NCBI GenBank assembly: GCA_001599295.1
Contig: BCGN01000007.1
Span: 1,264,186 to 1,328,185 of the forward strand
From: Sporopachydermia quercuum
Lineage: Eukaryota > Ascomycota > Sporopachydermiomycetes > Sporopachydermiales > Sporopachydermiaceae
DNA length: 64,000 nt
Direction: 5' to 3'
A program made the position numbers and the translations under genes. Of the stretch, positions 1 through 64,000 are shown one piece after another (within the stretch, counting starts at the first letter, position 1; each line of letters opens with the position of its first letter). The notes under the pieces were generated by a model that saw only the letters and a program-made list of their open reading frames with translations, was not told the origin of the DNA and ran no database searches.

Positions 1-579
1 GAACACTTTTAAGCTAGTTTTTGATTATAAGAAGCCTGATTCTACTCAACTTTCGTAGTTGAGTTGTATGAATGGTAATTGGGAACAATTGTACATGTAA
101 TGTTATATTATGTAATGCTATAAAATTCAAAATTTTACTGAATTTAATATAAAATTATATAATTCTTTACTATTGAAAAAAACAAGTAGATTTAAGTTTC
201 AAAATCATGCAGCACCATCGCATAACTGTCTGCATAAAGAATGCATGTAGATTGATTAAGGTGATTACTCTTTCGATAATTACTGCAAAGGTACAATCAA
301 TTAGATAGATTTCACTGCTCACTAATTATAGATTGAATTAATGTTGTTCTCTGATACAAGTAAATCAGAGTTATCAATACATTTCATCAAATATTGATAA
401 TTCTGTGATATAGTTGAATATTCATATATTCATCCGACTTGATTATATTTTTTTAAATACTTTCGATATCACTCTATTCTATGCCCGAATTTCGATACCA
501 CCTATTCATATATTACACTGTTTTACCATTATTTCTTTTGTCATCCTCCTCCTATTCCTTCTCCAACATCTACTAATTT
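1..579. other. Left-edge non-coding stretch
   Basis: AT-rich sequence downstream of the CENP-K-like gene. It should contain that gene's 3' UTR and terminator. I see no convincing coding segment; the one short open frame here is rich in F, I, L and H and looks like chance. Confidence 0.5.
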
Positions 580-1581
580 CTAATTGTACTGAATGCCATA
601 ATGACGCAGTCTAATAGAATTCAAATCCTCAGCATTCTGGACAACAATATTCCCATCAAGTAATAACCTGATAAAAGGATCATTAGCATTTTTTATCTTC
701 ACATAACGATTACTTTGCTTTAATGGATCACCATTAGTTAAGGCTGCACTTTCAACCATAGAATTCAATAAATCTTCTATGATTTCTGAATTTGCTTTCC
801 TTTGACGTTCTAAGTCTGCATGAGAAAAATTCCTTTCTTTATATAAATCAATCAAAACATATTTCCAGCAGTAAGCTATTAAATCTTTTAATGAATTCAT
901 CAAATCACTTGATCTTGAATTATACACAGCAATTTTCTTATCAATGTCATTTTGGAAGTCCTGAATAGGTTTCCCTAGATCTGTTTGCACAGCAGCTATT
1001 TTAGAAGCAATCATACTCTTCATTGCGATCAATTCCTCGTTCAGTTTCTTTTCTCGTTGTAATTGGGCTTTAGCTGTATTAATACGCGTTCCTAGCAAAT
1101 TTATTGCTTCCATGATGGATTCTATTTGATTTCCTAAGTTTATAGCTGCTAGAGTTGTTCCCAGTACCGAATCGTTACCTGGAACAACCGTGACACCAGT
1201 GCAAGCAATATTGATACCGGAAGCCTGACGTTTGAAGTCGACGATGGTTTGTTCTCTATCAAACGGTGCAGTTGATAGTGATGATGATGTGTTCTCTGTG
1301 GGTTTTGTAATAGAATTCTCGGTCACTTTTTTCTTGGTCACTTTTCCTTGTTTCTCTTCTTCATCTAGATTGAATCTCATTCTTTGCACTACTCTCATTG
1401 TCAATTGTTCGTGATTGGCAATTTGTTCTTTCAGTTTGTTGATATAAGCAGCTTCTGAGGCATGGAAGGAAGAAAGAGCACTTGATTCCTTCGCCGATGG
1501 AGCAATGTTGGCATCTTGTTGCCATGATGTGCTTAGATTCACGTAGTGTTTGATACGCGAGACAAGTTCTTGATCAACCAT
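580..1581 (-). CDS. CENP-K-like inner kinetochore protein (Sim4/Mcm22 family)
   Basis: A 333-residue protein starting at a clean ATG. The middle and C-terminal half (about residues 140-265) is rich in K, E, Q, L and I, as expected for coiled coil. The last 40 residues are the diagnostic part: RYVKIKN, then DPFIRLLLDGN, then EDLNSIRLRHYG. This follows the C-terminal signature of vertebrate CENP-K (PYVKI, PPYVELLLRNGIA, HPEDPTRIRLEAFH). CENP-K (Sim4 in fission yeast, Mcm22 in budding yeast) belongs to the CCAN/Ctf19 inner kinetochore at centromeric chromatin. The assignment rests on my alignment of this short motif from memory. The N-terminal half is S/T/K-rich and not recognisable. It is divergent from TIM8 with about 595 bp between starts. 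No introns are needed. Confidence 0.62.
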   Translation of the reverse strand: MVDQELVSRIKHYVNLSTSWQQDANIAPSAKESSALSSFHASEAAYINKLKEQIANHEQLTMRVVQRMRFNLDEEEKQGKVTKKKVTENSITKPTENTSSSLSTAPFDREQTIVDFKRQASGINIACTGVTVVPGNDSVLGTTLAAINLGNQIESIMEAINLLGTRINTAKAQLQREKKLNEELIAMKSMIASKIAAVQTDLGKPIQDFQNDIDKKIAVYNSRSSDLMNSLKDLIAYCWKYVLIDLYKERNFSHADLERQRKANSEIIEDLLNSMVESAALTNGDPLKQSNRYVKIKNANDPFIRLLLDGNIVVQNAEDLNSIRLRHYGIQYN

Positions 1582-2176
1582 TCTTTCCTGTCTGTGTTAA
1601 TCAATGGATGATTATATTATATACTTTTCAGTATGCACACAGTCTGTGCAAAACATGTGTATAATACACTGTATAGTAAGAATAATTATGTTGAAGATGG
1701 GGCTTTGATAGTTGTTTGTTTAGTGAGACGCAGGAAATTTTTTTGTAAAGGATATGAAAGGATATGAAATAGTGTATGAAATATTTCATGTTCGTATAAT
1801 CTACGTTATTTGCCTGTGTTCTAGTAAGTTGATTTTGCAATTGATTGTTGGTGAAATACGAGGGATATTCTGAAGATTCATATGTTCTTTTCAGTGTCGG
1901 TTCTTCTATCTGGTTGGGATTGGTCGGTCTAAGTACCCATCCGACAATTGGGAGATTCTAGAGATCTCCAAAACTTATTATTGAACGATCGAAACACCGG
2001 ACAGAAAGAACTGATCCATTACCATCAACAGAACTGTCGCAGCTTATGGAGGAAGTGTGTCCATAACAAGTAAAACTGTTCACTTTAACATGAGCTCTGG
2101 AAGACTAGTAGTAGAATTGCGAGAATCAAAAACAGGCTCTAATTAATAACAACAATTCGAGAAAAAACTAACCACA
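1582..2176. other. Divergent promoter region, CENP-K-like / TIM8
   Basis: About 595 bp between the two divergent start codons. It must hold both promoters. No coding segment or recognised binding site stands out. Confidence 0.45.
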
Positions 2177-2632
2177 ATGTCAGGAATTGCCCCAGAAATG
2201 TTGAGTCGTTTGGATGACGACTCAAAGAAAGAAATCATGAAGTTTTTGGAAGCGGAAAACAGCAAAGCTCGATTTCAGCAATGTGAGTAATTTATACAGA
2301 TGGAGAAGTATTTGTTTATATTGGTTGAACTAGATGGACAGTATATGAAGAGTGAATTGAGTATTTGAAACTAGAGTACTAACAGAACGTAGCTATTCAT
2401 AATTATACGGACATTTGCTTCAACAAATGTGTTAAAGATGCTAAGAATGATTATCTTAGCTCTGGTGAGCAAGATTGTAAGTGAATTTGAATTTCATGAA
2501 TCGTAAGAAGTAGATATTTTAGAGGCTTACACATTGGTTATGTGCGTTGATCAGATTACTGACATGATTATAGGCTTAGGAAACTGCGTGAATCGATTCT
2601 TGGACACGAATATCAGCATTCTGAGAGTGTAA
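2177..2632 (+). CDS. TIM8: Tim8, small mitochondrial intermembrane-space chaperone (three exons)
   Basis: Exons are 2177-2282, 2393-2476 and 2574-2632, joining to 249 nt and 82 residues. Intron 1 has donor GTGAGT, a perfect TACTAAC at 2377-2383 and an AG at 2391-2392. Intron 2 has donor GTAAGT, TACTGAC and an AG at 2572-2573. The product carries the twin CX3C motif of small Tims: C44-x3-C48, 15 residues, C64-x3-C68. The stretches FLEAENSKARFQQ, IHNYTDICFNKC and NRFLDTNISIL are typical of Tim8 rather than Tim9, 10, 12 or 13. Tim8 pairs with Tim13 and shields hydrophobic precursors between TOM and the inner-membrane translocases. Met8 is an alternative start; Met1 is chosen as the first ATG. 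All exons are too short to stand out as open frames. Confidence 0.93.
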
Positions 2633-4068
2633 GTAGTGATCTGGATTTGAAGAGCGTTAGTAGAGCGGCAGTTGGATGCAGTATTCTAGCTATATTGTTC
2701 GGACGATGTACTACTGGCTTGTTTACTAACACATGTTGAAGTTTTGAAACTCTACAGCATCAAAGATAGGTTTCAACAAGGCATTGATAATAGTCACTAA
2801 AAATGATGTTGATGCTTAATTGAAATGATCAATTGGTTCACTGGTAGTGTATGACCTTCACTTGTATATAATACTACATTCAGTGAATGAAATGATATAT
2901 TCATTCGAATTCTTTTACAGCTTCTGGTTTAGAGATAAAGTACTGAGATGAAAATACTTATAGTATTGGAAACGTGGAACTAGGAATTGGAATAGAAGCT
3001 TGAGGTTCCTCAATTCATCAAGTCAATGGTGAATCATGAATATGCCTCTTCAACATAAGCCGGTGTTTTGTATCTTCTTGAGCCTTTTGTATTGTGTGAG
3101 TTATTTGCACTTCTATGAATTAAATGTGATAGAACCTGAGAGAACTATCATTTGCTTGTTTGTTTTGGTTTATTTGGTTCATTGACCAGTTTCCATTGAT
3201 TGAGTATAATACCATTAGTTGTTTGACATTACTTGAGTACTATTGTTCCGCCACATTGTCACGTCTTCAAATCAATCACACTATCAAATAGCAAGTAGTT
3301 GCTGATTACTACTTCCAACAGATTATTCAGGTATTACTCCAGCTGCCAATGATCATCTATTGTCAATTTGTCTTTCTATTCCTCTTTTCTTAATACCTGA
3401 TCATCTTCTCCTATTCCAATTTATGATCGTCGTAATTTGCTAAAAATCATATGTTATCTCCTGTATACCCTCTTGCCACTTTCGGGGGCAGTTCTGGCTA
3501 TACTGTCTCGTCCCATATCCACCATGGACCCATTTTTGTACAACAGCTTACCACTTTCTCATTCAACCCACAATCACATCAGCGCTTATCTCAATGAGCC
3601 AAAAACCCTTCCCCCTTTAGAAATCAGTTTCATGTCCCACTTCCTTCCTTTATTGTTATCACAAGTATCACCATTGTTTATTATTATAACAAGTGAGCAA
3701 GCTATAGTCGTTTACTAGTATAATCGACTACTTTTCAAAGCTAGTATTGAAAACATCAATATTATCTATCTTTCAATAGAATCTATACAGTATTTAGTGT
3801 TAGATTTCACGGTTATCTAGTCTTGAGTTTGGTCTGAGATTAGCTTAGCGCGCGTTTACTACATGCTGCATAGTAGTGGTATACAATAGACCAATGGCAC
3901 ACCATCTACTGTATTCCATTGATGTTTACTACTTAACAAAATAGAAAAATCAAAGGAAACAGCTATTCAATATATTATTACTGCAAAATTCCATTGTTCC
4001 CATTATACCCATATCATATCATATCACTCGCCTATCTCTTATCTACAACACATCTCAGGTTTGCGATC
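2633..4068. other. Intergenic, TIM8 3' flank and ATG1 promoter
   Basis: About 1.4 kb of AT-rich sequence. A 93-codon open frame at 3437-3718 has low-complexity hydrophobic content and no recognisable motif. Nothing else is supported. A CCCC-containing segment at 3600-3650 is the only notable composition change. Confidence 0.4.
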
Positions 4069-6627
4069 ATGTCTAGGGAGCCTTTGGCCAATAGCTGTGT
4101 AGGAGACTACCGGCTAGGAGCAGAGATTGGAAGAGGATCATTTGCAAATGTGTATAAAGGAACACACGTTACTACTAATAAACAAGTAGCTATCAAATCA
4201 GTATTGAGAGCAAAACTAAATAAGAAACTACTTGAGAATTTAGAGTCAGAAATAAGTATTTTGAAAAACATGAAACATCCACATGTAGTGGCGTTACTAG
4301 ATTGTCAACAAACTTCACAATACTTTCATCTGGTTATGGAGTATTGTTTATTAGGTGACTTATCTTACTTTATAAGAAAAAGATCTGATTTAATCACATC
4401 TCTACCTTTGGTGGCGTCGTTGTTTGAGCGATTCCCCAATCCTTCTTCTGGCCATGGATTGAACGAAACACTTGTANTTCATTTTCTGAAGCAACTAGCA
4501 AGTGCCTTGGAGTTTCTAAGGTCGAAAAACTTGGTTCATAGAGATATCAAACCTCAGAATCTATTATTATGTCCACCTTGTATTTCTCAAGAAGAGTTCT
4601 TAGATAATCATTATCTTGGACGATGGGAACTACCAATTCTTAAGCTTGCAGACTTTGGCTTTGCTAGGTTTCTTCCAAACTCTTCTATGGCAGAAACATT
4701 ATGTGGATCACCTTTATATATGGCACCAGAAATCCTCCGGTTTGAAAAATACAATGCTAAGGCTGATTTATGGTCAGTAGGAGCTGTGTTGTATGAAATG
4801 ACTGTTGGGAGACCTCCATTCAGAGCAAACAATCACGTGGAACTGTTGAAAAAGATTGAAAAGGCTGATAATAAAGTGCATTTTCCAGAAAATTGTTTAG
4901 CGTCTGAGCCGTTAAGAGATTTGATTAAAGCATTGTTGAAAAGAAATCCTAGTGAGAGAATAGGATTCAATGAGTTTTTCTCAAATATTGTTGTTACCAA
5001 AGATATCTCTGAGAAGGTAGAAGAACCATTGGATAGATCACAGCTTGACCAAGGGTTGTTTATATCTGAGTATTTAGCAATTCGTCAGCACTCGAACCCC
5101 CTGAAGCAGAATCTCATTAGACCTGCTGGAACTGGAATAACTTATGTGAGTGATGTTAGCGAAGATAGAGAATCTGAGGATAAAACAACTGGGATTTTTT
5201 CTAATAATGCAACAGCCAGTGCTGTTATTACTACGGCTAGCACTACAGAGCATAGTTCATCGAATTTGCGTGACTCGACAAAAGACCCCAGATCAGCCTC
5301 ATCGTCCTTTAGAAGAAGCTCAGCACCAAAAGAAGCATCCTCTAGAGAACTCACACCTAGTACTGAATCTAGGAGGAACTCTGACTCTTCTATCTCACCA
5401 GGACCTTCACTATTAATTCCTGATTCTATAGCTGGCTTAGACTTAGCTCGTAAACCTCAACAAATGCTTCAATTGCAAGGCCAACCAGAAATGTCTGTTG
5501 AACGAGATTATGTAGTAGTAGAAAAACGGGTTGTAGAAGTAAACGCTTTGGCAGATGAATTGACACCTATGAATAGTGGAAGTAGAAGTACTGGTCAACA
5601 TACTTACTCTCAATATCAGCAACAACAACAGCAAGCAGCAAATTATCAAAACATTTATTCGCGATCTCGGAGAGGATCTGCTTCTTCTAATTCATCTATA
5701 AGAAGACTCAGTGTTTCTCTCTCACCATCAAATGCTTTAACCAAAGCTTTGAACATGGCTTCAATGAGACTGTTTGGCACTCGTATCGACTCTTCAGGCT
5801 CGACTCTTAGTGTATCACCACCTCCGTTCGCTCAGCCTACTATGTATACTCCTAGAACCCATAGTTCTATCCATGCATTGAATTCGCCAGCACCTTCTAC
5901 TGCCATTATGGATGAACCGTCGTTGATTGCGTATCTAGAATCATTAGCAGCTAAAGCTAATGCTATTGCATTATTTGCAGAAGTGAAATTTGCCCAGCTA
6001 ATCCCAACTCCTCCTAGTAGATCTACAGGATCAGAATTACCCTCATCTGGTGGAGATTCGGAGGATATTCTCGTTGCAACAGAAGCTCTGACGCTGTATT
6101 TGAAAACATTGTCATTATTAGCAAAAGGAATGTCTGTTGCTGGTGACTGGTGGAAAAACAATATGGCTCGTGGTGCCAGTGTTCAGTTGAGTGAAGTTGT
6201 CCAATGGGTGAGAGAGAAGTTTAATGAAAGCTTGGAAAAGGCCGAATATGCACGAGAAAGAATTGCCAATGGAAATGGAAGTGGAAACAGCAACAGTATT
6301 GGATTTGGGTTTGGTGACAATGATAGTAGAATCAGAAACGGACCCTGTGTTGTGGCTGAAACACTCATATTTGAGCGAGCATTAGAAATGAGTAGAGCTG
6401 CTGCAGTGAATGAGTTGATGAATGAAGATTTGAATGGTTGTGAATTGGCGTATGGAACATCATTATGGATGCTTGAAGCTTTATTAGAGAATGATGGTGA
6501 TGATGTGTTAGGTAAAGAGAACAGAGCAATGGTTGAGAAATTTATTGATGGAATTGCTAGAAGGTTGAGTATCCTGCGTAAGAAGATTGATGTTTTGCAT
6601 AATAATGATATAGCAGTTGAAGATTAA
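4069..6627 (+). CDS. ATG1: Atg1 serine/threonine kinase of autophagy
   Basis: An 852-residue product from the ATG at 4069, which gives the usual short leader before the kinase domain; the frame is open 75 bp further upstream but only from a non-ATG codon. Kinase domain about 14-325: glycine loop GRGSFANV (21-28), VAIK lysine K43, HRDIKPQN (catalytic D159), DFGFAR (D195), [13 protein letters not shown] activation segment (APE 219-221), [10 protein letters not shown] long S/T-rich linker with a Q-run follows. YVVV at 481-484 inside [18 protein letters not shown] matches the conserved Atg8-interacting segment of Atg1. The last ~250 residues are helical, in the position of the tMIT/EAT domain that binds Atg13. 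Family knowledge: it starts autophagy at the phagophore assembly site under TORC1 control. One ambiguous base (4477) lies in the kinase domain and does not shift the frame. Confidence 0.96.
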
Positions 6628-8209
6628 GCGTATTTGATTGAAAGAAAGATTTGGAAATAAGACTTCATAGTGGAGCAAAAATCAGTATGCTGTCATAAAT
6701 AAGCAGTCAGTTAGCAAGATATTTGAGGTTAAAAGTTAATATTTGGTGGATGGCTCTAAGAAGTTTCTTATCAGATGGCATAAACTATGAAATGAATTTG
6801 CTATTAGCTATAAGCTAAGGAAGGAGTATCAATGAAAATTCAGATCACTGTTCACGGAGTTCAACATTATGTGATATTGTAACAGCTCATACAACCCTTC
6901 AGTTAATAGTAGGCTGGCTCATCATATGCTACTATCAGTCTAAATGATGTTGTATCCTGTTCATCATTTTCAAGACATTGCAATGGATGTGTTTTATGTT
7001 TATTGAATTGAATTATCTTTCATGATTCTGATGTTTACTAATGTTTAGGCAAGGCTTGCCTGACTCTCGCTTCATTACTTTCAACTTTATTTTCTGCTAG
7101 AACTCTTTTCACTCGGTCTTTTTCTTTTCAAACTATTGTTTATATATCATCATTTGCTGGACCGACTGGTTTATATGAACGTTTTTCTTCTTTTTTAAGT
7201 TTTTTTTCTTTCACTCCTTTTTTACTATATTTATTTTTTGTTTTCTTATTTTTTCATCTTGTTAGTATTTTTTTATATTTCTTTATTAATGTTTATTCCG
7301 TTCAGGTGACAATTGAATTTGGAAACGGACTAATTGGGATAGGGTTGGAAACATATGGCTGGATCAGAGGTTGGTTTGGTTTGATGGTTTGGTGGTTTTA
7401 GGAATATATCGTGTTGTTGACTTAATATAAGATATAGGTTTTATGTTATACGTTTGTATGCTTTCTTTTAGCGCTCTGCAAAGGATTGGTCTTATTTTCA
7501 AGTTGATTGGAAGTGAAACGAAGTTTACTGTGTCTTCGACTATGAGGCTGTGTTCCTATGGTTTGAGTCCTGGGAACTGAAACATTGTAGGATGTAGCAG
7601 CGCCTTTTATTGAATAAACTTCTCAGTAAAAATCAATTACTGAGGTAGTTGGTAATAAGTGTGAATGTAATCAANCGGCTGATGAAAATAAACCAATAAA
7701 GTAAAGAACTGTTTCTACGACCCCTTTTGTGTCCGATAAACTACATTTGGCAATTATTCGTTATCGGCAGCTGAGCAAATTAGGTCGCACATCATTTTTC
7801 TGCAGAGGACATGTTCTTGCATGTTTATGCATATACTTAACTTTACTGTTACTGACTTTTATTCGCAACGCGACTTTTCGGACATTCTTTATTTAGCGTA
7901 CGCTTGTCTCATTTCCCATCTCCGTTTGACCCCCCATTCCACAATGTCAATTAACACATGCACACAAAACAGCATCATTCCTCTTGAATACTTTTCAAAC
8001 TTGATCTATCAGATCATCTTTTCCTCCTTAACGTGCCGTCAGAAACTACATATATTGGCCTTTAAACGCTCCAGACGCTTCCAGACGCATATATTATCCT
8101 GAATTACCCGATAAATGCAATCTCAGCGAATTCCGACTCTAAAACTGTCGTAACGAACAAAACCTCCAGTTCCACAGTAATCTGTTCCGGCTGCACTGCA
8201 TTTGTCACC
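6628..8209. other. Intergenic, ATG1 3' flank and YIP4 promoter
   Basis: About 1.6 kb. A strongly T-rich tract lies at about 7080-7275. One TATGCATA occurs at 7826-7833 and one N at 7675. No gene is supported; the open frame at 7821-8102 shows no motif. Confidence 0.4.
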
Positions 8210-9103
8210 ATGTCGCACAACCAATGGGCCCAGCCATCACTGATTGACCCAGATTCAGATTCAGACAATGATGATCTTCTGGCAATCGGTAACCAACCTG
8301 TAAGTAAGCCCCAGGACAGTGAAACTCTACTAGATGACTTCATTGCTGCCCCAAGTAATGACCCATCGATTGAACCAGACTTTGCTACTGACAGCGCCAG
8401 TGGCGGTACTAAAAGCAACCTTCCAACAGGAAATATCAATGCTGGTGGTTCCAATCACAACAGCGGATTATTTTTAGGCACGAATATACCCGATAGAATA
8501 GGCAATGAAAGATTTGTCGAACGTCGTTTCACGGGGGGAGACACCATTGATGAACCTGTGACTGTGACATTATCTAGAGACATTAAAAAGATAGGAGAAC
8601 GTTTGCTAGCAGTTATTTGGCCTAAGACATTGATGAAGTACTATCAACCAACTGGCCTAGAAGAAGGAATGGAACGTTCTTTGCGCGAATGGGATCTCTG
8701 GGGTCCTCTAGTGTTTTGTTTGCTATTCAGTTTAATCTTAGCTATCACAGCACCAGAGAAACAATCATCATTGGTATTTTCTGGTGTTTTCAGTATCATT
8801 TGGTTAGGAATGGCTATTGCAACGTTAAATATTCAATTACTAGGTGGTACTATTTCTTTCTTCCATGCTTTATCTATCATTGGTTATTCATTATTCCCAT
8901 TAGTACTAGGAGCTGTCTTCTCATTAATAATTCATTGGACATCTATTCGATTACTTATTGATGTTTTTTTCGTTGCTTGGGGTTTATATGCTGCTACCTT
9001 TGCATTAAAGACCTCTGGGGTATTAGAATCAAGAGTGTTTATAGCCTTGTATCCAGTGGGGTTACTGTTTTTCAGTTTAGGTTGGCTGTGTGTTATTACC
9101 TAG
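8210..9103 (+). CDS. YIP4: Yip4/YIPF6-type Golgi membrane protein
   Basis: A 297-residue protein. The first ~120 residues are acidic, polar and S/N/G-rich. A conserved block TIDEPVTVTLSRDIKKIGER, AVIWP, then LREWDLWGPLVFCLLF leads into about five closely spaced hydrophobic segments (about 165-297). The LDEPV / DLWGPL arrangement is characteristic of the Yip1-domain subfamily Yip4/YIPF6, proteins that cycle in the Golgi and interact with Rab GTPases and other Yip proteins. The start ATG follows GTCACC and is the first in frame. The 3' end is convergent with the zinc-cluster gene. Yip5 is the nearest alternative; Yip1 itself is less likely because its motifs differ. Confidence 0.83.
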   Translation: MSHNQWAQPSLIDPDSDSDNDDLLAIGNQPVSKPQDSETLLDDFIAAPSNDPSIEPDFATDSASGGTKSNLPTGNINAGGSNHNSGLFLGTNIPDRIGNERFVERRFTGGDTIDEPVTVTLSRDIKKIGERLLAVIWPKTLMKYYQPTGLEEGMERSLREWDLWGPLVFCLLFSLILAITAPEKQSSLVFSGVFSIIWLGMAIATLNIQLLGGTISFFHALSIIGYSLFPLVLGAVFSLIIHWTSIRLLIDVFFVAWGLYAATFALKTSGVLESRVFIALYPVGLLFFSLGWLCVIT

Positions 9104-9917
9104 ATGCTGATACGAGAGAATAAAATAACTTTTTCATTAATTTTAATTGGGGAAGAGTTAAATGTATGGTTAATGATTGGAGATTAGTAGATAAAACTGG
9201 AGTCTAAAGTTGTTGGTTCAAGAGCCTAGTCGAGAGTACTATAGGTGATAAGGGAACAAGAGGAGAAGAAAGCAGAACAGAACAAAGGAAAATAAAACTT
9301 GATAATAATAGGAAAAAAACAGGAAGAGTGAAAGGTGAGAAAGTAATAAAAATAGAATGTTATTATTGGTATTACAATATTATACAAATGATAGATGAAA
9401 ATATTAGTGTTGTTTGTCAATGAAGTAATATACTGATCAGCAAATCCGCTAATTAATAAATATATCAGATCATTGTTTGGTGAATCTAACAGTTCAATCC
9501 GTAGAAGTCTATTCATAATTTCATTAATTATATTTATGTTTAATCTGATATCGATACTTATGTTTCTGAATAATCAATCAATGTAATGATTAGATAAGCA
9601 TTGAAATAATCTATTCGTATTATTTTGGATTTTCATACGATTTGATAGAATGAAACGATATTTGTTTTGTATGAAGGACAGTTGATCGAAGTATTTTCAT
9701 TGTTGTTGCTGCTGCTGATTTTTTTCTGTTTCTATTGGATTAGATAACCAGCGTAAATTGATGTTCACGATTATGATTGAAAGTACTACAATTGTTTTGA
9801 TTTATGAACTGAGTCGGATGAGACGTTCAGAATGACCCAGAACCCACCAGAAAAAATTGCGGGCCTTAAATCGATCTCCGGATCGCATAGGTTAGGACCG
9901 GGATTGACATCTCTCAA
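9104..9917. other. Convergent intergenic region
   Basis: About 0.8 kb between the YIP4 stop and the stop of the minus-strand zinc-cluster gene. AT-rich. An ATG-starting minus-strand open frame at 9226-9516 begins with about 40 reasonable-looking residues and then becomes I/F/Y/S-rich. I could not assign it or find splice partners. Confidence 0.35.
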
Positions 9918-12900
9918 TCATGTCCCATTAAACTCATCATTATACCAAGTATCTGTTTCCATACCAGCAGACAAATCAAGACTCCAGTTATCAAACCATG
10001 CAAGATTCATTGCCATGTTTTCATAGTTAAGATCCTTTTGGGAGAGAGATGTTGAATTCTGTGGCGCAGTTAGCGGATTGATTCCTGCTATAGATTGTGG
10101 GGCTGTGTCATTATTACTATTACTCTCATTTTGACCGAAGGAATCAACAGCTAAGCCTCCGGAATGATCGGCAAATAAAGATTGGGCAGAAATGGAAGGA
10201 TTTAGTCCAGAAGAGGGAATAGATATATCAGACAAACCACCAGAGTGTCCTAAAGCGGCAACAGTAGCACCTGGTGTATAAGAATTACTATTATTGTTAC
10301 CAATTTGAGCATTAGCAGCAAAACTAGTCTCTTCTTGTATACTTAAGCCTCTTGCAGCTTGTTCTCCTCCGTTCTTAACTGCACCACCTTCGGCCACCAC
10401 GAAACCTTCCGCTCTTGCTCCATACTCCTCATCTCCTATACTTGAATTCCTGGGAATCTTATTCAAAACGGCAGTAAAGGGCTCGCCAACTTTTCCCAAT
10501 TCAGTAAATTTATACTCGTTAACTTCATTTGAACCCGCATCAATTCCTGCTTCTCTTAACTCTTGTAAACTTTCAAGCATCCGCAAATACACCATGTGGT
10601 TTAAAGTTTTGATACCCCACAAGCATTCCTTAGCCATTCCGAACTTGCTGAGGTTATTCACCTTTTCTAGAAATTCAATTACCGATCGGGTTCCCTTTTC
10701 TGCTCGTTTCCGATACATTCCCGCGTTTACGAATGTAATAAAAGTTGTTCCAGCACTATAGGCTGAGTTGAGGGTCGCCCACCAAGGAGTGCATAATATT
10801 GGGGAAGAGGTTTTTCCTCCTGTTGAGGATGGTTTCTGTATGCTTTCTGCCATAGGAACTGAATTTTCTGTCCCAGGCCCTGTTGTAGTAGCGACACTGT
10901 CTACTTCAGGTTCTGTAACACTTGTATCTCCCATGACAGTTCCCGTGCCGACTCTAAGCCCAATTCCTGTACCAATTTCTTCTATTATATCACCATCATA
11001 CTCTTCATTCATCAACATATCCTCCAAAACCCGAAGGGCTCCCTCTGCACTCTCAATACACTTATAATTACTCAGCCCTAACGGGGACGGCACCTTCTGC
11101 GTAACCAAATAAAACATCGACCTAATATGAATACACATCTTAACCGAATAGTATACCAACTTCAAAAACCCGACCATTGCAACTGGTATATCACCACCAT
11201 TTTTCATCCCATCAGTATTCTGATTACCATCTCCATTCCCATGTCCATTTCTATTTCTCTTCCCCAAACACGATTTCAAGCCATCACCAACCTTTTCAAA
11301 TACCCCCAACTTCTGCCCTTCAAGCACCCAATTTCCCAACATTTCATCAGCATCTTTGTAAATTAGCGGTGAACGACCAAATGGCAAATTGAATTTTAAC
11401 TTACTAATCACAAGCGCTAATTTTAAAATTAAATGTCCAATTGGGGTTATCCACCCATCAGGGAAAAATTCTGTTGGGAAAGCTAAGCCAATTTCTTCGT
11501 CTTTAAAAGCCGAAGGTCTGCCACAATCAAGAGCAAATAATCTATCAAATACAAAACAAGACCAAAACACTCTTTTCCTTTTAAATACATCATATTTTAG
11601 TGGGATTAGTTGGTTAACTTCGCTCATTAAAGCTAAACCACGAGCCATATGAATAGCCTCGCCTAAAGCTCTCCAAGCTGATGTTTGACGATGGCATACT
11701 CTTAAATATTGAGTGATGAGTAACCAGCCTTGGACTAATTCCACGGTTTCCCATTCAAAAGAGATTGCTTCGATTGCTTGATAAGCGTCATCGAATAATT
11801 TTTCTTCCAATCCTTTTGCATGCTTGATATTCAAAGTGAATTCAGAGAACCTCATTGATGACGCATAAACAAGGTGTAACAAAGCTGTGAAAAGTCTGAT
11901 ATCGACTACATCATCAGGCCTATTAAAATAGTTATTAAACTGCACACGAAAAACGTCAGGATGAAGAATTGAGAATAGTGGATTTATATACTTGAAGAAA
12001 TAGTCTAATAGCCATTCACCTTCTTCATGAGAAATCAAATGTGGGGTTGGATTCATCTTTCTAGAAGTTAAATAATGTCTACCTGACATGTTCCAACCGT
12101 ATAATTGATATCTTGGCACTGCTACTTTATGTTTATGTTGGTCTGAGAGTTCATGATAGATGTTCTTACCTANTTGATAGGACAGTGAATAACTGTATCC
12201 TTTGCCTAATCTGTTTTTGGGGCTCTTTGTTATGAACAGATAGTCTGAAATAGTTGCTGGATTTATTGATGTTGATGTTGAGGTTAGCGCTGTTGTTGAC
12301 GCTGAGGCTGAGACTGAAGTAGCAGGAGGAACTGCAAATTTGACATCGGATAGATTAGCATACCAAATAACCTTCTCTTGGTTCAATTGAGAAACCTGGG
12401 CTTCTAATTCGTGTATTCTTTTATTCAATTTGTTAATAGTCTTATTGGATTCGGAATCTGATGGCACAGCTTGACTGTTTTCGGAAATATCTTCGTTCTG
12501 TGCCTCATTTTCCGCCTCGTTCATTACCCTTCTCATTTTAACTTGGTTAAGATAATTCTGAATTCTGAATATTGGCTGTTTACCTCCAGGGTAGGAAACT
12601 CTCGTTGTGGCGTCTAAGACCTCATCATCTTCTGAACATGGTAATGAATCAACTGCACCATCTTCATCAGAGCCAATTCTTTCCTTACTAGGCAACGAAT
12701 TCCTATTTGGGTTCCGTTGTGGTTGTGGCTCATTTGCTGGGATACATTTGATTCTATTCTTAACACAGTTAGAACAAGGCCTTGTTGCTTCACATTTGAT
12801 TTTATGTTTTCGGCACCTTCGGCACGCCTTGTATACTCTTTTGGGAAATTGTGGCTGAGATTGCATACTAGTGAATTGCGGCTGTGGCTGTGGCTGTGAA

Positions 12901-13517
12901 TGTTGTAGCCCAGTTGTCGATTGGGCTTGCTGTGGATGAGTCACAAACATAAATGGCATAGGCGGTAACTGTGACTGACTGATTTGCTGCGGTTGTGGCT
13001 GAGTATTGTTCGTTTGAGCATGTGCAGGCAATTGAACTACCGGGGTTAGTGTATTAGGTAATAGTCGAAACTGTTGTTGGAAATTGCCTAAAACAGGTGG
13101 AAATTGTGGGTTGAACTGTGGCACAGCAGCATTACTATTCGTAATATTATTGAGGCTAACATTGGTAGGATTTGGGGGATTTCCTTTATTTGTATCAGTT
13201 GATGGATTAGGATACTGAGTTGGCTGATATTGCGAGGTAGCAGACGAGAAAGGAAATATTCCTGGATTATTCCCTGATCCTGAAGGGACAGAATTGTCTC
13301 TTAAGGCAGTTGAGTTTCCAATATTAGAATTACTACTGGAAATCGTGAATGGGCTGCTCCCTCCAATTGTGGAGTTTATTACACCGCTGCCGGTGCNGCT
13401 ACCGTTGTTATTTCCGTTATTCACAGAAGCTCCGTCATCATTTCCGGTCCTGGTCCCAGTTCCAGTTCCAGTTCCAGTTCTAGTGGCTGATGTCAGCGAG
13501 TTGTTTCCGTTGCTCAT
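9918..13517 (-). CDS. Zn2Cys6 fungal transcription factor
   Basis: A 1199-residue nuclear regulator. The N-terminus (1-225) is rich in N, S, G, Q and P, like a disordered activation region. The binuclear cluster is complete: C232, C235, C242, C248, C251, C258 (CX2CX6CX5CX2CX6C), with the basic RKHKIK between ligands. A heptad-like coil HELEAQVSQLNQEK lies near 365. From about 470 the middle homology region follows: YGWNMSGRHYLTSRKMNP, YFFKYINPLFSILHPDVF, and the GRPSAFKDEEIGLAFP segment typical of the fungal-specific TF domain. The tail (about 1050-1199) is again S/N/G-rich and ends with an acidic-aromatic stretch that could activate. Likely a DNA-binding dimer recognising CGG triplets. The target pathway cannot be read from the sequence. 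Two ambiguous bases (12173, 13397) do not break the frame. Confidence 0.9.
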   Translation of the reverse strand: MSNGNNSLTSATRTGTGTGTGTRTGNDDGASVNNGNNNGSXTGSGVINSTIGGSSPFTISSSNSNIGNSTALRDNSVPSGSGNNPGIFPFSSATSQYQPTQYPNPSTDTNKGNPPNPTNVSLNNITNSNAAVPQFNPQFPPVLGNFQQQFRLLPNTLTPVVQLPAHAQTNNTQPQPQQISQSQLPPMPFMFVTHPQQAQSTTGLQHSQPQPQPQFTSMQSQPQFPKRVYKACRRCRKHKIKCEATRPCSNCVKNRIKCIPANEPQPQRNPNRNSLPSKERIGSDEDGAVDSLPCSEDDEVLDATTRVSYPGGKQPIFRIQNYLNQVKMRRVMNEAENEAQNEDISENSQAVPSDSESNKTINKLNKRIHELEAQVSQLNQEKVIWYANLSDVKFAVPPATSVSASASTTALTSTSTSINPATISDYLFITKSPKNRLGKGYSYSLSYQXGKNIYHELSDQHKHKVAVPRYQLYGWNMSGRHYLTSRKMNPTPHLISHEEGEWLLDYFFKYINPLFSILHPDVFRVQFNNYFNRPDDVVDIRLFTALLHLVYASSMRFSEFTLNIKHAKGLEEKLFDDAYQAIEAISFEWETVELVQGWLLITQYLRVCHRQTSAWRALGEAIHMARGLALMSEVNQLIPLKYDVFKRKRVFWSCFVFDRLFALDCGRPSAFKDEEIGLAFPTEFFPDGWITPIGHLILKLALVISKLKFNLPFGRSPLIYKDADEMLGNWVLEGQKLGVFEKVGDGLKSCLGKRNRNGHGNGDGNQNTDGMKNGGDIPVAMVGFLKLVYYSVKMCIHIRSMFYLVTQKVPSPLGLSNYKCIESAEGALRVLEDMLMNEEYDGDIIEEIGTGIGLRVGTGTVMGDTSVTEPEVDSVATTTGPGTENSVPMAESIQKPSSTGGKTSSPILCTPWWATLNSAYSAGTTFITFVNAGMYRKRAEKGTRSVIEFLEKVNNLSKFGMAKECLWGIKTLNHMVYLRMLESLQELREAGIDAGSNEVNEYKFTELGKVGEPFTAVLNKIPRNSSIGDEEYGARAEGFVVAEGGAVKNGGEQAARGLSIQEETSFAANAQIGNNNSNSYTPGATVAALGHSGGLSDISIPSSGLNPSISAQSLFADHSGGLAVDSFGQNESNSNNDTAPQSIAGINPLTAPQNSTSLSQKDLNYENMAMNLAWFDNWSLDLSAGMETDTWYNDEFNGT

Positions 13518-15065
13518 TATGCGTCAACAGCTCGTTTTTGTTGTTTTTGAAATCAGATTATGTTCCGTCGTATTTTCCGTCATAGCGGATTACCGTATAT
13601 AATCTCCGTTCTCTTTCGTAGATTATCGCTATTAGAATAATCAAATCAATTCCGATATTGCATCACGGGCTCTCACTCTCAACGCGATGATTGCAGCACT
13701 GGATGGTACTTTTTTACCGAGTTAGTTTGTTGCATCCGATTTGATCTGTTCCATGAATAAATTTGAACCTAATAAACGAGTTTATGCCGATATTGAACGC
13801 AATAATTCCAAATCTATCGAATAGAACTTTCGATATTTCTATCAAAATGTTCTGTTTCCTTCCAACTCGCCACCAATGGCTCTAGCTTAAAGTCCCAAAA
13901 TTATTTCTGGTCTAGCAATATTACTCCCGCTTTTCTTTCCCTATCTTTGATGGGCATTCCTATTCTCCTCGTTATTCTCTTTCTACGGTAAGGGTTATGA
14001 AAATGCTACAAAAATGCAATGAGAACGTAGCAGAATCACCAATTCTGATTATCAAACCCTATAAATAAACCCAGATTGATTGATTGGATTTTTTTACTTG
14101 TTGCTTATTTATTGTTTCTTAATTGTCGGTCTTCTTCCTTTTTTAACGGCTGTTTAGTGGATTACATATATTTCAAATGAACATACTAAGTTTACTATCC
14201 GTATCGTAAGCCGAGATTTATTCTTCTTTTTCTCCGACATTGTTTCCGTTTATTATTCCGTTGTTTCATTTGGTTTCCCAGCGTTTATTCAGTTGCTAAT
14301 AAGAAGAAGAAATTACATATGCAAGCAAAATTGGGTACTATGTACAAGAACCTGAAATGTGAGCTGGTACGGGATTGAGTTTGACTTCCTCAGAAGAGTT
14401 TCTTGTAAGGGAACATAAAGCTGGTACAGGAGTTATGCATGAAGATAATTCTAGTACAGAACTCTTCGTTCTAGATCACATGATCTAGTACGGCTGTTGT
14501 TATATTAACGGTGGATTGCCAAAAAAAAGCACAGAAACAAAACAAGAGAAGCAATCATTCAACTAATCAAATTATCGCGTGTTTAGAACATATCCTATTA
14601 TTGAAATATGAACAAGATTTCTTAAATACTGGTAATACTGATAGAATATATAGTACTGCTTCGTATTGAAGTGAAAGTGATTACTACAAGAATATGAAAC
14701 TGAGGGAAAAAATTGATGTTATAGGTAGAAATTTAAAATTCGGATGGATCTTATATGCATAATAATGTATAAATACGCAGGATACATGCACTTAACTACT
14801 GCACTCTTAAGAGCCTGTATTTAACGTAAACGACACACACTTGCATATTATCTCTCTACCAATACAGAAGACATGCTTACTAATAAATTAAACAATCTAG
14901 TATATTATAAGCTAATTAAAAATAAATATGAATAATAAAAAACCAAGTTTACATATCAAATGCACAAATGAATAGGTAATTCACGCCTGACGACAGCCTG
15001 AAATATCGCTCTGAGTGTCCTCAAAGTGCGACACAAAGATCCACAAAGACCCACACACCCCGCCG
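13518..15065. other. Upstream region of the zinc-cluster gene
   Basis: About 1.5 kb between the start of the zinc-cluster gene and the stop of the EIS1-like gene, both on the minus strand. Long promoters are usual for such regulators. It holds one TATGCATA (14754-14761) and several TTCCGTT/CCGTTT words near 14236-14282. No coding segment is supported. Confidence 0.4.
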
Positions 15066-18000
15066 TTATTTCTCTTTGTCCTCAATTATATTTTCAAGCT
15101 CCTGTTTAGATTCATCCACAATCGGTTCGATTTTACTGAATTCGTGACTAGGTTCCGNGGCTTCCGCATCTGGAATGTCTGCTTCGGCAATAGGAACTTC
15201 TTCCTGTCCGGCTTCTGGCTCGGTTTCCTTTTCCAACTCAGCATCAGCCTTAGTTTGTGGCTCGTCTTCTACAGGATCTGTTTCAATTGTGATGGGGTCA
15301 ATTTTGCCCGGTTCGGTATTGGTAGATCCCCCCTTTGAGACTACCCTTTTAGTCGAAACCGAGCGTTTAAGTTTTCTAAAAGCGGATGTAAACTTACCTC
15401 TTTTGGACTTCTTAGCAGTAGTATCAGCGGCATCAGTAGCAGGTGTGGCTGTTGGTTCTGATTCTGGAGAAGGTTCAGAAGATGTTTCAGTTTCGGGTTC
15501 TATTTCCTCATTGGGAAATTTTTCACCTTCGGCAATTTCAGCTTCATTAGCCTCAGCCTCGACTTTGGTTTCAGCTTCCGGCTCGGGTTCAACTTCGCTT
15601 TGTGGCTTAGAAACCTGCTCTGGTTCTTCTTCCGGGTTGATTTCAGGATCAGCTTCCTCATTAGGAGTATATATTGCCTCTTCTGGTTCATTAGACTCGG
15701 CTTTGGTTTCCTCTTTCTGTTCGACAGGATCCTCAGTCTCAGTCTGAGTTTCCTCTTTGGGCTCTTTATCCTTCTTTTTTGAGAATAAATGCCCTAAGGA
15801 GAACCGTTTTTTACTGTCGGTTTGGGAAGGATGGATAGCTGCGCCACTGATGAAAGGTTTGGGTTCTAGGTCTATTTCCTGGTTGGAAAGCTCACTTGCT
15901 TCTCTAGGTTCAGTTTCCGTTTCAGGTTCCGCTTCCGGCTCGATTTCAGGCTCAGTTTCCCCATCGGGAGCATTTGCTTCAGATTTGATGACCGGTGATT
16001 CTTCGGATTCGGCAGCTTCAGGTTTCGCTTCTGGTTCTTCTTGTAGCATATTAGGTAGCTCAGGGTCGACTTTCGTTTCCGCTTTTGATTCCGCTTTTGC
16101 ATCGGCTTTCGGTTCAATCTTGTTAGCACCACTTACGGCACTAGCACCACTTTTAGCCACATTAGCCACACTTCCTACCGCATTCGACGCCGTTGTGGAA
16201 ATTACTCCCGCAGCCACAGCTGCTACGCCAACCGTTCCGGCCGCTAAGCCCTTGAAATAACCACTAGCGGAAGAGCCTTTTTCCCTTTTCGCTTGCTTTT
16301 TAGCTTCTTTTTCGGCTTTCTTTTGACGTTTCCGTTCTTCTTTAGCGGCTAATTCTTCCGCTTTAAGCCGTTCAGTTTCTTGGCGCTGCGCCTCAATTTC
16401 TGCTGCGTGTTGCGCCTCAAGTTTCTCCTTTTCGAGCCGGGCAGCTTCAGCGGCCGCAGCTGCTCTTGCCCTTTCAGCCTCCTGTTCTGCCCTACTTCGC
16501 TCCTCCTCCTCGGCTCTTTCCTTTTTAAGCTTTTCTTCCGCAGCACTCTTCTTTTGTGTCCACTCATTCAACCTTTGTTCATACACTTTTCTCTTTTCGG
16601 CGATTTCAGTTTCCCTTTCCAGTAAAATCTTTTCCTTTTCTGTCCATTCTTCTTGTTTTTGTTCCAAAGTGGCCGATTTCTCCTCATTTGACTGCTTTAA
16701 TGCCTCAAGCCGAGCCTCTTCGGCATGGATTTCCTCAATTTGTTGCTCCACTTCAGCTTTTTTCTCACCCAGTTCAGTAATATTATCCTCCTGGAGGCTC
16801 ATTTCCCGCTTAGCCTCCTCAATCTGGGCCAACGTTTGCTCATTCTTGACTTTAAACTCACTCGATTCGGCAACAACAGCCTCAGTATTCTCTTTCAGCC
16901 CCCGGACTTTCTGGCGTGTTTCCACCTGCGCTACCACGTGCTCATTTGCCGGCACCAAGTGTTTTGTGGTTGTGGCTTTAAGGGCGGCGATTGAGGCACC
17001 GGCGGCTAAAATCTGGGCCTTTATCGCATTTTCCTTGCCTCTTCCGGTAAGAATATGTTTTTGCAATTTGGTTTCGGTTTTATTTATGGTTTTAAGTTTT
17101 TCCTCCTCGCCTTTAGAATGAACCTTATGTCTCTTTTGGTCGATTTTAGCCACAGAATTAAACGCCTTAGTCTCATTCTTCAATCTAACCCGTTCCGAAT
17201 GCTCTTCGATTTTCGATCTGAGGATTGCGTGATCGTTTCCTTTCTTAAGGTATTTCGTCTCCAGTTTCTTGTTTAGGCGCTCCTGTTTTAACTGGTGTTT
17301 GAACTGCGCCTCAGAAAGTGCGGCTTGGCGGTTTTCCTCGTCTTTATTCCGAAGCTCCTGGGACGTTTCGTCGATTATTGAAAGCACAGGTTGGACTTTA
17401 GCCGAGGCAATCTCGTCCAATTGTTGTTGGGAGATGAATTTACCTCCTCCTATTGGGATCGTTGGTTTAGTATAATCAGCCGCAGTCAAATGAGATTTTG
17501 CGATAGAGAAATGGCCAATGGATTTGATTTCTGCTTCGCGGAACGTTGATGCTGTTGAAGTGGCTGTAGTGGTGCGAGTGATAGGAGAAGTAGCTGAGGC
17601 CAAGACTAAGGCTGAGTCAGCAGGCTCGTTAATTTCTGCAGCGCCACTTAGACCGATTACAGTACCGGAGTTCTTTCTAGATAAGGAAAGCTTAGAGGAG
17701 ACAATACTGGAGGCCCTCTTAGTGAATTTGGAAACGGGATTGGTCGAACCGGTATAAGATGCCGAGGGTGGGACGAAAGAGGAGTCAGCGTTACCAGAAT
17801 TGGAAGGCTGATCACCTGAAATGGTAGTTGCTCCATCAGCCGAGCCTCTCAAAGTCTCCGCTTCAGGCGAAGCTGTGGCGGTATCATTCGAAGTCGGTGT
17901 GTCACTTGCTAGGACACCCGCTGTGTCCTTTGAAGATGAGTTGGCGGTTTGCTTTGGTTTTGTAGTAGTCCTTTGTCTGACAGTTGAGCCATGTCTGAAA

Positions 18001-18119
18001 GGGGATTTGTAACCATCATCAGCATGTGATATAAACGTATGCTTTTTGTCCTTTTCTGCTAACTTTATTTTCTCCTCGTGGAGTTTCTTCTCTAAGTCTA
18101 AAAATACTTTTGATGCCAT
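15066..18119 (-). CDS. EIS1: Eis1-like eisosome protein
   Basis: A 1017-residue protein from the ATG at 18119 (MASKVFLDLEKKL); the frame is open 57 bp further upstream, but this start gives the conserved beginning. The core (about 240-620) is predicted coiled coil. It contains GGGKFISQQQLDEIAS followed by VQPVLSIIDETSQEL, which parallels the GGGLFLSPEDITKIAS / ISPVLGEVSE segment of budding-yeast Eis1. A long K/E/A/R coil with EKEKILLERE and REKGSS follows, then an A/G-rich stretch and a tail dominated by E-P-E-A repeats (about 690-1010). Eis1 associates with Pil1/Lsp1 at plasma-membrane furrows. The acidic tail is much longer than in the budding-yeast protein (843 residues), so orthology is likely but not certain. 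N at 15158. Confidence 0.68.
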   Translation of the reverse strand: MASKVFLDLEKKLHEEKIKLAEKDKKHTFISHADDGYKSPFRHGSTVRQRTTTKPKQTANSSSKDTAGVLASDTPTSNDTATASPEAETLRGSADGATTISGDQPSNSGNADSSFVPPSASYTGSTNPVSKFTKRASSIVSSKLSLSRKNSGTVIGLSGAAEINEPADSALVLASATSPITRTTTATSTASTFREAEIKSIGHFSIAKSHLTAADYTKPTIPIGGGKFISQQQLDEIASAKVQPVLSIIDETSQELRNKDEENRQAALSEAQFKHQLKQERLNKKLETKYLKKGNDHAILRSKIEEHSERVRLKNETKAFNSVAKIDQKRHKVHSKGEEEKLKTINKTETKLQKHILTGRGKENAIKAQILAAGASIAALKATTTKHLVPANEHVVAQVETRQKVRGLKENTEAVVAESSEFKVKNEQTLAQIEEAKREMSLQEDNITELGEKKAEVEQQIEEIHAEEARLEALKQSNEEKSATLEQKQEEWTEKEKILLERETEIAEKRKVYEQRLNEWTQKKSAAEEKLKKERAEEEERSRAEQEAERARAAAAAEAARLEKEKLEAQHAAEIEAQRQETERLKAEELAAKEERKRQKKAEKEAKKQAKREKGSSASGYFKGLAAGTVGVAAVAAGVISTTASNAVGSVANVAKSGASAVSGANKIEPKADAKAESKAETKVDPELPNMLQEEPEAKPEAAESEESPVIKSEANAPDGETEPEIEPEAEPETETEPREASELSNQEIDLEPKPFISGAAIHPSQTDSKKRFSLGHLFSKKKDKEPKEETQTETEDPVEQKEETKAESNEPEEAIYTPNEEADPEINPEEEPEQVSKPQSEVEPEPEAETKVEAEANEAEIAEGEKFPNEEIEPETETSSEPSPESEPTATPATDAADTTAKKSKRGKFTSAFRKLKRSVSTKRVVSKGGSTNTEPGKIDPITIETDPVEDEPQTKADAELEKETEPEAGQEEVPIAEADIPDAEAXEPSHEFSKIEPIVDESKQELENIIEDKEK

Positions 18120-20248
18120 TTTGAATTCTCTTTGACTACTGTTGAAACTATTGTTTGCACAATAAAAGAAATACAAGAATGGGAGAGAAAATACGTTAAA
18201 AAAGATGAATTATCAGGTGTGGTGATGTGACTTATGACAAATGACTGTGTATTTAAGTCTTGAGCATGTGTTTGTGGTGTCTTTGTTGTGAATTACGCCT
18301 TGTTTATGTTGTCTGCCTTCTTTTTGTAACTGATCCTTGATGATTTTATCCGATCTATGTTTTGAAACTTGATCTTCAACTTGTCCTGTTTGTCATACAG
18401 TTATTTCAATCTATGCTTATGCTTATGCTTAGGTGTATGCTAATCTAACTAATGCAAAACAAACAATTCAGTGTACAGGTGAAATATCAAACAAACAGAA
18501 TGTATTGTACAAAAAAACGCTGGGTTTCATATAAAGAAATAAGAATATTCTTGTTCAATTTAACGCGGGAAGTTGAGATAAGGAAGACTAAAGACACGGA
18601 AAGGTGAGAAAGAAAGAAAGCTGTGAATATGATTGATTGATGCTGTAACACGACACAGAATTCATTTCCAGAAAGGTTTGGACAAATACAAATTAGGAAT
18701 TAAAATAATTACTTTAATAGGAGAGTACTTCCACATCTGAGACAAGGTTCAGATTTTCAGCATGCAGGTTCATGTTGATCTTCTGCGGGTGGTAAGGTGG
18801 AGAATATAAAAAATAATAAAAACTGAAACTCAGATAGTGCTCTTAAGACTTCTATCATCAAAATGAGGATAAAAATGTGGTTTAAAGTGAAGTTTCTGGC
18901 TTTATATGCAGTTCTGGACAGCTCGAAGGTATTTGTGGGTACTTCGCGTGAAATCAATGTTTGTATTAAAAGTTGGCGGGTGAACTTTAAATACCTTGTC
19001 CGCAAACTCAATTCCAAAATGACTGTCATTGTGATTTTGATTGAGATTGCGATGAAGATTGTCATGTGTGGGTGGTGGGTAGACAGCAGTTAGAGCATTT
19101 GCCATACAAAACACTAAAGTAAATAGCCAGAAATTCCGATTATAGTTCCTATTATTATATTTCAAACTTCTTTTAACCATATAATGATACCTTCAACTTC
19201 ATGTTTATTTTATTTCTCTTGCTATTATGTCATTTTCCCTTTGTCTTGAAAAGGCTTGTTTGCCTTGCCCATCTTGCATATGGCACAAGCGATGTAATTA
19301 TCGACTCCACTTAGTTGTAATCGTTATGTCACTATGTATCACGTTTTCCTGTAAGTATTGTGGTACCATTTTGTCACACAATTTCATCTTTATTTTATGT
19401 ACTCCCAAAACTAGAAAAGCAAGAAATTGTCACAACTCCCGTCACCTGACTCATCATGTCATTCTCCCCTGAACGCTTAATACTTCACAAACCCCACCAA
19501 TTATCTAGCTCGAATGCCATTGTCAATTAACTAAATATTTTAATTTTCACTTGGAAATAGCAACTGTTTTCCACATAAAAGAATCCTGAAATTCTAGCAA
19601 GCTCTTGCCTTCATATCACCTATTTCCAGTATTTTTTCTTACCATGACGGCCCCACCGTGACAAATCAACCAATTCCCAGACTTTCTTCATCTAGTTAAT
19701 ATTACATAATCATAAAACATTAGGTCTCTTCCCAATATTTTTTTATAGTCACAAATACCTCATCCCCTTATAATTCACGAAGCATCATTTAGTATGCTCT
19801 TTTCTTCTTACACATTGCAGCAGTATTACCTAAAATCAGAAGGAACTGACTTGAAAGGGCAAAAATATTTCCCAATTGGTGAAGAAGACCTCTCATTTAT
19901 TATCCAAAATCAGTTATTATCATCCGAAAACCTGTTTCAAGACGGAAAACTACTAGAACTGGTAACACTCGGTTCCCAAACCAGACCAACGCTGGCCGGT
20001 AGAGATCGAAGTGGAAAAGATTAAAAAATCGGGATAAATGTGCCAGAATCTCGGATTTATTTCTCAATTAAGTAAACCTATCACCGGATTAAGCTAAATC
20101 CAAAAAAATCACACAAAAGGCAATACTTTTGCTACAAAAACATACGCAAAAGCCGTTTAATACACCAAAGCCATAGCCGAACTCTAATAGCTAATCCGGA
20201 TATACACCTCTTTCTTCCTCCTCTGCTTTTCATCTCTTTCGGAAAAAA
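18120..20248. other. Divergent intergenic region, EIS1-like / MDS3-like
   Basis: About 2.1 kb containing both promoters. It holds a short run of TATGCT units near 18413-18432, a candidate small secreted-protein ORF on the minus strand (annotated separately) and a 76-codon plus-strand ORF at 19794-20024 that could be an upstream ORF of the kelch gene. Nothing else is supported. Confidence 0.4.
18902..19180 (-). CDS. Hypothetical small protein with signal-peptide-like N-terminus
   Basis: A 92-residue frame starting at ATG. The first 16 residues are rich in K, R and N and are followed by a hydrophobic run FWLFTLVFCMANALTA, then VYPPP. This is the layout of a secretory signal peptide with cleavage after ANA or LTA. 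The remaining ~60 residues are polar, rich in N, H, T and F, with one cysteine near the end. No family is recognised. It sits alone in the divergent region between two large genes. A second overlapping minus-strand frame (18757-19065) also has hydrophobic segments, which weakens the case. It could be chance. Confidence 0.27.
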   Translation of the reverse strand: MVKRSLKYNNRNYNRNFWLFTLVFCMANALTAVYPPPTHDNLHRNLNQNHNDSHFGIEFADKVFKVHPPTFNTNIDFTRSTHKYLRAVQNCI

Positions 20249-23200
20249 ATGAGCGGAACGTACAGCCTAATTCAGCCTCCAGAAATGCCCGATGTGCTAA
20301 CCGGTGCCGCTTCTTGCTTAGAACAGTCAATTATATATGTACATGGCGGGGTCCTTGGCTCACTTCCGATACAGCAGTGCACACTAACTGAAATAGGAAA
20401 GTGTTATGGTGGGGCCGCCCAATCCGCAAACACTAGAACAACCCCCGAAAGCGGATACTCCGAATCGGAGAAACTTCCGGGATCAGAATTGGGTTCAGTT
20501 GGATCCACTGCTGGAGCCGAGATCAGAATAGAAAGCGGAACAAGCGGGGCGGACGACATTCCCTCTATCTCTGACGAACTTTATTTCCTAAATATAATAG
20601 AACGCAACTGGGTTCGTGTCAAGCCGAACCGGAATAGCCCGAAACCATGTAAACGGTTCTTCCACTCAATTGCTGCGAGTAAAAGCTGTCTGTACCTTTA
20701 TGGCGGGGTGACTTGGGTTGATTCCGGTGGAGACCCCCCAAATGACCCATCAGATCTCAATCAGGATGTTGATCTTGGCCCACAAAACCCTAAGTCGGAT
20801 GGAACGAGCACCAGCCGCGGAATAACGAGAAATTTAAAGGTCCTGAACGACTTTTGGATGTTTGACCTTCTGAAAAACTGCTGGTATGAGATTCAACCCC
20901 AAACATCCGAGGGAGACGGAGAAGAATCAGAGTTAGAATTTCGGATGACCCCACGGTTTGGACACAAAGTGATGATTGTCCCAAATCTGCCCTACACGTT
21001 ATTACTTGATTCGTCACTATCCTACCATATTGGGAATTTAGCGTTGGCCAGACCATTAGAAGAAGACTATTTTAGTATAAGCGACTACGGGGTAGCAAGT
21101 AGCACAACCGACACAACGGAAACAAGCGGATCAATCGAAAGCGGGGTAAACTCCAATTCTAATTCTAGTAGCTTCACAAATCGAACTTTCAACGGAATTC
21201 TCCTTATTGGAGGCCGCGATAGTTCCGACTATGACATAAACGAACTATCAATATTCAATATCGGCAGCGGGGCCTGGGTTACGAGCGGGGTCAAACTCTA
21301 TCAGGAATTAGATGCTGGATATTCCGATGATCCGCGGTTATCCCCCACATCCATGCATCCCCAATTAAGTAATATAGGCGAGGTGGATTTCACTGTTGGC
21401 TCAAGTTTAGTGAGCTATTACTGTGGAGGCTATTTTGGAGATAATAATGACGGTAATAGCGAGAAAACCGGAAACGATACCAACAAGAACGGAGACAATA
21501 GAAATAATGGGACACAACACGCGTGTTTAATTGCCTTTTGTGGCAAGCGAAGATCTGCAGCTCATGCCCTGCATGGCCAACTTTCAACCACAAAGTCATA
21601 CATGGCCCCGCAATTACTCGCATTCCCTCTTAAATACAACGCATCCAAAATCACCGGCTCAGCTCTGCAAAAATATAACGGAACGCAATTACCCCGCATC
21701 GGAGATATCGTTAATATCTCGGGGGGTGTCTATGGAGACTATATTCTTATTGCGGGGACAGTGGTGTCTCAAAACTCGTATAGTATTTATTTGTACCATA
21801 TAAAAACGGGCTCTTGGTCGTTATTTGATGAGGACTACTATGATGCGGGGTTTAACGAGGTCAACTCGGGAGCATTTGGTGCGGTACCGGGAACAGGAAC
21901 GGGAACCGGGGCAAATAGCGGGGAGGAGAGACCTGCTGGTTCAGGAATTTTGAGCGGGAAAATGTATGAAGCAGTGAATAGCCCGTTTAATGGCTCGGGA
22001 GAGAGTAGTGAGGAAAATAGCCCAAGTGAGGAAAGTCAACCCGTAAGCGGGGTAGTTAGCATGGCAGTAAAGAAACTGAAAGAGCTAAACATTGCCGAGA
22101 CGGACGAAATCAGAGAGATGTCTCCTGATTTTGGTAATAAATCACCGGAAAAGGGAGGAGAAGGTTTGCAACAAGGGCTTTTACAAAACCCAAAAATCGG
22201 ATCGGGACCCAAATCGGGCCAAGTAACCGAGAAAAGTTCTCTATTAGATAATACAGTGCAGCCTATTTCCTCCGAACAAGATAAACCTACCCTCCAAACA
22301 TCCAGGTCCTCGTTACCTCCCGCGGAGCCCCTCTTTTTGGCATCCGCAGGGGTCTCCACCAGCTCTGTTGAGCCCCTCGGAACGCTGTGCCACAAATCAC
22401 AAACATTTATTTGGAAGTCTCACCACAAAATTATAACTTTGGGGACAAAGACATTACCCCGCAGCCCATCGGGGATTTATTTCCTTTCTAGGCCATTCAC
22501 GCAAACATTTTCTGATATGGCAGTTGTTGATTTATTAACAAATGGGGTAATTTCGCTCGAAACAGGAATCTTCTCCCCGGAAGCTTATTCTTTAGGAAAA
22601 GACTCCCTATACCGCTTTGGGAACTACATTTCCGATTTCGAACTAATAAGCGGTGAAAATAAGCGAATCCCCGCATCTATGCGTATATTAAGGTTCCGGT
22701 GGGGTAAATACTTTGAAACCTTATTACAAGAAGCGTATGAAGATAGTGTAGCACAGTTTCTAACATGTGATGAGGAATTAAGAGAGAAACGGCAGAGAAT
22801 ACTGCTTAATCAGGAAAGAAGAAGACGAGGGGCTGGCGGGGCCATGAGCGGGGTCAGTAGCCAACTGGGAAGCCGAAGTGGAGGTGTAAGCAGTAGTACA
22901 AACTCGCGATTTGCTAGTACCTCTTCTTATAGCTCAAACCTAAACTTTAATGACCAAAAAAGAGGTGTAAGCAGAAGTGGAAGCCGCAGCCGGAGCGGGA
23001 GCGGAAACGGAAGCGGCGTATTCGGATTTAACCCGATAAATAGACGCTCTTCCAGCTTATTTTCGTCTAGAACTCCGTCTTTAAGCGGAGCAAGTGTCCC
23101 AATGGGCGGGCCGGGCTTCGGACCTTCCTTTGCATCTGGAAGTGGAAGTGGAATTGGCCCCGGAAGCGTGAGCGGAACAACTTCCTCACTAGGAAACGCC

Positions 23201-25504
23201 ACTAGTGGATCGGGCGGGGCCAGAAACTCTATTTTCCGTGCGTCCTATTTAGACGATCCACATGAAATCATGACGCGGAAATTACTGGCCAATCTGGAGG
23301 AAAGTACTCCGAATTCCATTCACAAAAGGTACCGCCATTCAATAGCGGCCGCTTCCGGTTCCGTTTCGGCCTCAGTTTCCGGGTCCGGCACCGGCTTGAA
23401 TGTCCCGCATCTGAACCCTCATTTGTCCCATTTACCCCATAATTTAAGTCTCGGCAAGAAAACCCGGTCCAAATCCATCGTGAGTAGCGGAGTATTTGGT
23501 GATTTGAACACGGTTCATCGGCATCGGCATCGGCATAGCTCCGTGGGGGATCCCGTCGTCGCGGTTAGCGGGGTCAGCGGGACAAGTGGGGTCTCCAGCA
23601 CCTCTACCGCTGGTAACGCATACCAATGGGGAAATAACCCTGCGACCTCTATTGCCTCTTCCAGCACTATCAACCCAACTCTATTATCCAATAACTACCC
23701 CACTCCAACTATTCCCCTCCCGCAACTACACCTCGCTGCTCCTTCTCCTTCCGGCTCCCCTTCTCCCTTGCCCTCCGGTTTCCCCCCCTCAATGGAACCT
23801 TTTCTAATTCCACGGGCTTTATACTTGCCGTTCCCCACCGAAACCATCCTGGCTTTACTAGAGTTTCTATACTGTTCAACCTTAAACCCCGCATGCTCCC
23901 TTGGAATGGTTTTAGAGTTGTATCTTATGGCTAAACACTATAATATAGTAAGCTTAAAGTCTCGGATCATTGTTATTTTGGAAGGATTGCTGTCGGCATG
24001 TGAAGGGTTTGTTACCCAAGTAAGCGAAGTGAGTGGAATGAGCGGAACAGCTGACAACCCCCTTAATCTAAACGGATTCCGGAGCGAATTGGACAAATCC
24101 AGTAACTCGAAAGCAGGGGAACTTAATGGTGAAGCAGGTCCCACTTTGGGCCCCATCCTGACCGGAAAACCCCGCTCCGAGAGAGAGAGCGACCCACATT
24201 TACTTTCCCTGACTCTGTTGTCACAAATGACAAACTCAAATGACCAACANCGACGGGGTTCGGTACTTCTTCAGGCGAGAAATGGCGGAGCCGGTGGGGT
24301 TGGCGGAGTCCCTAAAGCTCGGCACAGTAGCACAAACTCTATTACAAACATATACGGCTTCGATCATATGCAAATGCTCAGAAAGGCAAGCCGAGCAAGT
24401 ATTTCATCTAGTTATAGCGGGGCAACATCGGATGACTCTACCGGGACTGGGCGAGGCAGCGGAAGCGGAATCGGGAACGGGACAAATGCCAGTACCTCAC
24501 ATTCCTTCTCCACATTTTCTCGGTCCCAAGTGCCGAGCTTAGGTTTAACCTCGGAATCTCAAACAGTGGGGATCAGCTTGAAAAAACTTTCGGATCGGAT
24601 AGCAAGGATGAGTTTCGGAAAACAGGATGCGGGGAACGCGGCGTCTTCTGGTATTAGTAGCGAAGAATACGAAGAAATGATGGCTGGAGTGGAGATGATT
24701 CATGATATTTTAGTGTTGGCGGGGGATTTTGAGTTGATGGTGCGGACGTTGCGTGTCATAGATTTGGAACGGGCAAGAGGGGTAAGCGGAAATAGCGGGA
24801 CAAGTGGCACTAAGAATTCAAATGGGAAGAAATTTTCTGTTTCTGGTAATGGTGCAGGGATTGTGATGAATGACACAGGTAAAGTACAACCACAACCACA
24901 AATGCGAACCGATGTGAGCGGGGCAAAATTTAATTTCAACCTCAATTCTAATAAGCAGGTTGCCCCGCTAAATTCCCCACCAACTGCGCCAATGAATTCC
25001 ACATCAAGCAACTCCGACGACTTCCCAAATAGGAAAAACAATTCCCTAACTGGGAACTCGACCTCCTCCTCAAACCCAACCCCAATCTCCCGAGCCCGGA
25101 ACTTTATTGACAAAACCGTAATCGGCGGACCGATGATTGTCGGAAGAGGAATGGGTTTACATGGTGGCGGTGCCAGTTTTAGGTTCCGCAACCCGGATTT
25201 AACTTCCCGAAGGGAGAAAGACCGAAATAGTCCAATAAGCGACAGTGGAGTTGGCGGGGTAAGCGGGGTAGGCGGAGGAATGGTGGCCCAAGCGGAAGAA
25301 GAAGAAGGAGGCAGTAAAGGAATATACAGTAATAACAATGCTACAGTGTCGACATTAGGGTTAGTGACAAGTACCCAATTTGGCAGTGGGGAAGATGGGA
25401 GAAGCGGGGATATTTTCCCGTTTCCGAGTAATACCCAAAGCAGTAATAACAATACACGTACCACGAGGAGGAAGTTTCTGTTTATGAATAAAAAGAAGAA
25501 ATAG
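20249..25504 (+). CDS. Kelch/BTB protein of the Mds3/Pmd1 family
   Basis: A 1751-residue protein. The N-terminal ~560 residues contain kelch-like blades: IIYVHGG, CLYLYGG, NDFWMFDLLKNCWYEI, GILLIGGRD, SYYCGGYF. About 735-830 holds FLSRPFTQTFSDMAVVDLLTNGV, the start of a BTB-like fold. A second half follows far downstream at about 1185-1260 (IPRALYLPFPTETILALLEFLYC), separated by a very S/G-rich insert. Split BTB plus kelch and this length resemble budding-yeast Mds3 and Pmd1 (about 1490 and 1750 residues), negative regulators of early meiotic genes linked to TOR and, in Candida, to pH response. Fission-yeast Ral2 is a shorter relative. The inserts are built from S-G steps written largely with AGCGGG/AGCGGA codons. 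N at 24250. Family confidence is moderate; I rely on architecture and a few motifs. Confidence 0.68.
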   Translation: MSGTYSLIQPPEMPDVLTGAASCLEQSIIYVHGGVLGSLPIQQCTLTEIGKCYGGAAQSANTRTTPESGYSESEKLPGSELGSVGSTAGAEIRIESGTSGADDIPSISDELYFLNIIERNWVRVKPNRNSPKPCKRFFHSIAASKSCLYLYGGVTWVDSGGDPPNDPSDLNQDVDLGPQNPKSDGTSTSRGITRNLKVLNDFWMFDLLKNCWYEIQPQTSEGDGEESELEFRMTPRFGHKVMIVPNLPYTLLLDSSLSYHIGNLALARPLEEDYFSISDYGVASSTTDTTETSGSIESGVNSNSNSSSFTNRTFNGILLIGGRDSSDYDINELSIFNIGSGAWVTSGVKLYQELDAGYSDDPRLSPTSMHPQLSNIGEVDFTVGSSLVSYYCGGYFGDNNDGNSEKTGNDTNKNGDNRNNGTQHACLIAFCGKRRSAAHALHGQLSTTKSYMAPQLLAFPLKYNASKITGSALQKYNGTQLPRIGDIVNISGGVYGDYILIAGTVVSQNSYSIYLYHIKTGSWSLFDEDYYDAGFNEVNSGAFGAVPGTGTGTGANSGEERPAGSGILSGKMYEAVNSPFNGSGESSEENSPSEESQPVSGVVSMAVKKLKELNIAETDEIREMSPDFGNKSPEKGGEGLQQGLLQNPKIGSGPKSGQVTEKSSLLDNTVQPISSEQDKPTLQTSRSSLPPAEPLFLASAGVSTSSVEPLGTLCHKSQTFIWKSHHKIITLGTKTLPRSPSGIYFLSRPFTQTFSDMAVVDLLTNGVISLETGIFSPEAYSLGKDSLYRFGNYISDFELISGENKRIPASMRILRFRWGKYFETLLQEAYEDSVAQFLTCDEELREKRQRILLNQERRRRGAGGAMSGVSSQLGSRSGGVSSSTNSRFASTSSYSSNLNFNDQKRGVSRSGSRSRSGSGNGSGVFGFNPINRRSSSLFSSRTPSLSGASVPMGGPGFGPSFASGSGSGIGPGSVSGTTSSLGNATSGSGGARNSIFRASYLDDPHEIMTRKLLANLEESTPNSIHKRYRHSIAAASGSVSASVSGSGTGLNVPHLNPHLSHLPHNLSLGKKTRSKSIVSSGVFGDLNTVHRHRHRHSSVGDPVVAVSGVSGTSGVSSTSTAGNAYQWGNNPATSIASSSTINPTLLSNNYPTPTIPLPQLHLAAPSPSGSPSPLPSGFPPSMEPFLIPRALYLPFPTETILALLEFLYCSTLNPACSLGMVLELYLMAKHYNIVSLKSRIIVILEGLLSACEGFVTQVSEVSGMSGTADNPLNLNGFRSELDKSSNSKAGELNGEAGPTLGPILTGKPRSERESDPHLLSLTLLSQMTNSNDQXRRGSVLLQARNGGAGGVGGVPKARHSSTNSITNIYGFDHMQMLRKASRASISSSYSGATSDDSTGTGRGSGSGIGNGTNASTSHSFSTFSRSQVPSLGLTSESQTVGISLKKLSDRIARMSFGKQDAGNAASSGISSEEYEEMMAGVEMIHDILVLAGDFELMVRTLRVIDLERARGVSGNSGTSGTKNSNGKKFSVSGNGAGIVMNDTGKVQPQPQMRTDVSGAKFNFNLNSNKQVAPLNSPPTAPMNSTSSNSDDFPNRKNNSLTGNSTSSSNPTPISRARNFIDKTVIGGPMIVGRGMGLHGGGASFRFRNPDLTSRREKDRNSPISDSGVGGVSGVGGGMVAQAEEEEGGSKGIYSNNNATVSTLGLVTSTQFGSGEDGRSGDIFPFPSNTQSSNNNTRTTRRKFLFMNKKKK

Positions 25505-27485
25505 TGACGAAAAGGGAAGGAAAATGAGGGTAGGTTACTTTTTAAGGAAGAATCAGACCTTATTAGGCCACAGGACCAGAGACGCGAAACTTTTAGTAGC
25601 TATTTTTTTATTAGGAAGTTATCCCGAGCCGAAATTGTCAGAAATGGCGTGTATCTTTGCATCTATTAGTTCTAGTTACTGATTATGTGATATTTTAATG
25701 TCTCCTGAATTAACCCTCTTTCTTAGTGTTTTATGATTATGTAAATCTTTATTTCACTAAACAAAGTATAAACATGTACAAGTGTTATACAAAAGTGTTG
25801 AGAGGTGTAAACAATTAATACTGCTAAAAGGAGCTATTTATATGCATAAGCATTATTTATGCGTATAGAACCAAAACCTGAATTTTTTTTTGGAGAAATC
25901 ATGAATATGTTCATATAACTCACGAAATGCATTAGATTCTATAATCCTTGATAGCAATCGGGAACAGACTCCAATAATGTTCCATTCCCAATGTTACACA
26001 GTAGTACCAAATATTCATGGATTAGTTTTCCCTACATCATGCATAAACTTTAGCTTGCATATGCATAAAGCTAAAATGTATCCGCAATTAACTCATATGC
26101 AGGCATTCTATTGGTTGCTTACAGGTGCATGCATGATAAGAGTCCTGATATAAAGTTGAAGTTTAATAGGTCATATGCATGCCATACGTCGGAATTTAAT
26201 AAGGTTTAGGCAATATTAGGAATAAAGTTTTGAGGAGGAGAAGTGAAATATTTCCCAATGTTTAGCTCTGCCATATAACTGCCTAATATGTGCATAAGCA
26301 GTAAATTGAAAGATAGTGAGAGAAAACAGGACGAGGGCAAGGACAAAAGAATTTTTGAATGTCATTTTAAACAAAATTTTACTTCTATTTGATAGGGGAA
26401 ATGAAACCTGATTTTGTATATTTTGAGGTAGTTATATAAGTATCAAATAGTCACATCCACCCTCAACTTATGCATATGCATGTACATGTAACTAACTTGT
26501 GCTTACANAGAATTTCAAGTGTTATAGTTGCCCTAATATGGAAATAAATGCAAACCTAGCTATAAACCCAATTTCCCAACTCTAACCCTCCTTTATTCCT
26601 CCTCTTATATTTGTAATTCAACTACAATTTAAATATGCCACCTCCCCCATCCTTGCAGCACTCTGCTTCATTTTCGCATATTTCTTTCTTTTCCTCTTCC
26701 TGTTCTTGTTCTTGTTGATAGTTGATTTGTTATTGGTTTTATATACCATCATTATAATTAGAAAGTGAAGAATTTGCTATTATAATTAATAGTATATTTC
26801 ATAAATCATAATAGAATCAAGAAATTGGTTATATAAAGTATGTTGTGTGTTGTATTATGATTATGAGTGATTACATGATATGGTCAAAGAGCGCCAGGGA
26901 GATGAGAAAGAGAACAAAGGAAAGGAAGTAAAGTTCAGGCATAATGCTGTTTACTGTGCTCTAAGCATAGCATTACATTACAGGAATGAAACACACGATG
27001 GTGATATTGTTGCAATTAAAAGGCCTATGAATTGTATGGTTGATTCATTATAAGGAATGTCAAATTAATGGATATGAGTGGAGAAGGTGAATATGTGCAT
27101 AAGTTTCTGACGAGATGTTGCTATGTTTTGTGGTTGTTATTACGTGTTTGTGTTTGAGCTTTAAAGCTTAATATCATGCACTACCATGCTTTTATTATTA
27201 GATAACGTGATATCATTAATATATCCTCCAGTTACAAACTGTTATCATATTGCGGTATCGTTCGTGTTATCATGAATTAAATAGTGTTGATCGTTATATG
27301 GATTCTTTGCTGTTGATACGTTTTTGTGTTTATGACTGGTGGCCATGTTCGTGTTTGACATCATTGAGGCTTTGTGCCATTGCCTAAAGTTATCTCCTAC
27401 TGCCAATCTCTCTTTAGGTCCCTATTTATCACTAACATCCTCATTACATCCTCACATTTCTCGCATANTAACCCCACATTTCTAG
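25505..27485 (+). promoter_or_regulatory. Long promoter of the EFG1-like gene with TATGCATA/TGCAT cluster
   Basis: About 2 kb without a gene. Exact TATGCATA occurs at 25841-25848, 26060-26067 and 26469-26476. Further TGCAT words lie near 25928, 26040, 26056, 26126, 26130, 26176, 26291, 26477 and 27096. In Candida albicans TATGCATA has been reported as an Efg1 recognition sequence, and this region lies in front of an Efg1-type gene. The rest is AT-rich with no coding segment. A candidate 5'-leader intron may end at 27485: TA-N-TAAC at 27466-27472, then CAG/TAG signals. Confidence 0.5.
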
Positions 27486-28925
27486 ATGACATCGGCCACT
27501 CCAACAAATTCAACCCCCGCTCAAGAAGCTTCTACTCCGCAACCAGTCGGTGTACAAACTCCTTCAAATAACCCCAACAACATCGCAAACGCTTCCGCTA
27601 CTCCAACCGCCTCAAACAATCCTGCCAACCCCGCCAACCCCGCGAACCCTAACTACGGCTTATCCTACCCTGGAATGATGTACCCCGCCCCAGGGCCCCA
27701 CCCGAAAATCTCAATTACCCATTGGGACGACGAAAACACCGCCTGCTACCAAGTAGAAGTCAACGGAGTTACCGTTGCCCGCCGAGAAGACACAAACTTC
27801 ATCAACGGAACAAAATTACTCAATGTGGCTAAAATGACCCGAGGAAGAAGGGACGGAATTCTAAAAGCGGAGAAAGTCAGGTACGTGGTTAAAGTAGGAT
27901 CTATGCATTTGAAAGGGGTTTGGATCCCTTTTGATAGGGCATATGATTTAGCAGTTAAAGAAGGAATTGCCAATGATTTACAGTTGCTATTTGCACCAGA
28001 CATTAAAACCTTATTAAATGCCCAGCAGCCAATACCCGCAATGGGATGGCACCCTGCACTTGGGTTCGGATTAGCCCCTCCCCCGCCAATGGGCGCCTAT
28101 GATGGACTTGGCGGGTTATCTGATCCCAATATTAACCCTAATTTGACTAAAGAGGGTAAAAACGGAGTCGATTCTGTATTAGGAGCCGTTGGTGGCGTAA
28201 TGCCAAACACACCTGCGGGGTATTATAACCCATATAGAGCCCCTCCTCCTTATTACTCTTATTATCCCTACGGTTATATGATGCCCCCACCTCCACCTCC
28301 CCAAGGCAATTCCGGTGCCCCAAATGTTAATACCGGCGCCCCAAATAACGGTCTTGGAACTCCTGGCGGAAGCGGCAACGCAGGTGGACCTGGCGGCTAT
28401 CAAATACCACCTATGCCCTATGGATATATGCCTAGCCCATATGGGATGACTGCGCCGCCAAATATGGGTTTAGGTTTGAACCCAAACAATAGCAATCAGA
28501 GTGGTTCAAGCGTGTCTAGTAATAGTAAAAATCAAAGTAATAGTGGTAACACGAACACGAATAGTCAAGGCGGTAATGGCAGTACAAATACAAACAGTGG
28601 TAATTCAAGCACTAATAATCAAAGTGGTGGTAGTGGTACTAATGCCACGAACGCTAATAATAATTCAGCCACAAATACCCCTGCTACACCAACTTCTGTC
28701 TCAAACGCTAACTCAACCTCTAATAGCTCTGCATCAGCAGCTTTCCCAGGACAAACTTTCCCAGTTCAATCCGGAGGTTTGTGGCCTACCGGAAGCGGAG
28801 ACGGAGGGGTAAATGAGGGGGATAAGGTTGTAGATGTAAACAAACCTGAGGAGGACGGAGATGAAGTTGTTTTTACCACTGGGGATGAGACCGTTTATGG
28901 TCGAAGAAAGCGCAGTAAGAACTAA
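27486..28925 (+). CDS. EFG1: APSES-domain transcription factor (Efg1/StuA/Sok2/Phd1 type)
   Basis: A 479-residue protein. Residues about 74-176 form the APSES DNA-binding domain: [79 protein letters not shown]. The order and spacing match Efg1, Sok2, Phd1 and StuA, regulators of dimorphism, pseudohyphal growth and development. The C-terminal part is P/Y/G-rich (about 200-330), then N/S/G/T low complexity (335-430), and ends with basic GRRKRSKN, a plausible nuclear signal. The N-terminus is short and A/P/N-rich. The start ATG sits directly after TTTCTAG, which may be a splice acceptor, so an upstream coding exon cannot be excluded. The gene symbol indicates the family; which paralogue it matches is undecided. 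Confidence 0.92.
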
Positions 28926-29321
28926 CCGTTTTGGAGGGATATGTGATGGGTTTTGTGGTAGTTGATATATTAATGTTTTTTGTTATTTGTATAATGTATT
29001 TTAGCTAAATAAAGATTGGTTAGGCAGAAAATGCCGATATTTTATCAAACAAATGAAGTAGAATGCTGAGTTCTTTCGGTTGTAGGCAAATAGTGGACAT
29101 ACTGGCAAAGTGGCATGAAAAGCAAATAACTCTTNATGTATTAGAAGGTGCAAAAAAAATCAAATAAGAAAGTATATACGAAATTAGGCAACCATATACC
29201 GAGGCAACCAAAATAGCTTAATGAAACAAAAACAACAAAAGCCGGTTTCATCTAGGTTAAGTCATATAATTCTTGCCTTTCTTTACTTCAACTTGCTAAG
29301 GCATATTACCTACTAAATTAC
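28926..29321. other. Convergent intergenic region, EFG1-like / GCN1
   Basis: About 400 bp holding the 3' ends of two convergent genes. The end of the EFG1 transcript probably lies near the TAAATAAAG at 29006. It already shows the AGGCA/TGCCT word enrichment of the GCN1 3' part (six copies between 28981 and 29321). Confidence 0.45.
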
Positions 29322-31500
29322 CTAATTACCTCCAACACTCCAAACTTCTCTCTCATCCTCATACAAATCACTAAACATTGCCTCAGAATCTCCACCTGCT
29401 TCAATTCTTTCTCTCTCAACTGCCGCAAGTCTAATTGCAACTCTTTGTGTATATTCTTTAATACTTCTGACTTGAATTACCTTACCACAATTACTTGTGA
29501 CAGTAGTAACTTTGCCTGAGTCACTAATTTCGTTTAGCCAGGTATTAAATGTAGACATACTTTCCTCGTCAACTAGATTAAACAAAGCAAGGTAAGCCTT
29601 TTCTGCCGCGAGTTTAATTGGAATGATATTTTCTCTGACACAGGTAAAAATAGCGATGCCTAAAACAGTTTTGTATGGGTATAATAAGGCAGAAATTTTT
29701 CTAGCAACGGTTCTAATGACAACTAAGGCCAGTCTTCTTGTATCAGGGGAATTACTACTAGGCATTTGCATTGCTTCGGCAAGCTTATCAATTAATAAGC
29801 TGATTGATTCCTTAGGTAAACTAGGCAAGTCACTTGCCTTTGCCTTATCATTATTCGTGGGCAAGGTAGTGTCATTATAATATTCACCACTGACACATAA
29901 TAACAACTTGCCAATTCCTAAAACACCATTATCACTGATGTAAATATCTTTGCTATCAACAGCCTTGATTAAATAATTGACCAAGTTATCGATTAAGTTA
30001 TGTTGAATTATTTGCCTAGGTGAATATCTTAAAAATGAGTTTATGCCTATAATACCAAATAACTCATTTTCATTATTGAAGATCTTTGAGTCAATGATTT
30101 TCTCGGCCTCAGGCAAGGTCAAAGTGTTTGCTAATGTGCCTAAAAGTTTTGCGAATACAACTGCTGTGTTGCCTAGACCATTACTGCCCAAGCCATAATT
30201 GCCTAATTCTGACTCAATCAAACCTAAAATCTGAACTTTAGATCCTTCGCTAATTTTATTACCCCCGCTACAATTCTTAACAACCACAAGTAAACCTTCC
30301 ATCATTGAAGCCCGCACGCCGCTATTCTCATTTCTGCATCCAGTGATTAATTCTGTAATCAACGAATCAACTTTAGGCAAGTACAAAACTAAATTGCCCA
30401 AAGACTCAACTGCTCTTTGTCTCAGTGTCGTATCACTAACATCTCCAATTGCCTTTATATAAGTTCTTTGTAACTGAGGCATAAATGGTTTCAAATTTAA
30501 CGGCATTNTAACAAATAGAACATTCAAGGCGTAAATGATCGAACTTTTAACATGGCTAGGCACTCTTTCACCCACTGTCCTAATAAGCGGTCCGGCAATC
30601 GTAGGCACAATTGGCTTTAAGCCTACAACACTAGTCTTTGTGATTAAATCAGCCATACCAATTGCTGATAACTCTCTTGACTCAGGACTGCCATACATTA
30701 ACCCTTGAACAAATATAGGCAATAAGGCAGTTGGCTTTGCCTTGCCTTCCTTGAACACAGAAAGCTCTTCCCCAGCAATACCAGTTAAATGTAATGCTTG
30801 TTGTACCGGTTTGACCAATTTTTCCAATTGATCTTTTCCTTGGTTTTTAATTAGAGTGTCTAGGCAGAAATAGGCATATAAGGCAGTTTCTTCATCGTTT
30901 TCCCCTAAGCAAAGAACAGAAGTAGTGACACACTCTGTAAGGTACTGGGAATAATCAATTTGTGTCAATTTGAANAACTCTGAAGCATGTTGGAACATGA
31001 TTTTGCGTTTTAAAGCAGATTCATTTTTGAGTAAGGCAAGGATAATCTGTAATGTAGTATGAGGGTTTGATTGAGACAAAAGTACTTGAATCAGAGCGTT
31101 AGAAGCCGCGTCAGAATCATCAGAAGCAGTTTCCGAAGAGGAATTGCCTAGACCAGTATCTTCTTTGCCTAAGCCACCATTGCCACCTAATGCCTGTATT
31201 AACACATTTACGATTGTACTAAATTTCCTCTCTAATGCATCACCAGCTACTTTTGCTAGTTTGCCCAAGGCAGTGGCTCTAACACTATCCATTGGTAATG
31301 CTAATAAACTAGGCAAGATTATGGGCAATATAACTTCTGCCTTCGTGGCCATAATTTCTTGTAATGCTAATAATGCTCTTTCACTTTCATTGCCGAGGCC
31401 ATTTCCACTAGTTCCCCGACTGCCTTCTAACATAAGTAACAACCCAGGCACAATTTCGTCCACAATATCATCACCTAACTCGGTTTGTAACGCTTCAAAC
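28981..31500. repeat. Island of dispersed AGGCA/TGCCT words
   Basis: By hand count AGGCA or TGCCT occurs about 41 times in this 2.5 kb, often as TTAGGCAA or TTGCCTAA, against about six in the next 6 kb of the same gene. The copies lie on both strands, in all three codon phases of GCN1 and in the adjacent non-coding gap. This is not a tandem repeat and no known element is recognised. Confidence 0.55.
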
Positions 31501-34500
31501 GTTTGAGCACCCGCCTCCCGAACTGCGGGGGAGGGGTCAATTAGAGTTTCCTTAACTATACTAATTAATAAACTTTGGTACGCAACTAAATTTTCGGCAT
31601 TTGTGCTCTCAATAAGCTCGGTAATGGCAACACACACACCTTGTTTGGTGTCACTATCTCCCGAAATCAAAGTTTCGGACAGTGTCGGGATCAGCAAATC
31701 TAAAACATCTCCTACCCGCTTGACTATTTCGCCTAATGCAAGCGCACCAATGGTTCTAATTTCCTCATTTGGATCGGCTAGCTTTCTAACAAGGAAACTT
31801 ATCAAATCGGATAAGATTTCTTTTACCGTTTTAGGTGTGTTAGCAATTAAAGTTTTCCAGATGTCATTTGCTGCAAGCTTAACTGGACCAAAAGTGTCTG
31901 ACCGGCAAATGAAGATCTCAGCCAGAACTTTATTCCGTTTTGTCGATCCCAATACTTCCAAAAGCAGCTTTTGAGGATTATTTCCGCTTCCGGTAACATT
32001 CCAGCTTGTTCCGTCACCATTTACATCAACCTCGGTTCCAGTTACCTGATACAATAAATCGCCAACAAGTTCCAAAGAGGAAAGCCGAATTCTTCCGTTT
32101 GTATCTGAGAGTCCCCGTTCCAATTCAGGAAGCAATAAATCAATCGACTTAGATGCATAGTTCTTAACGATGAATTTACCCGCTCTTAATGCCGTGTCCC
32201 GAACTTCGGGCTCCGGATCGGCTAATCCGGATAAAATAGGACCGATAGTCGAGCCAAGATAAGGTTGAAACGCAGTTCCAAAACACGCGGGCAAAAAGAT
32301 CAAAAGAGGTAAAAACCCTTGCTTGACCCAACTGTTTTTGGATACACAGCCAGCTAAAATATCTGGAAGCAGCGATTCCAACCGAGAAATACCCAATCCG
32401 GATACAACCTCGGCAAGCGCTTGTCCAGCACCGAGCCGATCGCCCGAGTTGTTCCGTGCTTTTAACGTGTCCATCAACGACGGAATTAATCGAGGGAATT
32501 GCTCCTCTCCGGCTTTTTCCACTAACAAACCAAGTGCTCTAGCCGCAGTTGCAGTAGTAGAGGCAACTGCATCGGAAATACAAGTTTGTAAATCAGCTAC
32601 TAAACCTGGTAAGTACGGAATAAGATCAGTTCCATCGACTAAAACAGCTAAATTTCCCACCAACTGACAAGCCTTTTTCCTAATTGAAGCATTTCGGTCC
32701 TTTAATGCTCTTTGTACCACATAAATAATCATTGCCAGCGACGGAGCGTCAATATAATGAGCAAATTGAGTCTTACTAAGCGCAGCTAACGCTCCCTCGG
32801 TGTATTTTGTAGGGTCTGAGATTGCTTGTACTAAAACTGGCACCAAAACCTTAATTTCAGGATTTCGGATTACCTCTCCAAACGACTGTAAACTCAAATT
32901 AGCGGCGGTTCGAACCTCTTTATGGGAATCGTTCAACACGCCCACAATTTCAGGTATAACTGAGGATAACGACGCCGAAAGTTGCAGAGGGTCTAAATAA
33001 GCCGTTGAACCAAGAAGCTGGACCGCTCCCTTTTTAGCTCTCCAAGCGGTTTGGTCTAAGTTTTGTATGGCAAGAGGAATCAGCCTAGAAACGCCGTAAT
33101 GGGTAGTGTGTTTCATAATAAGCTTCGTTGTTTGTGAAGCAGCGGCTCGAACTTCGGCCGTAAAATCGCCTAATGCGGTTAAAAGCGTCGGAACAAGCTC
33201 CAGCACATAAGGTTCAAAATAAGGGCCTAGCAGCTTAGAAAGGGTCTGAAAACAGAACTGAGCTCCTTCTCGTTTTTTAGCGTCTTTCTTATCATCAGCT
33301 GCATCTAAAAGCGCAGTAAAAATACCGAATTCGGCAAGAGCTCTAAGGCCACAGCCTTTCACTAATCCGGCAATTCCATAGGCTGCGCCACGCCGTTTAG
33401 CTGCAGTAGTTCCCGTATAAAGTTTTACGTACAGCGTGTCCAAATGGCCGGGAACGTCCTGGGAGATTGCAGACACTAAAACGGCAATACACTCCGCAAT
33501 TGCCGTTTGTACTTTCTCCGAAGGAGAGTCCAGAGTGTGTAAAAGCCTGGTGATAATATGGTTTAGACGAGGGTCCGACGCGGCTAAATGTTTGGCCAAT
33601 GAGCCGTAAATAATGATAGCCGAAAGCTTAATTTGGCTCGTGGCCGAGCCGAGCCCCATTTCCAGATTTGGAATGATTTGTTCTGTGTACTGAAAACCTT
33701 GTTTGTTTACAATTGCAACTGCTGCCTCTTGAATTTGTGTACAAACTTCAGGTTGAGGATCTGCCAGGCCAGGTCGCGATTGAGGGTCTGCCGCTGCGCC
33801 GTTTGCTGCGCTACCTTCGAGTGAGCCTAGTGCAAAGTTAAATAACGCCACAGTTTCGGATTCGGGTAATAAGTCCGCCAATCCAAGTTCCGTAAGCGCT
33901 AGCGCTACTCCATGGCGCCATTCCCAAGGGTCTCGGGGAGCTTTTGTACCTTTAATTTCTAATCCGTTCTCGTCTAAAAGAGGACCTCGGGACGCCTGTT
34001 TTTCTCTAAACAGGGCAATTAATCGAGAGTATAATTCCCCAATGGGGTAATCCTGAATCTGAGTCACTGCATCGGTAATACTAAGCGCCACTGCTCTTCT
34101 TAAACCCTCGTTGGGGTTTCCTAAATAGGCAATCAGGTCCTGGGGGGCAGTAGGCGCCACCTTTAAGCTATTCTCAATCCAAACGTCCGTGGCTAAGTCG
34201 TTTACGCTTTCGTCCAAACTGTGGCTTGCAATATAGATTTGGGGTACGAAATGTAAATAGGAAATGTCCAATTCCGCTTCAATTCCTTCTAAAATGGTCG
34301 TTTGTACCATTTTCACAGGGGAAATTACCCCATTTAGTAATAATTCAATTTCTGATTTGGATAACTGCTCGGTAAAACTTCCCAAAAGCGTGAGAAAGCA
34401 ATCCCGAGCCGATTTTGCCTTTGATCTAATCGAGAGTAAATGTAGTAAAGCAGGTAATGTTTTACTTCGCGCAACCCTATTTTCTGCTATTTCTGCACTG

Positions 34501-37499
34501 TGGATGGTTAAGATGTCCAAAGAGAGTAATATCTGTTCCCCTTTGGGATCACTTTCGCCCGATGCTGAAGCAGCAGAATCAGTAGCTGAAAGTAACGGAT
34601 AGGTCAAAAGTGGTAATAAGTAAACAAGCGATGGCTTGTCAAAGGGTCTATTCTCTGCTAAAATTCTGATTTTGAATAATAAGCGAGCCACTAAGTCGTC
34701 TAGGGGCTCAGCTGTCAATTCTTCCTGATTAGGCAAAGCTATGTCTATTTCAAGTAATCTCAAAATAGCCACGGCAACGAACTTTCTATACGATCCTAAC
34801 CTTAACTCTAAACATTGAGTAGTGATTTTGAGAAACGTGGCTACGGCAAAATTGCCCAAAAGAGACGAAATTCCGCTTTTGAGACCGTCGATTAAACTCT
34901 GCAGGGCCACCTCAAGCCAAAGTTCTGTTCCGTTTTCGGTAATTGCTGCTTGTTCCGCTAACGCGCCGATTATTGCCGTACCGCGGTTAACTCGAATATA
35001 AACGGCATTAATCTCAGCTCGGATTGAAGTTTCCTTAGCTAGTTGTTCCTTTTGCTTTAAGATTTCCTCTTTAGTAAGCTTCTTCCCCTTTGTAGCTCCT
35101 ACCCCGCTTCCATTACCTGTTCGGCCCGCCTTTTTCTTAGCTAACTCCAACCTGAGATTCTCCTCCCATTTCCGGGTCTCGTAATCTTTTCCTGTGGTGT
35201 ATTCGACCTTCTTTACCCCGTTTTCCGACGGGTCAAAAGCTAATTGTCCCTCGGGCGTTTTCCAAATGCGGAGATTGTCTTCCGTTAAGGTATCCAGCCC
35301 GGCCAAACTCAGATCGCTTCGGACTAATTCGGCACACGCCCTGGTGAATGAATCGGGAACAATAAACGAGGCTGTGGCTATAGAGTTTTGGGCCCCTTCA
35401 AAGAGCAAAGCCTCCTGTGGCTTGGCAAGGATCTCGGCCAACGTCTCCAGAATCCTGTTTGTGTTGTCAGTAATTAAATCTTTTGGGTCTAGACCTCCGT
35501 GTTGACACAGACCCGCCCAGCCGGTTTTAACAGAAATCCCTGGCAAATGACAGGCTAATAATGCATAAACATAATCGGCAGCACCGCCGTATTGGGAACT
35601 GCCTGGTTGTGGCTTAGCTAGTAAATAGAGAATAAAGTTGAACTGCTTAAGGGAATGATTGCCAGATACGGTAATAAGATCGGCAGTAAATACTTTGTAT
35701 ACCGCAGAAATAAGGTTGAACCCAAACCCTTGCCGGGACAATGTGGCGTAGCATGTTTGCACACCTTCAATTGCCATTTTGTAAACTTGTTGCGCCACCG
35801 ATTTTCCCGTTAGTACCCAAATCCAAGCGTCGCTATATGCGGCAATGATTTCGGGGCTGATTTCAGAAGACTGTGGCTCAGCATAGACGAATTCGGCAAC
35901 TGCCACTAAAGCATGCAAAAACTCTAATTGGTCTCCAGCAGTAGTTAGTTTTGTATAAACTTTATTATTGAGTAAAAAAGAGCTGGTTGAGCCAATTGCG
36001 GAAAGTGCCAAATTAGATTTTTCTTCTTTAAGCCTGCCGACTCCTAAATGGGAGAGATATAATACTGAATAGGCAGCAGCCACGATCTTATTCTGAACCG
36101 CAGAAAGCGGATTTTCAGCCACAGTCTTCACAGTGGCATTTAATCCGGAATACACAGCATCANTTAATTCTATCCCAGCAGAACTGGAACCAGATTCAGA
36201 ACTGGAGTCTACCCCGCTGATCAGCTTTTCTAAATTGGTAATCCAAACCTTACGCAAATTGAGCTTTTTCTCGGTTACTCCTTTGATGATCACCTCGCTT
36301 TCAACGGGATACTGGTACAAAGTTGCAACAACCGTTTGTAGCACTTGTTCATTAGTCTCTTTCACTGCCACAATAGCTAGAGCCTCAGAAATCGCTTTTC
36401 CCGCTTTTCCGAGCCGAGACTTATATGGAACGTACCCAATAACCTCGGCAAAAAGCATTTTTTGTTCCACACCTGAAATGCGGGCCGCTTTCAATGGCGA
36501 CACAAGCTCATATATAATCGGCTCTGCTTCTGAATCGGGAAGGAAATGTCGGCTTAGGAACACTTTTAGTGTTTGTCCCGCAGAGTGCCGCACCGACTCT
36601 TTACTGCTTTTCAGACATCCGATAAGGGTTCCAAAGGTTTTCCCCTCCATAAGATCAAATGAGGGTAGACTGCTAAATAAAGAAATTGCAGGGTAGCCTA
36701 AAACTACTTCCGGTGCTCTTAATAGTGCTTTATTCAAAGCGGGGGCAATTAGGTTAATGAAATCGTCCCGTGTGACTAAATTCTGCAGCATTGGAGCAAA
36801 GGAATGCACATAACCCGCAGGAGTTGTCTTGGCGTTGACAACAGAAGCCACATATAGTTGTATAAGCCGGGTTCTACTTTCATGTAAGGAGTCCCAGACG
36901 CTCGGAACGGAAGTTTGAATGCGGAGACAAGCGTCTACCAAACAACCGACGGAAGCAGGGGCAACTAGAGATAAGAAAATCGGGAAAGTGTCTGGATATT
37001 TCGTGAGGACGGAGCTAATAGCAGCACTTGTTTTTCTCAACCCCGCGTTCACGGGCCGAGAAGAGGGATCGTTCAGCTTGTCCAACAATGATGATTGTGC
37101 GCTTATAATTAACTTCAAGTGATACACATTGATCTGAGACTCAGCGCATGCAGAAACTAGTAATACGTTTGCCCATTGTAATAATAGCAAAACATCCGTC
37201 TGCGCCACATTCCCTGCGGCGTCTGAAATTTCGGCAAATGCAGAAACAACCCGCCCAAACACTGGGCGTTTAGCATTAATCAATGCTTCTACCATGTCGG
37301 ATGACAGCCGGCGGGTGATTTTGTCTTCATAATGAGAATATAAGGAGAAAACAGTAGTAATAAGTATTACAGCTTCAGTATCAGATACCCCGCTATCTCG
37401 GAAGAGTCCCGCGATATGTCGGAATGCAGGTTCGCGACTTTTCCGAGACGGGTTCAGCAGTTTAAGCCGAATCTCATCAATGGACAATCGTTCCGTCAT
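29322..37499 (-). CDS. GCN1: Gcn1, ribosome-bound HEAT-repeat activator of Gcn2
   Basis: A 2725-residue protein (budding-yeast Gcn1 is 2672) from the ATG at 37499; the frame stays open 30 bp upstream but without an ATG. It is HEAT repeats throughout. The central region resembles the eEF3 HEAT segment: PGHLDTLYVKLYTGTTAAKRR, AAYGIAGLVKGCGL, REGAQFCFQTLSKLLGPYFEPYV, DPEPEVRDTALRAGKFIVKNYA, and LSDTNGRIRLSSLELVGDLLYQVTG, all strongly conserved in Gcn1. The part after about 2050 is where the family binds the RWD domain of Gcn2. Role: with Gcn20 it senses stalled, collided or uncharged-tRNA ribosomes and activates Gcn2, which phosphorylates eIF2alpha. The C-terminal third contains several GLGN insertions (GNGLGN, TGLGNSS, SNGLGNT) absent from the general HEAT pattern and coded with AGGCA words. 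Ns at 30508, 30975 and 36163. Confidence 0.97.
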   Translation of the reverse strand: MTERLSIDEIRLKLLNPSRKSREPAFRHIAGLFRDSGVSDTEAVILITTVFSLYSHYEDKITRRLSSDMVEALINAKRPVFGRVVSAFAEISDAAGNVAQTDVLLLLQWANVLLVSACAESQINVYHLKLIISAQSSLLDKLNDPSSRPVNAGLRKTSAAISSVLTKYPDTFPIFLSLVAPASVGCLVDACLRIQTSVPSVWDSLHESRTRLIQLYVASVVNAKTTPAGYVHSFAPMLQNLVTRDDFINLIAPALNKALLRAPEVVLGYPAISLFSSLPSFDLMEGKTFGTLIGCLKSSKESVRHSAGQTLKVFLSRHFLPDSEAEPIIYELVSPLKAARISGVEQKMLFAEVIGYVPYKSRLGKAGKAISEALAIVAVKETNEQVLQTVVATLYQYPVESEVIIKGVTEKKLNLRKVWITNLEKLISGVDSSSESGSSSAGIELXDAVYSGLNATVKTVAENPLSAVQNKIVAAAYSVLYLSHLGVGRLKEEKSNLALSAIGSTSSFLLNNKVYTKLTTAGDQLEFLHALVAVAEFVYAEPQSSEISPEIIAAYSDAWIWVLTGKSVAQQVYKMAIEGVQTCYATLSRQGFGFNLISAVYKVFTADLITVSGNHSLKQFNFILYLLAKPQPGSSQYGGAADYVYALLACHLPGISVKTGWAGLCQHGGLDPKDLITDNTNRILETLAEILAKPQEALLFEGAQNSIATASFIVPDSFTRACAELVRSDLSLAGLDTLTEDNLRIWKTPEGQLAFDPSENGVKKVEYTTGKDYETRKWEENLRLELAKKKAGRTGNGSGVGATKGKKLTKEEILKQKEQLAKETSIRAEINAVYIRVNRGTAIIGALAEQAAITENGTELWLEVALQSLIDGLKSGISSLLGNFAVATFLKITTQCLELRLGSYRKFVAVAILRLLEIDIALPNQEELTAEPLDDLVARLLFKIRILAENRPFDKPSLVYLLPLLTYPLLSATDSAASASGESDPKGEQILLSLDILTIHSAEIAENRVARSKTLPALLHLLSIRSKAKSARDCFLTLLGSFTEQLSKSEIELLLNGVISPVKMVQTTILEGIEAELDISYLHFVPQIYIASHSLDESVNDLATDVWIENSLKVAPTAPQDLIAYLGNPNEGLRRAVALSITDAVTQIQDYPIGELYSRLIALFREKQASRGPLLDENGLEIKGTKAPRDPWEWRHGVALALTELGLADLLPESETVALFNFALGSLEGSAANGAAADPQSRPGLADPQPEVCTQIQEAAVAIVNKQGFQYTEQIIPNLEMGLGSATSQIKLSAIIIYGSLAKHLAASDPRLNHIITRLLHTLDSPSEKVQTAIAECIAVLVSAISQDVPGHLDTLYVKLYTGTTAAKRRGAAYGIAGLVKGCGLRALAEFGIFTALLDAADDKKDAKKREGAQFCFQTLSKLLGPYFEPYVLELVPTLLTALGDFTAEVRAAASQTTKLIMKHTTHYGVSRLIPLAIQNLDQTAWRAKKGAVQLLGSTAYLDPLQLSASLSSVIPEIVGVLNDSHKEVRTAANLSLQSFGEVIRNPEIKVLVPVLVQAISDPTKYTEGALAALSKTQFAHYIDAPSLAMIIYVVQRALKDRNASIRKKACQLVGNLAVLVDGTDLIPYLPGLVADLQTCISDAVASTTATAARALGLLVEKAGEEQFPRLIPSLMDTLKARNNSGDRLGAGQALAEVVSGLGISRLESLLPDILAGCVSKNSWVKQGFLPLLIFLPACFGTAFQPYLGSTIGPILSGLADPEPEVRDTALRAGKFIVKNYASKSIDLLLPELERGLSDTNGRIRLSSLELVGDLLYQVTGTEVDVNGDGTSWNVTGSGNNPQKLLLEVLGSTKRNKVLAEIFICRSDTFGPVKLAANDIWKTLIANTPKTVKEILSDLISFLVRKLADPNEEIRTIGALALGEIVKRVGDVLDLLIPTLSETLISGDSDTKQGVCVAITELIESTNAENLVAYQSLLISIVKETLIDPSPAVREAGAQTFEALQTELGDDIVDEIVPGLLLMLEGSRGTSGNGLGNESERALLALQEIMATKAEVILPIILPSLLALPMDSVRATALGKLAKVAGDALERKFSTIVNVLIQALGGNGGLGKEDTGLGNSSSETASDDSDAASNALIQVLLSQSNPHTTLQIILALLKNESALKRKIMFQHASEXFKLTQIDYSQYLTECVTTSVLCLGENDEETALYAYFCLDTLIKNQGKDQLEKLVKPVQQALHLTGIAGEELSVFKEGKAKPTALLPIFVQGLMYGSPESRELSAIGMADLITKTSVVGLKPIVPTIAGPLIRTVGERVPSHVKSSIIYALNVLFVXMPLNLKPFMPQLQRTYIKAIGDVSDTTLRQRAVESLGNLVLYLPKVDSLITELITGCRNENSGVRASMMEGLLVVVKNCSGGNKISEGSKVQILGLIESELGNYGLGSNGLGNTAVVFAKLLGTLANTLTLPEAEKIIDSKIFNNENELFGIIGINSFLRYSPRQIIQHNLIDNLVNYLIKAVDSKDIYISDNGVLGIGKLLLCVSGEYYNDTTLPTNNDKAKASDLPSLPKESISLLIDKLAEAMQMPSSNSPDTRRLALVVIRTVARKISALLYPYKTVLGIAIFTCVRENIIPIKLAAEKAYLALFNLVDEESMSTFNTWLNEISDSGKVTTVTSNCGKVIQVRSIKEYTQRVAIRLAAVERERIEAGGDSEAMFSDLYEDEREVWSVGGN

Positions 37500-40288
37500 T
37501 CTGAGCAGGAAAAGACCAAATCTGGACACTTGTGCCGGTATTGTGATAATGCAAATGTACTGACGGTTCGAATGTTTCGGAATATATCATAAGCGATGGT
37601 ATTTGTAAGAGTTTTCAAAAGAAATGGGCGTGCTTTTTCCATCACACATGAAGAATGCTTTATTTATGGTTTATTGATATTTCATACAATGGCACAAATT
37701 TTTCAGTACTGTGGTTTTTGTCTCGAGAGTCTCCTCTTTTTCTCGCTGGAAAGTTTGAGAGGAGACTTACAATTGGGAATCTCGGAAGGGTAATGTTTGT
37801 AAATGTAAGGGATGTACCGGAGATAATTGTAATATCATTGATTCCGATATTCTTTACAAATGAGGTTGGCAATACTTTCCCCAATCAATGATACTTACTT
37901 GCATATTGTTTGTATTCAATGAGCTTAGCAGTATTTAAAGGAATACTTTGAAAATTTTGACACAGAATTGGCTTTTTATCTATTCAGCTGCTTCCCATGC
38001 TACAAAAATAAATGGAACATCATGGCACTGTGGTACACAAGTATTATATTTGTCTCGGACTGCCCATATCAACATCGTGTCTCACGTCCACTTACTGAAA
38101 GCCTCACATACTAGATGTCACATGACTTTGTCATGCAAAATTTTCCAAATAAAAAGCCATTTCCTCCAGATGGTTTCACTTTTCTTTTCAAGAACACCAA
38201 AAATTATGTGACAGTACGCGCAAGTACTTCGGTTTTGTTTTCTTTCCTTATCAACTAAAACAATCGATGAGGAATGACATAGAAAACAGAAGGAGCTTTG
38301 TGTTCCCCTCGGCTTTCAGGCTGGGAGATGTAGAGGTATGCTGGTCTCACCACCTTTAAGCATATGGATGACAATCTGAGGTTGTTTTAAAGGTTGATCA
38401 ACGGTAGTTGGGCAGAGAAGAAGAAGATAAACAGTTAAACATTATATATTATGATTGAGCGAGAACTAGATAGATAAAAGAAGTGTAGGAAGTAGGCAAG
38501 CAATAGTTGTTATATGTTGGATTCAGGGCAATTGATGAGCTAATTATTCACATTTTTGCCAAGGCATTGTAATACTCTGTCCTACTTACATCCACATTTT
38601 TAACCATTCTTTAATGTAAATTTGTTCTCATCATAGAGGAGGCCGAGGAAAATTATCAAAGATTGTGTAATTGTCATCGGCTTATGTCTAAGCAATGCAG
38701 TCCTGTACCTGAATATCTTCACGGTTGTTTCATGGAGGTTTTACTTTCGTCTGATCGAAAATACTACTGAATAATTGTTATACAGCGCTGAATAGTATTC
38801 TACATGTTTATTCCAAGTATAAGTATGATTATCTTAGGGCAGACAAGAAAACCGTCTCTTGTCAATTGACTATATTCTACCACTTACCTAACTACTTTGC
38901 CTTAAACTGGAAAGCATTGAGGACTTTGTCTGGGCAAATCAAACACTACAAAATACTGCCAAATAATGATCGCTTCTTGTCTAATAAGTTAAGTCTAATT
39001 GGTAATAGTATTGAATCCCTCTCCTACGATGCTAACTGACAAGTCGAATAACCTAGGAAGACATGGGACAAATAGATTCACTACTTGGTCTTTGACAAGA
39101 GTATCATATTTTTGATAAGAGTATCAAATTAGCGAATCAAACAGGTACAGTCCAGACAAGCTAAAAGAAAAAAATTAGCTGTCTAGCCTTCCAAGATAAG
39201 GCTGGATTGCAGGGAGGACAGGGCGGTAAATGTTGAGTTTTGTGATGGATCCAGATTGAATGAGCCATGCAGTGTATTACTTCAATGAGCGAGTTGAACG
39301 TACAATCTCACTTGAGAAGGTACACATTCCTATGCATCGTATCTTCCAAGTATTGCCATCTTGTTGACCACCTATTCGTCATTCATGTCGTATATCAACA
39401 GTATTATGTTCAATTGTTACCTTTGTTTTCCTCTCGCGCCCAAACCATGCATAAGCATTGCTGTGTTACATATGCATGATATATGTAATATTCATGCATG
39501 TCCTGTACCCCTTTTTTGACATATTCCTTTTCTCCATCTAGTGAATTTACTTTTTATCTGGACATAAAATATTCCGAAAATCAACTAACAGGATAAGGAG
39601 AGTTCAGATATCAAGAGAAGCAAACACTATTAGGAGAATATTTGAAGATTGAAATGAAAAAATAGTCGTTGGAAGAGTTTACATATATAGTAGTCACTTT
39701 TGTCAATTTTTTTCGATTACCCGTATTATGTTATAGGGTCAGGTCATGCGATGTTACTGTGATATCACAGGATCACTTTCAGGCACAATTCTTATCTACT
39801 AGTGACATTTATATACCATAAAAACTTGTTTATAAGACATTAAACACTAAAACCGACCATAGGACATAAATAAATAATATTAATAAATAATATAAAAAAT
39901 GAATAATAAATAATATAGCGCTGATAATAGGACTCTGATCTGTCAGGACATAATTGGAAGGCAGAAAATCTCTCCGATCTGCAGAATTGAGCATTAAACT
40001 TCAGGCAGTACGACATTCTAATAGACACTGCGATCAAGGCAAATCGACATTTATGACAGCAAATGGAAGTTCATATAGGTGAGAATGTCGTAGTAGAGGT
40101 TGCGATCACCTCATGAGTAGGGCACGTCCTCTACGTCGNCTGTTCTCTTTGCTTAACAGCGTTCTAAGGCCATACCGCCAGCTTATGACCTCTCCATTGA
40201 TCGCATAGACACACTCTGTCCTCCTTTTTCTTCGATTTTCTTTTGCCACTCATCTCATTTGAACCTGTTCTACTGTCTCCAGCATCAT
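37500..40288. other. Intergenic, GCN1 promoter and CTH2-like 3' flank
   Basis: About 2.8 kb. 37590-37890 has overlapping open frames on both strands (to about 78 codons) with no recognised motif. 38280-38410 is more GC-balanced (a GGCTTTCAGGCTGGGAG segment) and could hold a non-coding RNA, but no family is recognised. 38830-39170 repeats the words GACAAG/CTTGTC and GTCTA several times. 39869-39913 holds the AU-rich elements annotated separately. A 7-bp inverted repeat GTAGAGG/CCTCTAC lies at 40093-40099 and 40128-40134. Confidence 0.4.
39869..39913 (-). promoter_or_regulatory. Cluster of three UUAUUUAUU AU-rich elements
   Basis: On the minus strand TTATTTATT occurs three times, at 39869-39877, 39882-39890 and 39905-39913 (written AATAAATAA on the plus strand). 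The cluster lies 376-420 nt past the stop of the Tis11-like gene and on its sense strand, so it is probably in its 3' UTR. I see no plus-strand TTTATT (minus AATAAA) between the stop and the cluster. The nonamer is the classic binding site of this protein family. Confidence 0.55.
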
Positions 40289-41068
40289 CTACTCATCTCC
40301 ATGTTTGAAACAACACCTTGTTCCATACCGACACACACCATTCGTGGAATAGTTGACACATGGCTTGGACTTATATTTCCTTCCCTTGTCAACACGAACC
40401 AGCTCTTGGTTTCCGTGAGCAAACTGACATTTATGTCCATAGGAACATACACCTTTCGTCATGAATTGAGCGCATAGTTCTGTTTTGTATAGACGAACGT
40501 CACACTTGGGTTGCTGCAACCTTCGTAGATTCTCCTCAGTTAATGGGACAATGTGTGTCAAGGATGATGCAGATGTGACAGAGGTTCGAATTCTATGATG
40601 ATTTTGTGTTAAAGTTGATTTAGATGTGGATATATTTGGTGCCAGTGTTGATCTGAGCATGCTGTCAGGTCTTGTGGAGCCTTCTATTTCGACATTTGTG
40701 GGAGTGACATTGGTGTTACTATAAGTGCTGATTCTGGTTGCAAAAGAACAAGAGGGATTTTCTACCTTGTATTCAATTGGCTCGTCTAGAGTAGAGGAAG
40801 AGGCAGTAGAAGAAGGGGTAGATAGTGATGGGATATTACTCACGTTTGGCAGGCACGTTGATGAATTAAATTGATTGTATGCAGGGTAAACACCGTTGTA
40901 ACTGAGTGAGTCGTCATGGACATGTTGCTTTGGAATGAATTCGTCATTATGGGCTAGATTAACATTGAAACCTGACACTTGATCTTTATTAGGCAAGTTT
41001 AGATAGAACTGAACATTCTGTATGTCAGAATTACCTGTAGATGAATAATGTGATAAAGAGATTGTCAT
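40289..41068 (-). CDS. CTH2: Tandem CCCH zinc-finger mRNA-decay protein (Cth1/Cth2, TIS11 family)
   Basis: A 259-residue protein with both fingers at the extreme C-terminus. Finger 1 is C199-x8-C208-x5-C214-x3-H218 with lead YKTELC; finger 2 is C237-x8-C246-x5-C252-x3-H256 with lead YKSKPC. The 18-residue linker and CX8CX5CX3H spacing are exact for the tristetraprolin/Tis11 family. The protein ends only three residues after the last ligand, as in yeast Cth2. The first ~190 residues are S/T/N-rich and disordered. Family role: binds UUAUUUAUU in 3' UTRs and recruits decay factors; in budding yeast Cth2 lowers iron-using proteins during iron shortage. Cth1 and Cth2 cannot be told apart here. AU-rich elements lie in its own 3' flank. 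Confidence 0.92.
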   Translation of the reverse strand: MTISLSHYSSTGNSDIQNVQFYLNLPNKDQVSGFNVNLAHNDEFIPKQHVHDDSLSYNGVYPAYNQFNSSTCLPNVSNIPSLSTPSSTASSSTLDEPIEYKVENPSCSFATRISTYSNTNVTPTNVEIEGSTRPDSMLRSTLAPNISTSKSTLTQNHHRIRTSVTSASSLTHIVPLTEENLRRLQQPKCDVRLYKTELCAQFMTKGVCSYGHKCQFAHGNQELVRVDKGRKYKSKPCVNYSTNGVCRYGTRCCFKHGDE

Positions 41069-43790
41069 AATGCTGAATAATGAATCAAGAGCTAACTATG
41101 GTTATGAAATTTTTATTATAGGATAATAACAATTTATGTTGTTATTGCATTAGTTATGATTTTAGTTCTTCTGATGGCTTGTCTGACTCTTTATCGTGAT
41201 TGTGGTTGATTATAATTATTATTCTGATGGTGTTTTGTTTGTCTAACAGTTTTCCAACACATTTACGCCTTCTTACCTAGGATTTCAATCCCTTACATAA
41301 CAGTGATAAATTCGCACACCTTTAGCATTATCAACAAAACAATCAACAAAACAGTAAACGAAACAAACAAAACAATACTACTATTCCTTTCCTTTTATTC
41401 TTTTATCTTCCTCTCAGGCTTTTATGTAAGGTACTNATTTCCATAGTACACAATATTTTTTGTACGTAACGATTATTATTTATGTCATAGCTTCTCACAA
41501 CTTTTTCAACCCTTTTGCATTATGACAAATGCTGACATTTCAATGGCACTCTATTGCAAAGAAGCTATATACCATTTCATTTTCAGAACTGTACTGCAAT
41601 AAATCATAAGAACTAACAGATGAAAGCTATATATATCATAAAATATTAACCGTTATCAGTAAGTTTTTACTCTCAGTTTTTTATTTTTTTTATATCTTTT
41701 GTCTATCGATCTTCTTTACATTCCAATGTTAGGTCATCAATACTGAAAGAGTCTTCTAGTCATGAATAACGTTTCACGTCAGACTTCACCCTTTCCAGAA
41801 CTTCATCGCGTGTGATGAATTGGGGAAAATTTGAATAGTATGTAGCCTAGCCCTGAGGAGAAGCATATGAGTAAATTATGTGGCAACAATAAGGGGAATT
41901 GAATAGCCTGCCCAGGGTTGAAACAATTATTAGAAGAATGGTTTCTAGTAGGGATAGAAGAGTGTTCGATATGACTCATTGCCAAAGAACAACATTAGTC
42001 TGGTCCAAGGGAATAATTGTCTACGGCTGAATGAATAGATGAGAAGAAACAGACAGCAAGCATACGAACTAATGTCAAGTGAACACACGAGTACATTTCA
42101 CACTCAGTGGTCTAAAACACTAAAGAGCAATAATTGCACCAAATATCCCAACAGATCGCCTGATTTAAAGGTTCTATGAATCCTTGTCGTGGCATTAGAT
42201 ACATACACTGCCCAAGAAAAAATAAAGTAGATTGTAATTTATCCAGTTTTCATTTTTCCGGAACAATAAAATGAGCTCATTAAACAGAACGAACAATTGA
42301 AAAGAATCAATACCGACCGGTAAGAAATAACGCTATACCGTAAACAATGCAAGTGCTCTTCTAATTGATTCCATAGATCACTCATCGAATAATTGACTTT
42401 ATTCTACTAATCGTATCATACTATCTTTATCTTTATCTATTTCACTGATGGACAAGCTGCCTGACAATTCTCAATGTTATCAATAATCAATCAATCAAGC
42501 AAATCACATAACACTTCAATTCTATGTACTTAAGTCTTTGTTCAAATAGGGGTGGCTCACGTCAGAGATTTGGATTATTGGTGTTCAAATAGGTATATAA
42601 AACTAGATATTCCATAACTCCATTAACCTTACGTTGCTTCAAACCTGGTAATCAACCATTTCCCCTGATTGTTCTTCATGATTTCTTGAATGATACGGAA
42701 GAAAAAACGAACCGAAGGTGGGGTTAAGTATATAAACTCAAATCCAAACATAGTAAATGAATGNCAACTAGCCAAATTAAGATTATCACAATCTTCAAAC
42801 CAAAGAAGTAATAATGAAAGCCTAGGCATATAACCCCCATATGACAATTGCCCATTATACCATTATAAAAGGTTTACTTTATTGGGATAGAATTTGTCAC
42901 ACCACGAAAAAAAATCGGAGCTGAGTTTATGAAAATTTGTTCATGGCCCTCTTTAAGCAGGGCTGTTGAATGTTAAAGCCGAATATATGACGAAAGAGGA
43001 AGGTATTCCGAATAGATTTGAAGCTTTAAGTGGAACACTTGAAAACCGAACCGAGTTTTCATTGTAACTTTAGTTACAGAAAACTGAGAGGAAATTTGAG
43101 GGAAGTGGGATGGGATGAGTGAAACTAAAGGCGGAATTGAGGGGAGTGTATTGAGAGATGGCTTACATGGAATGGCGCAAGGCTTGAGGATTACGTGATA
43201 ATAAAAACATTTGTTAACTTTTCCTACTCTACCACTTTATTGGCAATGAACCATGACAATTTAGGTAATCGGAAAAATGAAATAGCATATTTAGGTAATT
43301 CAATGGGTAGTTGACTTAAAATAGAAATCCCACCTTCCTCCCATTATTCCTTTATACTTTGATCCACCAATTCTTCTTCCTTATATAAACAATACTATTG
43401 CATAAATTTCAATATACCGTTGGCATTGTAGTCCTTTTCAATGAAAGTTAGCGCCAATCTCCAAGTGTTCCCAAAACTGCATGTTAATGTTAATTATATT
43501 AAAATATCCTTTTAATTGCATATATTTCCAGTAGAAAACTGCCATATAAAACACTGGTTTTGTATATCGATTTCTCCATTCTTACATTCCTCCACTCCCT
43601 GTAATGAGACTCAAACTTCGCAAACTCAACTTTTTAGTGTTGTTTCCGAAATTTTGTATCATATCCGGTATTCATATTTTTGATCACAGGTATCTTTTTT
43701 CTACCTTTTCTCTCTCTTTTCTCAGGCATCCACTAAATTTGCCCCATCGATCATCCGGAATCACCACACAGACCAAAAATTCGTACAAAC
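41069..43790. other. Long divergent intergenic region, CTH2-like / FMN1
   Basis: About 2.7 kb with both promoters. An A/C-rich AACAAAACAA-type tract at about 41333-41372 would be T/G-rich in the CTH2 leader. A minus-strand frame at 42629-42829 (first ATG at 42829) has ordinary protein-like composition but no recognised motif and an internal N. Ns at 41436 and 42764. No gene is supported. Confidence 0.38.
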
Positions 43791-45205
43791 ATGTCAGGCC
43801 GTCCAGATATACCTCAACCCGCTTCCGTTACCCCTCCCTATCCTATACGGATCTCCTCTACGGTGGTGGCCGGTTTCGGAAGAGGATCTAAGGAACTTGG
43901 TATCCCAACGGCAAATGTCGATCGGAAGGACATATCGGACGTTCCGCTGACAGCAGGAGTTTATTATGGTTATGTACAGTTATCTCCAGTCTTAGGAAAG
44001 TCTCCGGAATTGAAGAAAGGGTTTGGAGAAACCCAACAGCGGGAAGTGGAGTACAATTACGGAAATCGGCTTAGAAACTGGGTAGATTTTGGAAGCGGGG
44101 TAGTTCATGAGATGGTGATGAGTTTAGGTTGGAATCCCTTTTATGGTAATAGTGAGAAGACAGGAGTAAGTACGGAAGAGATTGAAAGCGGGAAAATAGT
44201 GCGTGAGGTTATGAGGGGTAGAGTGAGAGGAACCGGGGGTGAAGGTACTTTGTTTGGCAGAGAACAGTGCTAGTGTGGCAATTCTGGAGATCATGCTGGA
44301 AGGAACAGAATATAAAGGAAGCAATAAGAGGAGAACCTGCAAATAAGGTTGAGTTGTGTATTGAGGTCTAGTTCGGAAGTAGTACTAATATAGTGTGGGA
44401 TCTGTGTTACTTTTCCTAGTTGTTCAGAGGGTACAATAGCGGAAGGTCATAAATTCCATGGTAATATCCGAAAGTCAGAGGAAAGCACAAACAGGAATAA
44501 GGTTCGGAGAAGCCGAGATTTATTCAGGACACAAGATCTTGAATAAAGCTTTTGGACTGTCTCAGAACCTTAATATCTTGTTTAGTTTATCGGAACAATG
44601 GGCATACGTTAATCTCATTCGGCGCACTTCAAAATCAGATTGGAGGAACTTCGGCACTCAATTCAGCTTTGTACGCATCCGAAATCGGAGGTTGTTTTCA
44701 CAGAAACAAAACCAAAGCCTTATTTCAACAGTACCCCCTACTATATTTCGCGGTTCTCTTTGCGGTTTCCGCTGCCTAGACTAAGTTTGACCCCTCTTCA
44801 CCCCATGTTGTCCCATCTACCCCCCCTTGCCCCGCCAACCATCTAAGATACATTTGTACTAACCTTAATTTTCGCTAGGAACTCTATATTCTTCATGATT
44901 TTGCCGACGATTTTTATGGAGCAGAGATGAAGTTCATAATCCTCGGCTATATAAGACCAGAATTAAACTTTACATCTAAGGGTAAGTTTCAGCGGAATCT
45001 TTGCGGGCAATGTAATAAATGAGGTGCCTCTTGGGACGATGCGGGGCACTTTGCCACCATTTGTGTGTCCAACCGCTAACCAAACGATACAGAAGCGCTG
45101 ATTAAAGATATTCATCTTGACGCAAAGATTGCAGGTGAAATGCTGAAGCAAGCAGGATACTTAAGGTTTAAAGAAGATGAGTTTTTTGACCTAAAAAGGC
45201 AATAG
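43791..45205 (+). CDS. FMN1: Riboflavin kinase (three exons)
   Basis: Exons 43791-44165, 44879-44981 and 45093-45205 join to 591 nt and 196 residues. Intron 1 (713 nt) has GTAAGT, TACTAAC at 44857-44863 and TAG at 44876-44878. Intron 2 (111 nt) has GTAAGT, GCTAAC and ACAG. The protein shows GFGRGSKELGIPTAN (PTAN 39-42, nucleotide/Mg site), AGVYYGYV, MVMSLGWNPFYGN, then across the first junction ELYILHDFADDFYGAE, ILGYIRPELNFTSK and, after the second, EALIKDIHLD and EDEFFDL. This matches fungal Fmn1 along its length, with an insert of about 35 residues before MVMSLGWNPF. It converts riboflavin and ATP to FMN, at or near mitochondrial/ER membranes in yeast. Retaining intron 1 gives a 160-residue product without the C-terminal half. 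Confidence 0.95.
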
Positions 45206-47236
45206 TATATCCAAAGGGAATGAACATCTATTAGTAGCATTGGATGATATGGGATGAGATAGGAAGTAGAATAGACGAATAGAGAAGAAGCGACAAATAG
45301 GGAGATAGTACTTCCGATTAGGAAATCAACCGATAGACCAAAAAAAGGGTCTATTAATAGGAAAACGCCTCAAGATAGACATAGAAATGGCAGATTCAGT
45401 CCGAAAAATGCCAAATAGAGAACAAATCAATCAAATTAGGTGATTAAACCGAATTATGACCGAATTATGGCCCAAAGGTTTGAGCACTACCGAATTGGGA
45501 CCCAAGCTACCCCATCTCGGACCGTCTCGTCCTAACCATGGAAAATAAGACCTATTTCACCATATAGAAACTCAACAACAGCCAATCGAATAGTTAAGGC
45601 ATCAGTAATTCAATGAAGTAAATGGTAATGTATAAGAGTTTCCTGTTTGACTCCTGAGAGAGAGATATATAGTCAAAGATGGTTGATTGTTTGGCTTTTT
45701 CGTAAGGACAAAGCTATGGAATGGGCCAGGTTGTAAGTTTTTGTATAATAAAATCTGGTTTTATTGTTGCTTTTTAGTTTTTATTTTATACTTTTTCTGC
45801 ACAATGCATGAAAAAGCTGAGAAATTCGTTGTTTAAGCGAATGATTGGGGTATTATGTACATGTGAAAAGCAATTTAAGGTTTACAGAATTGACTCCAAT
45901 CGAGATTTTCATATACTTTATTCGGAAAGTTTTAGGTTCCTTGCATTAACTCTGAATTAGTATGGCAGATACAGAGAAACAATGACATGAGCACTTAACC
46001 CATATATAAAGGCACTTACAAACTGAAGAGGAAATATTTTTCAGCTGCCAATAAGATGCTCCATTGAGCTTTTACCAAAAAAAATGACGACTCTACTGAC
46101 TTTAATAGTAAGAGAGAGAAAATAGGGAAAACTGGTCAAAATTGTCTGTGAAGCTATTGAAACTGAAATTTAAATGCTGCTGTTGTGACTTTTTCTTGCA
46201 GAGCTGCTGCACTATCCCGAATAAAGTTCATACTAGAAGCCAAATGAATCTTTTTATGATTACGTAACCGTTGTACCCTTATAATAATGTCTCCTCTTAT
46301 CTAATAAGTACAATGTTCGAAACGCTGCATATTCATTACTTTTTTTCTAGACTTCCATTAATTTACTTTATAGAATTCGTTAAATAATTCCCCAACCTGT
46401 AACTTTTTTCCCAAAATCAATACTTCTTCAATTCTTAATCCTTCCCAAGCTCCAGATATTCCCTTTCCATTGCGCTGCTTATCGCTGGTAATAATGCAGC
46501 GGCCTGCATATCTTAACCTGGGCCCTAAAAAACTCTATTCTTGGTATTGCTTATTCTCGTCTCATCTCCTCCCTTCATTTCTTGCCTTTCTTTACCTGTT
46601 GTATCTCAGTCGAATTACAAAGCAACCAGATAGCTAAAGATAAAGAGTTGAATGAGCTTTTTTCTTCTCAATAAACAACCGACTTCAATAAAATAGATAA
46701 ATCTGTCTTCTTTGTTTTTCTCGGTATCTCCAGCTACTCAGCGCCGTGAATGAACATTCATACTTTGTGTGAATACCGAAGATCACTTGTCAATTCTGAA
46801 CATAGTTAAGTACGGTGTATCTACAGCGTTATAAAGTATCGTGTGATAAAAATTGCTCCGTTCTCAGGAGTATCATTGCTATTTTGACTGTAATTATTGG
46901 AAGCGATTTGTAATTGAACTTTTGGAGCATTTGAACCTTTCTCAGGTTTTGATCACAGCATTGTTTTCACACACTTCTAAATTCACTCCCTTAACAAATG
47001 TCTTTGACGCTGTATTGGTGTTCTTTATGACGTGTGTGTAATTGGTTGATCATCGGCGCTTAGATTGTATTTGTTTTTGTTTCAGTTGTTGTTTTGATTT
47101 AAGATTTTGTGGAAACAAATAGTTTTAGTGATATGTGGTAAATCAAAGTTAAGTAGTTACTTAAACCCCAAATGAATTAGAAGCTTTGAATTGAATCGGC
47201 ACAGATACAATTTTCGGGTTGTCAAAACAAATACAG
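45206..47236. other. Intergenic, FMN1 3' flank and ECM27-like promoter
   Basis: About 2 kb. 45300-45540 has short words CCGAATT, GGGCCC-like and TTAGGTGATT that also occur at 50605-50720. The remainder is AT-rich. A 62-codon frame at 46853-47041 has no motif. No gene is supported. Confidence 0.4.
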
Positions 47237-50200
47237 ATGAGTATATTTACAAATATACAACCCGGGAGCTGTAAAGTGGGAATCCCGGACGCTCAAAGCC
47301 AATGCGGAAATACTGGCGGGTCCAAATTAAATGCCACAGAAACAACGCCACTAAAACCTTGGCTTCGTCCTCGGAAAGACCGAGTTTCCGGAAATATCAG
47401 GTTTCGGAACTTTGCTATAAGATATACTATTTTTTTGGGTTTGATGACTATTTCCTGGTGGTTCCTTCACTATAAGTCTAAAAAAGGTAATTTGTCCGGA
47501 ACTCTAACCTCAAATGTGGATAATAATAATTCACAAAGAGAAACAGGCACTTTTTATCTCAGGTCCGTTTTCGATCTCGGTGATGATTCACCTATTTCTC
47601 TCCTTTCAGCCTCGGCCACATCCGCTACCACAACCTCTGCTTCAACCACACCTTCCTGTCTCGATATTCACTCGCCGAAATACGCATCTTTATCCCCCGC
47701 CCAAAAATGCCACTTTATTACCGAGTTTTGTAAAGAAAAACGGAATCTCGGCATTTTCAACTACCTAAATTACTACTACTGCACTTCCTCAGCAACCTCA
47801 GCCTTATCCAAGTTCCTCCTTACCTTTTTATATGTATTCGCGTTATTTTGTTTATTTCTAGCTCTAGGCATTGCCGCCTCCGACTTCTTATGCCCTAACC
47901 TCAATAACTTATCTCAGATCTTCGGCATGTCGGAATCTCTAGCCGGAGTTACAATGCTAGCCATCGGCAACGGGTCACCTGATCTAATTAGTACTTACGA
48001 AGCTATGAGTAATGGCTCGGCTTCTTTGGCCATCGGAGAACTCGTCGGAGCGGCTTCTTTCATTACGTGTGTTGTCATCGGAACGATGGCAATTGTCCAT
48101 GAGTTCCCGGTTTCACCCGTGATTTTTACCCGAGATATCCTGTTTTTCCTAGTACTAATAAGCTTTTGGTTGTATTTCATAGCCGACGGTCAGCTTAAAG
48201 CTTGGGAATGTGGGGTAATGATTTGTTTCTATGCGGGGTATGTTAGCATGGTGATAATCTTTGATGGAATAATGGATAAAGGGGAGAATGCGGGATTCGA
48301 TTCCCGATTAAAAACCGATGTGGAAGCCGAAGTTTACGATGAAGCCGAAGTTTACTCCGAAGCGCAAGGTTATATGCGAGGTTTAGCTGCTGGAGGAGGG
48401 GTAGATTCATTGATGAATAAGTTTGAGGACCAAGACCAAGACCCCGAACGGGATTTTGAGGATAGTTCGGATCATAATTCCGAACTAAATGTCCCAAAAG
48501 AACCAGATAAGAATCATAAACACGATTTACACTCACAAATGTCAATTGCATCATCCGAAGATGAAGCCAACCCGGATCACTCGGATTTATTGGCAGACCC
48601 AAGCGTACCCCTACCAAGTTCGAGTCTAATTTCGGTATTATCCAATGATAATTATACTTCACCCCAAATTCTTACTCTTTCTCCGCAATTGAGACCTTCT
48701 TTGCATGTGATCCAACCTTTGGATTCTACCCCGCTTTTATCCCACCATAGTAACCTTTACCGAAGTATGTCCACAATTGTGAAATCAACCGCGTCAATTC
48801 ATCATCCACCGTCAATGGCTTATTTGGGGAATGACCTGAACCAGCCGGAATTGGGATATGGAACGGGATCGGGAAATGGTACCGGACACAGGTCTCGGCT
48901 CCGGAATAACTCGATACACCATCGGCTTTCATTAGCAGCAACTAAATTTTCGGTGTTGGACGGTGTCGAGCTCCGGTCGGCTATGGATGTGGTTCGGAAG
49001 GGCCAGCGGAGCCGGCTGGGAAAAAGAGACAAGAAAGATAAGAAAGATGCTGGAGGGGCAACTAGAGGAGTGAACTCGGGCGATATTATCAAACCGACCA
49101 CAGCATTTAACGGTGAATTGTCAAGCGATTCGATATGGAATCCGGCAAAACGGCAGGAATATGGGGCTGGAGTGCTAGAACCCGACAGCTGCCCCAGAAG
49201 AAGCGTTTCCCCACCAACTCCAGATGAAACTGTTCCCTATCATCCTCAACCTTATAGAGCGATTGCCCGAATAGGAAATATACCTGATGCAAAAACATTA
49301 CTAACCCCACCACCACCGGAACATTCTCACCCCTCTTCAATATCGACTCCATCTCCTTTACCCCGCCATCGACCACGGGCTGTTTCATTATCACCTTCAA
49401 TTTTAAGCACAGCTTTTTCCCAAAATAGCATTCAAATTAGAGACACCGAATTCACTACTTTAGCTGACACTTTCCGACATATCTATTATAACCGCGCTTA
49501 TCACGACATTGTGCTAGTTCGGCTTTTTCCGACGGTGATCAACTTTGGGGATAAAAGCTTATTTGCCAAGTTTGTGTCACTTTTACAAGCTCCAATGGTT
49601 TTCATCTTTGCGTTATCAATTCCGACGTTTACATCCGAATACGGCAGGAGCGGGGAAAGCGGAGAGACGGAACAGTTGCCGCAGATCGGATTTGACAAAT
49701 CAGGCAATGAACCAGCCCAATCAGGACAATTACCTCTTTTTGATTCTCCAATCGATTTGAACGGTGTAAACGATATGAATGATATAAACGACTCTAATAA
49801 TCAAATTCGCCCCACGGTATCTCCCACCCCAACTATTTCCCCCTCTTTACTCTACCCGAATTGTGACGGATCGAAAATCACAGATAAAAGACTTTGGTTT
49901 GCATACGTAAAACATTATTGGGGTTTTTTACTCCTCCAAGGATGTTTTTGTCCCATTATTATTGCCAAAATCCTGTTTATAAATACCCCGCATGAATACC
50001 CCGCGTTTCTAATCTCTCTTGCTTTCTCGTTTGTGTTTTTGGCCCTGATAATCTGCCTAATGCGGCAAAGACGCAAAGCGTATCATATTTGGTTCATTAA
50101 CGTGTTAGGCTTTATAACCAGTATGTCCTGGATCTTTCTGATCGCCGAGGAAGTTGTTTCCCTTTTGGAAACATTAGGCGTGATTTTAAACCTTAGTGAT

Positions 50201-50605
50201 ACCATTTTAGGGTTATCTGTGTTCACATTCGGCAATTCCCTCGGTGATTTCGTTGCAAATGTGACATTTGCCGAGATGGGATTGCCGATAATGGCNCTTA
50301 GCGCGTGCATTGGCGGGCCGATGCTGAATATCCTAATTGGGGTTGGAGTTTCCGGTCTGGTGGTGATGGGACGAAGTAGGGGACATGCGGGGCATTCGGG
50401 GTTTCTTAGTGGGGTGTACGAAATCGATGTACCGGGTACATTGTTTGTGTCCGGATTCTCATTGGTATTTAATTTAATATTCATGTTGATTGCAGTGTGG
50501 ATTAACGGGTGGGTGTTAGGGCGGCATATTGGGATTGTCTCGGTGGGAATTTGGTGTGTTTCATTAGGAGTTAATTTATGGTTAGAGTTAGGTAAACGAG
50601 GTTAA
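47237..50605 (+). CDS. ECM27: Ecm27/NCX-type cation exchanger (CaCA superfamily)
   Basis: A 1122-residue membrane protein from the ATG at 47237 (MSIFTNIQPG); an 18-bp upstream extension has no ATG. Hydrophobic segment near 60-80, then a first membrane half (about 190-340) with the alpha-1 signature ESLAGVTMLAIGNGSPDLIS, a loop of about 500 residues rich in S, H, P and acidic residues, and a second half (about 880-1120) with the alpha-2 signature TILGLSVFTFGNSLGDFVAN and MGLPIM-LSACIGGPMLNILIGVG. GNGSPD and GNSLGD carry the ion-binding residues of cation/Ca2+ exchangers. Budding-yeast Ecm27 (725 residues) and filamentous-fungal relatives fit; transport substrate and compartment (ER or vacuole) are not shown by sequence. 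The loop may be regulatory. N at 50296 lies inside alpha-2. Confidence 0.86.
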   Translation: MSIFTNIQPGSCKVGIPDAQSQCGNTGGSKLNATETTPLKPWLRPRKDRVSGNIRFRNFAIRYTIFLGLMTISWWFLHYKSKKGNLSGTLTSNVDNNNSQRETGTFYLRSVFDLGDDSPISLLSASATSATTTSASTTPSCLDIHSPKYASLSPAQKCHFITEFCKEKRNLGIFNYLNYYYCTSSATSALSKFLLTFLYVFALFCLFLALGIAASDFLCPNLNNLSQIFGMSESLAGVTMLAIGNGSPDLISTYEAMSNGSASLAIGELVGAASFITCVVIGTMAIVHEFPVSPVIFTRDILFFLVLISFWLYFIADGQLKAWECGVMICFYAGYVSMVIIFDGIMDKGENAGFDSRLKTDVEAEVYDEAEVYSEAQGYMRGLAAGGGVDSLMNKFEDQDQDPERDFEDSSDHNSELNVPKEPDKNHKHDLHSQMSIASSEDEANPDHSDLLADPSVPLPSSSLISVLSNDNYTSPQILTLSPQLRPSLHVIQPLDSTPLLSHHSNLYRSMSTIVKSTASIHHPPSMAYLGNDLNQPELGYGTGSGNGTGHRSRLRNNSIHHRLSLAATKFSVLDGVELRSAMDVVRKGQRSRLGKRDKKDKKDAGGATRGVNSGDIIKPTTAFNGELSSDSIWNPAKRQEYGAGVLEPDSCPRRSVSPPTPDETVPYHPQPYRAIARIGNIPDAKTLLTPPPPEHSHPSSISTPSPLPRHRPRAVSLSPSILSTAFSQNSIQIRDTEFTTLADTFRHIYYNRAYHDIVLVRLFPTVINFGDKSLFAKFVSLLQAPMVFIFALSIPTFTSEYGRSGESGETEQLPQIGFDKSGNEPAQSGQLPLFDSPIDLNGVNDMNDINDSNNQIRPTVSPTPTISPSLLYPNCDGSKITDKRLWFAYVKHYWGFLLLQGCFCPIIIAKILFINTPHEYPAFLISLAFSFVFLALIICLMRQRRKAYHIWFINVLGFITSMSWIFLIAEEVVSLLETLGVILNLSDTILGLSVFTFGNSLGDFVANVTFAEMGLPIMXLSACIGGPMLNILIGVGVSGLVVMGRSRGHAGHSGFLSGVYEIDVPGTLFVSGFSLVFNLIFMLIAVWINGWVLGRHIGIVSVGIWCVSLGVNLWLELGKRG

Positions 50606-51116
50606 CTGACCCTAATGGGCCGAGATATTGATTGGTTAAACTCTTTGGGCCATTTAGGTGATTCAAGCAACGGTTTAGTTCAAAGTCATCCGAAATGAGC
50701 CCGTATTAACCGAATTAGTAAATATAAGCGAGAAATTGCTGCTAATCGTCCTATTCATAGGAAGCTGGAATCGTTTTTGACGAGATAATCATTTAAGGCT
50801 ATTAGGGGTTCCGCTATGTTCTCCGATTTGTATATATATCGATAATTATTAGTTTAAGTGAACAATAATCTGTTCCCGTACCATTTTGGATAGTTCAGTC
50901 GGTACAGATCTTTCAGTAAGGATATCCAAGGCTATTATTATTAGTATTATTCTATGGTCAAGATTTGTAGGGTAAGTTTTATTTGTTCCGAGATGGGCAG
51001 AGTACCCGAGTTAAAGATTGAACCTAAATTCTTCCATTTCCGCTATTATTCCCTCTATTATACTATTTGCCAAGTGTCTGAGTCTCTTCCGTCATTCTGT
51101 CATTTTCTCCTATCTT
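50606..51116. other. Convergent intergenic region, ECM27-like / PRP39
   Basis: About 510 bp with two 3' ends. It shares CCGAATTA and TTAGGTGATT words with 45420-45480. No coding segment is supported. Confidence 0.4.
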
Positions 51117-52913
51117 CTATCTTCTCTTACCGTCTCCGATATCCACCTCCTTGACCCACCGATTAAACTTTGCGTCCAACCCCAAATATTTCTTTAAGGA
51201 CCCCGACCCAGAAACATTGGCCAAATACGACATATAAATCTTCCCCAGCTTCTTCTTATCTCCGTCGGTTAACCCATCCGGTTCCGATAGTTCAATTGCC
51301 TTATAAACCCGATAAACCGCGTCCTCATTATTAGAATGACCCGAATTGGACTGCTCTATCTCGAATTCCAAGTATAATTTCCAGAATTCAGCATGATTTC
51401 CTAAATGAGGCTTCAAAGTTTCAAATAGTTTCCGGATTTCCTCGGTTCCTTTACTGTTATTACTACTGATATTGTTTCCGGTATTCCCCAGTCCGGAAAA
51501 CATCCGTTTAGCGTCTTTCAATATAAGCAGTTTGCCCGTTTCGTCAAAATAGTCCGACTTCAACGCTTCTTCATACATTCTCGCACTTTTAGCTGCGCCT
51601 TCAAGTTTTCTTTCAATACTGCAAATTATAATAAATGTTTCCACGTGACCTGGCACATAGTCAAGCACCGATAAACATATGTCACGGGCTACTAGTAACT
51701 TACCCTCCTGTTCTTCAAATATCGCATACCGTAATCGGAAATTCACCCGCCCACTCGGAATTAACCCACTTCCTTTTTTGAACACGTTCCGTGCTTCCTC
51801 TGTATATTTATTAGCTATAAGCCATTGGGTATACAATATCCAGAACTCTTCATACAAAGCTGCTGATACCAAACATCGTTCAAAGAGCATTTTAATGCGG
51901 TTATGATCACCATTGATCATTTCGAATTCAAGGTATCTTTCCCAATTCCATAGTTGCTGTTTGTCTAGGTAGGTAATATGGAAATACGGTCTTTTAATGT
52001 TTGCTTCGAACCACCACCGGGCGTAAGTTTGGGCCTGGGTTGCTTTAAATTTTGATTTCCAGTGGGCGATGAGCCACGATTTCATTTCCTCTTCGAGTTC
52101 CTTTTTAGGGATTTTGATTTGTGGCTTTGGCTGAGACTGAGACTGAGACTGGGTTTGGGTTTGGGTTTGGGTTTGCGGCTCAGATTGGACAGATTGTGGC
52201 TGGGACTGAACTGCCCGTCTGGGATGAGTCTTATATTGCCGAGACATCATCTCAGCTTGCCGCCTGGTGACTATTTCCGCTTTCAGCTCCTGCAATTGCC
52301 CCTCGGACAAAATCTCCCCAATTGCCGTCTTTTCCACATAATTAATGATCCGCTGGTAGTAAACAGCCGATTGATGTAAAGGAATATCGCTAATGCGGTG
52401 TAATAAGGCCAAAACCAATTCTTTGCTGTCTCGGCTTTCCTCAAACTTGATATACGCGTCCCAAAACAAGTGAGACATGAAATGTAAGCCACAGCTGTCA
52501 GCAGCTCTTTCAAACAGTTGCCGAACCGCCACATCATCGTGGCAAACTGTGGCTTTGAAATTGCAGTATTCGGTCCATATTTCGACGGAAGACGGGATTG
52601 CTCCAACAGCCTGTTCATATACCTGCAAAGTCCTTTCAGTATAGCCGATATAAAACTCCTTTTTTGCGTATTTGGTCCAATAGGCGAACATAAGGGGAAA
52701 TTTTAATAGGAAAGTGTCGTACGTGGACCGAAAAAGCTCTAAATCTTCGGGTTGGGAGTTTTTATTNATACCGCCGTTGAGTTGATCTATGGCCGAGAGA
52801 AGTTTTTGCCACAAGTCGAAATTGTCCGGATCCTGGTTCAGACTGGCGTGGATTTCCACCCAATTGGGAGTCGCGGATCCGTTTTGGGATGCTTTTGGTC
52901 CTAATCTGTTCAT
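51117..52913 (-). CDS. PRP39: Prp39, U1 snRNP HAT-repeat protein
   Basis: A 598-residue protein from the ATG at 52913 (MNRLGPKASQNG). HAT (half-a-TPR) repeats run from about 15 to 570: DNFDLWQKLLSAID, FPLMFAYWTKYAKKEF, ERTLQVYEQAVGAIPSSVEIW, VRQLFERAADSCGLHFMSH, FWDAYIKFE, then after an insert HITYLDKQQLWNWERYLEFE, RIKMLFERCLVSAALYEEFW and GHVETFIIICSIERKLEG. The GLHFMSHLFWDAYIKFE block is typical of Prp39 and separates it from Rna14 or Clf1. The insert (about 242-272) is a QTQTQSQSQ low-complexity run coded by hexamer repeats. Prp39 (with Prp42, or as a homodimer in many species) holds U1 snRNP at the 5' splice site. Divergent from HEM3. N at 52767. Confidence 0.88.
   Translation of the reverse strand: MNRLGPKASQNGSATPNWVEIHASLNQDPDNFDLWQKLLSAIDQLNGGXNKNSQPEDLELFRSTYDTFLLKFPLMFAYWTKYAKKEFYIGYTERTLQVYEQAVGAIPSSVEIWTEYCNFKATVCHDDVAVRQLFERAADSCGLHFMSHLFWDAYIKFEESRDSKELVLALLHRISDIPLHQSAVYYQRIINYVEKTAIGEILSEGQLQELKAEIVTRRQAEMMSRQYKTHPRRAVQSQPQSVQSEPQTQTQTQTQSQSQSQPKPQIKIPKKELEEEMKSWLIAHWKSKFKATQAQTYARWWFEANIKRPYFHITYLDKQQLWNWERYLEFEMINGDHNRIKMLFERCLVSAALYEEFWILYTQWLIANKYTEEARNVFKKGSGLIPSGRVNFRLRYAIFEEQEGKLLVARDICLSVLDYVPGHVETFIIICSIERKLEGAAKSARMYEEALKSDYFDETGKLLILKDAKRMFSGLGNTGNNISSNNSKGTEEIRKLFETLKPHLGNHAEFWKLYLEFEIEQSNSGHSNNEDAVYRVYKAIELSEPDGLTDGDKKKLGKIYMSYLANVSGSGSLKKYLGLDAKFNRWVKEVDIGDGKRR
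52131..52176. repeat. Hexamer microsatellite in PRP39 coding sequence
   Basis: Tandem CTGAGA units pass into GGGTTT units. Read on the minus strand they code the Q-S and Q-T runs of the Prp39 insert. The unit is six bases, so length changes keep the frame. Confidence 0.8.
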
Positions 52914-53792
52914 TGTAACGGGTACTGGTGATATTGGTGGCACTGAGGGGCAAACAGGATTCAGGATGGATAATAAACAGAAAAGATAACAAATTCAGCG
53001 GGTGGTTTTGTGGTTTCCGAGGTTAGATGTACGAGTTCCAAGTTCTGAGTTCCGAAATTGGTGATATGCAATATGCGATATACCGAGGGTGTTTAATTGA
53101 GAACAGTGCCTTTTTCATCCGTTCCGAAGGGTTAGGATTTTTCATGTGAGTGGGAGAGTCAGAGTTCTTGCGGCGAATAAATGTCCGGAAGAATTTCGAG
53201 GAAATGGACTGTATCACGTGATTAAATGCAAATGCAAGCGTAGAATTTTCATGTTATAAATATACATTTGACGTCCTAACACAACTGTAAATGGTTGTTG
53301 AAACAGAAGAAATCAAAAACAATCAAATTTAAGTGGAAATAGCAGTATTCCATGAGCCCATACCAGCCGTGATATTCCTCTAATTGGTACTAGTAGGAGG
53401 ATGGGAACTTAGACAAGCACCAGTGTCTGTCCAGTTCATTGTCTCAAAACAGATTTCAATACCAACTACATCCCAAATTGTTTTCTCTTCCATACCTCCC
53501 AAAGCAACAATGCCCACCCATAACTCCCAATCACCTCCCATATCATACTCTCTCCTCCTCCCTCCTTGTCTTTGGAACACCCCCAAGCACTCAATTTCTC
53601 CATTCCATTAATAAAATCATCGAACATACACCTTTAGAAGTTATATTAACATTAATATCAATGAATTAATATGTTTTCAGTGCTTATTTTGTCATTTAAT
53701 TCTATTTCACTGTTAGAATTTCCCTGTGCGAAGCAGAAAGACTGTTTGTTGCTACAAATCAAATACACATTATCAGCACAAGACATCCAATT
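52914..53792. other. Divergent promoter region, PRP39 / HEM3
   Basis: About 880 bp between divergent genes. A C-rich, apparently low-information segment at 53380-53600 gives open frames on both strands without motifs. No gene is supported. Confidence 0.4.
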
Positions 53793-55440
53793 ATGAGTGA
53801 AAGTATGTTGAAGTGTGACTAGGAGTTTAGTTTAATTTTCGAACAGAAGATAGGAATAGAATATCTGTCTGTTAATATTATTAGTGATTTACTACCAATT
53901 TACTAGGAAACTACGAATAATATCACAAATCCGTGCAAATGCCAATACTAATACTAGTTAGATAAACGGGTAATCAGAATCGGCGGACGGAGATCCAAAC
54001 TGGCGGTTGTGCAGTCTGAAATGGTGAAATCTCAATTGGAATCGGTAGCCCCAGACATCTCGTTCGAAGTAATAGCTCTAGAAACTTTGGGCGATAAAGT
54101 ACTTGATCGTTCTTTATATTCCTTTGGCGGGAAAGCTTTATGGACAAAAGAACTGGAAGTGCTGCTTTTGCAGGACATCGAGCCATTCAGGAAGATTGAT
54201 TTGATCGTTCATTCTTTGAAAGATATGCCAACAGTTCTACCGCAAGAGTTTGAACTTGGGGCAATTTCTGAACGGGAAGACCCCCGAGATGCACTGGTTA
54301 TGAAAGCAGGTTCGTCGGATAATACGTTGGATGATCTTCCTGATGGGAGTGTTGTGGGGACGTCGTCAATTAGACGGTCGGCCCAGTTGAAGATTCATTA
54401 TCCTCGACTTGAATTTGAGAGTGTTCGAGGGAATGTGTAAGTATTTCTGATACGTGAAGGAATAGAAGGAAAGGAATAAGAGGATGGCTGTTGATATAAC
54501 AGTCTTGTAAATAGTTCAGAACCGCGAAGTAACAAGTGACAGTGTGACAGTGTGAATATTAGAAGAACGTTTGTCCAGGATTGTCCAGGAGTGTGCAGGA
54601 CCACTTGTAGGCTTTTCACTGCGAAAAGTGAATAGTCTATTCTCTCTGACAGATTTAATGATTTAGTTTGGTTTCTTTCTGAGTCTATTGCAATTGAATT
54701 ATTCGATCAAGTGTTTCCTGCTGACCCGAATTGCAGTCAAGCGCATTCCTGAGTAAGCTAGTGGTAGCTGTTGAGCAGCAGAGAGCGCAGGAAGCCGAAG
54801 CAGAATGTTGATACTGAAATCTCAGTAGTCACCCATAGCTGAGATCAAGAAGCTCTTTTACTCCGTTATTCCTTCTTTTATTGGCATCCTCCTTTGTTCT
54901 ATCTTTAGCAACGGAATTCTAACTGTTTATTATAGGCAAACAAGACTTTCTAAACTAGACGATCCAGAAGGCAAATTCAGATGTATTATTCTAGCAGCAG
55001 CAGGATTGGTGAGATTAGGCCTGAAAGATAGAATTACCAGTTATCTTGAGCCTCCTATTATGTATCACGCTGTTGGTCAAGGAGCATTAGGCATTGAAAT
55101 TAAAAAAGGAGATACTGAGATTATTGAGCTGTTAAAGAAAGTCGAGAGCATTGATACCACTTATAGATGCCTTGCTGAAAGAAGTTTAATGAGGACACTT
55201 GAAGGAGGCTGTTCTGTTCCAATTGGTGTGAATAGTAGTTATGATGCGAATACTAAGACTCTTAGTATATCTGGTATTGTTGTTAGTGTTGACGGCACTG
55301 AGCATGTCAAGGCTGACTTGTTCAAAGTTATAGAAAATAAGCAAGATGCTGAAGATGTAGGAAAAGAGCTTGCTGTTAAGCTTACTGATTTGGGAGCCAA
55401 GAAGATCCTTGATGCTATTAATTTAGAGAAGCTTTCATAG
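53793..55440 (+). CDS. HEM3: Hydroxymethylbilane synthase (porphobilinogen deaminase, three exons)
   Basis: Exons 53793-53802 (only 10 nt), 53962-54436 and 54936-55440 join to 990 nt and 329 residues (budding-yeast Hem3 is 327). Intron 1: GTATGT, TACTAAT, TTAG. Intron 2 (499 nt): GTAAGT, TCTAAC, ATAG. The joined start [20 protein letters not shown] restores the conserved IGSRxSxLA motif. Further motifs: [21 protein letters not shown] (catalytic Asp91), [31 protein letters not shown] across the second junction, and [10 protein letters not shown] with Cys254, the dipyrromethane cofactor attachment. It joins four porphobilinogens into hydroxymethylbilane, the third step of heme synthesis, in the cytosol. 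The 10-nt first exon carries the start codon, so splicing is essential. Its 3' flank has one UAUUUAU core at 55506-55512. Confidence 0.97.
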
Positions 55441-55915
55441 ACGAAATGGGTGAAATATGAGTATCTAGATGTTAGACACGATATATGAATGTGTGTTTAT
55501 GTGTATATTTATGTGAGGAGAATAGATAAATTGCTGCGAAAATGATGAATTAATTGTAAGTTTGTTGCGGAGATGTGATAAAGTTACTAGAATTTCAGTA
55601 TCATCTCCGAAATATGTGATACATTTTCTACGCATTGTTCATGAAATATTCCGGAAATAATGTTGTAACACTTTCTTAATAGGTTCCGATATTTTAAGTT
55701 TCAACAGTTCTTACTTTTTTTCCTCATCATAGCCTAGAAAAAGAAAGAATAATTCATCTCAACAGTAACAATGAAATGCCATCATTGAGCTGTTTATGTT
55801 TATTGAATGCTATTATCTATTCCGTGATGTCGATTATGCTGATTGTATAGTATTTCCGGTTTACTTTATATGTATATTATTATTGCTGTTAATAATACTA
55901 TTATCAGACAGCATC
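55441..55915. other. Intergenic, HEM3 3' flank and CWC2 promoter
   Basis: About 475 bp, AT-rich. One UAUUUAU core at 55506-55512 on the HEM3 sense strand. Nothing else is seen. Confidence 0.4.
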
Positions 55916-57558
55916 ATGGCCGACGGTGAAAGGGAACTTCCCCCGAATGAAACACACAGTATCAGTAATCAGGAAGCTAAACCGGAGGGAACTGAGCTAC
56001 AGCGTTTGCATGATCAGCTCTCACAGCAACATAATGTTGAGAATGAGACTCGGATTGTTGAACCCGAAAGCAAACAGCTCAAGAAACGAAAGAGAAGGCC
56101 TGCCAGAGTCCAAATGGATCCTGACACGGTGAGCGAAAACGATAGACCTGCTCAGACAGGTACTGTTTTCAATATTTGGTATCAGAAATGGTGAGTATTC
56201 AACAGCTTGGGGGTCTGGGGATCTTTTTGTTGATGGTATGTGGTTATGGCGATCTGTTGATAACTAACATAAGAATTCATTGCTCAGGAGCGGAGGTGAT
56301 CGAGAAGACAAATACTTCAATCAGAAGAAAGCTGAAGGCAGGTGTAATATAGCATTAGATTCTGGATACACCAAAGCTGATAAAATCCCTGGTAGTTATT
56401 TCTGTATATATTTTGCTAAAGGAATGTGTGTTAAAGGGTAAGTAGTGATTTCATTTCCGATGATGATAGTGATGGTGGCAGAGGTAAGGTTGGTTGATAG
56501 GGAAGTAAGACGAGGAAGGCATAGATAGCATGATTATTGGTATTCTATTTCTGTGGTTTATATGGTAGCTTTATACTAGAGAAATAGGATAGGAAGCAAC
56601 AGATAATTTAAGCATCAATGTACCTTTTCTTGTCATTCTGTTGTACCACATTCGTCCTTCTCTTTTACCAGTTATGCTAACATAAACTACTAGTAAATCA
56701 TGCGAATATCTTCATAGGCAACCAACAGAAATGGACATGTTTCCCCCAACGGTTGATTGCTTTGGAAGAGACAAATTTGCTGACTACCGTGAAGACATGG
56801 GCGGTGTAGGGTCATTTGGAAGACAAAATAGAACTCTTTATGTAGGCAAAATTAGCATGACGGACAACGTGGAAGAAGTGGTATCCAGACATTTTGCAGA
56901 ATGGGGCAAGATCGAGAGGATACGGGTTTTGCGAGAGAAAAGTGTTGCTTTTGTCACGTATGTAAGCGAAATCAATGCCCAGTTCGCTAAAGAAGCAATG
57001 GCTCACCAGTCCTTGGATAATGACGAAGTTTTGAACGTGAGATGGGCAACTGTAGATCCTAATCCGAGGGCGCAAGTGAGAGAAAAACGGCGAATACAAG
57101 AAGCTACAGCAGATTTGATACGGCGGTTAATACCCCAGGATGAACTGAAGGCGATTGAAGGAGAAGGTGGGAACAAAAGGCAGCGAAAGGGGGCGGATGT
57201 TTCCGGAGGTCTACTGCGAGAAAAAGACGAGAATTTGGACGATGGCGTAGGGAGAATTGAATATAGCAACGGCAATGGTGATGATGCTGGTGATGGCAAT
57301 GGAGATGAGGAGGAGGATGTGCAAATTGAAGAAAACGCAGATGGGGCTGAAAGTGGTTTGTTGATTAGCAACTCTTCTCTTCGTGCACTTAAAATGTTAA
57401 AATCACCAACACGAACACCCGCTTTGGGTAAGACAAACAATGTGCCCAATGACAAATTCAATGGCGATGATCACAAACCGAAAACTGGGAAACCACAAAA
57501 ACTATCATTGTTGGGGGGTTATAGCGACAGTGAAAGTGAAAGTGAAAGTGAAAGTTAA
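55916..57558 (+). CDS. CWC2: Cwc2/RBM22-like spliceosome protein (three exons)
   Basis: Exons 55916-56190, 56288-56437 and 56694-57558 join to 1290 nt and 429 residues. Intron 1: GTGAGT, AACTAAC, TCAG. Intron 2 (256 nt): GTAAGT, GCTAAC at 56676-56681, CTAG. Order: disordered basic N-terminus; QTGTVFNIWYQKW; a CCCH finger FCIYFAKGMCVKGKSCEYLH whose last Cys and His come from the start of exon 3; FGRDKFADYREDMGGVGSF; RRM about 186-255 (RTLYVGKI, KSVAFVTYV); NVRWATVDPNP. This is the Cwc2 architecture of the NTC-related complex, which touches U6 and helps form the active site. The C-terminus is acidic and ends with S-E repeats; it is longer than budding-yeast Cwc2 (339). An in-frame alternative acceptor at 56717 would delete eight residues including the finger ligands. 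Confidence 0.95.
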
Positions 57559-58377
57559 AATGAAAATGATGGCCATGACGATGGCACTGATTGAAGCCTT
57601 ATAGTAAACAAGGCCTGAGAAATGGATTTAAATGTATATTATAAACTCAGCAGTAATGTGCTGATATCTTTCTCTCATTCAAGTAGTAACTGTAGGATTC
57701 TATACTGTTTCTGGTTTAGCTCCCGCATCAGATTCCAGCCAGAGGTCAGTTACTGGTATTTTTGCCGCTTCTACTTTTGTTTCAGCGGCAGCCTCCCATA
57801 ACCTATTATTGTCATTTGTTTCTACGTAGCACGCCTGTTGTGTGTTCTTATATGTTGTTGATCATCTATTAATCTGTTTCTAGTAAGGAATATGTCTGGA
57901 GATTATATTGGTGGTAGTCTAGTGTACTCCGCAGGTTCAGCTTCCGATGGAGACTGGAGGATGACTGTATTGATTGCTAGTTTGTCTGCATATTCTCTTG
58001 CTATGTCTACTATACTAGAATGGAAAGGCATTGACCATGGCAATAATGGTACTAGCACGAAGTTCAATGGACGACCATGAGCTCGATAAGAAGTATGATT
58101 TCCGACTCTTCTATCTGCCCCTGCTTTGATACCCTTTACTCTTTTAATCCAATTATCATTGTATTTGCTAGAATGCTATAGGATTGAATCGAGAGGTGAA
58201 AGACACTTGCATCATTAGAGTCAGAATCATCTTTGATCAACACCAATTATTTGTAGTACTCTACTATTACCACTACCACTGCTACTATTACAACTACTAT
58301 TATGCTTTTCTCATATATCCTGCTTTAATTATCACATTACGCAACTCCAACTACCCAATTCACATCTCTTTCTTATT
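57559..58377. other. Region between convergent CWC2 and PRP28
   Basis: About 820 bp. Besides two 3' ends it contains coding-like minus-strand segments (annotated as a candidate) and a plus-strand trinucleotide-like CTACTA/CCACTA run at about 58260-58305. A plus-strand 62-codon ORF at 57892-58080 is probably the shadow of the minus-strand frame. Confidence 0.4.
57700..58189 (-). pseudogene. Candidate unassigned minus-strand gene or gene remnant
   Basis: Two minus-strand open segments in different frames look like protein. Segment A (about 58189-57903) reads KRVKGIKAGADRRVGNHTSY, RPLNFVLVPLLPWSMPFHSS, IVDIAREYADKLAINTVILQ, SPSEAEPAEYTRLPPI, then stop. Segment B (about 57858-57700) reads QQACYVETNDNNRLWEAAAE, TKVEAAKIPVTDLWLES, then stop. 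Neither begins with ATG. A spliced gene is the natural reading, but I find no GTRAGT donor in segment A; the possible donors (GTAAAG, GTATAG, GTAGAC) are weak. A frameshifted relic or a sequence error is equally possible. No family is recognised. It would lie in tandem after PRP28, whose stop is at 58378. Confidence 0.35.
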
Positions 58378-60270
58378 CTACATCTCGTCATCAAATGGCT
58401 TCGCAGTCACCTTTTTAGGCTTGTTCGCAGCTGCCTCGTGTTTCATCAACTCCTCGGGCACTTTACTATGCTTCGACCTCATCAACAGCTGCTTCAAATC
58501 ATACATCACATCTGCATCTTCGTCTCCCAGAAACGTGATAGAGGTTCCTGTCTTCCCAGCCCGACCTGTTCTGCCGATACGATGGGTATAATCCTCAATC
58601 GTACGGGCCATTTGATAGTTCACCACTAAGGACACGTCAGCAATATCAATGCCTCTACCAGCAACATCTGTCGCAACAAGGAAATTGGCTGCTCCCGATC
58701 GCAAATCAGATAATGCTTTTTCTCTCTGTTCCTGAGTCCTTCTGCCGTGCATTGTGACAGCTTTTAGTCCACAATCGTTCAGATAACTAGCCACTTGATC
58801 GGCAGCTTTCTGGTAGTTAACAAATATAATAATAGGCGGCTGGTATTTCCGCAACGACAAAATGTCCCGCAGCCGTTTCTTCCTTTTCTCTTCTCCAGAG
58901 ATAAATTCGACGATCTGCTCTACTGAATCAGTAGCCTTTCCTAGTTCTCCAATTATCACAGTCCCTGGGTTTCTCAGGTACTGGCTGGTAAGCGTCTCGA
59001 TCTCCGGAGGCATTGTAGCTGTATACATCATTGTTTGCCTATATCTAGTGCTCCCCACGGTTTCTGAGATGTCAATTGAACCATCGGCGGGAAAATCGTT
59101 GGTTACGGGGAGCTCCTCCAGAATCTGCGTGACCTGCTCTTCAAACCCCATGGAGATCATTCTATCGGCTTCGTCCAGTACCAAATAGCAGCATTGGCGA
59201 AGCACCAGAATACGTCTTTCCAGTAAATCAATCAATCTTCCGGGGGTAGCTATCACTATCTCAGCGCCTTGCTGTAGTTTGTACGCTTGTTCTTCTATAG
59301 TTCTACCACCAATCACGGAAACACATCGGAAGCCTAACGGTTCGCAGAACTTCAATGCTTCGCTTTCAATCTGCTGAGCCAGCTCTCTCGTTGGAGAAAG
59401 AATCAAGGCGTAAGGACCATCTGCTTTTGTTGTTTCGTTCAGCAACGGCAGTGTCATTACATACGATAGCAACGGCACTAGGAAACTTGCAGTTTTTCCT
59501 GAACCAGTCTGAGCTACACCGACAACGTCTCTGCCTGCTAGAGCTATAGGAATAGCGGCCCGCTGGATAGGTGTAGGAGATTTGTATCCGATTCGGCTGA
59601 TTATTACTTTAATTCTATCTGGCACGTCTGCCTCCTTCCAGGATCTGATAGGATGTGGCAAATCAGGTCCTTTTGTCATGATCTCGTAATCTTCTTTGAA
59701 AATACGCCAATCGCGTTCTTTCATCTTCTCCAAGGGTTTCTTGGACCAATGCAGTTCGTCATAATTGTCTTTTTGACTTCTTCGATTGACACTATCAAAT
59801 GGATCTCTTCTACCTGCTGGTGATTTAGTCCTGGTTATTAACATGGTGCTAGCACCACTGGTGTCATCATCTTCGTCCCAGTCGAACCGGAAGCTACCTA
59901 TTTTACTGTTGTTTTTCTTCCTTCTTTTTCGTTGCAAGGGTTTTGTCGACGGATTAAAATCCGTTCTATCGATTGATTGGCCTGATCCCTGTAGTTCTTT
60001 ACCTGATGGTGCTGCCGTTGACGAAATATTGCTGATAGCTAATAAACGTTTTCTCTCCAGTATCTCTTTTTTAAATTTTTCCGCTGATCTTTTCTCCCGT
60101 TCTTTCTTGCTTAGGAATCTGATTTTGTTGATTTCCTCTTTTTTCTCTTTCCTCTTGGCGATCACCTCTTCTATAGAGATGATCTTCTCTTTCGGTCTAT
60201 TCTCGACACTGGAAGTTTGTTGATGCTCACGAGCACTGTTTTCTTGGGTTGAATCAAACGAGTTGGTCAT
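58378..60270 (-). CDS. PRP28: Prp28, DEAD-box helicase of U5 snRNP
   Basis: A 630-residue protein. Basic K/E-rich N-terminus (1-180), then DELHWSKKPLEKMKERDWRI and a WKEADVPDRI Q-region. Helicase motifs: PTPIQ, AQTGSGKT (253-260), SPTRELAQQ, TPGRL, DEAD 366-369, TATMPPE (motif III as TAT, as in known Prp28), VGRG-type ATDVAGRGIDI and HRIGRTGRAG. The pre-helicase motif and TAT separate Prp28 from Ded1 and Dbp relatives. Prp28 exchanges U1 for U6 at the 5' splice site during B-complex formation. YLRNP, with CTG for leucine, supports the standard code. The C-terminus after motif VI is short. Convergent with CWC2, another splicing factor. Confidence 0.95.
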   Translation of the reverse strand: MTNSFDSTQENSAREHQQTSSVENRPKEKIISIEEVIAKRKEKKEEINKIRFLSKKEREKRSAEKFKKEILERKRLLAISNISSTAAPSGKELQGSGQSIDRTDFNPSTKPLQRKRRKKNNSKIGSFRFDWDEDDDTSGASTMLITRTKSPAGRRDPFDSVNRRSQKDNYDELHWSKKPLEKMKERDWRIFKEDYEIMTKGPDLPHPIRSWKEADVPDRIKVIISRIGYKSPTPIQRAAIPIALAGRDVVGVAQTGSGKTASFLVPLLSYVMTLPLLNETTKADGPYALILSPTRELAQQIESEALKFCEPLGFRCVSVIGGRTIEEQAYKLQQGAEIVIATPGRLIDLLERRILVLRQCCYLVLDEADRMISMGFEEQVTQILEELPVTNDFPADGSIDISETVGSTRYRQTMMYTATMPPEIETLTSQYLRNPGTVIIGELGKATDSVEQIVEFISGEEKRKKRLRDILSLRKYQPPIIIFVNYQKAADQVASYLNDCGLKAVTMHGRRTQEQREKALSDLRSGAANFLVATDVAGRGIDIADVSLVVNYQMARTIEDYTHRIGRTGRAGKTGTSITFLGDEDADVMYDLKQLLMRSKHSKVPEELMKHEAAANKPKKVTAKPFDDEM

Positions 60271-61945
60271 TGTCGCGATGGATCATATCTTCTCATTCTT
60301 TATCGAGATAATAAGAATTATGTTGATAACATAGTTATGTATTGTAATAGAGTTTGTAGTAAATTTGAGTATAGTACCGATGGATGTGTATTTAAATGAG
60401 CATAGATGAGAGTGAATTCGAAGGAAGTGTTGTAAATTGGATAAATAAGAAAGTGATGATAATAGAGGTTCTGTTGCTAGTTCAATGTATTTATATGTTG
60501 AAATATTCCTTTGATAGTCTTGATAGTTCTATTGAATAGTAGTTAATTGTAAGAAGTATTGATGTATTCCCATTTGTTTCTTTGGCCAAAGCAAACTGTC
60601 AGATTTGATGAGCGAACCAAGTAATGTTCTCTGATGATCTGCTACTGTCTTTTTCCACAGATGTGATCCTGAATCCTGTGTGAAAGTCAGTACATTCTCT
60701 CTTCTCAAAACAGTGAATATTGATTGAACAAATATATAAAATAGGTGTATCGTTAAGATTTATTATTTTATGTTATTTAATTTCCTTACAATTATTTAGT
60801 TTTTGATACTTCATCGGGTATAAGATATGAAAGTAGAGCAACACCTTACGTTGAAGGATGCCCGACAAAGCAAACGAGACAAACCAGACCAAGCCCTGAT
60901 GTATGGCAACAAATTGTGTGGATTTTCATGTTATTCGTACCATATATGCACACTTTATGCAAGACTTCAGGAACGCTAACTTTAAATTGATGATTAGCAT
61001 AATATTGTCCGTATTATCACGTGACAAACCGGACAGATACTACTCATGGTGAATCAAAGAGAAGTGATTGATGTTGGTTTTATCCTCATGACTTGAATGA
61101 ATATATACTACTTGCTATGTATATCAAGGCTTTATTTCGGAATAACTCGAGATATCTGTCCGAAACGTTAAACAGTATCCCAAATGAAGGAGTTTCGGCA
61201 TCAAGGTTCGCTCCTGAACACCGAAGAACTGATTTCGAAAACAGACCTGAAGAATTCCGTAGGCGGCATGAAGATGCTCAAGTAGGAATCAGAATGGCTA
61301 ATCAACATGAATTTTTGAGGAAGAGAAGAGATTTGTAAAGTCATGATATCAACACTGACCATAAATCTTATAGTGAGGAAGTTAGATACAGCCACATCAG
61401 CTAGACTTCAACTGCACCCTCTCATAATGCAAAGAATGGCTTAAACATATTTTTCACACAGACATGACAGATTTCAATCAGAGGTTGACTGAAACAGGGA
61501 AAAATCCATGTTAAAGAAACGAAGAAAATGACTTTCTCGGAAATGAGTTTCTGCACTCGCCCTTGTTATTTCCTTCCCATGCATATCAGTGACTATGATG
61601 TAGGAAAGGGAGACATCGGTGATCTTCAAAGTTAATGTACTCCAAATAGTATATTTACCTTATCACAAGGGGAATTCACGTTTGAAACTGCTTAGTTAAC
61701 TTTAAGAAGGCAGGTTTTATTGCATCGCCGTAGTCTTTACGTTTTTTAGTTAGTCTTTTATCCACATCTCAAGAGGTAGCAATCTTCAACACAGCAGCAC
61801 TCAATACGTTTGAAACTATGCGATCGATAGTGTTGTACTAACCCCAAGACATACTTACGCAACAGCTTATTGATACGTATCAAACTCATACATTTATTAA
61901 ATGAAAAAATAACAATTCAATAAGAATACTTAAGCAAACTCTATC
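60271..61945. other. Intergenic, PRP28 promoter side
   Basis: About 1.7 kb. It holds the PRP28 promoter, a TCACGTGA palindrome near 61018-61025 about 90 bp before the small ORF annotated at 61117, and the 3' flank of the monooxygenase. The rest is AT-rich with nothing recognised. Confidence 0.4.
61117..61338 (+). CDS. Hypothetical small basic protein, possibly mitochondrial (bS21m-like?)
   Basis: A 73-residue frame from the ATG at 61117. The first ~20 residues (MYIKALFRNNSRYLSETLNS) have Arg/Lys, Ser and hydrophobics and no Asp, with one Glu, resembling a mitochondrial presequence. The rest is strongly basic with EHRRTDFENRP, EEFRRRHED and a tail HEFLRKRRDL. The RR-x-x-(F/Y)E-x-P-x-x-x-RRR pattern and terminal basic helix recall mitochondrial ribosomal protein bS21m, but the spacing is off by one and the classic RRRF segment is missing. 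It is better composed than neighbouring chance frames and stands alone with its own upstream TCACGTGA. An upstream exon is possible. Weak assignment. Confidence 0.35.
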   Translation: MYIKALFRNNSRYLSETLNSIPNEGVSASRFAPEHRRTDFENRPEEFRRRHEDAQVGIRMANQHEFLRKRRDL

Positions 61946-63199
61946 TTATGATGATCTCAAGATATTTATGGCTTCTTCCACGTGTTCATCCTGGTCCTGC
62001 ATCCACAACCACGGGAATTGCTTACTGAGTCGCTCTGCTACCTTAGCACGGTCATCCAGATAGCCATCTAGTTCAAAATCGTAAAGTTGACCACATTCCC
62101 TACTACCCTTCACCACTCTCGATGCCCTTGGTCTTCGAACAGTGTCAAATGCCTTAAATACTCTAACAATATCACTAGTATCCTTCACTGACGGATCATT
62201 GAGCAAATGACTCAAAACCATAGAATCTTCAATTGCCTGGCCCGCACCTGCACCTTGGTGTGGTGAAGTACCATGTGCAGCATCACCAATTATTAAGATN
62301 CTTCCCTTGTAATAAGTTTCAGCGCTTGGTGTATCAAAAATAGCCCATACCTGAGTTTGCTCCATGAGATTGACAATCTTGGTAACAGGTTCACCCCAGC
62401 CAGCATAGTCCTTCAGTAGTCTCTCTCCAGAAAACTTTGCAATCCACTCTCCCTCCCATTTCTCTTGGGTTTTGAAAGCAACGATATTCAAAGTTTTACC
62501 ATGTTCTATTGGGAATGTCAGAATATGCCCATTATGTCCAAGGTACATCTGTGAGTTTCTCGCGAACTCATCTCCAATTGCTGCGACTGCAACTTCCATT
62601 GGAATCAATCCCCTATAAGCATACTTATGGCTGAACGTTGGCTCTCTGTTCTCGGGTTCCACTACTACTTTTCTTAAAACAGACTTTATACCATCACAAC
62701 CAACAACTGCATCTGCGATATGACTAGTTCCATCACTAAAATACAAAGTGACAGGCCCGTCACCGTTCGCTGATTCTTCAACACGCTCTAATCTCTTTTG
62801 GAAATGGACCAACTCAGGGGGAAAATTTTCAACCAATGAACTTAAGAACCTTGCCCGGTGAACACTATTCTGACCGTAAACAGGACATATAACACTTTGG
62901 ATTAACTCAGGATTCCCTTNTCCCATTCGAAAATCAAAGTACACTTCCTTCTTCTCAGTCCATCCATTGTAGGTAACATTCTTCTCAAAAGCTTTTTCTA
63001 CATCTTCGGAAATTCTCTTCATTGCCTCGACTGCGTTCATACCAAATGAAACTCCAGCACCAATCTCCTTGAATTCAGAGGCCTGTTCAAACATGTCTAC
63101 TTCGATCCCTCTACTCAACAGCCCCATAGCCAACGTGACACCAGCTATTCCACCTCCTACTATAGCTAATTTCAACTGCTTTCTTGACGAATTAGTCAT
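61946..63199 (-). CDS. FAD-dependent monooxygenase, salicylate-hydroxylase-like
   Basis: A 417-residue protein from the ATG at 63199; the frame extends 18 bp upstream only from a non-ATG codon. It has the FAD Rossmann motif LAIVGGGIAGVTLAMGLLSRG (GxGxxG at 15-20) ending in an acidic FEQ; conserved Arg near VHRARFLSSL; the DG motif VVGCDGIKSVLR; and the second FAD motif IIGDAAHGTSPHQGAGAGQAIED. These are class A flavoprotein aromatic hydroxylase features, group of salicylate 1-monooxygenase and 6-hydroxynicotinate-type enzymes. Substrate cannot be inferred. It would use NAD(P)H and O2 to hydroxylate an aromatic acid. It is the last gene before the G-rich terminal repeat (start about 700 bp away). 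Ns at 62300 and 62920. Confidence 0.88.
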   Translation of the reverse strand: MTNSSRKQLKLAIVGGGIAGVTLAMGLLSRGIEVDMFEQASEFKEIGAGVSFGMNAVEAMKRISEDVEKAFEKNVTYNGWTEKKEVYFDFRMGXGNPELIQSVICPVYGQNSVHRARFLSSLVENFPPELVHFQKRLERVEESANGDGPVTLYFSDGTSHIADAVVGCDGIKSVLRKVVVEPENREPTFSHKYAYRGLIPMEVAVAAIGDEFARNSQMYLGHNGHILTFPIEHGKTLNIVAFKTQEKWEGEWIAKFSGERLLKDYAGWGEPVTKIVNLMEQTQVWAIFDTPSAETYYKGXILIIGDAAHGTSPHQGAGAGQAIEDSMVLSHLLNDPSVKDTSDIVRVFKAFDTVRRPRASRVVKGSRECGQLYDFELDGYLDDRAKVAERLSKQFPWLWMQDQDEHVEEAINILRSS

Positions 63200-63905
63200 A
63201 ACTACTGATCCTATCACTGCAATATCTAGTTTCTGAATGAAGCTTGAGCTCGAGATATGTCTTAGAGACTCAATAAATCTCGATTCTAGTATTAAAAATA
63301 AAATCGCACAATATAAGTAAAATCAAAATCAAAATCAAAATCAAAAGGCCCACCCACAAGCACAAGAAATACAGATGCAGACAAGCTCCGTCTTATATGT
63401 GATTTCGATATTTCAATAGACCCACAAGTTAAGGATAGACATATTCGGATACATATTCAACAGCAGGTGATCGTATAGTTAATAAGGTGTATATTAATGA
63501 GCCAATCATACCAGGACCCAACTTTGTTGTTGGAAGCACGTAGCCGATAGTTTCTCTGTGTTCCAATTCAGGGCTTGATAATGATTTGTTCTCTTCTATT
63601 TACATACCTTTTGGTCTGGCTTCCATAGATTCAGAGACAGTTTAGCCAATGTATGAAAACCGAAATGATGCTACCCCAAAGTACGAGATTAGAATTCGAG
63701 CAAATCTAATTAATATACGAGATTTGTATCGTATCGGATAGCTGACAAGCTTTTTCGGAAGTGCAGTCATGAAAACCTTAAAAGAGTCTACGTTAATTAT
63801 TATAGCCGAATCCATAACGTTTTCGCAAACATATAATAGCATAAAACTAAGGAGTGCAATACATAATAATCACTCTAAATTAAGAAACATACGATTCAAA
63901 CATAT
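63200..63905. other. Monooxygenase promoter to terminal repeat
   Basis: About 700 bp: promoter of the monooxygenase, a short AAAATC microsatellite and otherwise AT-rich sequence. No coding segment is supported. Confidence 0.4.
63319..63346. repeat. AAAATC microsatellite
   Basis: Four perfect AAAATC units followed by AAAA, in the promoter of the monooxygenase about 120 bp from its start. Confidence 0.9.
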
Positions 63906-64000
63906 GAGGTAGTTGGGAGGTAGTTGGGAGGTAGTTGGGAGGTAGTTGGGAGGTAGTTGGGAGGTAGTTGGGAGGTAGTTGGGAGGTAGTTGGGAGGTAG
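63906..64000 (+). repeat. 11-bp G-rich tandem repeat at the window end (candidate telomere)
   Basis: Unit GAGGTAGTTGG repeated perfectly eight times plus seven bases, running to the final base. The G-rich strand reads 5' to 3' towards the end, the orientation of a right-hand telomere. Preceding sequence is ordinary unique DNA with no degenerate copies. Yeast telomere units vary widely in length and sequence, and I do not recall this exact unit. The window may be cut from a longer contig, so an internal minisatellite is not excluded. Confidence 0.75.

Follow-up and report, generated by a model that had tools for sequence, protein, structure and literature searches.

The final 95 bases of the window, by which we mean the whole stretch of 64,000 nucleotides analysed here, very probably form the chromosome-side part of a telomere, built by telomerase in an ascomycete yeast whose CTG codons specify leucine, and cut short by the assembler. 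The array, the spacer behind it and the last gene before it are arranged as follows.

63906 to 64000, plus strand: perfect tandem array of 8.6 copies of GAGGTAGTTGG, the inner part of a probable telomere, defined by its period and by Tandem Repeats Finder.
63200 to 63905, no strand: AT-rich subtelomeric spacer of 706 bp (GC 0.347), unrepeated elsewhere in the window.
61946 to 63199, minus strand: gene for an FAD-binding monooxygenase-like protein of 417 aa (Pfam PF01494), the last gene before the array.

All of the bases in the array (95/95) keep to a perfect period of 11, with the unit GAGGTAGTTGG or, in another rotation, GGGAGGTAGTT. Tandem Repeats Finder describes it as 8.6 copies with 100% matches and a score of 190. 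Over the whole window the program returned 15 rows, the runner-up to the terminal array scoring 74, and the top score reached in random windows (n = 60, first-order Markov) was 66. Each unit contains six G and no C, giving a GC skew of 1.0 on the plus strand, and a random 11-mer drawn from the base composition of the window would lack C and contain at least six G with a probability of 0.0029. The G strand runs 5' to 3' outward as far as the last base at the right edge; the array thus touches base 64000, the final base of the window, which may itself have been cut at that position. The inner border is abrupt, the phase of the 11-base repeat being broken at base 63905 (T), and a blastn search (E up to 0.01) with the 2 kb preceding the array matched nothing else in the window. 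Beyond the array, the repeat is matched exactly over no more than 11 bases on either strand, by one unit at 7642; our own arithmetic puts the expected number of such matches at ∼0.3. The description in the earlier note, of identical 11-bp copies with the G strand towards the end and unique DNA directly before them, is therefore borne out in each of these points. Folding of the array as a single strand, with a tool that does not model G-quadruplexes, yielded nothing.

The arm behind the array is an ordinary eukaryotic one, ascomycete in type, gene-bearing and with few introns. The FAD-binding monooxygenase-like gene points away from the array, and further genes along the arm match the Atg1, Yip1, PRP39 and riboflavin kinase families as well as Prp28 and GCN1 (7nrc_A). 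Three introns were located by frame continuity, with donors GTAAGT, GTGAGT and GTAAGT; their CTAAC branch motifs precede the end of the acceptor by 13, 20 and 13 bases. One gene, at 53961 to 55440, is porphobilinogen deaminase-like (HEM3-like) and carries a 499-base intron; the gene beside it, which is CWC2-like, has introns of 97 and 256 bases. Near the other edge of the window (580 to 1581, minus strand) a 333-aa protein matches CENP-K weakly (E 0.00043, 20.4 bits, under the Pfam cut-off of 27.2), and it is possible that this is a kinetochore protein. The window contains 19 isolated single-base Ns, spread from 4477 to 62920, and no N runs. These single Ns probably represent ambiguity codes that were masked, and would be consistent with a heterozygous strain or with an ALLPATHS-type assembly.

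We favour a telomere because the array combines a perfect period, a sharp start, a unit with six G and no C, and a G strand directed outward to the last base; because by score (190 against 74) no other tandem array in the window comes near it, and it lies on a gene-bearing eukaryotic arm; and because a unit of 11 nt falls within the range in print for yeasts, the units given in the consulted extract of a paper on Saccharomycetaceae spanning 6 to 28 nt (PMC8211666). We infer from this that base 64000 is the end of the contig, that the array lies at a chromosome end and that telomerase was its maker. Telomerase would extend the chromosome end by copying a C-rich RNA template that consists of permuted CCAACTACCTC and exceeds one unit in length, thereby producing identical 11-nt units on the G strand. 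The assembler would then have no way to place k-mers made up of repeat alone, and the contig would stop after 95 bases. Against a telomere stands the size of the evidence base, which consists of a single array at one edge of the window.

The length of the array is itself informative, as 95 equals K-1 for K = 96. According to an extract of one paper, ALLPATHS-LG by default builds its initial unipaths at a k-mer size of 96 (PMC5905499). We assembled the window's own flank, followed by varying numbers of copies of the unit, in a small k-mer graph test. At K = 96, 9 copies (99 bp) were assembled whole, and arrays of 10, 12, 20 and 40 copies all stopped at 95 array bases. Since the observed length is K-1 for K = 96, the contig probably stops at the array because the assembly collapsed there, and the true array extends further; the single Ns could likewise reflect the ambiguity codes of an ALLPATHS-type assembly. 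It also follows that neither '8.6 copies' nor 'no degenerate copies' describes the real telomere, because the length was set by the assembler's k. The earlier note had read the perfection of the copies as a sign of telomerase, and that argument loses its weight, as an assembler working at k = 96 leaves exactly 95 bases of any longer perfect array. Its broader proposal, that the array is the product of telomerase, fares better: this is still the best explanation, and 11 nt is within the yeast range in print, although two of the note's arguments are weaker than they were made out to be. For surveys of contig ends more generally, an array length of exactly K-1 indicates truncation by the assembler, and the copy number and perfection of arrays truncated in this way should not be taken as biology.

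The same test bears on the alternative that deserves most attention, namely a minisatellite, interior or subtelomeric, that caused the assembler to break, the true telomere having another sequence and lying further out. An interior array of at least 10 copies with unique DNA beyond it gave an identical K-1 stop in the K = 96 graph. The 95-base length thus supports a contig end and a longer array but does not by itself support a chromosome end, because interior arrays stop alike, and the fact that a single array was seen also suits a minisatellite. The unit, however, is free of C, rich in G and directed outward, and its composition alone has a chance of 0.003. The copies at the border show no divergence, and the window contains no second comparable array. 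In addition, mate pairs would often be expected to bridge a long interior array, and these 64 kb are without N runs. On balance we regard a minisatellite as unlikely.

An artefact of assembly or library preparation, such as a concatemer, or a low-complexity end that is adaptor-like or misjoined, with no counterpart in the genome, is a much poorer explanation and in our judgement very improbable. Contig ends are where assembly errors gather, and the length of the array was indeed set by the assembler's k. Nevertheless, an error would hardly yield 95 perfect bases of period 11 with telomere-like composition and orientation, and the K-1 stop itself needs reads that hold a longer array. As a check for contamination, exact matches to three units of the motif were sought and numbered 0 in prokaryotic and 0 in viral contig collections (genome_contigs, viral_contigs), where a common adaptor contaminant might have matched; this absence also counts towards a telomere. 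An interstitial relic, in which the species' true telomeric repeats lie inside a chromosome after fusion or repair, is scarcely credible either: an extract of one paper does record such interstitial arrays in other fungi (PMC8381367), but the outward orientation and the position at the window's edge suit a true end at least equally well, and 8.6 perfect units free of decay would be unusual for a relic.

Returning to the telomere, the genes of the arm give some indication of the yeast to which it would belong. The PRP28 gene has 14 CTG codons, 12 of which fall within its alignment to the best solved homologue, 5dtu_A. Inspection by eye shows these 12 codons facing Leu eight times, Ile three times and Met once in the homologue, and never Ser or Ala. 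CTG is therefore read as leucine, which makes a CUG-Ser or CUG-Ala yeast unlikely. The same gene scores 626 bits with 5dtu_A against 385 bits with 5zwn_y, which we take to come from Chaetomium and S. cerevisiae, respectively. GTATGT is the splice signal of S. cerevisiae, and it is missing from the splice signals of the three introns located in the window. Taken together, the PRP28 scores and the splice signals suggest, without proving it, a lineage outside the Saccharomycetaceae.

The repeat can be compared with those given for other yeasts in the extracts of the papers cited here. In the Yarrowia clade, a 10-nt unit, 5'-TTNNNNAGGG-3', is given for 12 of 13 species, the motifs having been taken from scaffold ends or from telomerase RNA templates (PMC6746865). 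As in that clade, the unit described here is short and perfect, of nearly equal length, and has its G-rich strand outward. It differs in having 11 rather than 10 nt, and GGGAGGTAGTT lacks the TT-NNNN-AGGG pattern; no rotation of the 11-nt unit fits TTNNNNAGGG. The telomeric repeat of Saccharomycopsis fibuligera, TAAGGGTGGTG, also has 11 nt (PMC10100673), and the two share the absence of C and the presence of GGG and GG runs, but their sequences are different. Moreover, Saccharomycopsis belongs to the CUG-Ser2 clade (PMC6692504), in contrast to the window, in which CTG is leucine. Lipomyces oligophaga has an 8-nt repeat, TTTGAGGG, found also at other large contig ends (PMC6692504), and Trichomonascus vanleenenianus a 9-nt repeat, TAGAACGGG (PMC13130702). 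These are likewise lineage-specific, G-rich repeats, found at yeast contig ends, where our array probably lies too, and they differ from it in length and sequence.

A full-text literature search of article texts with rotations and fragments of the motif, spelt in plain letters and on both strands, found no use of it as a telomeric repeat among the matches listed. Two of these matches, both from papers about telomeres, proved to be a cloning primer (PMC8820739) and a substrate oligonucleotide (PMC2806009). The repeat had previously been put forward as a candidate new telomeric repeat. The claim of novelty is weaker than it was stated, because motif lists for more than 200 species are in print: a letter by Cervenak and others refers to candidate motifs for that many species in two papers (PMC10433822).

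We also searched the window for a telomerase RNA and a possible template. Rfam returned no family at its gathering score, and no perfect 13-base complement of the repeat was found in the window outside the array. The nearest complement, CCAACTACATCCC at 53462, was rejected as a template because, with its single mismatch, it would give rise to a different repeat. The 13-base complement piece CCAACTACCTCCC has six imperfect relatives outside the array, located as follows.

7640, 43330, 44813, 49829, 53462 and 53527: matches to CCAACTACCTCCC with one or two mismatches.

In shuffled windows, counted over the whole window, the mean number of such matches was 0.77 and the largest count 4; when the pattern itself was letter-shuffled 60 times and compared with the same DNA, the mean was 1.03 and the maximum 4. 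The excess of relatives is real and counts against a telomere, since the motif may be similar to an element of an ordinary kind. Upstream of the HEM3-like gene, two of the relatives occur at a spacing of 65 bases.

Among these fungi, a group known for very diverse telomere motifs, the repeat is probably one more lineage-specific motif and ordinary by kind. A stronger claim, which we hold only tentatively and consider doubtful, would make GGGAGGTAGTT the telomeric repeat, so far unreported, of a yeast lineage that branched early and reads CTG as leucine; as the repeat retains no TTAGGG core, the telomerase RNA template and the double-strand telomere-binding protein would both have shifted from their ancestral specificity. 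If the array is present at other contig ends, it would enrich the record of concerted change between yeast telomerase RNA templates and telomere-binding proteins by one clean unit of 11 nt, and would provide a direct handle for finding the telomerase RNA of the species.
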